Assembly (NCBI GenBank): GCA_902786855.1
Contig: CADAEH010000017.1
Coordinates: forward strand, 1-42,858
Direction: 5' to 3'
DNA: 42,858 nt
DNA from: an uncultured Eubacteriales bacterium
Lineage (GTDB): Bacteria; Bacillota; Clostridia; Peptostreptococcales; Anaerovoracaceae
Every line of letters begins with the position of its first letter. The first letter of the stretch is position 1. The position numbers and the translations under genes are program-made. Positions 1 to 42,858 of this stretch are shown here, piece by piece. Under the pieces are notes generated by a model. That model did not search any database and was not told the DNA's origin. It saw only the letters and a list, made by a program, of their open reading frames with translations.

Positions 1-1
1 A

Positions 2-1174
2 AATAACATAGAAGAGATCCCGACAGCCGAATTCACAAACAACAAGACAGAAGTCGGCAGCCTGAAGATCAAGAAGAACGTGACGGTCAACGGAGCAGAT
101 ACAACGGGTACCTTGGCAGACGGCACATATACGTTCGAAGTGAAGGATTCAGCGGGAACTGTCAAGGCTACGACAACAGTTACGATCACGAACGGTGTCA
201 GCAATGAAGCGCAGGTCGATAACCTTGTACCAGGCACATACACCGTGAGTGAGGATACATCCCAAAATCCTGACGGCATGGCACTTGTCGGAGATAATGA
301 TGTAGAAGTCGAAGTGACCGCCAACAACATAGAAGAGATCCCGACAGCCGAGTTCACGAACAACAAGACAGAAGTCGGCAGTCTGAAGATCAAAAAGAAT
401 GTGACTGTGAATGGTCAAGCAACGACTGGCACTTCCGCCGATGGGACATATACATTCAAAGTTAAGGATGCAAATGGCAACGTCAAGGAAACCATTGAGA
501 TTACGATCACGAACGGTGTGAGCAATGAAGCGCAGGTCGATAATCTCGTGCCTGGAACATACACCGTGAGCGAGGACACATCAAAGAATCCTGACGGAAT
601 GGCACTTGTCGGTGAGAATGGCAAAACAGTCGAAGTCACTGCCAATAACACTGCTAATGTTCCGACGGCTGAGTTCACGAACAACTTAAAAACATCTTAT
701 ACTAAGGGTGAGATTAAAGTACAAAAAGTACTCAAAGGCCGCAAGTGGACAAATAATGATGAGTTCGAATTCACCATAACCGGTGAAGTAGGAGCTCCGA
801 TGCCAGAAGACACAAGCATACTTATTACCAAGGACGACAAAGATAATATCGTAAGCTTTGGCGAAATAATTTTCACTAAGGCTGGAAAGTATACCTATAC
901 TGTCAAAGAAATCGAAGGCGATGATGACGATATTACCTATGATACTAAGGCACATAAAGTAACCATCGAAGTCGTTGATGATGGTAGTGGTAAGCTTGTT
1001 GCCAAAGGCGGCACAGCCTTGATACAGACTGTGAAGATCACCAACACCTACAAAGAAAAGAAAGGTGTGAAGACCGGTGATGACAGTAATATGCTGATCT
1101 ATCTGGCTGGAATGCTTACAGCAATGCTTGGACTCATTCTGATGATCATACGCAGAAAGGCAGACAGAACCTAA
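2..1174 (+). CDS. Surface repeat protein, pilin/adhesin-like, sortase anchored (5' end outside window)
   Basis: The reading frame is already open at base 2, so the true start lies upstream; about 390 residues of C-terminus are present. It begins with the tail of one repeat, then two copies of a 107-residue beta-rich repeat of the Cna-B/SpaA (prealbumin-fold) style, each with the core SLKIKKNVTVNG and NLVPGTYTVSEDTS. A different domain follows (about bases 700-1053, from GEIKVQKVLKGRKW to VKITNTY), resembling the Spy0128/FctA pilin domain that makes Lys-Asn isopeptide bonds. The end is a cell-wall sorting signal: VKTGD (1067-1081), a hydrophobic segment and RRKADRT. The sorting motif lacks the usual proline of LPxTG. 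Role in adhesion or a pilus is inferred from architecture. No sortase gene is in the window. Confidence 0.85.
   Translation, partial: NNIEEIPTAEFTNNKTEVGSLKIKKNVTVNGADTTGTLADGTYTFEVKDSAGTVKATTTVTITNGVSNEAQVDNLVPGTYTVSEDTSQNPDGMALVGDNDVEVEVTANNIEEIPTAEFTNNKTEVGSLKIKKNVTVNGQATTGTSADGTYTFKVKDANGNVKETIEITITNGVSNEAQVDNLVPGTYTVSEDTSKNPDGMALVGENGKTVEVTANNTANVPTAEFTNNLKTSYTKGEIKVQKVLKGRKWTNNDEFEFTITGEVGAPMPEDTSILITKDDKDNIVSFGEIIFTKAGKYTYTVKEIEGDDDDITYDTKAHKVTIEVVDDGSGKLVAKGGTALIQTVKITNTYKEKKGVKTGDDSNMLIYLAGMLTAMLGLILMIIRRKADRT
50..690 (+). repeat. Tandem 321-bp coding repeats in the surface protein
   Basis: GAAGTCGGCAG recurs at 50 and 371, a period of 321 bp or 107 codons. Copy one is 50-370 and copy two 371-690; bases 1-49 match the end of copy one, so at least one further copy starts upstream. 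The middle part (about 183-295 against 504-616) is nearly identical at DNA level, and the last third of copy two has diverged. Such repeats can vary in number by recombination. Confidence 0.85.
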
Positions 1175-1213
1175 TATCATTAAGTTACTATAATTAAGCG
1201 ATAAAAGGAATCA

Positions 1214-1244
1214 TGAGGGAATCGGACTTGATCTGATTCCCTCA
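1214..1244 (+). terminator. Hairpin after the surface protein, probable terminator
   Basis: GAGGGAATC (1215-1223) pairs with GATTCCCTC (1235-1243), and GGA with TCT extends the stem around a CTTGA loop. It lies 40 bases after the stop codon. The U-tract is poor (AAATTCAACTT), so termination strength is uncertain. Confidence 0.55.
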
Positions 1245-1318
1245 AATTCAACTTGAGAATAAGTTGCGCAGTATATTTAGAGCCTGATAATATTAGTCAA
1301 TACTTTTAGTAGAAAACA

Positions 1319-1327
1319 TGTTATAAT
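1319..1327 (+). promoter_or_regulatory. Extended -10 promoter for the EF-hand gene
   Basis: TGTTATAAT at 1319-1327 is a TGn extended -10 with a perfect TATAAT. No good -35 box is seen at 17 bases. Transcription would start near 1334, about 50 bases before the ATG at 1386. Confidence 0.6.
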
Positions 1328-1385
1328 ACACTCAACATGGGCTAACCAAGTGCTCAATATAAACAAAACAGGAGGAATTTTATAA

Positions 1386-1754
1386 ATGAACGATGATATC
1401 AAAAAGGGTGCTATGCAGATGGCAGATGGACTCAAAGCTGAGGCTAAGGAAGCAATGGGAAAGATCGACGAAGTAAAGGGTAAACTCGATACCAACAACG
1501 ACGGTACAGTTGATTTTGACGAATTAAAAGACGGAGTTTTCGGCGAGGCAAAAGAGGGTTTCGATAAACTCAAAGCGCTTATGGACAGCGGTGATCTGCC
1601 ACAGAAAGTTAAGGAAGAACTCTCAGAAGCTATTGACAAGATCAAACCTGCTATTGAAGCCAAGAAGATGGAGGCCCAGATCGCTAAGGAAAAGCTTGAA
1701 GCTGAGATCAATCATGCAAAAGAGGTAAAAGCACTCAAGGACGAGATCCTTTAG
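1386..1754 (+). CDS. Small charged helical protein with one EF-hand loop
   Basis: A 122-residue protein with a strong GGAGG site (1371-1375) ahead of the ATG. Residues 35-46 read DTNNDGTVDFDE, a canonical EF-hand calcium loop (D-x-N-x-D-G-x-x-D-x-x-E). The rest is almost entirely Lys/Glu/Ala-rich and should form amphipathic helices or coiled coil, with no signal peptide or membrane segment, so it is probably cytosolic. I do not recognise the family. It is a single-gene unit with its own promoter and a strong terminator. The Asp/Asn-rich loop and flanking helices suggest calcium binding, but a single EF-hand normally needs a partner, so dimerisation is possible. Function is unknown. Confidence 0.8.
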   Translation: MNDDIKKGAMQMADGLKAEAKEAMGKIDEVKGKLDTNNDGTVDFDELKDGVFGEAKEGFDKLKALMDSGDLPQKVKEELSEAIDKIKPAIEAKKMEAQIAKEKLEAEINHAKEVKALKDEIL

Positions 1755-1801
1755 TACATCTTAATAGTATTGATGTTAATTGAATAAGAATAGATATTAA
1801 G

Positions 1802-1846
1802 CGAGAGAATCAGCCACTTGATGGTTCTCTCGTTTTTCTTTCTTTT
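1802..1846 (+). terminator. Rho-independent terminator after the EF-hand gene
   Basis: CGAGAGAA (1802-1809) pairs perfectly with TTCTCTCG (1825-1832), followed by TTTTTCTTTCTTTT. Position and U-tract are typical. Confidence 0.9.
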
Positions 1847-1893
1847 GAGCCATTTGTTTTTACTTGTTCCTCATAAAGTTAAACGTATGTTAA

Positions 1894-1923
1894 TTGACCG
1901 TATTGTATTTTGAAATGTAGAAT
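1894..1923 (+). promoter_or_regulatory. Promoter for the lipoprotein gene
   Basis: TTGACC (1894-1899), an 18-base spacer and TAGAAT (1918-1923). The start point would fall about 30 bases before the ATG at 1959. Confidence 0.6.
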
Positions 1924-1958
1924 ATAGAAAACAGTCAGAAAGAGGGGGGACAGATATC

Positions 1959-2432
1959 ATGAAAAAGCTTCTGAGCATATTGACAGCTCTTGCATTCGTA
2001 ATTGTCATGACTGCCTGCAGCGGAGGCTCTGATGATGCTGCTCAGGCTGCAGAACAGGCAGTTTCTGATGATGGACAGAATCCTGTAGTGAATTACATCG
2101 GCAATTATGTATGTGACAGAGCTACTGTAACGATCCTGGCAAAGGGCGATTCTGAAGCAAGTGTTGTTGTGGACTGGGGAAACAGCTATGATTCTACTAC
2201 TCAATGGACTATGTCAGGACCATTCAATGCTGATGAATTGACGATTGAGTATCACGACTGCGAAAAAGTCGTTTATCAGTACGCTGAAAACGGCGACGAA
2301 CTCAACAGAGAAGAAGTTTTTACAGGAGGGCACGGCTTTATAAAGTTCATTGAAGGAGATCCTCTCAGCCTGACATGGCAGGAAGATCAGGAACATGCAG
2401 CAGATGACATGACATTCATTTTTGTCAACTGA
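1959..2432 (+). CDS. Secreted lipoprotein of unknown function
   Basis: The 157-residue product starts with a Lys-rich n-region (MKK), a hydrophobic stretch and a lipobox ending MTAC, so Cys20 should be lipidated after signal peptidase II cleavage. A Ser/Gly/Asp/Ala-rich tether follows, then a compact domain of about 110 residues (from NPVVNYIGNYVCDRATVTI) rich in beta-forming residues and containing WGNSYDSTTQW, YHDCEKVVYQY and LSLTWQED. This pattern resembles small lipocalin-like or beta-sandwich lipoproteins of Clostridia, but I cannot name a family. A G-rich AGAGGGGGGA site precedes the ATG. The gene stands alone between a terminator and a convergent terminator. Confidence 0.85.
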   Translation: MKKLLSILTALAFVIVMTACSGGSDDAAQAAEQAVSDDGQNPVVNYIGNYVCDRATVTILAKGDSEASVVVDWGNSYDSTTQWTMSGPFNADELTIEYHDCEKVVYQYAENGDELNREEVFTGGHGFIKFIEGDPLSLTWQEDQEHAADDMTFIFVN

Positions 2433-2470
2433 TGAAATCCGATAATAAATTGATCATATCAAAATAAAAT

Positions 2471-2516
2471 GACCTCCTCATGCTGAAACAGTTCCGGCAA
2501 AGGAGGTCGTTTTCTT
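2471..2516. terminator. Bidirectional terminator between convergent genes
   Basis: GACCTCCT (2471-2478) pairs with AGGAGGTC (2501-2508), followed by GTTTTCTT on the plus strand and preceded by AAAATAAAAT, which is a U-rich tract on the minus strand. It serves the lipoprotein gene and the leftward gene ending at 2533. Confidence 0.85.
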
Positions 2517-2532
2517 ATATGCGTAAATAAAT

Positions 2533-2904
2533 TCACTTGCGGTCGGAATGGATATTGCGCTTGATCTTTTCAGCTTCGACATTGTCGGTTGGAAACTCGA
2601 TCACATTTTCACCGTTCTCTCTCTTGCGTCTTTCTTCCTCAGCTGATTCATAATATGGCCTGCTGACATCAGAGCGCCCTTCATTTCGGAAAATACGGGA
2701 AAGGGGATGGTCACTCTCACGGAATGGGCTGTTCCCATCTGTTCCGCCGAAGATAGTACCGCTTCCATGTTTTTTCTGAGGAAAAGCATGTGGATAGCGC
2801 TCCCGAACAGAGCGGGGATCTTCATCCTCACTGTTGATGTATCCTATGATTGCGTAAATCAGGATACCTCCGATCAGTAATAAACCGAGAATCATTAGCG
2901 GCAT
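2533..2904 (-). CDS. Small single-pass membrane protein, unknown
   Basis: I place the start at 2904 (MPLMILGLLLIGG), because AAAGGATG lies just upstream and the longer open frame to 3210 reads as non-coding, low-hydropathy sequence rich in His, Cys and Phe. The 123-residue protein has one N-terminal membrane segment (residues 1-22) followed by an acidic SEDEDP turn and a charged cytoplasmic tail of about 95 residues with many Arg, Glu and Pro (RERYPHAFPQKKH; EERRKRENGENVIEFP). No enzymatic motif is visible. It runs convergent with the lipoprotein gene and divergent from ileS. Function unknown. Confidence 0.65.
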   Translation of the reverse strand: MPLMILGLLLIGGILIYAIIGYINSEDEDPRSVRERYPHAFPQKKHGSGTIFGGTDGNSPFRESDHPLSRIFRNEGRSDVSRPYYESAEEERRKRENGENVIEFPTDNVEAEKIKRNIHSDRK

Positions 2905-2931
2905 ATCTTTATCATCCTTTCTTATTGATAG

Positions 2932-2940
2932 AGTATAGCA
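2932..2940 (-). promoter_or_regulatory. Extended -10 promoter for the small membrane protein
   Basis: On the minus strand the sequence reads TGCTATACT (complement of 2932-2940), an extended -10, about 28 bases before the ATG at 2904. No convincing -35 is seen. Confidence 0.5.
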
Positions 2941-3050
2941 TATTCTGTTCGAAACTAAATAGATGTCATAATAAAACTGTAAATCTTTTTTCAGTATTTT
3001 TATATTCTCAATACATCTTATTTTTGTTCTAAATACTGAAATGTCGTGCA

Positions 3051-3078
3051 TTATACATGTGAAATGTGGTAATATAAT
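3051..3078 (+). promoter_or_regulatory. Candidate ileS promoter
   Basis: TTATAC (3051-3056), a 16-base spacer and TATAAT (3073-3078). This gives a leader of about 195 bases before ileS. A second weaker candidate, TTGATA (3184-3189) with CATAAA (3208-3213), would give a short leader. Confidence 0.5.
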
Positions 3079-3111
3079 GCAGTTATGAAATGATGGTTTA
3101 TTATGTCTCAG

Positions 3112-3204
3112 TATGCCTTTCGGCAGTTTATCATTATGGATTTTTTCATCATGATGACCGGCCGATCGGCACAATGAGATCGGTTGATAAGACACGAATT
3201 GTGC
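3112..3204 (+). promoter_or_regulatory. Potentially structured ileS leader
   Basis: The 377-base region 2905-3281 between divergent genes has no gene. Its ileS-proximal half contains consecutive hairpins: TGCC-TTTC-GGCA (3114-3125); ATCATTATG (3130-3138) with CATCATGAT (3147-3155), one mismatch; CCGATC (3162-3167) with GATCGG (3178-3183); and, as an alternative to the last, GCACAAT (3169-3175) with ATTGTGC (3198-3204). No T-box sequence (the GGTGGNACCGCG element) is present, although ileS leaders in Firmicutes often carry one. Regulatory role is inference. Confidence 0.35.
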
Positions 3205-3281
3205 AAACATAAAACCCGGATCAAACCATATACTTTAAGAATCATAATCGGACACTTTTAATCAAAGGGAGTAATAGAAGC

Positions 3282-6200
3282 ATGTTTGAAAACTTAAATG
3301 ACAAACCCGTTGCTGAGGTACAGGGAGAGCAGGTCCAGCACTGGAAAGATATCGATATGCTCGACCTCTGCGTAAAGGCCAGAGAAGGAGCACCTTCATT
3401 TGTTTTCTATGAAGGCCCTCCGACTGCAAACGGCAAGCCGGGCATCCATCACATGATGGCGAGGACTCTCAAGGACTCAGTCAACAGATATAAGACAATG
3501 AAGGGATTCCAGGTAAAACGTAAGGGCGGCTGGGATACACACGGACTTCCTGTCGAGATCGAAGTAGAGAAGCAGCTCGGTTTCAGCGGCAAGCAGAATA
3601 TTGAAAAATACGGCATCAGAGAATTCAACGAGAAGTGCCGTGAATCTGTTTTCACTTATACTCAGATGTGGACTGATATGTCAGATAAGATGGCTTATCT
3701 TGCAGACATGGAGGATCCGTATATAACATATAAAAACGATTATATCGAGACCGGCTGGTGGATCATTAAGAACACTTTTGACAAAGGCCTGATATATGAA
3801 GGCTATAAGATCCTGCCTTACTGCCCAAGATGCGGAACAGGACTTGCTTCACATGAGGTAGCTCAGGGCTACAAGGATATCAAAGTCAATACCCTTACAT
3901 GTAAGTTCAGACGTACAGGTGTTGATCATGATAATGAGTACTTCCTCGCCTGGACAACTACACCTTGGACACTTGCTTCCAACATCGCTCTTACCGTTGG
4001 TCCTGACGTTGACTACGTAAAATGCCTTATGAAGTCAGGAGAAAACGAAGGCAATCTTCTGTGGGTAGCAGAGGCTCTGGCTGCACAGACTTTCGGAAAG
4101 GATGAATACGAAGTAGTTGAGAAGGTCAAGGGCTCTGACATGGAGTACTGGACATATGAACAGCTTGAACCATTCTGTGTACCTGAAAAGGGCAAAAATG
4201 CTTTCATCGTCACCTGCATGGATTATGTCAGCACTTCTGACGGTACCGGTATCGTTCATACAGCTCCTGCTTTCGGTGAAGACGACTATAACTGCGGACG
4301 TAAGTACAATCTTTCAGTACTGCAGCCTGTAGATGAAAGAGGATGCTATACCGAGACCCCATGGGCCGGCAGGTTCGTTATGGAAGACGGTCTTGATGTA
4401 GACATCATCAAGTATCTCGCACAGGACGACAAGATCTATGCAAAGCAGCGTATGGAGCACGCGTATCCTCATTGCTGGAGATGCGGTACTCCTCTCGTGT
4501 ACTATGCTAACAAGTCCTGGTATATCGAGATGACTAAGCTCAGAGATGAGCTCGTAGCGAACAACAATACTGTCAACTGGTATCCGCCTTATGTAGGTGA
4601 GAAGAGATTCGGAAACTGGCTCGAAGATGTCAAAGACTGGGCTATTTCAAGATCAAGATACTGGGGTACACCGATCCCTATCTGGAAGTGTGAGTGCGGA
4701 CATCTTCACTGTGTCGGATCAAGAGCTCAGCTGGTCAACGATGCTGAGCAGGATATTGATGAGAGCATAGAACTTCACAGACCTTATGTCGACGAGATCA
4801 CCATCAAGTGTCCTGAATGCGGCAAGAGTATGCACCGCATCCCTGAAGTCATGGATTGCTGGTTTGACTCAGGCGCTATGCCTTTTGCACAGTGGCATTA
4901 CCCGTTCGAGAACGCTGACAGATTTGACACTGAACTTTTCCCGGCAGACTTTATCTGTGAAGGAATCGATCAGACAAGAGGCTGGTTCTATTCACTCATG
5001 GCTATAAGCACCCTCATAAAGGGCTGTGCTCCTTACAGGAATGTTCTTGTCAACGACCTTATCCTTGATAAGAACGGCAAGAAGATGTCAAAACATATTG
5101 GCAATACTGTCAATCCATTCGAAATGATGGACAAGTACGGTGCTGATGCTGTAAGGTGGTATCTCGTTTATGGTTCACCTGCATGGACACCGACCAAGTT
5201 CGATGAGGATGGAGTAAAAGAAGTTATCAGCAAAGTGTTCAGCACGCTTAGAAACACTTACAACTTCTTCTGCCTGTACGCCAATATCGATGGTATTGAA
5301 GCAGATAAGCTCGATGTTCCTTATAGTGAGAGACCTCTGCTTGACAGATGGATCATCAGCAAATACAACAGGCTGATCAAGGTCACAACAGATTCAATGG
5401 ATAATTACGATCATATGAAGACCGTAAGAGCCATTGGTGAGTTTATCGACGGAGATCTGTCCAACTGGTATATCAGAAGAGCAAGGAGAAGATTCTTTGC
5501 AGAAGGCATGAGCACTGATAAGTTGGCTGCTTATGCAACTACATATGAAGTACTTGTCGGCGTTGCCAAAATGATGGCGCCGGTAGCTCCGTTCATCTCT
5601 GATGAGATCTACACAAAGCTGACCGGAGATGTAACAGTACATACAGCATATTATCCGGAAGCTGATGATTCTCTGATCGATGACAGAACAGAGAAGAGAA
5701 TGGACCTTGTCAAGACTCTCGTTAATCTCGGCCGCTCGACCAGAGAGCAGGAAAAGCTTAAAGTACGTCAGCCTCTGAGCAAAGTCATCGTTGACGGCAG
5801 TTATAAGGATGTTATCGGTGATCTAACATCACTGATCACCGAAGAACTTAACGTAGGTGAAGTCTTCTATGAGGACGACCTTGACAAGTATATGAACTTC
5901 CAGGTCAAGCCTAACTTCAGAGCAGCAGGACCGGTGCTTGGTAAGAACGTCAAGCAGTTCGGAGCCAACCTTGCAGCTGTCAATGCCAAGGAACTGATCG
6001 CAGCACTTAATGAAGGTCCTGTCATGATGACTCTCGGCGGAGAAGAGTATGAGATCACGGAAGACCTCGTTGACGTCAGGATCTCTTCAAAAGAAGGTTT
6101 CGTCGTCGGTATGGATAATAACGTATTCGTTATCCTTGATACTACTCTGACACCTGAACTCATCGAGCAGGGTTATGTAAGAGAAGTCATTTCCAAGATC

Positions 6201-6407
6201 CAGCAGCTGCGTAAACAGGCTGACTTCGAGATGATGGACGAGATCAGGATATACCTGGATGCAGATGAAGAGATAAAAGCTGCAGTAGAGAATGCGAAGG
6301 ACTTCATTATGGACGAGACCATCGCAGTCGAGATAAAAGAGGGTGAAAACCTTCCTGTGTTCGACATCAACGGACACAAGACAGGCATTGCAGTAGAAAG
6401 AGTTTAA
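3282..6407 (+). CDS. ileS: Isoleucyl-tRNA synthetase, eukaryote-like (type 2)
   Basis: Charges tRNA-Ile with isoleucine in the cytosol. The 1041-residue protein has the class I HIGH-equivalent GIHH (54-57, in PPTANGKPGIHHMMAR) and the KMSKS-equivalent KMSKH (601-605, in KKMSKHIGNTVNPFE). Paired cysteines occur in the CP/editing region (CPRCGTG, CWRCGTP, CECGHLHC, CPECGKSM), and the editing-site TWGTP-like segment reads TTTPWTLASN. The length, the KMSKH form and the absence of the C-terminal zinc finger fit the eukaryote-like type 2 family, which is known to be naturally less sensitive to mupirocin than type 1. AAAGGGAG precedes the ATG. rlmN follows after 31 bases. Confidence 0.97.
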   Translation: MFENLNDKPVAEVQGEQVQHWKDIDMLDLCVKAREGAPSFVFYEGPPTANGKPGIHHMMARTLKDSVNRYKTMKGFQVKRKGGWDTHGLPVEIEVEKQLGFSGKQNIEKYGIREFNEKCRESVFTYTQMWTDMSDKMAYLADMEDPYITYKNDYIETGWWIIKNTFDKGLIYEGYKILPYCPRCGTGLASHEVAQGYKDIKVNTLTCKFRRTGVDHDNEYFLAWTTTPWTLASNIALTVGPDVDYVKCLMKSGENEGNLLWVAEALAAQTFGKDEYEVVEKVKGSDMEYWTYEQLEPFCVPEKGKNAFIVTCMDYVSTSDGTGIVHTAPAFGEDDYNCGRKYNLSVLQPVDERGCYTETPWAGRFVMEDGLDVDIIKYLAQDDKIYAKQRMEHAYPHCWRCGTPLVYYANKSWYIEMTKLRDELVANNNTVNWYPPYVGEKRFGNWLEDVKDWAISRSRYWGTPIPIWKCECGHLHCVGSRAQLVNDAEQDIDESIELHRPYVDEITIKCPECGKSMHRIPEVMDCWFDSGAMPFAQWHYPFENADRFDTELFPADFICEGIDQTRGWFYSLMAISTLIKGCAPYRNVLVNDLILDKNGKKMSKHIGNTVNPFEMMDKYGADAVRWYLVYGSPAWTPTKFDEDGVKEVISKVFSTLRNTYNFFCLYANIDGIEADKLDVPYSERPLLDRWIISKYNRLIKVTTDSMDNYDHMKTVRAIGEFIDGDLSNWYIRRARRRFFAEGMSTDKLAAYATTYEVLVGVAKMMAPVAPFISDEIYTKLTGDVTVHTAYYPEADDSLIDDRTEKRMDLVKTLVNLGRSTREQEKLKVRQPLSKVIVDGSYKDVIGDLTSLITEELNVGEVFYEDDLDKYMNFQVKPNFRAAGPVLGKNVKQFGANLAAVNAKELIAALNEGPVMMTLGGEEYEITEDLVDVRISSKEGFVVGMDNNVFVILDTTLTPELIEQGYVREVISKIQQLRKQADFEMMDEIRIYLDADEEIKAAVENAKDFIMDETIAVEIKEGENLPVFDINGHKTGIAVERV

Positions 6408-6438
6408 TATTTTGATCCGGGAAAGGAGGGGCATTGAT

Positions 6439-7470
6439 ATGAATAATGATAAAAATCTGCTCAGCCTTTCTCTGGATGAACTTGAAACACTTGTAACTGT
6501 GCTTGGCGACAGGAAATTCCGGTCTAAACAGATTTTCGGATGGCTGGCAAAGGGTATTGATTCGATCGACGGGATGACTAATGTACCTGTAAAGCTCAGA
6601 GAGTCTCTGAAAGATTCCGGTTACTACATAGGTCTGCCCAAAGTTGCAGCCGAGCAGTTATCCGGGATTGACGGCACTCGCAAGTGCCTATATGAGTTCC
6701 GGGATGGTGCCCGTGTAGAGGCTGTTTTTATGAAATACAGCTACGGGAACTCGATCTGCATCTCTTCGCAGGTAGGATGTCTGATGGGATGCACTTTCTG
6801 TGCCAGTACTATGGATGGCAAATCGCGCGATCTGACACGCGGCGAGATGCTGGGTGAAGTGCTGAAGATGCGCACTTTGACTGATGAGGATATCAATCAT
6901 GTAGTGATCATGGGAATGGGTGAGCCTTTTGACAATTACGATGAGATCTCAGGATTTCTCAGACTCATAAATGACTCTGCGGGGGTTGGGCTCAGCCTTA
7001 GAAATATCACGGTTTCAACATGTGGTATTATTCCTGGGATCAAAAGGTTTACAGATGACTTTCCTCAGGTCAATCTTGCTGTTTCTCTGCACGCACCGAA
7101 CGGCGAAAAGCGTCAGCTTACGATGCCTGTCGCGCGTAAATACGGATATGACGAGCTTATGAAAGCTTGCCGTGAATATACAGAAAAAACACACCGGCGT
7201 ATCACTTTTGAGTATGCGCTTATAAAAGGGGTAAACGATTCAGAGGTAGATGCTTCGGAATTGGCTGGCCGGCTCAAAGGGTGGCTGACCCATGTAAATC
7301 TTATCCCGCTCAACGAAGTAAAAGGAAGGGATTACAAAACTGCTGAGGGCAGCAGTGTAGCTGCATTTAAGAAAGTGCTTGAAAAGAACGGAGTAGCAGT
7401 AACTGTACGCCGCACACTCGGAAGCGATATCGATGCAGCTTGCGGGCAGCTCAGGGCGACAAGAGGATGA
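6439..7470 (+). CDS. rlmN: Dual-specificity 23S rRNA A2503 / tRNA A37 C2-methyltransferase
   Basis: Radical SAM enzyme that methylates C2 of adenine 2503 in 23S rRNA and A37 in some tRNAs. I start at 6439 because GGAAAGGAGG lies 8-9 bases upstream; an in-frame ATG at 6412 lacks such a site. The 343-residue protein has the 4Fe-4S motif C114-x3-C118-x2-C121 (QVGCLMGCTFCAS), the GMGEPFDNYDE motif of the SAM pocket and the C-terminal methyl-carrying cysteine C335 (DAACGQLRA). Its length matches the family (about 340-385). It is in a run with ileS upstream and plsX four bases downstream, suggesting co-transcription. Confidence 0.97.
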   Translation: MNNDKNLLSLSLDELETLVTVLGDRKFRSKQIFGWLAKGIDSIDGMTNVPVKLRESLKDSGYYIGLPKVAAEQLSGIDGTRKCLYEFRDGARVEAVFMKYSYGNSICISSQVGCLMGCTFCASTMDGKSRDLTRGEMLGEVLKMRTLTDEDINHVVIMGMGEPFDNYDEISGFLRLINDSAGVGLSLRNITVSTCGIIPGIKRFTDDFPQVNLAVSLHAPNGEKRQLTMPVARKYGYDELMKACREYTEKTHRRITFEYALIKGVNDSEVDASELAGRLKGWLTHVNLIPLNEVKGRDYKTAEGSSVAAFKKVLEKNGVAVTVRRTLGSDIDAACGQLRATRG

Positions 7471-7474
7471 AGGT

Positions 7475-8557
7475 ATGAAGATAATTGTAGATGGAATGGG
7501 AGGAGATAACGCTCCTCAGGAAATAGTAAAGGGCGCTATCATGGCTGCTCATGAACTTATTCAGCTGGACGATGACATCATTGTAAGCATAATCGGACCT
7601 GAACAGCGTATTATCAGCTGCCTTAAGCAAAACGGATGGGATTGCAGCTCTCCTGCAGAAAAATCCGAAGGCAGATGCAGATTCAGCAACATCGAGGTCA
7701 TAGATGCTACAGAAGTCATCACAAATGATGAAGCTCCGGCGATGGCAGTCAGAAAGAAGAAAGATTCGACCATTGTCAAGGCAATGACACTCCTTAAAAG
7801 CGGAGAGGCGGACGCTTTCATTTCTGCCGGAAGTACAGGAGCTCTTCTGGCCGGCGGACTGGTAACTCTGGGAAGGATCAAGGGCATAAGAAGACCTGCT
7901 ATCGCGGCCTGGTTCCCTAAGATGCATAACGGCGGAACTACATTGTTGCTCGACTGCGGAGCCAATGTAGAAGCCAAGCCGGAATTCATCTTCCAGAATG
8001 GAATAATGGGAGCTATGTACGTTGAAGGAGTAAAGGGCATAAAACGTCCTGAAGTCAGGCTTCTTAACATTGGCGCTGAGAGCAGCAAGGGTGATGAGCT
8101 TCACAAGGAAGCACACAGACTGCTGGCAGGCAGCAACATTAATTTTGGCGGAAATATTGAGGGACGAGATGTGGCTGTGACCGACTGCGAGGTTGTGATC
8201 ACGGACGGTTTCTCCGGAAATATTTTCCTCAAAGGAAGCGAAGGTGTTGCTCTTGCTATCATGAGCCAGATCAAAAGTAAGCTCCGCGAGGGACTTCGTG
8301 CCAAGATGGGGGCTTTGCTTGCATATAACAAGCTCAGTGAATTAAAAGAAATGTTCGATTATTCAGACAGCGGCGGAGCACCGATCCTCGGATTGAAAGG
8401 CGCAGTTCTTAAGGCTCATGGTAATTCCAAAGCTGTTGAGATCTATTATGCTGTCATGAAAGCTATTCCTTATGTCAGAAATGATGTTACGCAGATGATA
8501 GCGGATGCCGTAACTCAGAACGCTGATCTGTTCAGAACAGCTGATGAAGCAGAGTGA
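7475..8557 (+). CDS. plsX: Phosphate acyltransferase PlsX
   Basis: Converts acyl-ACP and phosphate to acyl-phosphate, the acyl donor for PlsY, at the inner face of the membrane. The start at 7475 gives the diagnostic N-terminus MKIIVDGMGGDNAPQEIVKG, with GAGGATGAAGG upstream; the 360-residue length is slightly longer than typical (about 330-345), partly because of an insertion around residues 43-62 (ISCLKQNGWDCSSPAEKSEG). Other family features are ISAGSTGALLAGG, RPAIAAW, LLDCGANVEAKPE and TDGFSGNIFLKGSEG. It lies 4 bases after rlmN and 48 bases before rnc. The acpP gene that commonly sits between plsX and rnc in Firmicutes is absent here. It works with the PlsY domain encoded at 15196-17118. 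Confidence 0.96.
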   Translation: MKIIVDGMGGDNAPQEIVKGAIMAAHELIQLDDDIIVSIIGPEQRIISCLKQNGWDCSSPAEKSEGRCRFSNIEVIDATEVITNDEAPAMAVRKKKDSTIVKAMTLLKSGEADAFISAGSTGALLAGGLVTLGRIKGIRRPAIAAWFPKMHNGGTTLLLDCGANVEAKPEFIFQNGIMGAMYVEGVKGIKRPEVRLLNIGAESSKGDELHKEAHRLLAGSNINFGGNIEGRDVAVTDCEVVITDGFSGNIFLKGSEGVALAIMSQIKSKLREGLRAKMGALLAYNKLSELKEMFDYSDSGGAPILGLKGAVLKAHGNSKAVEIYYAVMKAIPYVRNDVTQMIADAVTQNADLFRTADEAE

Positions 8558-8605
8558 TTTATTGAACAGGGCGGTTGTATATTTTTCTGATACCAGAGGT
8601 TATAT

Positions 8606-9298
8606 ATGAAGGATGAAAAAGAACTCCTTGAGAAAATAGGATATGAGTTTAAAGATGAGTCACTCCTGAAGAACGCTCTTACTCACAGCTCATATTCATC
8701 AGAACACAGGATGGATTATGCTTTGAATAATGAACGGCTGGAATTCATCGGCGATGCATATGTCGATGCCGCTGTCGGAGCTGAGCTTTTCATGATCATG
8801 AAGAATGCTCCGGAGGGTGTTTTGTCCAAAAACAGGGCGGACGTAGTGCGCGAGGAATCCCTTGCAGATGCAGCAAGAGGGATAGATCTCGGAGAATATA
8901 TCTATATGGGCAAAGGTGAAGAAGCAACAGGGGGACGCAGTAAAGACTCCATTCTCGCCGACACATTTGAGGCACTTATCGGTGCGATAATCATTGACGG
9001 TGGTTACGAGGCAGGAAAAAACGTGATTCTTTCCCTGCTTGAAAACAAGATAAAGCTAGCTGTAGAAGGCAAGCTCCGCCAGGATTATAAGACCATGCTC
9101 CAGGAGAAACTCCAGGAGAAAGATCATGAAGTAAAAATCAAGTACAACACTGTATCCGAGAGCGGACCGGATCATAACAAAACATTTACGGTTGAAGTGA
9201 ATATCGGCGGTATAACGCTTGGCAGCGGCTCAGGCAAGAGTAAATCAAAAGCGGAGCAGGAAGCTGCAAAAGACGCCTTATCACGCGGAAACATCTGA
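8606..9298 (+). CDS. rnc: Ribonuclease III
   Basis: Double-strand-specific endoribonuclease for rRNA and mRNA processing. The 230-residue protein has the signature NERLEFIGDAYVD (42-54; usual form NERLEFLGDAVL) and the second metal-binding pair D119/E122 in DTFEALIGA. A double-stranded RNA binding domain occupies about residues 155-228 (DYKTMLQEKLQEKDHEVKIKY to GSGKSKSKAEQEAAKDAL). AGAGG (8595-8599) precedes the ATG. smc begins 37 bases after the stop, the usual rnc-smc-ftsY order. Confidence 0.97.
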   Translation: MKDEKELLEKIGYEFKDESLLKNALTHSSYSSEHRMDYALNNERLEFIGDAYVDAAVGAELFMIMKNAPEGVLSKNRADVVREESLADAARGIDLGEYIYMGKGEEATGGRSKDSILADTFEALIGAIIIDGGYEAGKNVILSLLENKIKLAVEGKLRQDYKTMLQEKLQEKDHEVKIKYNTVSESGPDHNKTFTVEVNIGGITLGSGSGKSKSKAEQEAAKDALSRGNI

Positions 9299-9335
9299 CG
9301 ATCCAGCGTATATTCTATCGGAGGAAGATCAAGGA

Positions 9336-12300
9336 TTGTATTTTAAACGTATAGAAATGCAGGGGTTCAAATCTTTTGCAGACCCTGTAAGCATAGAACT
9401 TAATGAAGGCATCACTTGCATCATAGGACCTAACGGAAGCGGCAAGAGTAACATAAGCGACGCTTTACGGTGGGTTCTTGGTGAGCAGAGTTCAAAACAG
9501 CTCCGCGGAAGCAAGATGCAGGATGTTATTTTTGCCGGAACAGCAACAAGGAAGCCTAAAGGAATGGCGGAAGTCACTTTGGTGATAGATAACAGCACAG
9601 GCATCCTTCCTTTAGAGTACAATGAAGTTGCAGTCACAAGAAGAATGTTCAGATCCGGCGACAGCGAATATCTGATCAACGGAAGCCTTTGTCGCCTGAG
9701 AGATATCAGGGAGCTTTTCATGGACACCGGTATAGGTGTTGAGGGGTACTCTATCATCGGTCAGGGAAAGATTGCTGATATAGTCAGTACAAAGCCTGAA
9801 AACAGGCGTCAGATCTTCGAAGAAGCAGCCGGAGTGGTTTTATATAAAAGCCGCAAAACAGAGGCTGAAAACAAGCTTAAATCGGCTGAATCCAATCTTG
9901 AACGTGTCAGAGACATTATCTCTGAAATAGAAGGGCGTATCGGCGGTCTGAAAGAAGATTCCGAAAAAGCAGCTGAATATCTTGAACTCCGTGAGAGATA
10001 TAAGACATTAAGCATTAATATAATTCTTCATAATCTTGACAACTTGTCTGCGAGCGTCGAAGCAGGACGCTCTGAACTTGAAGAGATCACTGAAAAGCTT
10101 GCCGATTCTGATAAAAGGCTTTCTGAGATCGATGAAAGTGCTGAGAAGAACCGGGCTGAAGGAACTGTCATATCTGACAGCTATGCGGACGCCAATGCTG
10201 AGCTTTTACATGTGATAGATGAGCTTAATACAATAACAAGCGGAGGCGAGCTCAATAAAGAAAAACTTGCAGGCATAGAGAGAGAGCTTGCAAGGCTGCA
10301 GGCGGAGATCACAGGGACTGAGGAAAAATTAGCCACAGGAAAGCTTGAACTTGAAGAACTGGTAGCTCATGATCAGGAACTCAATGATGAGATGGATTCT
10401 GTACGTGAAGAGCTGAGACAGGAAGTTATGAAATATAACGAGCATTCAGCGAGGTCTACCGGTCTTAGTGCAGATATTGAAGAACTCCGTGGTCTGATGA
10501 TCGATCTCAGCAATCAGAATGTCGCCAGAAGGGCAGAAATCAGCACTCTTTCAAGATATCAGCAGACACTTGAAGAAAGAAGTGAGACCCTAAAGGATGA
10601 ATTCGAAGGCAGAGATAGGGCGGAAGCTGCAAACAGATCCAATCTTGACAGACTTGATGCTGATATACAGAGAAAAAGCATCGAGCTTGAGGCAGAAAAA
10701 GAAAAGATCTTTGAAATTGCCAATAATATTATATCGGTAAATAAGCATATAAATGAACTTTCGGATGAGATATATGACCTGACAGATAAGTCCACAAGGG
10801 CTGCCGCAAGGAGAAGCACCATCGAAGAGATGGAAGCTAACTATGAGGGATATAATAATACAGTCAGATCACTCATGCACCGGGACATGAAAGGTATCAT
10901 TGGTACCGTATCGGATATCATAAATGTTCCGGATGGATATGAGACCGCTGTTGAAACTGCTCTCGGCGGTTCACTTCAGCACATTGTATGTGAAACTGAT
11001 TCAGATGCTAAATCGGCTGTCAGCTGGCTGAAATCGACCAGATCCGGCAGAGCTACTTTTCTGCCGGTAGAATCTGTTACCGCTGACAGGATAGATCCCG
11101 GTTCAAGAGTAAAAGGCTCAACTGGCTATCTGGGCATAGCGTCTGACATGGTATCCTGTGATCCAAAATTTTCAGAGATAACAGATTATCTTCTCTGCAG
11201 AGTTATAATAGCAGACAATATGGATAATGCTGTACGGATGTCCAAGTCTGCTTCCGGCGGGTTCAGGATAGTAACACTTGAAGGGGAAGTCATAAACTCT
11301 GCCGGCGCTATCACGGGAGGAAGATACGCGAACAGATCTGCCAATCTCCTCGATAGAAAAAAAGAGATCAGTACACTTACTGAAACAATAAATGGATATA
11401 ACAGGAGAATATCTGAACTCAACTCCGAAATCGAGTCTGAGAAGAAACATGAATCCCGCCTGGCAGATGAAAGAGATGCTCAGAGGGACAAGGTTACTGA
11501 GCTGGAGATAGCTTATAATGTCCTTAAGACAGACAGAGATCATGCAGCAGAGATCGTAGAAGCTGATGCAGGTGCTGCTGAAAGATACAGAAGTGAGATC
11601 AGCAATATCACTGAAGATATCAACAGAGCAGATAAGATGATCTCAGATTACAGAGACAAGATCGCTACAGCTGAAAAAGAATATGCCCGGGCCGATGCCA
11701 GAGCTGAAGAGCTGATGGCTGAGCTGGAAGGACTCAAACCTGTTATAGAGGACGATAATGAAAAGATCGTTGCTCTCAAAGTAAAGATCGGCGAGTCTGA
11801 GTCGAAAGTGCTGTCCAGAAACGAAATGATCGAGAGAGTCAGAGATGACGTTACTGAACTTGAAGAAGCACTTAATGATTACAGAGAATCTGCTGCAGAA
11901 CTGGAAAATTCAAAAGAGATCCTGACAAGCAGCGGTGAGGCTCAGAGCGACAGAGAAAATGAGCTTAAGGATTCAAGATCTGCTCTTGAAGAAAAGATAG
12001 CCGAGCTGTCAGCAGCGCAGGAATCCAACAGAAAACAAGCTGAATCACTTGCAAATGAGCAGAAATCTCTGAGGCAGAGCCTGGAGGACACACGTGAGCA
12101 GAAATACAGACTTGAAGTCAAAACCGCAAGGAATGAGACTCTGTTCGATACTCAGAAAGACAAGCTTTGGGATGAGTTCGAAGTAAGCTACGCTGAGGCT
12201 CTGGATATGAGAACTCCTGATTTCGCCATTACTGCCGGGAACAGAGAATCCCGTGAAGTCAGACTTAGACTCGCAGAACTCGGCGATGTCAATATCAGTT

Positions 12301-12896
12301 CCATTGAAGAGTATAAGAACGTCAGCAAACGATACGAGTTCATGACTGCCCAGGAAGCAGATCTCACAAGAGCGATGAATGAGCTTCAGGAGATCATCTC
12401 CAACATGGACAGGACGATCAGGACAAAATTCAAAGAAAATTTTGATCAGGTCGTTATAAATTTTGAAGAAGCGTTCAAAGAACTTTTTGGCGGAGGTTAT
12501 GCAGAGCTCAGGCTCGAAGACGAAACCCGTCCGCTGGAATCAGGCATAGAAATCACAGCTCAGCCTCCTGGCAAAAGACTCAAAAATATAAATCTTCTGT
12601 CAGGCGGAGAAAAGACACTGACTGCTATAGCACTGATGTTCGCTGTGCTCAAGGCTAAGCCTACACCTTTCGTCATACTTGACGAGGTTGAGGCTGCACT
12701 TGATGAAGTAAATATTGAGAACTTCTCTAAGTATCTCAGGAATTTCGATAACATACAGTTCGCGCTCATCACGCACCAGAAGGCAACTATGGAGCATGCA
12801 GACGTATTATACGGTGTAACGATGCCTGAGCAGGGCATCTCGCGTATGCTCTCAATACGACTCGGCGATGAGTTCGATGCAGAAGGATTAGAATAA
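9336..12896 (+). CDS. smc: Chromosome segregation protein SMC, TTG start
   Basis: Condensin ATPase that compacts and separates chromosomes with ScpA and ScpB. I place the start at TTG 9336: GGAGGA is at 9320-9325, and the product then begins (M)YFKRIEMQGFKSFADPV, the standard SMC N-terminus, giving 1186 residues, the usual length. An upstream in-frame start would read through the end of rnc with unrelated sequence; the first ATG (9360) would remove the first beta strand. Walker A is GPNGSGKSN (31-39), a long coiled coil runs to about 1000 with a hinge near 500-680 (GIIGTVSDIINVPDGYETAV), the ABC signature LSGGEK is at 1088-1093, and Walker B is VILDEVEAALD with D1116/E1117. Confidence 0.96.
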   Translation: MYFKRIEMQGFKSFADPVSIELNEGITCIIGPNGSGKSNISDALRWVLGEQSSKQLRGSKMQDVIFAGTATRKPKGMAEVTLVIDNSTGILPLEYNEVAVTRRMFRSGDSEYLINGSLCRLRDIRELFMDTGIGVEGYSIIGQGKIADIVSTKPENRRQIFEEAAGVVLYKSRKTEAENKLKSAESNLERVRDIISEIEGRIGGLKEDSEKAAEYLELRERYKTLSINIILHNLDNLSASVEAGRSELEEITEKLADSDKRLSEIDESAEKNRAEGTVISDSYADANAELLHVIDELNTITSGGELNKEKLAGIERELARLQAEITGTEEKLATGKLELEELVAHDQELNDEMDSVREELRQEVMKYNEHSARSTGLSADIEELRGLMIDLSNQNVARRAEISTLSRYQQTLEERSETLKDEFEGRDRAEAANRSNLDRLDADIQRKSIELEAEKEKIFEIANNIISVNKHINELSDEIYDLTDKSTRAAARRSTIEEMEANYEGYNNTVRSLMHRDMKGIIGTVSDIINVPDGYETAVETALGGSLQHIVCETDSDAKSAVSWLKSTRSGRATFLPVESVTADRIDPGSRVKGSTGYLGIASDMVSCDPKFSEITDYLLCRVIIADNMDNAVRMSKSASGGFRIVTLEGEVINSAGAITGGRYANRSANLLDRKKEISTLTETINGYNRRISELNSEIESEKKHESRLADERDAQRDKVTELEIAYNVLKTDRDHAAEIVEADAGAAERYRSEISNITEDINRADKMISDYRDKIATAEKEYARADARAEELMAELEGLKPVIEDDNEKIVALKVKIGESESKVLSRNEMIERVRDDVTELEEALNDYRESAAELENSKEILTSSGEAQSDRENELKDSRSALEEKIAELSAAQESNRKQAESLANEQKSLRQSLEDTREQKYRLEVKTARNETLFDTQKDKLWDEFEVSYAEALDMRTPDFAITAGNRESREVRLRLAELGDVNISSIEEYKNVSKRYEFMTAQEADLTRAMNELQEIISNMDRTIRTKFKENFDQVVINFEEAFKELFGGGYAELRLEDETRPLESGIEITAQPPGKRLKNINLLSGGEKTLTAIALMFAVLKAKPTPFVILDEVEAALDEVNIENFSKYLRNFDNIQFALITHQKATMEHADVLYGVTMPEQGISRMLSIRLGDEFDAEGLE

Positions 12897-12898
12897 GA

Positions 12899-12923
12899 TG
12901 ACAGGAAAACCTTCCCCCTGTCA
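12899..12923 (+). other. Intergenic hairpin between smc and ftsY
   Basis: TGACAGG (12899-12905) pairs with CCTGTCA (12917-12923) around an 11-base loop. No U-tract follows, so it is more likely a processing or stability element than a terminator. Confidence 0.4.
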
Positions 12924-12950
12924 CCATTTATCCCAGGAAGGAGGATTTGA

Positions 12951-13847
12951 ATGGGTCTTTTTGAAAAGAAATCAACTTTCAGAAAATTCATAGACAGTAT
13001 TACCAATGCGATATACGATAATCCTGACCTTGGCCCTGAGTTCATGGAAGAACTTGAGGAAGGTCTTGTCATGTCAGATATTGGCATTGATACTTCAGAC
13101 GCTATTATGAAAGAGCTCGATACTGCGATCAATGAGAGATATATCATAAAGGAAAAGCAGATCAAGAAAGAGCTCTCCGGAATCATCGAGGGTCTGATGG
13201 ATAAGGGCGAGAGAAACCGGATGTCTCAGGATTATCCGCTTATCATTCTTATGATAGGTATCAATGGAGGCGGAAAGACCACATCCATAGCAAAACTTGC
13301 TCATATGTATAAGAGAAAGGGCAAATCCGTAATGCTTGCTGCTGCTGATACATTCCGTGCAGCTGCGGCAGAGCAGCTCCAGGAGTGGGGGGACAGAGTC
13401 GGCGTGAGAGTCATCAGACATGCAGAAGGAACTGATCCTACTGCTGTTATATATGACGCCATACAGTCAGCAAAAGCCAATAATATAGATGTGCTGATCT
13501 GTGATACTGCCGGAAGGCTCCAGAATAAAGTCAACCTGATGAAAGAACTTGAAAAGATGAGCAAGGTCATTTCAAGAGAATATCCTGAAGCCACAAGAGA
13601 AAATCTCCTTGTACTGGATGCCACCACCGGCAAAAACGCTATAAGCCAGGCTGAGGAGTTTTCCTCGATTGCTGATATTACTGGCATTATATTGACTAAG
13701 ATGGACGGAACAGCAAGAGGCGGTATTTCTATCACTATTGCGGACCAGTTCGATATGCCTATTAAATTTATAGGCATGGGTGAAGGGTTAGATGACCTGA
13801 TACCTTTCAATGCACACGATTTTGCTGAAAGCATTTTCGATGAATGA
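12951..13847 (+). CDS. ftsY: Signal recognition particle receptor FtsY
   Basis: SRP receptor GTPase that docks ribosome-SRP complexes on the membrane for co-translational insertion. The 298-residue protein is essentially the NG domain: a helical N domain (1-95), G1 GINGGGKT (103-110), the DTFRAAAAEQL insertion motif, G3 DTAGR (185-189) and G4 TKMDG, ending in GMGEGLDDLIPFNAHDF, which is diagnostic of FtsY. The long acidic A domain of E. coli is missing, as is common in Firmicutes. AAGGAGGAT precedes the ATG. It sits between smc and der; ffh, often nearby in Firmicutes, is not in the window. Confidence 0.97.
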   Translation: MGLFEKKSTFRKFIDSITNAIYDNPDLGPEFMEELEEGLVMSDIGIDTSDAIMKELDTAINERYIIKEKQIKKELSGIIEGLMDKGERNRMSQDYPLIILMIGINGGGKTTSIAKLAHMYKRKGKSVMLAAADTFRAAAAEQLQEWGDRVGVRVIRHAEGTDPTAVIYDAIQSAKANNIDVLICDTAGRLQNKVNLMKELEKMSKVISREYPEATRENLLVLDATTGKNAISQAEEFSSIADITGIILTKMDGTARGGISITIADQFDMPIKFIGMGEGLDDLIPFNAHDFAESIFDE

Positions 13848-13873
13848 TCTTCTGACACAGGAGGTAGTAATAA

Positions 13874-15199
13874 ATGAGCAAACCGATCCTTGCTATCGTA
13901 GGTAGGCCTAACGTTGGCAAGTCGACATTTTTCAACAGAATAATAGGCGAGAGAAGGGCGATCGTCGAAGATATCCCCGGTGTAACGCGTGACAGGATAT
14001 ACGCCGATGCAGAATGGAACGGTAAAGAGTTCGGAGTCATCGATACAGGCGGCATAGAAGTAAAAACTGATGACACCATCCTTGCACAGATGAGAGATCA
14101 GGCGATGGTCGCTATGGATATGGCTGATGTTATACTGTTCATGGTAGACGGCAAGGAAGGCCTGACCACTGCAGACCGGGAGGTAGCAACCATGCTCCGC
14201 CGTACCGGCAAGGAGACCATACTTGTAGTAAATAAGGTCGACAAGCCATCGAAAGCTTATGAAGCGATATATGACTTTTATGAGCTTGGTTTTGATGAGC
14301 CGATTGCCATAAGTGCTGCAAATATGACCAATATGGGAGATCTCCTTGACAGGATAGTCGATGGATTCCCGGATGAAGACTATTTAGGCAGAGAAGACAG
14401 CATCAATATTGCAATCATAGGCAAGCCTAATGTAGGAAAGTCTTCTCTTGTAAATGCGCTTACCAGACAGAACAGAGTCATTGTAAGCCCTATAGCCGGA
14501 ACCACCCGCGATACTATAGATACTCCATTCACATATAAAGACAGAGAGTATACACTGATAGATACAGCGGGACTCAGAAAGAAAAGCAAGGTAAACGATA
14601 CGATCGAAAAGTACAGTGTTGTCAGAGCCATTGCTGCTATAGAGCGTTGTGATATCTGCATTCTGATGATAGATGCTGCCGAAGGGCTTACTGAACAGGA
14701 CAAAAAGATCGCAGGCTATGCACATGAAGCAGGCAAAGGCATGATGATCGTGGTCAATAAGTGGGATCTGATCGAAAAAGAAACCAATACCATGAGAGAC
14801 TATGAACGTAAGATAAAAGCAGAGCTTCTGTTCGCATCATATGCTCCGGTATTGTTTGTATCCGTACTGAACAAACTGCGTATATACGATATAATTGACA
14901 GAGCAGCCAGGATACAGGATGCCAGAACAATGAGGATAACTACCGGTAAGCTGAACAGCATCATAGAGGATGCCGTGATGATGAGACAGCCGCCTTCAGA
15001 CAAAGGACGCCGGCTCAAGATCTATTACTGCACACAGATAGGTACATGCCCGCCTTTGTTCTCATTCAGTATCAACGACAGGGATCTGATGCATTTCTCA
15101 TATTCGAGATACCTTGAGAACAAGATAAGAGAGCATTTTGACTTTGAAGGAACTTCTGTTAAATTCGTCTGGAACGAGAGAAGAGGTGAAAAGAAATGA
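13874..15199 (+). CDS. der: Ribosome biogenesis GTPase Der (EngA)
   Basis: Double-GTPase needed for 50S subunit assembly. The 441-residue protein shows two tandem G domains: G1 GRPNVGKS (10-17) with DTGGIE and NKVD in the first half, and GKPNVGKS near 180, DTAGLRKK and NKWD in the second, followed by the KH-like C-terminal domain ending with FVWNERRGEKK. CAGGAGG precedes the ATG. Its stop codon overlaps the start of the plsY-gpsA gene by four bases (ATGA), so translation of the two is probably coupled. Confidence 0.97.
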   Translation: MSKPILAIVGRPNVGKSTFFNRIIGERRAIVEDIPGVTRDRIYADAEWNGKEFGVIDTGGIEVKTDDTILAQMRDQAMVAMDMADVILFMVDGKEGLTTADREVATMLRRTGKETILVVNKVDKPSKAYEAIYDFYELGFDEPIAISAANMTNMGDLLDRIVDGFPDEDYLGREDSINIAIIGKPNVGKSSLVNALTRQNRVIVSPIAGTTRDTIDTPFTYKDREYTLIDTAGLRKKSKVNDTIEKYSVVRAIAAIERCDICILMIDAAEGLTEQDKKIAGYAHEAGKGMMIVVNKWDLIEKETNTMRDYERKIKAELLFASYAPVLFVSVLNKLRIYDIIDRAARIQDARTMRITTGKLNSIIEDAVMMRQPPSDKGRRLKIYYCTQIGTCPPLFSFSINDRDLMHFSYSRYLENKIREHFDFEGTSVKFVWNERRGEKK

Positions 15200-17118
15200 C
15201 AGCTGATATCACTAAGCTTCTGATTATTGGTGCTATCGCTTATGCGATAGGCAATATCAACCCGTCGATCATCATCGGCTGGATCTATGGCGTAGATATC
15301 CGAAAAGAAGGCAGCGGAAATGCGGGTACAACCAACACCATACGGGTCATTGGTCTTACCGCCGGTCTTATCTGCTTAGCAGTAGATGTTCTTAAAGGAT
15401 TTATTGCCGTAACGATCGGATACAATATGGGTGATGTGCCGGGCAGCATGGTGGCCTTTGCATGCGTCGTCATAGGGCATTGTTTTCCTGCTTTGTGGAA
15501 ATTCAAAGGAGGAAAAGGAGTGGCTGCTGCTTTCGGCGCCGCTCTGGCACTGAACTGGCCGAGTGCTATTGCTGCTTTTACGGTTGCGCTTATACTGCTT
15601 ATCGTAACACGCAGAATGTCGATCGGTTCGATCGGTGCTTTGATTGTTTATCCTGCACTCGTGTGGTATTACTATCCGGAATGCCTTTATTTTGCAATTG
15701 GTGCCGCATTGTTCCTCGTGCTGATGCATATTTCCAACATCAAGCGTATATCCAAAGGTCAGGAAAAAGCTCTTACATTTGGACAAAGAAGCATACGGGA
15801 CAGGAACAAGCCTGTAGAATATCCGGAAGAGCAGGTTGCAGAATATCCTGAAGAAACGGCTGCTGAGGAAGAAGCACCTGTTGCTGCAGTGGAGGAGACC
15901 GAGATCACAGTAGCTGACAAACCTCTCACAGAGGAAGAGATCATTGAGCTCGGTGAAGATTCTCAGGTCGTTGAAGATCTGGAATCCGGTGAGTCACCGA
16001 TAGCTGCTGATGCAACAAAAGAACCGGCCCTCGTAGGCGCGCAGACCCAGGAAGCAGTCAGACCGGAACCTGAACCAATTGACTATTATTCCGGTACCGA
16101 GATCCCAGATCTGGGTGATGATAAATGCAGTATCGCAGTTATCGGCAGCGGTTCATTCGGAACTGCTATCGCTAATTTGCTGGTATATAACGGTCATGAT
16201 GTGACACTGTACGGAAGAAACAAGCGTGCGATTGAGCTCATGCAAGACCATCGTATGAATGATCATTATCTCCCATATGTGATACTCAGCGACAGGATAA
16301 AATATACTTCCGATATGAAAAAAGCCGTTAAAGGCAAGTCTATCGTTGTTTTTGCTGTTCCGACCCAGCAGTTCAGAGAAGTGTCATCTGCTTGCGCACC
16401 ATTCTTTGAAGATGGCGTAATAGTCGTCAACCTTGCGAAGGGAATAGAACAGAAAACTCTGAAAAGGCTTTCCGAAATCGCTGCAGAAACCATTCCTTCG
16501 GCAACTTATGTTGCCCTGTCCGGACCATCTCATGCTGAAGAGATCGTCAGGAATTTCCCTGCAGGAGTAGTAGTCTGCAGCAAGAACAAGGCTGCAGCTG
16601 AGCACATTCAGGATGTATTCATGTCTGACAAGTTCAGGGTCTACACTCAGGAAGATATGATAGGAGTAGAGATAGCAGGAGCTGTAAAGAATGTCATAGC
16701 TATCACAACCGGTATATCTGACGGAATGAAGCTCGGATCAAATGCACGAGCTGCTCTTATGACAAGAGCTATCCATGAGATCAAGAGACTCGGGCAGGCA
16801 GTTGGTGCAGATCCTGAGACATTTTCAGGACTTTCTGGTATAGGTGACCTTATCGTTACATGCTCTACCAATCTTTCCCGTAACAGACGATGCGGACTGC
16901 TTATCGGTCTGGGCCTCGAACCTGAAGATGCGGTCAGCAGAGTAGGCTCAGTTGTCGAAGGATATTATACTGCTGAAGCTGTATGCGACATGGCAGAAAA
17001 GTACGAAGTGGAAATGCCTATATGCAGAGTGACAAAAAGCATACTCAAGGGTGACATAAAACCGGAAGAAGCACTTGGACTTCTGATGTCACGCAGTAAA
17101 AAGGATGAACTTTCATAG
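15196..17118 (+). CDS. PlsY-GpsA fusion: glycerol-3-phosphate acyltransferase and glycerol-3-phosphate dehydrogenase
   Basis: One uninterrupted 640-residue frame. Residues 1-199 are PlsY, an integral membrane enzyme that moves the acyl group from acyl-phosphate to glycerol-3-phosphate: motif 1 GSGNAGTTN (39-47), motif 2 GHCFPALWKFKGGKGVA (94-110), motif 3 GSIGALI (144-150). Residues about 200-310 are an acidic, Pro/Glu-rich linker. Residues 311-640 are a full-length GpsA, which reduces DHAP to glycerol-3-phosphate: NAD(P)-binding GSGSFGTA (317-324), NLAKGIE, SGPSHAEE, the catalytic lysine K498 in VKNVIAITTGISDG, and GLSGIGDL. No in-frame ATG lies at the junction, so GpsA is not made separately by normal initiation. 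PlsY has five membrane segments with a cytoplasmic C-terminus, which would place GpsA in the cytosol. The two are usually separate neighbouring genes. Confidence 0.95.
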   Translation: MTADITKLLIIGAIAYAIGNINPSIIIGWIYGVDIRKEGSGNAGTTNTIRVIGLTAGLICLAVDVLKGFIAVTIGYNMGDVPGSMVAFACVVIGHCFPALWKFKGGKGVAAAFGAALALNWPSAIAAFTVALILLIVTRRMSIGSIGALIVYPALVWYYYPECLYFAIGAALFLVLMHISNIKRISKGQEKALTFGQRSIRDRNKPVEYPEEQVAEYPEETAAEEEAPVAAVEETEITVADKPLTEEEIIELGEDSQVVEDLESGESPIAADATKEPALVGAQTQEAVRPEPEPIDYYSGTEIPDLGDDKCSIAVIGSGSFGTAIANLLVYNGHDVTLYGRNKRAIELMQDHRMNDHYLPYVILSDRIKYTSDMKKAVKGKSIVVFAVPTQQFREVSSACAPFFEDGVIVVNLAKGIEQKTLKRLSEIAAETIPSATYVALSGPSHAEEIVRNFPAGVVVCSKNKAAAEHIQDVFMSDKFRVYTQEDMIGVEIAGAVKNVIAITTGISDGMKLGSNARAALMTRAIHEIKRLGQAVGADPETFSGLSGIGDLIVTCSTNLSRNRRCGLLIGLGLEPEDAVSRVGSVVEGYYTAEAVCDMAEKYEVEMPICRVTKSILKGDIKPEEALGLLMSRSKKDELS

Positions 17119-17119
17119 G

Positions 17120-18445
17120 ATGAAGACTTACAACATAATCACATACGGCTGCCAGATGAACGAGCATGATTCAGAGAATATAGCCGGACTTCTGGAGGCC
17201 ATGGATTACCAATTTGAGGAAGATGCTTTCAAAGCGGACGTTGTTGTTATCAATACATGCAGCGTCCGCGAGAACGCTGACAAGAGATTTTTCGGAGTGC
17301 TCGGTCAGTTCAAGAAAGTCAGGACACACAATCCTGACTTCGTTCTTTGTGTGTGCGGATGTATGCCGCAGCAGCCTCATATTGTCGAAAAGATAAACAA
17401 GCAGTTTTCATGGGTAGATATAGTGTTCGGCACACAGAATATTGCTGAATTTCCTGAGCTTTTAGAAAAAAGGATATCAACCGGCAGAAAGCAGCGCTCT
17501 ATCATAGACAATAATCCGGTTATAGATGAAGCCGAGATGAAGCCAAAAAGAATGCACAGGCACAAAGCTCTCGTCAATATAACCTTTGGATGCAATAATT
17601 TCTGTACATACTGCATAGTGCCTTATACAAGAGGCAGAGAAAAGAGCAGGGTCATGTCAGAAGTCATAAGAGAGATCGAATGTCTTTCAGCAGACGGTGT
17701 AAAAGAAGTCATGCTCCTCGGTCAGAATGTCGATTCCTACAGAGATCCTGCCGGACATACTTTTGCCGATCTCATCAGAGCAGTAAACAAAATAGACGGT
17801 ATTGAACGCATTAGGTTCATGACATCACATCCGAAAGATATTTCAGATGATATGATCGACTGCTTCCGCACATGTGAAAAGCTGTGCCACAATATCCATC
17901 TGCCGGTGCAGTCCGGAAGTGACAGATTGCTCAAACGAATGAACCGGCACTACGATACGACTCGTTATCTTGAAATAGTGGATAAACTGAGAGCCGTATG
18001 TCCGGACATTACAATCTCTACTGATATCATAGTTGCATTTCCGGGCGAAACTGAAGATGACTTTGAGGGCACACTTGATATCGCCAGACGTGTCAGATAT
18101 GATTCCGCTTTTACATTCATATATTCTCCGAGAGAGGGCACTCCGGCAGCTAAGTTCCCGGATCAGATCCCTGATGAGATTGCTCATGAGAGATTTGACA
18201 GACTGGTCGATGTCATGAACAGGATAAGCCTTGAGAAAAATATGGAGTATAAAGGCAAAACATACGATGTGCTCGTAGAAGGTGTCAGCAAGAATGCTGA
18301 TGATACATATGCGGGAAGAACTGACGGCTTCAAGCTTGTCAATTTCACTTCAGACAAGAAACCGGAAGAGATCATAGGTACTACAGTAAGTGTACTGATA
18401 ACGGAAAGCAAGACTTTCAGTCTTGAAGGCAGAGAGATCACTTAA
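17120..18445 (+). CDS. miaB: tRNA-2-methylthio-N6-dimethylallyladenosine synthase
   Basis: Radical SAM methylthiotransferase that adds a methylthio group to i6A37 of tRNAs. I favour the start at 17120 (MKTYNIITYGCQMN); the ATG at 17105 has its AAAAAGG directly abutting it. With 441 residues it carries the N-terminal UPF0004 cluster cysteines C11, C47 and C81, the radical SAM motif C158-x3-C162-x2-C165 (FGCNNFCTYCIVPYTRGRE), and a C-terminal TRAM domain from about 375 that ends TFSLEGREI. The start lies 1 base after the plsY-gpsA stop codon, so it is likely part of the same transcript. Confidence 0.95.
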   Translation: MKTYNIITYGCQMNEHDSENIAGLLEAMDYQFEEDAFKADVVVINTCSVRENADKRFFGVLGQFKKVRTHNPDFVLCVCGCMPQQPHIVEKINKQFSWVDIVFGTQNIAEFPELLEKRISTGRKQRSIIDNNPVIDEAEMKPKRMHRHKALVNITFGCNNFCTYCIVPYTRGREKSRVMSEVIREIECLSADGVKEVMLLGQNVDSYRDPAGHTFADLIRAVNKIDGIERIRFMTSHPKDISDDMIDCFRTCEKLCHNIHLPVQSGSDRLLKRMNRHYDTTRYLEIVDKLRAVCPDITISTDIIVAFPGETEDDFEGTLDIARRVRYDSAFTFIYSPREGTPAAKFPDQIPDEIAHERFDRLVDVMNRISLEKNMEYKGKTYDVLVEGVSKNADDTYAGRTDGFKLVNFTSDKKPEEIIGTTVSVLITESKTFSLEGREIT

Positions 18446-18484
18446 AACAATCTCAACGGATCTCATATCAGAAAGGGATATAGA

Positions 18485-19102
18485 ATGGCACATACAATTT
18501 TAGTAAAGCTTCTTACTCTCCCGGGCATAATTCTGGGATTGAGCTTTCATGAATTCGCACACGCTTGGATGTCTGACAGACTCGGAGATCCGACTCCGAA
18601 AAGGCAGGGAAGACTGACACTCAACCCATTGGCTCATATCGACTGGATGGGATTTATCTGTCTGCTTTTTGTCGGATTTGGCTGGGGCAAACCGGTAATG
18701 ATAGATCCGGGTTACTACAAGAACAGGAGACTGGGAGAATTCCTCACATCTATCGCAGGGGTCACAATGAATCTGATCATTGCAGTACTGCTCTCATTTC
18801 CTACTAAAGCTCTTTTGTCAGTTTTTTATTCATCAGGATCTTCGCTTGCAGAGAATACATTTTATATTTTCTATTATGCGGTGATGATAAATATAGTACT
18901 GATGATATTCAATCTTATACCGGTGCCGCCGCTTGACGGATGGGGGATACTGACTCAGCTGTTTAATCTGGAAAGGTATAGCTGGTGGTACAAAGTATAT
19001 CAGTACGGACAATGGATACTGCTGATACTTATTTTTACAAATGTTACAGACCTTATACTCGGACCAGCTGTTACTGCAATTATGCACCTTCTGGGACTGT
19101 AG
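18485..19102 (+). CDS. M50-family membrane zinc metalloprotease (site-2 protease type)
   Basis: A 205-residue polytopic protein of the short YwhC/M50B type found in many Firmicutes. The zinc motif HEFAH is in the first membrane region (H22, E23, H26), and the third ligand is in LIPVPPLDGW (D151). It has about five membrane segments and no PDZ domain. Substrate unknown; site-2 proteases cut within membranes, but this compact group has few studied members. AGAAAGGGATA precedes the ATG. It is the last gene of the rightward series and ends 9 bases before a strong hairpin. Confidence 0.92.
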   Translation: MAHTILVKLLTLPGIILGLSFHEFAHAWMSDRLGDPTPKRQGRLTLNPLAHIDWMGFICLLFVGFGWGKPVMIDPGYYKNRRLGEFLTSIAGVTMNLIIAVLLSFPTKALLSVFYSSGSSLAENTFYIFYYAVMINIVLMIFNLIPVPPLDGWGILTQLFNLERYSWWYKVYQYGQWILLILIFTNVTDLILGPAVTAIMHLLGL

Positions 19103-19111
19103 AAAAAAAGA

Positions 19112-19144
19112 GACTGAGCCCGGAATGATGTTCCGGACTCAGTC
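19112..19144. terminator. Bidirectional terminator between the M50 protease and GntR genes
   Basis: GACTGAG (19112-19118) pairs with CTCAGTC (19138-19144), and CCGGAA with TTCCGG continues the stem after one mismatch. GAAAAAAAG to its left gives a strong U-tract on the minus strand for the regulator gene; the plus-strand tail is weaker. Confidence 0.85.
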
Positions 19145-19163
19145 CTGTTAAAATGTTGGAAAA

Positions 19164-19823
19164 TCAGAAGAACTTGGATATTCTCCGAAGCTTGGACTGC
19201 TCCATATGGTATTCCATGGCTTTCCGACCGGCTGCAACGTTTTTGTTTTCAAAAGCATCAAATATCGCTCTATGCTCTTCAAGTACAGTGTGCAGATAAT
19301 CAACGGTAAACGTTTTGGCCGGTGCAGAGTGCTTGAGATAAGTCTGATATGCGGAAAGAGTTTTCTGGATCATACGGTCTCTGGTTCCCGCATATATGAT
19401 ATTATGGAACTGGGAATTAAAGCTAAGGACTTTATCGATATCTTCCTTGAGAGTGTAAAACTCCATAAACTCCATTGTCTCTCTCAGACGGTCGATATCT
19501 TCTGCAGCCATTCGTTTAATAGCCCATTCGACAGCTTGTACTTCAAAAAGAGTCCTCAGATCGAAGAGATCCGAAATATCTCTTTTTGTCAGTCCGGAAA
19601 CAAAAGCCCCTCTGTTAGGGATGTTTTCGATAAGCCCATCAGCTTCAAGCTGCCGGAACGCTTCTCTTACAGGGGTACGGCTTACTCCGTATCGCTTGCA
19701 CACAGCAGCTTCAGTCAGCTTTGATCCTGATTCAAGCTCACCGGAAAGAATATCTTTCTGTATCTCCTGATAGAGTCCGAAAGAGAGAGGCATTGAATTT
19801 TTCTCAGAATTAATCATATCCAT
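19164..19823 (-). CDS. GntR-family transcriptional regulator, FadR/FCD subgroup
   Basis: A 219-residue DNA-binding regulator. Residues about 14-80 form the winged helix-turn-helix (SGSKLTEAAVCKRYGVSRTPVREAFRQLEADGLI), and residues about 85-212 the all-helical FCD ligand domain, whose histidines in FHNIIY, EEHRAIF and EYHMEQ match the metal/carboxylate-binding positions of the family. Such regulators often sense organic acids, sugar acids or amino acid derivatives; the ligand here cannot be told. AAAAAAGGAG lies 6 bases before the ATG. It is divergent from nth, and a palindrome overlapping its own -35 box suggests autorepression. No catabolic operon is adjacent. Confidence 0.92.
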   Translation of the reverse strand: MDMINSEKNSMPLSFGLYQEIQKDILSGELESGSKLTEAAVCKRYGVSRTPVREAFRQLEADGLIENIPNRGAFVSGLTKRDISDLFDLRTLFEVQAVEWAIKRMAAEDIDRLRETMEFMEFYTLKEDIDKVLSFNSQFHNIIYAGTRDRMIQKTLSAYQTYLKHSAPAKTFTVDYLHTVLEEHRAIFDAFENKNVAAGRKAMEYHMEQSKLRRISKFF

Positions 19824-19846
19824 GGCAACTCCTTTTTTATCGGATC

Positions 19847-19875
19847 AATATAAAACACGATGTTATTAAATACAA
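19847..19875 (-). promoter_or_regulatory. Promoter of the GntR gene
   Basis: On the minus strand: TTGTAT (complement of 19870-19875), 17-base spacer, TATATT (complement of 19847-19852). The -35 box is also the left arm of the operator-like palindrome. Confidence 0.65.
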
Positions 19876-19895
19876 TTTTCATGATTGTATACTAT
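19870..19895. promoter_or_regulatory. Candidate FadR/GntR-type operator
   Basis: ATACAAT (19870-19876) and ATTGTAT (19884-19890) form an inverted repeat with a 7-base spacer. The right arm extends into ATTGTATACTAT (19884-19895), close to the TTGTATACAA-like half-symmetric sites of FCD regulators. It lies between divergent GntR and nth. Confidence 0.5.
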
Positions 19896-19926
19896 CTTAA
19901 ATATAGAACATAATTATTATTTGTCA

Positions 19927-20580
19927 ATGAAAAACAACACAAAAAATTTGATACCGGACGAGGATATCTCTAAGGTTATAGAAACTCTGGAATATATGCA
20001 TCCCGAAGCAGCCTGCGCGCTTGAGCACAGAGATCCTTTTGAACTTGTAGTTGCGGTCGCTCTTTCAGCACAGACAACTGATGTAAGCGTCAATAAGGCG
20101 ACTCCTGCGCTGTTCGCAAAGTATCCTACAGCGGAGGCTCTCGCAGCAGCAGACAGGGAAGATGTGATCGAGCTTATAAGGACCATTGGGCTCTATCGCA
20201 ATAAGTCTTCCAATATAATCAAACTTGCGAGAAAGCTTACTGAAGAATTTGATGGCAAGGTGCCATGTGATTATGACAGCCTTATCAGTCTTCCCGGGGT
20301 AGGCCGCAAAACAGCCAATGTTGTTCTTGCAGAAGGTTTCGGCGTACCCAGGATCGCTGTTGATACACATGTTTTCCGTGTTGCAAACAGGATCGGTCTT
20401 ACTGATGAAAAGGATGTTACTGCAACAGAGGAAGAATTAATGCGCCGTATACCTGAAAATCTGTGGATCAGAACACATCATCTGCTTATATTCCACGGGC
20501 GTAAATGCTGTCATGCAAGAAAACCTGATTGTAAAAACTGCGGCCTGAGCGGCATATGTCTGTATGAGCAGAACAGTTGA
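19927..20580 (+). CDS. nth: Endonuclease III (DNA glycosylase/AP lyase)
   Basis: Base excision repair enzyme that removes oxidised pyrimidines and cuts at abasic sites. I start at ATG 19927 (MKNNTKNLIPDED), although no Shine-Dalgarno is visible, so it may be leaderless or weakly translated. The 217-residue protein has the helix-hairpin-helix LPGVGRKTANVVL with catalytic K128, catalytic D146 in VDTHVFRVANR, and the 4Fe-4S cysteines C195-x6-C202-x2-C205-x5-C211 at the C-terminus. Length matches the family (about 210). It is divergent from the GntR gene and 222 bases upstream of gap. Confidence 0.96.
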   Translation: MKNNTKNLIPDEDISKVIETLEYMHPEAACALEHRDPFELVVAVALSAQTTDVSVNKATPALFAKYPTAEALAAADREDVIELIRTIGLYRNKSSNIIKLARKLTEEFDGKVPCDYDSLISLPGVGRKTANVVLAEGFGVPRIAVDTHVFRVANRIGLTDEKDVTATEEELMRRIPENLWIRTHHLLIFHGRKCCHARKPDCKNCGLSGICLYEQNS

Positions 20581-20727
20581 TATCACAGGCAGCTAATGGT
20601 GTTGTTAAGTCATCCGGATGCAGCTGTCATGAGAGGCGGAAGACAACCGGCAGGTGTTATAAAATGATTTTTAGTGGTTATTACTGTTTTCCAATAGCAA
20701 TTATCACATTATCTTTATTGTAAAGAC

Positions 20728-20756
20728 TTGCCGTAATTGTTAAAATTAGATATATA
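20728..20756 (+). promoter_or_regulatory. Promoter of gap
   Basis: TTGCCG (20728-20733), a 17-base spacer and TATATA (20751-20756), about 40 bases before the ATG. The rest of the 20581-20802 gap shows no gene and no clear terminator for nth. Confidence 0.6.
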
Positions 20757-20802
20757 AACTCTTTTGCTTATTTATTTTCTAAATGATTGAGGAGGAAATG
20801 AT

Positions 20803-21834
20803 ATGATTAAGGTCGGTATTAACGGCTGGGGAAGAATTTCAACATGCGTTATGAGAGCTATAAAACAGTTTCCTGATATGGAAGTTGTCGGAATCAACTG
20901 GCGTAACGCTGATTATGACTATGTAGCATATATGCTCAAGTATGACTCAGCATTCGGAAGATTTCCTGATGAAGTCAGCACATATGACAAGGGTATAGTA
21001 GTTGGTGGAAAGAAAATCCCTGTTTTCTTCGAATCTGATCCTGCTAACATTCCATGGGCAGAGTGCGGTGCTGAGTATGTTATTGACGGTACCGGTACAC
21101 TTACAACCACAGAAAAGTCAGCTCCGCATCTTGCATCAGGAGCCAAGAAGGTAATCATCTCTGCTCCTGCAAAAGACAAAGTAACCCCTACCTTTGTTTA
21201 TGGAGTAAACCACGAATGGTATAAGAGAAACATGGACGTTGTTTCTACCGCTTCATGTACTACTAACTGCCTTGCCCCGATCTGCAAGGTCATCAATGAT
21301 AACTGGGGTATCTATGAAGGTCTTCTGACTACCATTCATGCTACAACAGGAAAACAGAAAACCAATGACGGACGTACCAAGTACAACTGGAGAATGGGAC
21401 GTTCTGTATTCAACAACATCATCCCTACAACAACAGGTGCAGCAAAGGCTGTTGCTCTGGTTATTCCGGAACTTGAAGGTGCGATCACAGGTATGGCATT
21501 CCGTATTCCGGCTGTAGACGTATCTGCTGTAGACCTTGACGTTGTTCTCAGACATGCAACTTCCTATGAGAAGATCAATGCTGCAATGAAAGAAGCTTCC
21601 GAGACATATCTCAAGGACGTTCTTCTCTATACAGATGAAGAAGTTACTTCTCTCGACTTCCTCGGTTGCAGTGCACCATCCGTTTATGATGCAAAGATGG
21701 GAATCGAGGTCAACGATAAGTTCTTCAAAGTAGTCGGCTACTATGACAATGAGTATGGTTATACTTCCAACATGCTCAGAATGGTCAGACACATGTACGA
21801 AGTAGATAACAGTAACTTCCCGATCGAAGACTAG
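20803..21834 (+). CDS. gap: Glyceraldehyde-3-phosphate dehydrogenase, type I, unusual cofactor site
   Basis: Oxidises glyceraldehyde-3-phosphate with phosphate to 1,3-bisphosphoglycerate in glycolysis. The 343-residue protein has the active cysteine C152 in ASCTTNC, H179 in TIHATTG, and the GAAKAV and YDNEYGY motifs. It differs from common GAPDHs where the cofactor binds: the start is INGWGRIS, the conserved Asp after the second beta strand (ND) is replaced by W33-R34 (GINWRNADYDY), and the conserved DGP motif reads DGR (R191). These two positions distinguish NAD from NADP in the family, so cofactor use is open. It has a very strong AGGAGG site (GAGGAGGAAATGAT) and its own promoter, followed by pgk and tpiA. 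Confidence 0.95.
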   Translation: MIKVGINGWGRISTCVMRAIKQFPDMEVVGINWRNADYDYVAYMLKYDSAFGRFPDEVSTYDKGIVVGGKKIPVFFESDPANIPWAECGAEYVIDGTGTLTTTEKSAPHLASGAKKVIISAPAKDKVTPTFVYGVNHEWYKRNMDVVSTASCTTNCLAPICKVINDNWGIYEGLLTTIHATTGKQKTNDGRTKYNWRMGRSVFNNIIPTTTGAAKAVALVIPELEGAITGMAFRIPAVDVSAVDLDVVLRHATSYEKINAAMKEASETYLKDVLLYTDEEVTSLDFLGCSAPSVYDAKMGIEVNDKFFKVVGYYDNEYGYTSNMLRMVRHMYEVDNSNFPIED

Positions 21835-21880
21835 TAAAATCTACAGCGTCTTTCTTCTGACCCGTGATAAGGATCTACAG

Positions 21881-21914
21881 GGTGTGACGCCATTGATTTA
21901 TTCAGCGTCACACC
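21881..21914 (+). other. Strong hairpin between gap and pgk
   Basis: GGTGTGACGC (21881-21890) and GCGTCACACC (21905-21914) form a perfect 10-bp stem with a 14-base loop. It is followed by CGAATAATATC rather than a U-tract. Likely a processing or mRNA-stability element, or a partial attenuator, that sets gap above pgk. Confidence 0.6.
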
Positions 21915-21953
21915 CGAATAATATCAGTACAAGAAAAAGGAGATTGGACTGAA

Positions 21954-23138
21954 ATGAAAAAAACGATAAAAGACGTAAACTGGGAAGGCAAAACAGCTGT
22001 AATGAGATGTGACTTCAATGTTCCTCTCAAAGACGGAGAGATCACAGACGATACCAGAATAAGGGCAGCTCTTCCTTCTATCAATTATCTCATCGAGAAC
22101 GGTGCAAGAATCGTGATCATGTCACACCTCGGCCGTCCTAAGGGCAAGCCAAATCCTGAAATGAGTCTTGCTCCTGTAGCTGCCAGACTCAGTGAGTATC
22201 TTGGCAAAGAAGTCAAATTCGTTTCATCACCTGTTGTTGTAGATGAGAACGTTAAAAAGGCAGCCGCTGAACTTAAGCCGGGCGACGTGATGCTCATAGA
22301 AAATGTGAGATACCGTGCCGAAGAAGAAAAGAACGATCATGATTTTGCAGGAGAACTTTCTGAACTCGGAGATATTTTCGTACAGGAAGCTTTCGGAACT
22401 TCACACAGAGCTCATGCATCCACCACAGGAATAGCTGACTTCATTCCTGCAGTTTCCGGTTTCCTTATCGAAAAGGAACTTAAATTCCTCGGTAGCGCTG
22501 TGGATGACCCTGTCAGACCTTTTGCTGCTATCATGGGCGGTGCCAAAGTAAAAGACAAGATCCCTGTAATTACCAATCTGCTTGACAAAGTAGATATCCT
22601 CATCATCGGCGGAGGAATGGCATATACATTCTTTAAAGCACAGGGTTATTCCATCGGAAAATCCCTGCTTGATGAAGAAGGGCTCGATCTCGCGGGAGAT
22701 ATCCTGAAGCTGGCAAAGGAAAAAGGCGTAGAATTCCTGCTTCCTGTTGATGTCGTATGCGCAGATGAGTTTGCTAATGACTCGCCTCATGATGTATATG
22801 ATATAGATTCAATTCCTGACGACAGAATGGGACTTGATATCGGGCCTAAGACGATCGCTCTCTATAAAGAAGCTTTGTCAAAAGCAAAGACCATCGTCTG
22901 GAACGGACCTATGGGTGTGTTCGAAATGGAGAATTTTGCTGTAGGTACAAAGGCTATAGCTGAATGCCTTGCTGAAAGCGATGCTACTACAGTCATCGGA
23001 GGAGGCGATAGTGCCGCCGCAGTAGCTCAGTTCGGACTTGAGGACAAAATGACACATATCAGTACAGGAGGCGGAGCAAGCCTTGAATTCCTTGAAGGAA
23101 GAGAATTACCTGGTATTGCAATTATTGAAGATAAATAA
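21954..23138 (+). CDS. pgk: Phosphoglycerate kinase
   Basis: Transfers phosphate from 1,3-bisphosphoglycerate to ADP, the first ATP-yielding step of glycolysis. The 394-residue protein begins with the usual core RCDFNVPL, then SHLGRPKG, the ENVRY and [13 protein letters not shown] motifs of the N-terminal domain, [11 protein letters not shown], and the nucleotide-binding WNGPMGVFE and GGGDSAAAV of the C-terminal domain. AAAAAGGAG precedes the ATG. tpiA follows 12 bases later. Confidence 0.98.
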
Positions 23139-23150
23139 AAGGGGGAACAA

Positions 23151-23912
23151 ATGAAAAAATTTCTTATCGCAGGTAACTGGAAAATGAATAAGCTTACTGC
23201 TGAAGCAGCTGCTTTTGCTAAGGAGCTTAAAGCGAAGAACTTCTCAAATGCAGATGAAGTAGCTGTACTTGTGCCTTTTACACAGCTTACTGCTGTTGGC
23301 GAGGGCCTTGCCGGAAGCGGTATCGGCTTTGGAGCTCAGAATGTTCACTTTGAAAAATCCGGAGCGTTCACAGGTGAGATATCTGTACCGATGCTCGAAG
23401 AGATAGGCGTCAACTATTGTATAGTCGGACACTCCGAGAGACGTGAATATTTCGGCGAGACTGATGAAACTGTCAATGCCAAGCTCAAAGCTCTGATCGA
23501 AGCAGGTATAACACCTATACTCTGTGTTGGTGAATCTCTTGCGGTCAGAGAAGCACAGGGCGAGCAGACATTCGTAGCCGGTCAGCTTGTAGCTGATTTC
23601 AATGGACTGACACGTGAAGGTGCAGGCAAAGTTGTCATTGCTTATGAACCTATCTGGGCTATCGGGACAGGCAAAACAGCTACCCCTGAGCAGGCAGAAG
23701 AGATGTGTGCCTTCATAAGAGGAGTTATCGGCGGTCTGTATGATAATGATCTTGCTGACAAAATGCTTATCCTTTACGGCGGCAGCATGAAAGCATCTAA
23801 CGCTGCAGATCTTCTTGCAAAGCCTGATATCAACGGTGGACTTATCGGTGGTGCCAGCCTTAAGATCGATGACTTTTCAGCTATCGTAGATGCTGCAGCT
23901 CAGCTTAAATAA
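23151..23912 (+). CDS. tpiA: Triosephosphate isomerase
   Basis: Interconverts DHAP and glyceraldehyde-3-phosphate. The 253-residue protein shows the phosphate/active-site Asn-Lys of AGNWKMNK, the catalytic His in VGHSERRE, the catalytic Glu in [18 protein letters not shown] (loop 6) and the phosphate-binding GGSMKASNA and GGLIGGASL. Length is standard. AAGGGGG precedes the ATG. It is the third gene of the gap-pgk-tpiA operon; gpmI and eno, often next, are not here. Confidence 0.98.
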
Positions 23913-23933
23913 TCGTTGGGATTTATTAAACAG

Positions 23934-23968
23934 GTGTCATTGACACACTAAAAACAGAGTGTTATTAT
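23934..23968 (+). promoter_or_regulatory. Near-consensus promoter for secG with overlapping inverted repeat
   Basis: TTGACA (23940-23945), 17-base spacer and TATTAT (23963-23968), the best promoter match in the window. The -35 box is embedded in GTGTCA-T-TGACAC (23934-23946), a 13-base inverted repeat that could be an operator. Confidence 0.7.
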
Positions 23969-24007
23969 AAAGTGTTCGATTTTGCGGATTACAGAGTCGA
24001 ACACTTT
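23969..24007 (+). other. 5' stem-loop in the secG leader
   Basis: AAAGTGTTCGA (23969-23979) and TCGAACACTTT (23997-24007) form a perfect 11-bp stem with a 17-base loop. It begins just after the -10 box, so most or all of it would be at the very 5' end of the transcript. It could also act as a weak terminator of tpiA read-through. Confidence 0.6.
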
Positions 24008-24038
24008 AATTCTGTATTTAATAAATTTGGAGGAAGCT

Positions 24039-24272
24039 ATGCATACAGCTTTAATGATAATTCTTCTTATTTCAAGTATCATTCTTATCGTCAGCATTCT
24101 GCTGCAGTCAAGCAACAGTGACGGACTTTCAGGATCTATAGCCGGCGGAGCTGAACAGCTTTTCGGCAAGAAAAAGAGCAGAGGTTACGACTCGCTGCTT
24201 GCTAAGATAACAACTGTAGCAGCTATTATCTATATTATTGTTTCACTTGCAATAGTAGCTATTTTCAACTGA
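24039..24272 (+). CDS. secG: Protein translocase subunit SecG
   Basis: Small accessory subunit of the SecYEG channel. I start at 24039 (MHTALMIILL), with TTTGGAGG 5 bases upstream, giving 77 residues. Two membrane segments (about 3-22 and 52-75) flank the loop LLQSSNSDGLSGSIAGGAEQLFGKKKSRGYDSLLAK, shaped like the conserved SecG loop (Q-x-x-x-x-G-L-S/G, Gly-rich, LFG). It sits after gap-pgk-tpiA as in many Clostridia and has its own promoter. Confidence 0.93.
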   Translation: MHTALMIILLISSIILIVSILLQSSNSDGLSGSIAGGAEQLFGKKKSRGYDSLLAKITTVAAIIYIIVSLAIVAIFN

Positions 24273-24308
24273 TACCGGCCCGACATTATTATCCGGGGTT
24301 GTTTAACG

Positions 24309-26111
24309 ATGTATAAGATATTTACACTGATATGTATTCTTGTGGCTGCTCTGGTCACTGCGTTCTTCTTATCCTGGATAAGGAGCAGACGCGGAACAGG
24401 GGAAGATGCTGCAAGATTATATGGAATAATAAAAAGCAGAAATACCAACTTTTGGTCCTTTCATTATGTCTCTGTCATAGCTGCAACGATTATTGTATCC
24501 GCTGCAGTAGGGGCAGGAATCGGATGGAGCCAGGCTGCCGCTTGCCTGACGGGTGCGGTGGTCTCTTTTGCGTTGCTGTTTACAGGTTCACAGGCATTTG
24601 TTCCCGGTTCATCCGCTTCATTCAATGAAGCAGAAAACGGAGATGCACGCTCTTCTGTAAAAGCTTCTTACCGTACCGGTGCAGTTCTTGGCTTTATATT
24701 ATCTGCAATTATAACGGCTTGCTTACTTTTAGCCTTTGTGCTGATGTCGGCCGAGACTGCTATAGAAATGACCGGACCATTTGCTCTCGGTACTTCTTTG
24801 GTAGCTGTTTTACTTCATACCGGAGGAGATGTTTATTCATCCTCATATTCATTGGCTGTTTCTGCAAGAGACTTTACAGACCGCACAGGATTTTTCATAG
24901 GTGCAGGGTCTGATCTTATCGGATCTTATGTGCTTGCTGCAGCTGCAACTATCATGCTTGCTGATGTCGGAGTCGCCACGTCAGGAGTCACTTCTACTTT
25001 CACTGCAGGTACAGCAGCAAGATTTGTAATAGCAGTATATGCTGCAGGCATCATCGGATGCGCAGTCGGGGTGTTTATGCAGCATGCAGGTCTGGGAAGT
25101 GATCTGACAAAAGGAGCAGATATCGGATGCATTGCAGCGGGGATCATTACAATTGCTGTTACTGCATATTTCAGCATCAGCATGATGGAATCCATTCTGT
25201 ATGCATTTGCTGTCGGAACAGGTATCGTTGCAGGTATTCTTCTCACAGAACTTAACAGGTTCTTTGCCAATGACAGCAGGATCTATATCAATACCGGCAA
25301 GAATCTCGGCAAACATTCTGTAGTCGTTTTCAATGCCGGAAGCGGAATGATAACGACAGCTATTTCAGCTGTGATCATCCTCGTTTCTATCATCATAGCG
25401 AACAGTATGTCCGGTTTCTATGGATATGCTCTATGTACTGCCGGTCTTTGCTCGATTTTAGCAACAGTATCTGCCATATCAGGTCTTTCAACTTTAACTG
25501 CTCAGACATCGGATATCATTTCAACAAAGATACACGGAGAAGGCGAAGAAGATAAAGAAAAAATGTCAGATGCTCTGGCTGGTGTTTCAGTCAGGAACCT
25601 CAATATGTCCAACACTTACAGAGCTGCAGCTGCTTTCATGTCAGCGTTGGCATTATTCTGTGTATATGCTGTTTCCACTGATATGGAATCTATCAATATC
25701 CTGTCGGTAAGAGTCTTCTGCGGCATAATCGTAGGTACATGCAGCGCTTTTGTTCTTACAGGCATGTTGATAAGCTCAGTGAATATTACCAGCAGAGTAG
25801 CCCTGAGAGACATGGGCAGAAGCGATGACGAAACAGGAACGACAAGCTCACTGAGGGGTTCGCTTTTTCCTGCTATAATCGCTGTCCTGCTTCCTACGAT
25901 AGTCGGTTTGTTCTTTGGGCCGGCAAGTCTGGCAGGCTTCCTTGCAGCTATTATAGTGACAGGATGTTTTATCGTAAATGCATCCAATAACTCAGGCAGA
26001 TATCTCGAGAATACAGCTATCCAGTCTCTTTCTTCTGTTATAAGGCTGATCACTGTATTCTCGATCATATTCCTTCCTGTCTTTACCAGCGTTGGAGGAT
26101 TTTTATTTTAA
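24309..26111 (+). CDS. Membrane pyrophosphatase homologue lacking the catalytic motifs
   Basis: A 600-residue protein with about 15-16 membrane segments. Its landmarks run in the same order as in the H+/Na+-translocating pyrophosphatase HppA: SVKASYRTGAVLGF (116-129; HppA ALKVAFRGGAVMG), a GGDVY...GAGSDLIGSYV block (172-208; HppA GGGIYTKAADVGADL...AGMGADLFESYV), LTELNRFFANDSR (312-324), SDALAGVSVRNLNMSNTYRA (420-439; HppA TDALDAVGNTTAAIGKG), and PAIIAVLLPTIVGLFFGP (521-538) with VTGCFIVNASNNSGRYLEN. The residues that bind Mg-pyrophosphate are gone: the TKAADVGAD segment reads SSSYSLAVS, the DDPRNPATIADNVGDNVGD stretch is deleted, and the last [20 protein letters not shown] loop is also deleted. 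It cannot plausibly hydrolyse pyrophosphate by the known mechanism. The frame is intact and the upstream site weak. It is 36 bases after secG. Confidence 0.8.
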   Translation: MYKIFTLICILVAALVTAFFLSWIRSRRGTGEDAARLYGIIKSRNTNFWSFHYVSVIAATIIVSAAVGAGIGWSQAAACLTGAVVSFALLFTGSQAFVPGSSASFNEAENGDARSSVKASYRTGAVLGFILSAIITACLLLAFVLMSAETAIEMTGPFALGTSLVAVLLHTGGDVYSSSYSLAVSARDFTDRTGFFIGAGSDLIGSYVLAAAATIMLADVGVATSGVTSTFTAGTAARFVIAVYAAGIIGCAVGVFMQHAGLGSDLTKGADIGCIAAGIITIAVTAYFSISMMESILYAFAVGTGIVAGILLTELNRFFANDSRIYINTGKNLGKHSVVVFNAGSGMITTAISAVIILVSIIIANSMSGFYGYALCTAGLCSILATVSAISGLSTLTAQTSDIISTKIHGEGEEDKEKMSDALAGVSVRNLNMSNTYRAAAAFMSALALFCVYAVSTDMESINILSVRVFCGIIVGTCSAFVLTGMLISSVNITSRVALRDMGRSDDETGTTSSLRGSLFPAIIAVLLPTIVGLFFGPASLAGFLAAIIVTGCFIVNASNNSGRYLENTAIQSLSSVIRLITVFSIIFLPVFTSVGGFLF

Positions 26112-26121
26112 TAAAATCCTG

Positions 26122-26184
26122 AAGGAGCATGCATCGGTATATAACAGATTACAAGGCGGCTCCTTTCAAGGGTGCCGCTTTTTT
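26122..26184 (+). terminator. Terminator/possible attenuator upstream of buk
   Basis: GCGGC (26156-26160) pairs with GCCGC (26174-26178), with flanking A/G-U pairs and a following TTTTTTC: a rho-independent terminator ending only about 20 bases before the buk ATG. An upstream AAGGAGC (26122-26128) can pair perfectly with GCTCCTT (26159-26165), which would sequester part of the terminator stem, the layout of an antiterminator. Ligand and mechanism unknown. Confidence 0.55.
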
Positions 26185-26203
26185 CATTAACAAGGGGAGA
26201 ATC

Positions 26204-27295
26204 ATGAAAGACTATACTTACAAGATTTTTGTTATCAATCCGGGTTCAACATCTACTAAGTTAGCTCTTTTTGAAGATCACAACAAAGTGTTTGAGACTA
26301 CTGTTACTCATGATGCATCAGTGCTGAATTCATTTCCTACCTGCAATGATCAGCTTGAGTACAGAATGGGCTTTATCACAGAGTTTATAAGAGAAAACAA
26401 GATTGATCTGACGGATGTAGATGCTTTCGTAGGAAGGGGAGGCGGATGCTATCCGGTTCCTTCCGGGACTTATGAAGTCAATGCTCTTCTTATACATGAT
26501 ATCCGAAACAATGTAGGTCGAACGATACATCCTTCCATCCTCGGAGTACAGCTTGCGTATGAGATGCAGAGAAAATACGGTGGCAGGCTCTTTATGGTCG
26601 ATCCGATCTGTGTTGATGAATATACTGATGTTGCAAGGATAACCGGTGTAAAAGGTCTTACAAGAAAGGCAGAATCTCATGCACTTAACCTGAGAGGTAC
26701 TGCAATGAAACATTGCAAGCAGCATGGGATCGATTTCAAAAAGACAAATCTTGTAGTAGCTCATGTCGATGGTGGAATAACTATCGCTGCATTTGACTGT
26801 GGAAGGCAGGTAGACTGTAATCAGGGAGCAGGAGGAGAAGGCCCTTTTACGGCAACAAGGACCGGATCGCTTCCATTGATGGAAGTCCTTGATTATTTCA
26901 AAACGCACACTGTAAATGAGATGCGCCATCTGTGTACCGGCACCGGAGGATTCGTCTCACACTTCGGTACATCCAATGCAGATGAAATATTTTCGAGAGC
27001 AAAATCAGGTGATAAAGAGGCTGCTATTGTATGGGAAGCTCTCGGTTACAACATCGTGAAATACATCGGTTCAATGGCTACTGTTTTGAAAGGAAATCTC
27101 GAAGGTATCCTGATCACAGGCAGATATACAAGATTCACTGAACTTATGGATTATATAAAAGATTATGTCGGATGGATCGCACCGGTATATATCTATGAAA
27201 ATGAAGTTGAACAGGAAGCGATGTGCGCAGGTGCGCTGCGCGTCCTCAGCGGAAAGGAAACATCAAAAATATATACCGGAAAAGGTATGGTCTGA
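26204..27295 (+). CDS. buk: Butyrate kinase
   Basis: Acetate/propionate/butyrate kinase family enzyme that makes ATP and butyrate from butyryl-phosphate (or activates short/branched acids in reverse). I start at 26204 (MKDYTYKIFVINPGSTSTK), with AAGGGGAG 6-7 bases upstream; an in-frame ATG at 26129 has AAGGAG only one base away. The 363-residue protein has the N-terminal phosphate-binding NPGSTSTKLALF, GRGGGCYPVPSG, HVDGGITIAAF, and GAGGEGPFTATRTGSLP, all diagnostic of Buk rather than AckA. The usual partner ptb is not adjacent. Expression must pass or bypass the terminator just upstream. Confidence 0.94.
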   Translation: MKDYTYKIFVINPGSTSTKLALFEDHNKVFETTVTHDASVLNSFPTCNDQLEYRMGFITEFIRENKIDLTDVDAFVGRGGGCYPVPSGTYEVNALLIHDIRNNVGRTIHPSILGVQLAYEMQRKYGGRLFMVDPICVDEYTDVARITGVKGLTRKAESHALNLRGTAMKHCKQHGIDFKKTNLVVAHVDGGITIAAFDCGRQVDCNQGAGGEGPFTATRTGSLPLMEVLDYFKTHTVNEMRHLCTGTGGFVSHFGTSNADEIFSRAKSGDKEAAIVWEALGYNIVKYIGSMATVLKGNLEGILITGRYTRFTELMDYIKDYVGWIAPVYIYENEVEQEAMCAGALRVLSGKETSKIYTGKGMV

Positions 27296-27369
27296 TGTCT
27301 TGATATCCCGGAAAGTGTTATTGGATTTAATTCATAGTATTTTATAATTTCATAAAAAAGAACAACATT

Positions 27370-27406
27370 CACTGTGTTTTTTGTTGAATTTCAACAATAA
27401 GCAGTG
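27370..27406. promoter_or_regulatory. Two-layer palindrome upstream of pheS, operator candidate
   Basis: TTGTTGAA-T-TTCAACAA (27381-27397) is a perfect palindrome, nested within CACTG (27370-27374) and CAGTG (27402-27406), nearly concentric. It is followed by a possible -10 TATAGT (27411-27416), so it would cover the -35 region of a pheST promoter. No T-box is seen. The rest of 27296-27470 has no gene. Confidence 0.5.
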
Positions 27407-27470
27407 TTAGTATAGTACGGTACAAAAAATAAAAGCTAAGGAATCTATCAGTTAAAGGAGGAAAGCTAAA

Positions 27471-28508
27471 ATGTTGAAAAAGCTCGAACAGATAAGACAG
27501 GAAGGTTTCGAGAGCATATCCTCAGCTGCCGACATGGAAAAGCTTGAGATGATACGCAAGGAACTGACCGGCAAAAAGAGCTCACTGCAGGAAGTACTTA
27601 AAAGTCTGGGCGGTCTTGATCCGGAACTCAGAAAATCCGTTGGAATGAAAGCCAATGAAGTTAAGACTTTCTTCGCAGAGAAGATCAAAGAAAAAGAAGA
27701 AGAACTGATTGCTAATGCATCAGTATTGGAAGGAGAACTCGATCTGACTCTCCCTGGAATTGAAGTCCCGCAGGGAGCCCTTCATCCTATAACACAGATG
27801 TGCTATGACCTCAACGACGCATTTAGATCCCTTGGCTTTGAAATATACAGTGAAGACGATATAAGCAGCGAAAAATTCGCTTTTGACAACCTTAACTTTG
27901 CCGCCGACCATCCGGCTCGCGCATCAATGGACACATACTGGCTCGAAGGTACAGAGGATAAAAGAGGTAACGAACGACTGTGCCTGAGACCGCATCTGAC
28001 AGGTGGATCAGTCAGATATCTTCTTGAGCATGGAGCTCCTGCCAGATTTGTTTATCCGGGCAGAGTATACCGTAATGAAACTACTGATGCCCGCCATGAA
28101 AGAGCATTTTTCCAGTATGAAGCACTGATCGTTGACAAAGATGTATCATTCAGCTCAGGACGAGTAATGATAGAAACCATACTTGAGAAGGTATTCGGCA
28201 GAAAAGTCAATGTCAGAATGAGAGAAGGGTTCTTCCCGTTCACAGAACCTGGTTATGAGATCGACATGGAGTGCCTTCTCTGTGGTGGCAAGGGCTGCAA
28301 GGCATGCAACCATGCAGGCTGGATCGAAGTAATGCCTGGCGGAGTCATTCATCCTAATGTATTAAGAGCAGCAAATCTTGATCCTGATGAATGGACAGGC
28401 TTCTATACCAATATCGGGCTGGACAGACTTGTAATGATGCGCTACGGCGTCGATGATGTCAGGCTCTTCCATAGTGCTGATCTCAGGTTCCTGAAGCAGT
28501 TCAAGTAG
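27471..28508 (+). CDS. pheS: Phenylalanyl-tRNA synthetase alpha subunit
   Basis: Catalytic subunit of the alpha2-beta2 enzyme charging tRNA-Phe. The 345-residue protein has an N-terminal coiled coil (1-85), class II motif 2 (FVYPGRVYRNETTDARHERAFFQYE), the family element EPGYEIDMECLLCGGKGCKACNHAGWIEV with a four-cysteine knuckle seen in a subset of PheS, and motif 3 NIGLDRLVMMRYGVDDVR. AAAGGAGGAAA precedes the ATG. pheT starts 16 bases after its stop codon. Confidence 0.98.
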   Translation: MLKKLEQIRQEGFESISSAADMEKLEMIRKELTGKKSSLQEVLKSLGGLDPELRKSVGMKANEVKTFFAEKIKEKEEELIANASVLEGELDLTLPGIEVPQGALHPITQMCYDLNDAFRSLGFEIYSEDDISSEKFAFDNLNFAADHPARASMDTYWLEGTEDKRGNERLCLRPHLTGGSVRYLLEHGAPARFVYPGRVYRNETTDARHERAFFQYEALIVDKDVSFSSGRVMIETILEKVFGRKVNVRMREGFFPFTEPGYEIDMECLLCGGKGCKACNHAGWIEVMPGGVIHPNVLRAANLDPDEWTGFYTNIGLDRLVMMRYGVDDVRLFHSADLRFLKQFK

Positions 28509-28524
28509 AGAAGGGAGGTCAAAC

Positions 28525-30945
28525 ATGAATATTTCACTCAGATTATTAAAGAAATTCGTAGATCTGCCTGCTGATCTTTCATACGAGCAGATCGCTTATG
28601 ACCTCACAATGAGAACTGTTGAGGTCGAAGATATAATAAATACTGCTGACAAATTCCATGATATCGTTGTCGGCGAGATAAAAGAAGTAAAAGCACATCC
28701 TAATGCTGATGCATTAAAGATATGCATTGTTGACGTCGGTGAAGATGAGCTCAAGCAGATCGTATGCGGAGGCTCAAACCTTACAGAAGGACATAAAGTC
28801 TGTGTTTCAAAACCTGGAGCTGAAGTTGTATGGCACGGTGAAGGTGAACCGGTCCTGATAAAAGAATCCAAGCTGAGAGGTGAGAAGTCTTACGGAATGA
28901 TATGCGGCGCCACAGAAGTATACCTTGCTGACATCTATCCGCCTCACGATGAGAGGGAGATCGTAGATTTTACTGATCTTGGTGTGGAATGCAATGTCGG
29001 TCAGTGTGTCGCTGAGGTTGCAGGTCTCGATGATGTTATCCTCGAAGTCGATAACAAGTCCCTGAGTAACAGACCGGATCTCTGGGGCCATTACGGCATT
29101 GCCCGCGAACTCGCTGCTATTTATAAGCTTCCTTTCAATGAGCTTAGCGATGAACTTCCGGTAGGTCTTCCTGAGTATCCTGTAACCATCAGGGAACCGG
29201 AAAGATGTAACAGGTTTACTGCAACTAAGATCGAAAATGTATCAGTAAAGGAATCTCCTGTCTGGATGAAAACTCTCATTACAAATGCCGGAATGAGACC
29301 GATCAATGCACTTGTAGACATCACAAACTATGTGCTTCTTGCTGTCGGATCACCTCAGCACGCTTATGACAGCACACATGTCGAGGGTGATGAGATCATA
29401 GTCAGACTTGCTGATGATGGAGAAAAGCTTCTTCTTCTCGATGAAAAAGACCTTGAGCTTACACATGATCATCTGGTTATCTGCGATGCAGTCAAGCCTC
29501 TTAACCTCGCCGGAATCAAGGGCGGCAAAGATGATTCTGTGCTTGATACAACGGATTCTGTTATTCTCGAATGCGCAATATTCACCGCGCCGGGAATAAG
29601 ACGTACAACTGCATATTTCAATGAAAAAACAGATGCAGCACTGAGATATGAAAAGGGCATAGATACTCAGAGAGCATCTCTCGGTGTAAGCCTTGCTCTT
29701 AGACTGTTCAAAGAAATCTATCCTGAATGCAGGATCACTGCATTTACAGATTGCTATCCGGTAAAAACCGAGAAAGCAGTTATCGATATCACACAGGAAT
29801 TCCTCGACAGAAGACTCGGCGAAGTTCTTCCGCAGTCTGAGATAGAAGATATCCTGATTAGGCTCGGTTATGAAGTCGAATTTGATAACGGAACATATCA
29901 CTGCAAGGCTCCTACATGGAGATCCACAGGCGATGTCTCTATCCATGATGATATCCTCGGTGATATCGCGAGACTCATCGGATATGAATATTTCAAGAAA
30001 CAACCTCTTAAGGTTAATTTTGAACATTCTGTCAATCAGGTCAAAGCAGATCTTGCAAGAAAGCTCAGAGAATATCTTGCTTTCAGATGCGGATTCAATG
30101 AAATATTCACGTATCCGTGGATTGACGAAAGATTCATAAATGCAGCCGGCATCGATACGGATAAATCAATAAGACTCGCTACGCCTCCTGCACCGGAACT
30201 TGGCATACTCAGATCGTCACTTATTCCGGGAATCCTCGAGACCATCGACAAGAATTACAGGAACTTTGATTCATTCAGCATTTTTGAGGCTGCACAGGTA
30301 TTTGAAAAAGGGGAATACAGACCTTCTACTGAAGAAGAGGTTCTTCCTGTGCACAGAAATCTTCTTTCCGGCGCTATGGTCGGAAAAGATGCTCCTGTAC
30401 TGTTCTACAGCGTAAAAGGCGTTATTGAGGGACTTGCTGGATACTGCCATTGTGAACCGCTTGATTTTGTTCAGAAAGAAAAGCCGTCATGGGCAGATGA
30501 AAAAGTATGGCTCAACATAAGGACAGGTAAGAAGATAATAGGCTCGATTGGACTGATCTCGGTATCAGCACTTTCCGAGTCAGGCATCAAGCTTACCAAT
30601 GCAGCAGCATTTGAGATAGATACTGAGGGCCTCAGACCATATCCATCGAGGACAAATGAGTTCAAGCCACTTCCTCAGTATCCGTTGGTACAGCAGGATC
30701 TGTCACTCCTCGTTGACGAGAGCATGACATGGGAACAGATAAGAGATGCGATCAAGTATATGGTCAAGGATCTCAAGTTCGTTGAAGAATACCGTGGTAA
30801 GCAGATCCCGGCAGGTAAGAAGTCAGTCATGCTGACGCTCAAGATCGGAAATGATGATTCAACAATGACATCAAAACAGATCGAGAAAAAAATGGCGGGT
30901 ATCATCAAGGTGCTCAGCAACAAGTGTAAAGCAGAATTAAGATAA
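28525..30945 (+). CDS. pheT: Phenylalanyl-tRNA synthetase beta subunit
   Basis: Structural and editing subunit partner of PheS. The 806-residue protein has the N-terminal tRNA-binding (EMAP/OB-like) domain at about 40-155 (ADALKICIVDVGEDELKQIVCG), the B3/4 editing domain at about 215-385, B5 at about 405-475 (HDDILGDIARLIGYEYF follows), the catalytic-like core, and the C-terminal FDX-ACB anticodon-binding domain from about 713 (PQYPLVQQDLSLLVDE). AGAAGGGAGG precedes the ATG. Its stop overlaps the start of the next gene (TAATG). Confidence 0.98.
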   Translation: MNISLRLLKKFVDLPADLSYEQIAYDLTMRTVEVEDIINTADKFHDIVVGEIKEVKAHPNADALKICIVDVGEDELKQIVCGGSNLTEGHKVCVSKPGAEVVWHGEGEPVLIKESKLRGEKSYGMICGATEVYLADIYPPHDEREIVDFTDLGVECNVGQCVAEVAGLDDVILEVDNKSLSNRPDLWGHYGIARELAAIYKLPFNELSDELPVGLPEYPVTIREPERCNRFTATKIENVSVKESPVWMKTLITNAGMRPINALVDITNYVLLAVGSPQHAYDSTHVEGDEIIVRLADDGEKLLLLDEKDLELTHDHLVICDAVKPLNLAGIKGGKDDSVLDTTDSVILECAIFTAPGIRRTTAYFNEKTDAALRYEKGIDTQRASLGVSLALRLFKEIYPECRITAFTDCYPVKTEKAVIDITQEFLDRRLGEVLPQSEIEDILIRLGYEVEFDNGTYHCKAPTWRSTGDVSIHDDILGDIARLIGYEYFKKQPLKVNFEHSVNQVKADLARKLREYLAFRCGFNEIFTYPWIDERFINAAGIDTDKSIRLATPPAPELGILRSSLIPGILETIDKNYRNFDSFSIFEAAQVFEKGEYRPSTEEEVLPVHRNLLSGAMVGKDAPVLFYSVKGVIEGLAGYCHCEPLDFVQKEKPSWADEKVWLNIRTGKKIIGSIGLISVSALSESGIKLTNAAAFEIDTEGLRPYPSRTNEFKPLPQYPLVQQDLSLLVDESMTWEQIRDAIKYMVKDLKFVEEYRGKQIPAGKKSVMLTLKIGNDDSTMTSKQIEKKMAGIIKVLSNKCKAELR

Positions 30946-31787
30946 TGCCAGAAGACGGACTCAGACACTATTATATAGTCAAAGAACATCCTGTAAGGAT
31001 AATAACGAAATGCAAAAGCCATTCCAAGGGAACTCTAGCCAGTTTCCTTGTTGGCTTTTGTATTCTTTATGCGTTTGTAAGCTGGGTTCCCCAGATCCTG
31101 AGCATATTCATTCCTGTAACCAATGCCGATCTGCTGATGTCATATTCAGATGCCGATCCTGCATTGGTCAGGCAGCTTCCGGCTACTTCGCTGGTCGTAT
31201 TCATATATTCATTCTTTTTTACAGGAGTATTAAATCTCAGTGAGTGTCTCTATACACTTACATATATCAGGAACAGAAAAGCCGATTACAGAGCGCTTAC
31301 AGAGAGCCTTCCATACTATCTGAAGACTCTCGGAATATATTTGCTTCAGATGCTCATTGTCGCATTCTGGACAATAGTGTTTGTTATTCCGGGAATAATT
31401 GCCTCACTTAATTTCTCGCAAGCTTTTTTCATACTTGCTGATGATCCTGAAAAAGGGGTGACACAAGTACTGTCAGAGAGCAAAATGATGATGTACGGCA
31501 ATAAGCTTAATTATGTCAGGTTGCTCATCTATTACATTCCTTACATATTGCTGGCATATTTACCTGCTATCCTTCTCTCAGGTATATTTGCTGATCTCAG
31601 TATCGGCGAGCCGATGTTCACTATATTGTCCCTGATACTGGATCTTCCGCTCTTTGTAGTTATGGGGCTTATAAGTATGGGAAGATGTGTATTCTATGAG
31701 CTGATGATCAATAAAGGCTTTGCGGACTTCAGATATGCAGGGCAGGATGCCTTCAGAGAACTTGAAAAAAGCAATAAACGGCAATAA
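30945..31787 (+). CDS. DUF975-type polytopic membrane protein
   Basis: A 280-residue protein with about five or six membrane segments. The stretch FVIPGIIASLNFSQAFFILADDPEKGVTQVLSESKMMMYGNK matches the hallmark of the DUF975 family (IPG-x-x-Y/F-S-x-x-x-x-I-L-A-D-x-P then a Ser-x-x-MM-x-G-x-K), whose function is unknown. Its ATG shares one base with the pheT stop codon, so it is translationally coupled. There is no functional link known between DUF975 and tRNA charging. The stop codon is the first part of a terminator stem. Confidence 0.85.
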   Translation: MPEDGLRHYYIVKEHPVRIITKCKSHSKGTLASFLVGFCILYAFVSWVPQILSIFIPVTNADLLMSYSDADPALVRQLPATSLVVFIYSFFFTGVLNLSECLYTLTYIRNRKADYRALTESLPYYLKTLGIYLLQMLIVAFWTIVFVIPGIIASLNFSQAFFILADDPEKGVTQVLSESKMMMYGNKLNYVRLLIYYIPYILLAYLPAILLSGIFADLSIGEPMFTILSLILDLPLFVVMGLISMGRCVFYELMINKGFADFRYAGQDAFRELEKSNKRQ

Positions 31788-31818
31788 AAATGACGATGAT
31801 GTGCATCGTCATTTTTTT
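31786..31818. terminator. Bidirectional terminator shared by convergent genes
   Basis: AAAAATGACGATG (31786-31798) and CATCGTCATTTTT (31804-31816) form a perfect stem with a 5-base loop, U-tract on both strands. The stop codons of the DUF975 gene (31785-31787) and the pseudouridine synthase gene (31809-31811) both lie inside it. Confidence 0.92.
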
Positions 31819-32714
31819 ATGGAATCGATTGCTGTCTGTATATCATCAGGTATTCCGGTCTCAAATGTCATGCGTTCACCGGTAGCAGGATGATCGAATT
31901 CTATATGATATGCATGAAGTGCCTGTCTGCCTATAAGTTCTGTGCTGCCCCCATAAAGTTCATCACCTGCAATTACATGACCAATGTGTGAGAGATGGAC
32001 TCTGATCTGGTGGGTGCGGCCTGTATGAAGTACAACTTCTATCAGAGTATGTGCACCGTATTCTTTTGACTCGAACCTGTCGAGCACCTGCACCTCGGTT
32101 ATAGCGTTTTTTCCGCCCTCAGGCATAACGACTCTTCTTATTGAAACAGTATCAGGTCTGCCGATCGGCAGATCTATAGTAAAATGATCATCTTCTATGA
32201 TCCCTTCTACGAGTGATAAATACCTTTTTATAACAGTACCGCAGCGCATCTGATGGGCGAGATCGTTTTGAGCGTTCGCATTTTTTGCAACGATTATGAT
32301 ACCGGTAGTATCCATATCGATCCTGTTGGCGAATCTCACTTTGAACGACTGTCCGGATTCCTGCATGTAATACATGACTGCATTTGCTATGGTATGCTCA
32401 GGATGGCCTTTGGTCGGATGCACTATAATACCCGGCTGTTTATTTATAAGTATGAGGTCGTCATCTTCATAAATAATGTCGAGCGGTATGTTCTCAGCGA
32501 GGAAATCGCTTGTTTCTTCAGGAAGCCGCACCCCAATAATATCTCCTGCTTCAGGTCTGATATAGCCGGGAGCAGGAGAGCCGTTGAGATCTACAAGAGA
32601 CTGATATTTCATCTTGGTGCGGAATCTCGATGAAAATTTATAATTCTGTCTTAAGATCTGATTGATGGTCAGACCTCTTTCTTCATCAGTAACAATATGT
32701 TCGTACTTTGCCAT
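31809..32714 (-). CDS. RluA/RluD-family pseudouridine synthase
   Basis: Isomerises uridines to pseudouridine in rRNA or tRNA; the exact target position cannot be told from sequence. The 301-residue protein has an S4-like N-terminus (about 1-70), then the catalytic motif NRIDMDTTG with catalytic D133 (family form HRLDxDTSG), the NKQPGIIVHP element that opens the domain, the GRTHQIRVHLSHIGHVIAGDELYG block and ALHAYHIEFDHP. It is the last gene of the leftward pepF-nadK-rluD-like operon, 49 bases after nadK. The Shine-Dalgarno is weak (GAGAAC). Confidence 0.93.
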   Translation of the reverse strand: MAKYEHIVTDEERGLTINQILRQNYKFSSRFRTKMKYQSLVDLNGSPAPGYIRPEAGDIIGVRLPEETSDFLAENIPLDIIYEDDDLILINKQPGIIVHPTKGHPEHTIANAVMYYMQESGQSFKVRFANRIDMDTTGIIIVAKNANAQNDLAHQMRCGTVIKRYLSLVEGIIEDDHFTIDLPIGRPDTVSIRRVVMPEGGKNAITEVQVLDRFESKEYGAHTLIEVVLHTGRTHQIRVHLSHIGHVIAGDELYGGSTELIGRQALHAYHIEFDHPATGERMTFETGIPDDIQTAIDSIKK

Positions 32715-32763
32715 TATTTTTAGTTCTCAGTAACGCAGGATATAGTTCGTTATCAATATGGTA

Positions 32764-33567
32764 TCAGAGGAGTTTGCTGCTCAGTTTTTTCCAGTAATCG
32801 TAGTCAGGATTCCTTATAAGATGTACTTCCTTATCTGACTGGGTTATCTCTACATATTCTACATTACTGAATTCATGAGTGCGTCCGTCAAACGAAAGGA
32901 TTATCGTACCTTTTGTGCTGCGGCCTATTCCGGCTATAACGATCCGTTCATCAGCCGGCAGCAGGATGCTTGAGTGAAAACATCTGTAGGCACTGGTGTT
33001 CATAGGTGCTACAGGTGTCAGCTGGAGTACATCAAGATCAGGGGAAACCAGTGCTCCGTCAAGGGAATAGTTATACGCAGTAGATCCGACAGGTGTTGAA
33101 ACGAGAATACCGTCCCCTGAGAAGTCCTGGACTTTAGTGTCATCGATAGATACAGAAAATTGTGAGACATGAGAGTATTGACCGCGAACAAGTATCTCAT
33201 TGAGTCCTATACGATAAAACTGATTGCGTGCTGTCACTATTTTTGCCTGAAGTGGCTTTATTGTCTGCACAGAATATCTTCCGGATTCTATATCATCTAT
33301 GGCCTCAGACATTTTGTCAGGAGAGCACTCCTGGAAGAAACCAAGATGGCCTGTGTTTACACCGAGAACAGGGGCTTTTGGAAATCTGCATTTATGAATA
33401 AAGCTTAAAAATGTTCCGTCACCGCCTATGCACATGAGCAGCTCAGCTGAATCGGAATATTCATTGAGTATCTCATAACCTCTGGAAGTTAGTATTTCTT
33501 TCAGCTCTGTCAGAGCTGCCTGTGAATTGTCCTTGTAATTGCTGAATATAAAAACTTTTTTAGACAT
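32764..33567 (-). CDS. nadK: NAD kinase
   Basis: Phosphorylates NAD to NADP in the cytosol. The 267-residue protein has the GGDGT motif (48-52), GVNTGHLGFF, LNEILVRG (the NE/D motif for NAD ribose) and SGDGILVSTPVGSTAYNYSLDGA, all typical of the family. The ATG is two bases after the pepF stop, and its AAAGGA site lies within the end of pepF, so the genes are coupled. Confidence 0.97.
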   Translation of the reverse strand: MSKKVFIFSNYKDNSQAALTELKEILTSRGYEILNEYSDSAELLMCIGGDGTFLSFIHKCRFPKAPVLGVNTGHLGFFQECSPDKMSEAIDDIESGRYSVQTIKPLQAKIVTARNQFYRIGLNEILVRGQYSHVSQFSVSIDDTKVQDFSGDGILVSTPVGSTAYNYSLDGALVSPDLDVLQLTPVAPMNTSAYRCFHSSILLPADERIVIAGIGRSTKGTIILSFDGRTHEFSNVEYVEITQSDKEVHLIRNPDYDYWKKLSSKLL

Positions 33568-33569
33568 TA

Positions 33570-35381
33570 TTAAAGTCCTTTCGTAAGTTTGTCAAATCTG
33601 TCGACCAGATCATCAAATACTTTGAGGGCAGAATCTACCGGCTGAGAAGTGCTCATATCGACTCCTGCGATCTTCAGCAGCTCGATAGGGGTGTCAGAAG
33701 AACCTGATCTGAGGAAACTTATATAGTTTTCTCTTGCTTCAGGACCTTCGTGGAGTATCTTCTGTGCGATAGCATTCGCTGCCGAAAATCCGGTAGCATA
33801 CTGATACACATAGAACGCGTTATAGAAATGCGGTATTCTTGACCACTCATATTTTATCAGATCATCATGTTCAACAGCAGCACCAAAATAAACAGAATTA
33901 AGGCGATCATATTCGGTGTTGAGCCATTCGGCTGTCAGCGCTCCTCCGGATTCCGCATATTCATGTGCTGCTTTTTCAAACTCTGCAAACATGGTCTGCC
34001 GGAAAACTGTTCCCTTGAACTGATCGATATAGAAGTTGATAAGATAAGCCTGCATATCAGGATCTTCAGTATTATCAATCAGATAACTGATAAGAAGTGT
34101 CTCGTTTACGGTACTTGCTACCTCGGCAGTAAAAATCGAGTGATCGCCGTAAATATACGGCTGTGTTTGTCTTGTGTACCATGCATGCATCGAATGACCG
34201 CCTTCATGTATGAGTGTGAAGACATCTCTTAGTGTGCCGCCGAAATTCATAAGAATATAAGGGTAGCTGTCATAGGAGCCAAAGCTGTATGCACCGGATG
34301 TTTTACCAATATTCTCATATCGGTCGACCCATCGTTCTTCCAGGATACCTTTCCTGAAAGTGCTGACATATTCCTCGCCCATAGGGACCAGCGCACAACA
34401 TGCAAGATCAAGGGCTTCCTCAAAAATATATCTTTTATCAGATACTTCTGCCAGAGGAACATAGACGTCGTACATGTACATTTTATCAAGGCCAAGTACT
34501 CGTTTGCGAATATCTGCATACCTGTGCATGGAAGGCATATGAGCATGTACAGCATCTATAAGATTATCATATACACTCAAAGGTATATCATCAGGTGAAA
34601 GAGCAGACTCAATTGCTGATCCATATCTTCTGAGCCTGGCACTTACTACATTCCGTCTCACATTATTTGAATATATGGACGAAATAGTATTATTGAGCTG
34701 CTGATATTCAGAATAAAGATGCTCATATGCAGATCTTCTTACGCTTCTGTCTCTGGACTCAAGAAAACGCACATATGTACCATGGGTGAGGTCTTTTTCT
34801 TTTCCATCTGAATCAGTAAGAGCGCCAAAATGCATATCGACGTTGTTGAGAACAGTGAAAATATTGCCCGGTGCACGGAGCACTTCGCCATAAGAGGCTA
34901 TAATGTTTTCCTCTGCAGCGCTGAGTGTATGCTCGCGTCTCCGAAGAAGAGTCATAAGCATGTGCCTGAACATTTCAAGCCCCGGTTCTTCTCTAAGATA
35001 CGAAACGACAAGTGACGGCTCCGCAGCAAGAATTTCAGGATCAAGAAACGAAACAACTGATGACAGAGTAGTAAGTGCTCCGCTAGCTTTTCCGTACATC
35101 TCAGTGCATCTGCTGTCAGAATTGTCTTCATCACGTTTCATGTGAGCGTAAATATAGGCTCGCTCGACTTTTCTTACTGCTTCGGAATATGTAATGAGCG
35201 CATTGAGAAGTGAAGCAGGGGAATCCATGATATGTCCCTGCATTGCTGCAAGAGATTCAGCCTTTTGCAGTCCTGAGGAGATATCATCTGAAAAGCCGGT
35301 TTCACTGGCATACATAGCTTCTATGTTCCACTTATCTGATGATGATATTTCAGAACGTAATTTCTGTTTGTCACTGTTCAT
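33570..35381 (-). CDS. pepF: Oligoendopeptidase F (M3B metallopeptidase)
   Basis: Cytosolic zinc peptidase that trims oligopeptides. The 603-residue protein has the zinc site HEGGH (H392, E393, H396) in TLIHEGGHSMHAWY and the downstream Glu ligand region AEVASTVNETLL. The N-terminal half is the helical oligopeptidase scaffold; the C-terminal motif FYVYQYATGFSAANAIA is typical of PepF. Length matches the family (about 600). AGAGG precedes the ATG. First gene of a leftward operon with nadK and an RluD-type gene. Confidence 0.97.
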   Translation of the reverse strand: MNSDKQKLRSEISSSDKWNIEAMYASETGFSDDISSGLQKAESLAAMQGHIMDSPASLLNALITYSEAVRKVERAYIYAHMKRDEDNSDSRCTEMYGKASGALTTLSSVVSFLDPEILAAEPSLVVSYLREEPGLEMFRHMLMTLLRRREHTLSAAEENIIASYGEVLRAPGNIFTVLNNVDMHFGALTDSDGKEKDLTHGTYVRFLESRDRSVRRSAYEHLYSEYQQLNNTISSIYSNNVRRNVVSARLRRYGSAIESALSPDDIPLSVYDNLIDAVHAHMPSMHRYADIRKRVLGLDKMYMYDVYVPLAEVSDKRYIFEEALDLACCALVPMGEEYVSTFRKGILEERWVDRYENIGKTSGAYSFGSYDSYPYILMNFGGTLRDVFTLIHEGGHSMHAWYTRQTQPYIYGDHSIFTAEVASTVNETLLISYLIDNTEDPDMQAYLINFYIDQFKGTVFRQTMFAEFEKAAHEYAESGGALTAEWLNTEYDRLNSVYFGAAVEHDDLIKYEWSRIPHFYNAFYVYQYATGFSAANAIAQKILHEGPEARENYISFLRSGSSDTPIELLKIAGVDMSTSQPVDSALKVFDDLVDRFDKLTKGL

Positions 35382-35396
35382 TTTGCCAACCTCTTG

Positions 35397-35426
35397 TGTT
35401 ATAATATTCTGTCAGCAATTATAACA
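35397..35426. promoter_or_regulatory. Face-to-face extended -10 promoters
   Basis: TGTTATAAT on the plus strand (35397-35405) and the same word on the minus strand (complement of 35418-35426), making a perfect 9-bp inverted repeat with a 12-base spacer. The plus promoter would serve the gene at 35448 and the minus promoter pepF. Their start points (about 35411-35412) almost coincide, so the two transcripts overlap at their 5' ends and the RNA polymerases exclude each other. Confidence 0.65.
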
Positions 35427-35447
35427 TAATGGTACAGTGTTTGAAAC

Positions 35448-35960
35448 ATGGATAAAACAGAGCTTTACAGTAAACTCGATATCGATACGATCGATGAATT
35501 CAGGTATTATGAAAATCTTGCAGCCCTTTTTGAGGAGGACGATTATATCGAAACCAATCTCATCAAGGACCTTATCAAGGATGTAGATAAATCGTTTCTT
35601 GCTGAACATATGGATTCTTTTTTTGAACAGTTTCTCAGTAATTTACCTGATGACGAAACAGAACTGTATATAACAGTGGATTCGATCGGCAGAGCTATGA
35701 CCGGAATGATATCTGAAAATATGGCTCCGGAAGACATAACTGCTCTTGCTGATGAGATAGGAAGATTCCGCAAATGGTACGTCCACGACCTTAACGTTTA
35801 TGACAGAATAAAGGGCGAAGAGGTAAGTGTAAGAGATGCCAGATATGATATTCTTGCTGCCGGATTTCTCGGAGAGAAATATGATTACGATTTCCGCTTA
35901 GCCCTTGATTATACTGTCGAAGGCTATGACGTAAGGATAACTGATCTGAACATAGAATAA
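35448..35960 (+). CDS. Conserved-looking acidic protein of unknown function
   Basis: A 170-residue soluble, strongly acidic protein with no signal peptide, membrane segment or recognisable motif. It is helix-forming (DEFRYYENLAALFEEDDYIETNLIKDLIKD; MAPEDITALADEIGRFRKWYVHDLNVYDR) and has an Asp/Glu excess. The ATG has no clear Shine-Dalgarno. Its stop overlaps the start of dgt by one base (TAATG), so it is probably the first gene of the dgt-dnaG-rpoD operon. I do not recognise the family; a nucleic-acid- or Dgt-associated role is only suggested by position. Confidence 0.75.
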   Translation: MDKTELYSKLDIDTIDEFRYYENLAALFEEDDYIETNLIKDLIKDVDKSFLAEHMDSFFEQFLSNLPDDETELYITVDSIGRAMTGMISENMAPEDITALADEIGRFRKWYVHDLNVYDRIKGEEVSVRDARYDILAAGFLGEKYDYDFRLALDYTVEGYDVRITDLNIE

Positions 35961-36970
35961 TGATCAACAGGATAGATATCGAGAACAGAGAATATGAGAT
36001 CCTTTCTCCACTTGCTTCTAAAGCGGCGGATTCAAGAGGACGCGAGCACCCTGAAGATAAGTGTCAATACCGTACTGACTATCAGCGGGACAGAGACCGC
36101 ATAGTTCATTCCAAAGCTTTTCGCAGGTTGATACATAAAACTCAGGTATTTCTGGCTCCGGAGGATGACCACTACAGAACAAGACTCACTCACACTCTGG
36201 AAGTAGCACAGGTAGCGAGAACAGCTGCCAGGATACTCAGATACAACGAGGACCTTACTGAAGCGATAGCTCTCGGTCACGATCTTGGACATACACCATT
36301 CGGGCATGTAGGTGAGACGATCCTGAACAACATTCATCCCGGAGGTTTTGTCCATAATGTACAGAGTCTTCGAACTGTCGATAAGATCGAAGATACTTCA
36401 AGGCGCAGAGGCCTTAATCTGACATTTGAAGTGCGTGACGGAATACTCAATCACAGAGGTGCAGGAGTTCCGGTTACACTGGAAGGGCAGATAGTCAAGA
36501 TCTGTGACCGCATAGCATATGTCAACCACGATATAGATGATGCTATCAGGAGCGGGATTATCCGTCTGAATGATCTGCCGGAAAATGAAATCAGTGTTCT
36601 GGGTTCTACTCATTCAGACCGCATCAATAATCTCATTGTCGATCTCTGTACATACAGCGAAGGGAAGGATGTAATAGATCTGTCTCCGCGCTTCAGCGAA
36701 GCTCTTCTGAATCTGAGAGCATTTATGTTCAGAAATGTATATAACTCTCCTCAGGTCCTTGAGGTAGCTGACAGAGAAAAAGCAGACCTGGTCATAAGAT
36801 CACTTTACAACTATTTTCTTGAGCATCCGGAAGAACTGCCCGGAGTATACAAAGAGATCGAAAAAGAAGACGGAACACAGGAAGCAGTCAAGGACTGCAT
36901 ATGCGGAATGACAGACAGATACGCGCTCCGCTTATATGATAATCTTTTCGTTCCTCACAGCTGGAGGTAA
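35960..36970 (+). CDS. dgt: HD-domain dNTP triphosphohydrolase (dGTPase-like)
   Basis: Hydrolyses dNTPs to nucleosides and tripolyphosphate, balancing dNTP pools. The 336-residue protein shows RDRIVHSKAFRRLIHKTQVF at the N-terminus, then the HD metal ligands H78 (RLTHTLEV), H107-D108 (HDLGHTPFGH) and a downstream Asp in IAYVNHDIDDA, which is the short bacterial dGTPase-like arrangement. The E. coli Dgt is much longer. The order dgt-dnaG-rpoD is common in Clostridia. It overlaps the upstream gene by one base and ends 8 bases before dnaG. Confidence 0.93.
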   Translation: MINRIDIENREYEILSPLASKAADSRGREHPEDKCQYRTDYQRDRDRIVHSKAFRRLIHKTQVFLAPEDDHYRTRLTHTLEVAQVARTAARILRYNEDLTEAIALGHDLGHTPFGHVGETILNNIHPGGFVHNVQSLRTVDKIEDTSRRRGLNLTFEVRDGILNHRGAGVPVTLEGQIVKICDRIAYVNHDIDDAIRSGIIRLNDLPENEISVLGSTHSDRINNLIVDLCTYSEGKDVIDLSPRFSEALLNLRAFMFRNVYNSPQVLEVADREKADLVIRSLYNYFLEHPEELPGVYKEIEKEDGTQEAVKDCICGMTDRYALRLYDNLFVPHSWR

Positions 36971-36978
36971 TACTTCTT

Positions 36979-38778
36979 ATGGCATGGGACAACTTCATTG
37001 ATGAACTGAAGATGCAAGTGAATATCGTTGATGTTGTCGGGCGTGAAGTCAATCTCAAAAAAGCCGGTGCCAATTATAAAGGTCTGTGCCCGTTCCATTC
37101 TGAAAAGACCCCATCGTTTATGGTTAACGAAGAACGGCAGATATTCAACTGCTTTGGGTGCGGCGAGAAGGGTGACGTGATCAAGTTCGTCCAGAACTAT
37201 TATAAGATCCCTTTTATGGAGGCCGTTGAAAAGCTGTGCAATGAGTACGGGATAAAGATGCCTGAGAAAAGACACTCAGGTCCAAAAAAAGATTATTCAC
37301 CCTACTATGAGATCAATGCGAAAGCTGCAAGATTTTTCTACAATTCGCTTGGAATAAAGGGTAATAAAGGTCTTGCCTATCTTAAGAAGAGAGGGTTGTC
37401 ACGGGACACCATCGTAAAATTCGGATTAGGATATGCACCTGCATCCGGAACAGCACTTACAGATTACCTCAGATCAGAAGGTGTGTCAGATGACGATCTG
37501 ATACGCCTGGGATTATCCAACAGAGGCAAAAACGGACTTTATGATAAGTTCAGAGACCGAGTCATCTTTCCGATCATCAATACACAGGATAAAGTGATAG
37601 GTTTCGGCGGCAGGGCTATCGGCGATGTAAACCCCAAATACCTGAATTCACCCGAGAGCGAGATTTTTCTTAAGAAAAACAACCTCTTCGGATTGAATTT
37701 TACCAGGAACGAAATATCTTCAGAAGGCAGAGCTATTATTGTTGAGGGCTATATGGATGTGATCTCCCTGTACCAGAGCGGAGTGCGAAATGTCGCTGCA
37801 TCCCTCGGTACAGCTCTGACTGATAATCAGGCTAGACTGCTTTGCCGTTATTCAAAGAATATCGTTCTGTCATATGATTCTGACAATGCCGGTATCAATG
37901 CAGCTCTGAGAGGAATTTCTGTCATAACTGCTGCCGGAGGCAAACCGCGTGTACTTACTGTCACAGATGGCAAGGACCCGGATGAATTCATTCAGAAGAA
38001 CGGAAAAGAAGCATTTCTCAGGCTGGTGGATAATGCAGTTCCCGCTGCTGAATTCAGACTGAAGCTCGCCAGAAGAGGCCATGATCTTTCTACTGATACA
38101 GGTGTGCTTGAGTATCTCGAAAGTGCAGTTCCTGTTCTGAAAGACCTCGGTCCTGTAGAACAGGACCTGTACATACGTAAACTCAGTGAAGAATTCGGCA
38201 TATCCGAGCATGCTATACTGATGAGTGTGCAGACAGGAAACAGCAGAAACCGATCCCGTGCGGGCAGAACTTTTGATCAGCCTGTGAATAGAGAAATACG
38301 GCGCAGACAGGAGCAGACCGGCATCGATGAGCGTATCGAGATGTCATTTGCACTTCTGGCAATGAACAATACAAGATATCTGAAAAGATTCAAAGAAGAT
38401 GAAATAGAATTCCATTCAATACTGGCTTCCCATACTATTGATGCCATCACTTCATTATCTGACACCAATGAGAACGGGATCCACAGACTGGAAGCAGATA
38501 TGGTAGCAAGATTGCTCGATCCCGATGATGAATCCAGATTCACCCGGTATGCACAGACCGTGCAGATCGGACCTGATGATGAGGTATTCTACAGAGAGAC
38601 CAAAACCAGCTGCCTAATAAACAATTATAAAATGGAAAAGGCTGAACTGCTTAATGAGCTTGCGATCGCCGAAAAGACCGGCAGACAGGACGAAATTGAT
38701 GAACTGGCAGCCAGACTGATCCTTTTGGATAATAAAATAAATCAGACATATCAGACTATGGAGGAAAGCAATGCCTGA
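36979..38778 (+). CDS. dnaG: DNA primase
   Basis: Makes RNA primers for DNA replication. The 599-residue protein has the CHC2 zinc site C37-x2-H40...C58-x2-C61 ([15 protein letters not shown]), the RNA polymerase domain with [20 protein letters not shown], a TOPRIM centre with E256 ([11 protein letters not shown]) and D300/D302 (SYDSDNAG), and a C-terminal helicase-binding region. GGAGG lies upstream of the ATG. The C-terminus overlaps the rpoD start by 8 bases. Confidence 0.97.
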
Positions 38779-40030
38779 AACCAAGAGCAAAATCAAAGAA
38801 AAAGAAGTAAAACCTGCAAACTTTACAGATGATGACGCTCCTGTTGAAACATCCAGAGCAGAGGAACTCGCACATTCTATCATAGAATCTGCAAAGACCA
38901 CGGGCAATGAGATCACATATGGTGAGATCAATGTTATGCTATCTGATGCCAATCCTGATAAAGATCTCCTTGAAGACATCTACGATCTTGTGGAAAGCAA
39001 GGGCATCAGCATTCTGGATACAAGAGAACCATCTTCTAATGAACTTGAGGGAGACCTCGATCTTGACGACGATGATCTCCTTGATCTTGACCTCGATCTT
39101 GATGATGACGATCTTACCAGTGAGCTCGAAGATGAGAAGAAAAGCGGAGTAGTCATAAAGTCGACAGGTGAAATAGAGGTTACCGATTCTGCCAGAAACA
39201 TTCCTACCGATGACCCGGTCAGAATGTATTTCAAAGAGATAGGAAAAGTTCCGCTTCTGTCCGCAGAAGAAGAAAGAGAACTTGCGATCAGGATAGAGCA
39301 GGGTGATGAAGAAGCTAAAAAGAAGCTCTGTGAAAGCAATCTCCGACTTGTTGTAAGTATTGCAAGAAGATACCTCAACAGAGGTCTGTCCTTCCTTGAT
39401 CTTATCCAGGAGGGAAACCTCGGTCTTATTAAAGCCGTCGAGAAATTCGATTATACCAAGGGATATAAGTTTTCTACCTATGCGACATGGTGGATAAGAC
39501 AGGCAATCACAAGATCCATCGCTGACCAGGCAAGAACTATCAGAATTCCTGTACATATGGTCGAAACGATCAACAAACTCATAAGGATCTCCAGGCAGCT
39601 CCTCCAGGAATACGGTCGTGAGCCGACCAGCGAGGAGATCGCCAGGGAAATGGGTATCACAGTTGAAAAGGTAAGGGAAATCAAAAAAATCAGTCAGGAC
39701 CCTGTATCCCTCGAAACACCGATCGGTGAGGAAGAAGACAGCCATCTTGGAGATTTCATTCCTGATGAAGATATCCCGTCACCTGTAGACGCAGCTGCTT
39801 ATTCAATGCTTCAGAAACAGTTACGAGAGGTTCTTGATACCCTTTCTGAAAGGGAGAAAAAGGTCCTTATCCTCAGATTCGGACTTGATGACGGACGTCC
39901 TCGCACACTGGAAGAGGTAGGAAAAGAATTCAATGTTACAAGAGAACGTATCCGTCAGATCGAAGCAAAGGCTCTCCGTAAGCTGAGACATCCTAGCCGC
40001 AGTAAAAAACTCAGAGACTATCTCGAATAA
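38771..40030 (+). CDS. rpoD: Principal RNA polymerase sigma factor (SigA/RpoD)
   Basis: Housekeeping sigma factor. The 419-residue protein has region 1.1 (about 20-90), an Asp/Leu repeat stretch (about 94-115, [20 protein letters not shown]), region 1.2 ([17 protein letters not shown]), region 2 with [48 protein letters not shown] (split here for reading, -10 recognition), region 3, and region 4 ending [20 protein letters not shown]. It is longer than B. subtilis SigA (about 370). The ribosome site GGAGGAAAGCA lies in the end of dnaG. Confidence 0.97.
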
Positions 40031-40108
40031 GTGATATGTAAGCTTTTTTACACCGGCTGCGTTATCCGCGGAACTATAAAAACAAATGCAATAAAAATCA
40101 AATGAATT

Positions 40109-40152
40109 CTCACGCATTAACGAGCATATAAAACTCTTTTGCGTGAGTTTTC
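40109..40152 (+). terminator. Terminator of the dgt-dnaG-rpoD operon
   Basis: CTCACGCA (40109-40116) pairs with TGCGTGAG (40140-40147), followed by TTTTC; an inner GAG/CTC pair folds the loop. Moderate U-tract, 19 bases ahead of trmK. Confidence 0.7.
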
Positions 40153-40170
40153 ATCTAGTAAGTTCAAAAA

Positions 40171-40872
40171 ATGAGGATCAGTAAAAGGCTATATAAAATA
40201 ACTCAAAAAGTATCACAGGATGAAACGGTTGCTGATATTGGTACAGATCATGGGTATGCCCCAATGCTTCTTATCAGGGACGGTATATCTCCGCATGTGA
40301 TCATGTCGGATATCAGCGAAGGTTCTCTTGCAAAAGCTGTTGAAACCTTTAGAATATGCGGATTGGACGCAGATAAAGACTGCTTCAGGATCGGGGACGG
40401 TCTTAACACTGTTGAACCGGGAGAAGTCGATACTGTTATCATCGCAGGGTTGGGAGGATTTACGATAATTGATATATTGTCATCCGACCTTGAAAAGAGC
40501 CGCAGTTTCCAAAAATTGGTATTACAGCCGAGAAAGCACTCCGGACATCTCAGGTATTATCTGTATACAAAAGGCTGGGACATCATTGATGAAGATCTTG
40601 CCCCTGAAGGCAAATTCGTATGTGAGATCATCACGGCGGTACCCTCAGAAAAGACATTCAGAGAAGCACTGTATCCGGAAGATGATATCCGATGGAAGTA
40701 TCCTCCTGAACTGATCAAAGCTGATCCGGAGCTTGCGAAAAAAAGGATCAGCTGGAAAATCGGGAGCATTGATGAACAGATAGAGAACCTGAAAAACAGC
40801 TCATCAGATACGGAAATCCTTATTGGCAAGCTTCAAAAGGATAAAGCATATCTTCAAAGCATAATAAAGTAA
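40171..40872 (+). CDS. trmK: tRNA (adenine-22-N1) methyltransferase
   Basis: SAM-dependent enzyme methylating N1 of A22 in the D-loop of tRNAs. The 233-residue protein has the class I SAM motif VADIGTDHGYAP (20-31), SDISEGSLAKAVE (acidic end of strand 2), VIIAGLGGFTIIDIL and QPRKHSGHLRYYL, matching TrmK (YqfN). Position downstream of sigA agrees with the B. subtilis order. There is no visible Shine-Dalgarno before the ATG (TTCAAAAAATG), and a terminator lies just upstream, so its expression signal is unclear. Confidence 0.93.
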   Translation: MRISKRLYKITQKVSQDETVADIGTDHGYAPMLLIRDGISPHVIMSDISEGSLAKAVETFRICGLDADKDCFRIGDGLNTVEPGEVDTVIIAGLGGFTIIDILSSDLEKSRSFQKLVLQPRKHSGHLRYYLYTKGWDIIDEDLAPEGKFVCEIITAVPSEKTFREALYPEDDIRWKYPPELIKADPELAKKRISWKIGSIDEQIENLKNSSSDTEILIGKLQKDKAYLQSIIK

Positions 40873-40878
40873 TAAATA

Positions 40879-41943
40879 ATGAAAAAACTGAACTGGATAG
40901 AAATAACATCGTTATATATAGGTGTGATCATGGGGGCAGGTTTTGCTTCTGGTCGGGAATGCTGGCAGTTTTTCGGTGTTTTTGGGCAAAAAGGATACTA
41001 TGGAGCAATTGCAAGTACCATATGTTTTGTGCTTATAGCATGTATGCTGACATTCATTGCCAGGCATAAGAATACAGCTGATCTCGGAAAGCTGATCTCC
41101 CCATTCGACAGCAAATATATCGAAGGTGTTATAGGCTGGGTCCTTGCTATTATTTACTATTCTATGATCATAGCGATGACGGCAGCAGGAGGATCATTGT
41201 TGAACCAGCAATTCGGCATCAGTAAAGTATTCGGAGGGATAATAATCGCTGTACTCTGCATTGTGACTGTTCTGGGTGACTTTGAACGTGTATCAAAAGT
41301 ATTCAGTCTCTTAGTTCCGGTGTTATTCATCGTCGGTATCATTACAATATTGCTTACGATCCATGCTGATTTCGGACAAAGCGGTGCTGCTGAAGGATAT
41401 CAGCCGGGACGCATGTCACCTAACTGGCTGGTTTCCGCTGTAGTATTCATGGCCTATAATACGACAGGAATGATAACGATGGCCGGCAACTCTGCAGTCA
41501 ATGCCAGGAACAGCAAGAATGCATATGCAGGAGCGATAGCTGGAACAATATGTCTCAGCGCCCTGACCATACTTCTTCTGAAAGCGTTGCTTACTGACAT
41601 GGCATTTTCATCAGCCCTTGATCTTCCGATGCTTGGGTTTTCCGGAAGGATATCTCCGGTACTGAATGTGATATATGCAGTTGTTCTGTACGGAGCTGTT
41701 TATTCTACCGGCGCGAGCACATACTACGGGTTCAGCACAAAACTTCCTGAAGGTAAGATCAAAAAGATAGTGATCATAACCGGTGCCGCAGCAGGATTTC
41801 TGCTTGGGCTTACCGGATTTAAGAAGCTGGTTGAATTTCTGTATCCGGCGCAGGGTTATATTGGAATACTTTTTATTATTCTTATAATCATCAACTTTTC
41901 AAAAGAGCTTCAAAAAGTATCAAGAACCGGAAAATCAAGTTAA
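40879..41943 (+). CDS. YkvI-family membrane transporter-like protein
   Basis: A 354-residue protein with about ten membrane segments. The N-terminus (LYIGVIMGAGFASGRECWQFFG) matches the YkvI family, distant members of the LeuT/APC transporter fold, with the Gly-rich unwound TM1 that binds substrate in that fold. The substrate is unknown; amino acid or cation-coupled uptake is inferred from fold only. The ATG starts 6 bases after trmK, so the two are likely co-transcribed. A Shine-Dalgarno is not obvious. Confidence 0.85.
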   Translation: MKKLNWIEITSLYIGVIMGAGFASGRECWQFFGVFGQKGYYGAIASTICFVLIACMLTFIARHKNTADLGKLISPFDSKYIEGVIGWVLAIIYYSMIIAMTAAGGSLLNQQFGISKVFGGIIIAVLCIVTVLGDFERVSKVFSLLVPVLFIVGIITILLTIHADFGQSGAAEGYQPGRMSPNWLVSAVVFMAYNTTGMITMAGNSAVNARNSKNAYAGAIAGTICLSALTILLLKALLTDMAFSSALDLPMLGFSGRISPVLNVIYAVVLYGAVYSTGASTYYGFSTKLPEGKIKKIVIITGAAAGFLLGLTGFKKLVEFLYPAQGYIGILFIILIIINFSKELQKVSRTGKSS

Positions 41944-41978
41944 GTGCTGTTTTCTGATTTGTAATAATTCACTTTTTT
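41942..41978 (+). terminator. Weak terminator candidate after the YkvI-like gene
   Basis: AAGTG (41942-41946) pairs with CACTT (41970-41974) followed by TTTTT. The stem is short and the loop long. Confidence 0.35.
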
Positions 41979-42022
41979 TACATATACAAAACATAATTCA
42001 TTGTTATCTTTTTGATACAGTA

Positions 42023-42050
42023 TTGATTATTTATTTGCACACATTATAAT
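42023..42050 (+). promoter_or_regulatory. Promoter of the RNase P RNA gene
   Basis: TTGATT (42023-42028), 16-base spacer and TATAAT (42045-42050), with start about 42057, shortly before the RNA begins. Intergenic 41944-42070 holds no gene. Confidence 0.75.
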
Positions 42051-42070
42051 AACTTAAGCATCAGAATATT

Positions 42071-42418
42071 ACGGGTAGACCAGACGATCGCGTGTCTTAA
42101 GGCATGAGGAAAGTCCGGGCTCCGCAGGGCAAGGATGACGGATAACGTCCGCCGCAGGTAACTGTAGGGAAAGTGCAACAGAAACATTCCGCCGAAACGG
42201 GTAATGCCGTGGTAAGGTTGAAATGGTGAGGTAAGAGCTCACCGGCGTCATGGAGACATGACGGCCGTGTAAACCCCATCCGGAGCAAGACTAAGAAGGG
42301 CATTTGGTGGTGCGGCCCGTACCCGCCCGAAGGTAAGTCGCATGACGCTGAGAGCAATCTCAGTGCTAGATGGATGATCGCCAAATACAGAACCCGGCTT
42401 ATGGTCTGCCCGATTCTT
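42071..42418 (+). ncRNA. rnpB: RNase P RNA, class A
   Basis: Catalytic RNA that cuts the 5' leaders of tRNA precursors. CR I is GAGGAAAGTCCGGGCTCC (about 42105-42122), CR V is ACAGAACCCGGCTTATGG near 42388-42405, and ACAGAAACATTCCGCC, GTAAACCCCATCCGGAGCAAGA and CTGAGAGCAATCTCAG are also typical. The P1 helix pairs CGGGTAGACCA (42072-42082) with TGGTCTGCCCG (42402-42412). The layout is the ancestral class A form rather than Bacillus class B. Ends are inferred from P1. Confidence 0.96.
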
Positions 42419-42434
42419 TTAATACAGAGGTGAA

Positions 42435-42858
42435 ATGGAATACAGACTAGGTATCGATGTAGGATCGACAACTGTAAAACTGGTCGTCCTCGATGAACAC
42501 AATAATATCGTCTATTCAAAGTACGAAAGACATATGTCAAGCGTCTTTGAAAAAGCCGGAGAGATGCTCAGATTACTCAGGGATGAGATGGGTAATATCC
42601 CAGTTAAGTCAGTAATCACAGGCTCCGGCGGTCTTTCATTGGCTGATTTGTTCGATATCAAGTTTGAGCAGGAAGTAATTGCCTGCAGCAGAGCTGTCGA
42701 AGAAATAATACCTCAGACCGATGTTGCAATTGAGCTCGGTGGAGAGGATGCCAAGATCACATTCTACGGGTCCACTATAGAACAGAGGATGAACGGCACT
42801 TGTGCGGGAGGCACGGGAGCCTTCATAGATCAAATGGCGGTACTGTTAAACACTGACG
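42435..42858 (+). CDS. Acyl-CoA dehydratase activase (BadF/HgdC-type ATPase), 3' part outside window
   Basis: The ATG at 42435 with AGAGGTG upstream starts MEYRLGIDVGSTTVKLVVLDE, the phosphate-1 motif of the ASKHA ATPase fold. It continues with ITGSGGLSLADL, IELGGEDAKITF and MNGTCAGGTGAFIDQM; the Cys of TCAGGTG corresponds to a ligand of the dimer-bridging 4Fe-4S cluster of 2-hydroxyglutaryl-CoA dehydratase activators. The CAGGTGAFIDQMA form is that of the very long activase-DUF2229 fusions of Clostridia, so the full protein may exceed 1,000 residues. Only 141 codons are present. It is 16-20 bases after rnpB. Confidence 0.9.
   Translation, partial: MEYRLGIDVGSTTVKLVVLDEHNNIVYSKYERHMSSVFEKAGEMLRLLRDEMGNIPVKSVITGSGGLSLADLFDIKFEQEVIACSRAVEEIIPQTDVAIELGGEDAKITFYGSTIEQRMNGTCAGGTGAFIDQMAVLLNTD

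What the first reader, a model, noticed from the sequence alone, without database searches (positions are those of the whole stretch)
24309..26111. Membrane pyrophosphatase homologue with all catalytic loops removed
The protein keeps the HppA scaffold landmarks in order (YRTGAVLGF; GAGSDLIGSYV; GFYGYAL; SDALAGVSVRN; AVLLPTIVGLFFGP; SLSSVIRLITVFSIIF) but lacks every pyrophosphate site. The TKAADVGAD segment became SSSYSLAVS, about 20 residues including DDPRNPATIADNVGD are deleted between GGDVY and GAGSDL, and the [20 protein letters not shown] loop before the last helix is gone. The frame is intact with no premature stop, so this looks like a maintained, repurposed transporter fold (channel, antiporter or scaffold) rather than decay. 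Family knowledge supports the named motifs; the new role is inference.
Basis: partly seen in the sequence, partly recalled or inferred. Interest (0 to 1): 0.8.

Follow-up and report, generated by a model that had tools for sequence, protein, structure and literature searches.

The report
Pyrophosphate pump without its engine
A bacterial membrane protein descended from a pyrophosphate-driven ion pump has lost the parts that burn pyrophosphate, yet natural selection still keeps it, and the same kind of loss happened several times at the same spot in related bacteria, which hints that this pump has a second job.

Summary
ORF 24309-26111 (600 aa) is a membrane pyrophosphatase (mPPase) homologue (Pfam E 4.8e-34) with the loop 5-6 core, loop 13-14 and loop 15-16 deleted, keeping 1 of 16 hydrolytic-centre residues exactly. 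It is not decay: 42 of 48 genus genomes hold it, 41 without a frame break, with median dN/dS 0.067 between close pairs. It sits in the gapA-pgk-tpiA-secG-X slot where relatives keep an active-type mPPase, and trees nest the pseudo clade among those enzymes: catalysis was lost in place, once for this genus. The own genome has another mPPase, intact by score, elsewhere. Over the four lineages ion-gate residues are kept more often than other invariant polar residues (18/24 vs 60/176, p 2e-4). I infer a hydrolysis-independent function inherited from the active pump, most likely a PPi-free ion conduit. Scaffold or partner roles stay open: inner-ring conservation is no longer special, the window protein's own gate is eroded, and structure prediction failed (pLDDT 35).

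The parts
24309..26111 (+). pseudo-mPPase CDS, 600 aa, H_PPase homologue without hydrolytic centre
24852..24857 (+). point (residues 182/183) where 20 residues of loop 5-6 (DDPRNP region) are missing
   Evidence: alignment
24879..24881 (+). D191 = D6.39, the only hydrolytic-centre residue kept exactly; D in 40 of 42 pseudo rows
24912..24914 (+). D202 = D6.50 ion-gate aspartate; acidic in 42 of 42 pseudo rows and D in the four other degenerate copies inspected
24972..25004 (+). residues 222-232 (VATSGVTSTFT), periplasmic loop 6-7; carries 5 of 18 positions conserved in the pseudo clade but not fixed in active-type mPPases
26010..26015 (+). point (residues 568/569) where the TM15-16 catalytic stretch is missing
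   Evidence: alignment
26043..26045 (+). R579 = K16.50 ion-gate position (K in 36, R in 1 of 41 pseudo rows)
24039..24272 (+). secG, 77 aa, 36 bp upstream
23940..23968 (+). promoter-like site before secG (TTGACA-17-TATTAT, 11 of 12)
   Evidence: consensus match only
23968..24008 (+). 17-pair hairpin between tpiA and secG, T-rich tail
   Evidence: z -5.6
26153..26187 (+). terminator-like hairpin and T run after the pseudo-mPPase gene (missed by the pattern scan; stretch picked by eye and folded)
   Evidence: z -4.7; sequence
23151..23912 (+). tpiA (conserved upstream neighbour; gapA and pgk precede it)
26204..27295 (+). butyrate-kinase-like gene (buk; name from my reading), downstream neighbour

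Best explanation
SHOWN by sequence analysis: this is a pseudoenzyme that arose in place. An active-type, secG-linked mPPase lost its hydrolytic centre once in the ancestor of most sampled species of this genus, and the protein has since been kept by purifying selection. The same slot lost catalytic residues independently in at least three other lineages of the family. INFERRED: the secG-linked mPPase had a function that does not need PPi hydrolysis, and this function was kept when other PPi-hydrolysing enzymes made the catalytic part dispensable. MOST LIKELY MECHANISM (inferred): a PPi-independent cation conduit. With the capping loops gone, the cytoplasmic funnel leads to the membrane-centre gate (D6.50, S/T6.54, an acid at 6.53, K/R16.50), which now opens passively or in response to another signal instead of being driven by PPi, much as CFTR is a channel built on a pump fold (recalled). 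I put the pseudoenzyme claim at about 0.95, recurrence at about 0.9 and the conduit mechanism at about 0.4.
For: Homology and deletions. Catalytic loss: 1/16 hydrolytic residues kept in the window protein, mean 0.13 over 22 pseudo rows. Maintenance: 41 of 42 without a frame break; omega 0.040-0.188, median 0.067, in 55 of 55 pairs of at least 80% identity, against a median of 0.045 for 45 pairs of an intact mPPase paralogue. In-place origin: same slot, active type in G005 and G035 after secG and in G032 beside pheS, with secG hidden by runs of N; pseudo clade one side of a branch and nested among active-type enzymes; 23 pseudo-bearing genomes one clade, 100/100, on a neighbour-gene tree. Recurrence: G794, G729 and G752/G819 in the same slot; four changes forced by starred branches, 4-4 in bootstraps; AU rejects joining G729 (p 0.006) or G752/G819 (p 0.003) to the clade. 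Gate retention over four lineages: 18/24 against 60/176 other invariant polar residues (p 2e-4) and 16/64 hydrolytic residues (p 4e-5), with the gate set taken from a passage of PMC6882861; with the window protein as representative 17/24 against 58/176, p 5e-4. K16.50 is replaced by an uncharged residue in 4 rows, all of which also lack E6.53.
Against: Inner-ring helices are no more conserved than outer ones in the pseudo clade (0.436 vs 0.432, 23 rows), whereas in 8 type II rows they are (0.86 vs 0.71): not what an intact ion path predicts. The window protein keeps only 3 of 6 gate residues exactly (E6.53 to G, N16.46 to S, K16.50 to R), and L045 and L046 keep 2 of 6; N16.46 is Gly in 25 of 41. 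In G729 alone gate retention is 3/6 and not significant (p 0.40); pooling treats positions and lineages as independent. The strongest new conservation is in a periplasmic loop, which suits a binding role as well. No structure was obtained and no transport was measured.
Confidence: 0.42

Rival explanations
1. Membrane scaffold or partner protein: it dimerises with itself or another membrane protein (an intact mPPase, or a neighbour such as the Sec translocon) and binds through its periplasmic loop 6-7; no ion passes.
For: New conservation concentrates in loop 6-7: 5 of 18 clade-specific positions in 11 of 600 residues, hypergeometric p 5.6e-6, region chosen after seeing the data; inner-ring constraint is lost; long-standing secG adjacency and a possible secG-pseudo-mPPase transcript. 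mPPases are homodimers with inter-subunit coupling (passages of PMC10897367).
Against: An obligate dimer with an intact mPPase is unlikely: G794 (99% complete) shows none, nor do five of the 42 pseudo-bearing genus genomes, among them G044 (96%) and G031 (93%). secG adjacency is inherited from the active-type enzyme, so it says little about a new role. Gate charges are kept above background.
Confidence: 0.33
2. Transporter of a new substrate (for example an organic anion or phosphate) that uses the emptied cytoplasmic cavity.
For: The cavity has changed its chemistry: D11.50 became R in 27 of 41 rows, A12.46 became D in 22 of 41, and K/R12.50 is kept in 38 of 41.
Against: These changes are not shared by the window protein (S at 11.50, L at 12.46, N at 12.50) nor, at 11.50 and 12.46, by the other degenerate copies inspected, so there is no common binding site.
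Confidence: 0.13
3. Slow decay of a redundant gene: the ORF is a relic still being eroded.
For: It diverges much faster than the intact paralogue (61%, against 94%, identity between G000 and G036); one homologue (G007/RUG321) has a frame break; P_L048 is cut to 503 aa.
Against: 41 of 42 show no frame break at 23-62% identity; omega far below 1 in 55 of 55 pairs; 26 invariant columns over 19 diverse rows; retention in four independent lineages.
Confidence: 0.05
4. Still an mPPase with a rebuilt active site that hydrolyses PPi or a related molecule.
For: D6.39 and an acid at 15.61 persist in most rows.
Against: Both water-activating aspartates (D6.43, D16.39), the lysines of TM5 and TM16 and the catalytic loops are absent from the window protein; roles of these residues as given in passages of PMC6882861 and PMC5150537.
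Confidence: 0.03

Closest known systems
Membrane-bound pyrophosphatase (HppA, H_PPase, PF03030), Na+/H+-pumping, e.g. TmPPase and VrPPase
   Same: Homologous over most of the length (residues 3-565 match one NCBIfam mPPase model; profile alignment), sixteen hydrophobic segments in register, gate aspartate, gene slot beside secG
   Different: Hydrolytic centre, loops 5-6, 13-14 and 15-16 absent; 118.5 bits against 902 for the paralogue in the same genome; far under every mPPase equivalog cut-off listed by NCBIfam
Active-type secG-linked mPPase of the same family (my 'type II', e.g. G005, G035, G051)
   Same: Same gene slot; ancestor type by tree
   Different: All 25 named residues are identical in the 27 active-type rows compared
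Bacterial pseudoenzymes in general (pseudokinases etc.; PMC12599244 seen in a search listing only)
   Same: Conserved fold, lost catalysis, purifying selection
   Different: Here a primary ion pump; no pseudo-mPPase was recognised in the listings
CFTR, a channel derived from a pump fold (recalled)
   Same: Proposed logic: a gated conduit derived from an energy-driven transporter
   Different: CFTR keeps nucleotide gating; here the energy domain is deleted; no conductance measured

Membership tests
mPPase / H_PPase (PF03030) | Profile match above the family's curated score | tested here: met
   118.5 bits against cut-off 29.7
mPPase / H_PPase (PF03030) | Curated equivalog score of a working ion-translocating pyrophosphatase | tested here: not met
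   best NCBIfam model 133.8 bits against cut-off 546
mPPase / H_PPase (PF03030) | Hydrolytic centre (16 residues of TM5, 6, 11, 12, 15, 16; list from a passage of PMC6882861; the printed N12.53 read as the Asn of GNTT, 12.43) | tested here: not met
   1 of 16 kept in the window protein
mPPase / H_PPase (PF03030) | Catalytic loops 5-6, 13-14 and 15-16 | tested here: not met
   core of loop 5-6, loop 13-14 and loop 15-16 deleted
mPPase / H_PPase (PF03030) | Ion gate (S5.43, D6.50, E6.53, S6.54, D/N16.46, K16.50) | tested here: inconclusive
   3 of 6 exact in the window protein plus K16.50 to R; 2-5 of 6 in the nine pseudo rows listed, 3-6 of 6 in the four other degenerate copies
mPPase / H_PPase (PF03030) | Sixteen transmembrane helices, mPPase fold | tested here: inconclusive
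   hydropathy and alignment agree but the AlphaFold2 model failed (mean pLDDT 35.3)
mPPase / H_PPase (PF03030) | PPi hydrolysis coupled to ion pumping; homodimer | not testable with these tools
   needs biochemistry
Pseudoenzyme | Descends from an active-type enzyme, lost catalytic residues, unbroken frame under purifying selection | tested here: met
Pseudoenzyme | A demonstrated non-catalytic function | not testable with these tools
   none measured
Pseudogene | Broken frames or relaxed selection | tested here: not met
   1 of 42 homologues broken, and the window's own frame is open; omega median 0.067

The most novel reading that the evidence does not exclude
In this bacterial family a pyrophosphate-driven ion pump has been converted, at least four separate times at the same secG-linked locus, into a pyrophosphate-free ion channel or exchanger. 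That would show that the active secG-linked mPPase always had a second, hydrolysis-independent job.
Probability: 0.33. Interest if true: 0.87.

Novelty: new variant of a known kind. Interest (0 to 1): 0.7.

Why it matters
mPPases are treated as single-purpose primary pumps. A clade that threw out the hydrolytic half and kept the membrane half, with parallel cases in sister lineages, is a natural separation-of-function experiment. It makes testable whether the gate can conduct without PPi and whether the secG-linked pump has a second role. It also warns that genes named as ion-translocating pyrophosphatases from a Pfam hit alone may be dead enzymes.

Tried and rejected
Structure prediction: the one job sent (window protein plus three homologues, A1) gave mean pLDDT 35.3 and pTM 0.32. 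No fold search was made with so poor a model. A deeper alignment was not sent, because the tool's stated list of allowed sources does not name loci from the genome search.

Apparent 2063-aa fusion in G032: rejected; it is read through runs of N in a scaffold, and the readable part there is an active-type mPPase.

Obligate heterodimer with an intact mPPase: disfavoured by G794 and by five of 42 pseudo-bearing genus genomes without an intact one: G001, G010, G031, G038, G044. Missing sequence could explain the five: by my count 2 of 17 such genomes at 90% completeness or more (G031, G044).

Horizontal origin of the G794 copy: the protein tree puts it inside the pseudo clade on a very long branch (2.58, 91/49), but its neighbours place the genome with G051 (99/98*), whose slot is active-type, and without the pseudo rows it falls beside G051's enzyme with weak support (38). 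I read this as an independent loss pulled by long-branch attraction; it is not proven.

Sec-related function from secG adjacency: not adopted, since the adjacency is inherited from the active-type enzyme.

A slip of mine: the secG query was one base out of frame, so its secG entries are unsafe. One search used the right frame, and recounted the neighbours of all 42 pseudo loci with it.

Literature: ten searches listed no paper that I recognised from title or start of abstract as being about a catalytically dead mPPase. I opened passages of two listed papers that hold both hppA and pseudogene (PMC3189178, PMC4153887); their pseudogenes are other genes. Only PubMed Central open-licence papers are held.

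Full report
OBSERVATION. The ORF at 24309-26111 (+) encodes 600 residues without a stop. It is an H_PPase homologue by Pfam (E 4.8e-34, 118.5 bits, cut-off 29.7). It is well below every NCBIfam working-enzyme cut-off listed (best 133.8 against 546) and matches solved mPPases (6afw E 6.8e-15, 4av3 E 4.4e-6; the 19-row family profile A2 reaches 1e-54). Against 19 active-type mPPases the alignment shows the replaced TM5 motif, 20 missing residues in loop 5-6, a missing loop 13-14 and about 33 missing columns at loop 15-16. I assign sixteen hydrophobic segments in register from the peaks together with the alignment; the raw peak list has 25 entries because neighbouring peaks split.

TWO KINDS OF ACTIVE-TYPE mPPASE (my labels; 'active' means that the catalytic residues are there, not that activity was measured). 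The own genome has a full-scoring mPPase on another contig (G000:C2, 902 bits), which I call type I. It lies near a pyruvate phosphate dikinase-like gene (L080, my reading of the ORF). Other genomes of the family have another enzyme, type II, beside secG.

CATALYTIC RESIDUES. Residue classes and numbering come from passages of PMC6882861, supplemented by passages of PMC5150537 and PMC10897367. The review prints N12.53; I used the Asn of GNTT, which by its own 12.50 is 12.43. All 25 named residues are identical in 27 active-type rows. The window protein keeps 1 of 16 hydrolytic residues (D191 = D6.39). Over 42 pseudo rows (41 at the C-terminal sites): D6.43, D11.57, N12.43, K15.64, D16.31, D16.35, K16.38 and D16.39 are lost or deleted in all or all but one or two; D6.39 is kept in 40 of 42, an acid at 15.61 in 37 of 41, K/R at 12.50 in 38 of 41. 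Of the gate, D6.50 is acidic in 42 of 42, S/T6.54 kept in 38 of 42, S5.43 in 34 of 42, E6.53 in 31 of 42 and K/R16.50 in 37 of 41, but N16.46 only in 4 of 41. The window protein has G at 6.53, S at 16.46 and R at 16.50.

DISTRIBUTION AND SLOT. Of 48 genus genomes held, 42 have the pseudo form (rows). Of the other six, G005 and G035 have an active-type enzyme after secG, G032 has one beside pheS with secG hidden by runs of N, G011 shows only type I, and G020 and G037 show no mPPase. One of the 42 (G007/RUG321) has a frame break near the N-terminus; the other 41 have none over what is held, three of them cut by contig ends (L010, L012, L044). With the right-frame query, secG lies upstream on the same strand in 40 of 42 (gaps between matches 4 to 92 bp, mostly under 50); the other two, L010 and L012, are cut off there. 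buk follows in 39 of 42; L044 is cut off there, and L041 and L045 lack it. Outside the genus, 14 of 15 inspected type II loci (L081-L093, L096, L097) have secG next to the active-type gene, one of them (L088) on the other side; L082 is cut by its contig end.

MAINTENANCE. NG86 omega is 0.040-0.188 (median 0.067) in 55 of 55 pairs of at least 80% identity; 31 of these have dS under 1.2. Type I gives a median of 0.045 over 45 pairs. Pairs share branches and are not independent, and dS is near saturation in many. Two pairs of the window protein with near relatives (L005, L006) give dN 0.29 with dS 2.3 and 1.9. Identity between G000 and G036 is 61% for the pseudo form and 94% for type I: faster evolution, but strongly constrained.

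ORIGIN. With 29 of 42 pseudo rows (fragments and near-duplicates left out), 21 type II and 6 type I rows, the pseudo clade is one side of a branch (SH-aLRT 100) and nested among the type II enzymes of the same genus (quick method; the tool warns of long branches). On a tree of six neighbour genes (32 genomes; those with under 20% of the columns were dropped) the 23 pseudo-bearing genomes form one clade (100/100) with G035, G005 and G032 as sisters. P_L047 (G047) looks transitional: loop 5-6 length kept, motifs gone, loop 15-16 deleted.

RECURRENCE. G794 (L112) has an open frame of 607 codons, 584 from the first ATG, with loops 5-6 and 15-16 gone and loop 13-14 shortened. G729 (L113) has 650 aa with loop 5-6 gone. 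G819 and G752 (L114, L115) keep their length but have D6.39 to K, D6.43 to G, K12.50 to R, D15.61 to N and K16.38 to R; they still keep 9 of 16 hydrolytic residues, so their inactivity is the least certain. G794 (99% complete, 1% contaminated) shows no intact mPPase; G729 and G752 have one elsewhere; G819 shows only the degenerate copy. The neighbour-gene tree of 25 genomes needs four changes, forced by starred branches and in the 5-95% bootstrap range 4-4. AU tests reject one clade for the genus copies plus G729 (p 0.006) or plus G752/G819 (p 0.003); G794's protein joins the genus clade on a long branch, against its neighbours. Between G819 and G752 (68% identity) synonymous change is saturated, so no omega could be had.

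WHAT IS KEPT. Of 236 columns invariant in 27 active-type rows, the six gate columns are kept 18/24 over one representative per lineage (P_L016, L112, L113, L114), against 60/176 for other polar invariants (p 2e-4), 16/64 for hydrolytic ones (p 4e-5) and 244/536 for apolar ones (p 0.006). With the window protein as representative it is 17/24 against 58/176 (p 5e-4). Per lineage, gate against other polar is p 0.007 (G794), 0.40 (G729), 0.075 (G819), 0.044 (P_L016) and 0.11 (window). Against a conduit: inner and outer helices are equally conserved in the pseudo clade (0.436, 0.432; 23 rows), unlike 8 type II rows (0.86, 0.71). Eighteen positions are conserved in the pseudo clade but not fixed in type II, five of them within residues 222-232 of periplasmic loop 6-7 (p 5.6e-6, region chosen after seeing the data).

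OTHER PPi ENZYMES. A family II pyrophosphatase domain (DHHA2) is found in 43 of 48 genus genomes, the best match of each mostly in a frame of 538-569 codons, which fits the CBS-regulated type (inference from length); family I is found in 0 of 48. So PPi removal need not depend on the lost activity.

TRANSCRIPTION. A promoter-like site and a strong hairpin lie between tpiA and secG, and a terminator-like hairpin that the pattern scan missed follows the pseudo-mPPase gene. This is consistent with a secG-pseudo-mPPase transcript; it is not shown.

CONCLUSION. This is a real, maintained pseudoenzyme of the mPPase family, formed in place, and one of several. A function separable from PPi hydrolysis is the natural inference from repeated retention. 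A PPi-free cation conduit is my first choice because gate residues are kept above background; a scaffold or binding role comes close behind because inner-ring constraint is gone and periplasmic constraint has appeared.

Noticed in passing
window 42072-42416 (+): Bacterial RNase P RNA class A, full length, 280.7 bits.
   Followed up: no
genus g5 genomes G827, G829, G831, G832, G833 (coordinates not listed): Best PF03030 matches only 1e-20 to 1e-45, while nine g5 congeners reach 4e-278 or better: possible further degenerate mPPases without an intact copy, or fragments.
   Followed up: no
L081-L093, L096, L097: secG and an active-type mPPase gene are neighbours in 14 of 15 inspected loci outside the genus, an old linkage for which one search found no paper.
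   Followed up: partly
L047 (G047), L048 (G013): L047 looks like an intermediate with loop 5-6 length kept but motifs gone; L048 is cut down to a 503-codon frame.
   Followed up: partly
G215:C1 (five places): Five full-length mPPase genes by score in one 5.5 Mb contig; the genome is marked 11% contaminated.
   Followed up: no
G229:C1:1947621-1947866: An isolated match to the last 82 positions of H_PPase (TM15-16 part) inside a 424-codon frame, apart from the genome's full mPPase.
   Followed up: no
G048:C75, G793:C313, G777:C46, G755:C48: mPPases in unusually long frames of 811-832 codons with 583-599 bits.
   Followed up: no
L035 / G007:C155: The pseudo-mPPase of RUG321 has a frame break near its N-terminus, the only broken one of 42; real or assembly error unknown.
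   Followed up: partly
G032:C118 (L063, L077): An apparent 2063-aa fusion is an artefact of runs of N between contig pieces.
   Followed up: yes
G041:C72 (L049): G041 has a pseudo form, a type I enzyme and a partial type II piece on a small contig; contamination or a third gene.
   Followed up: no
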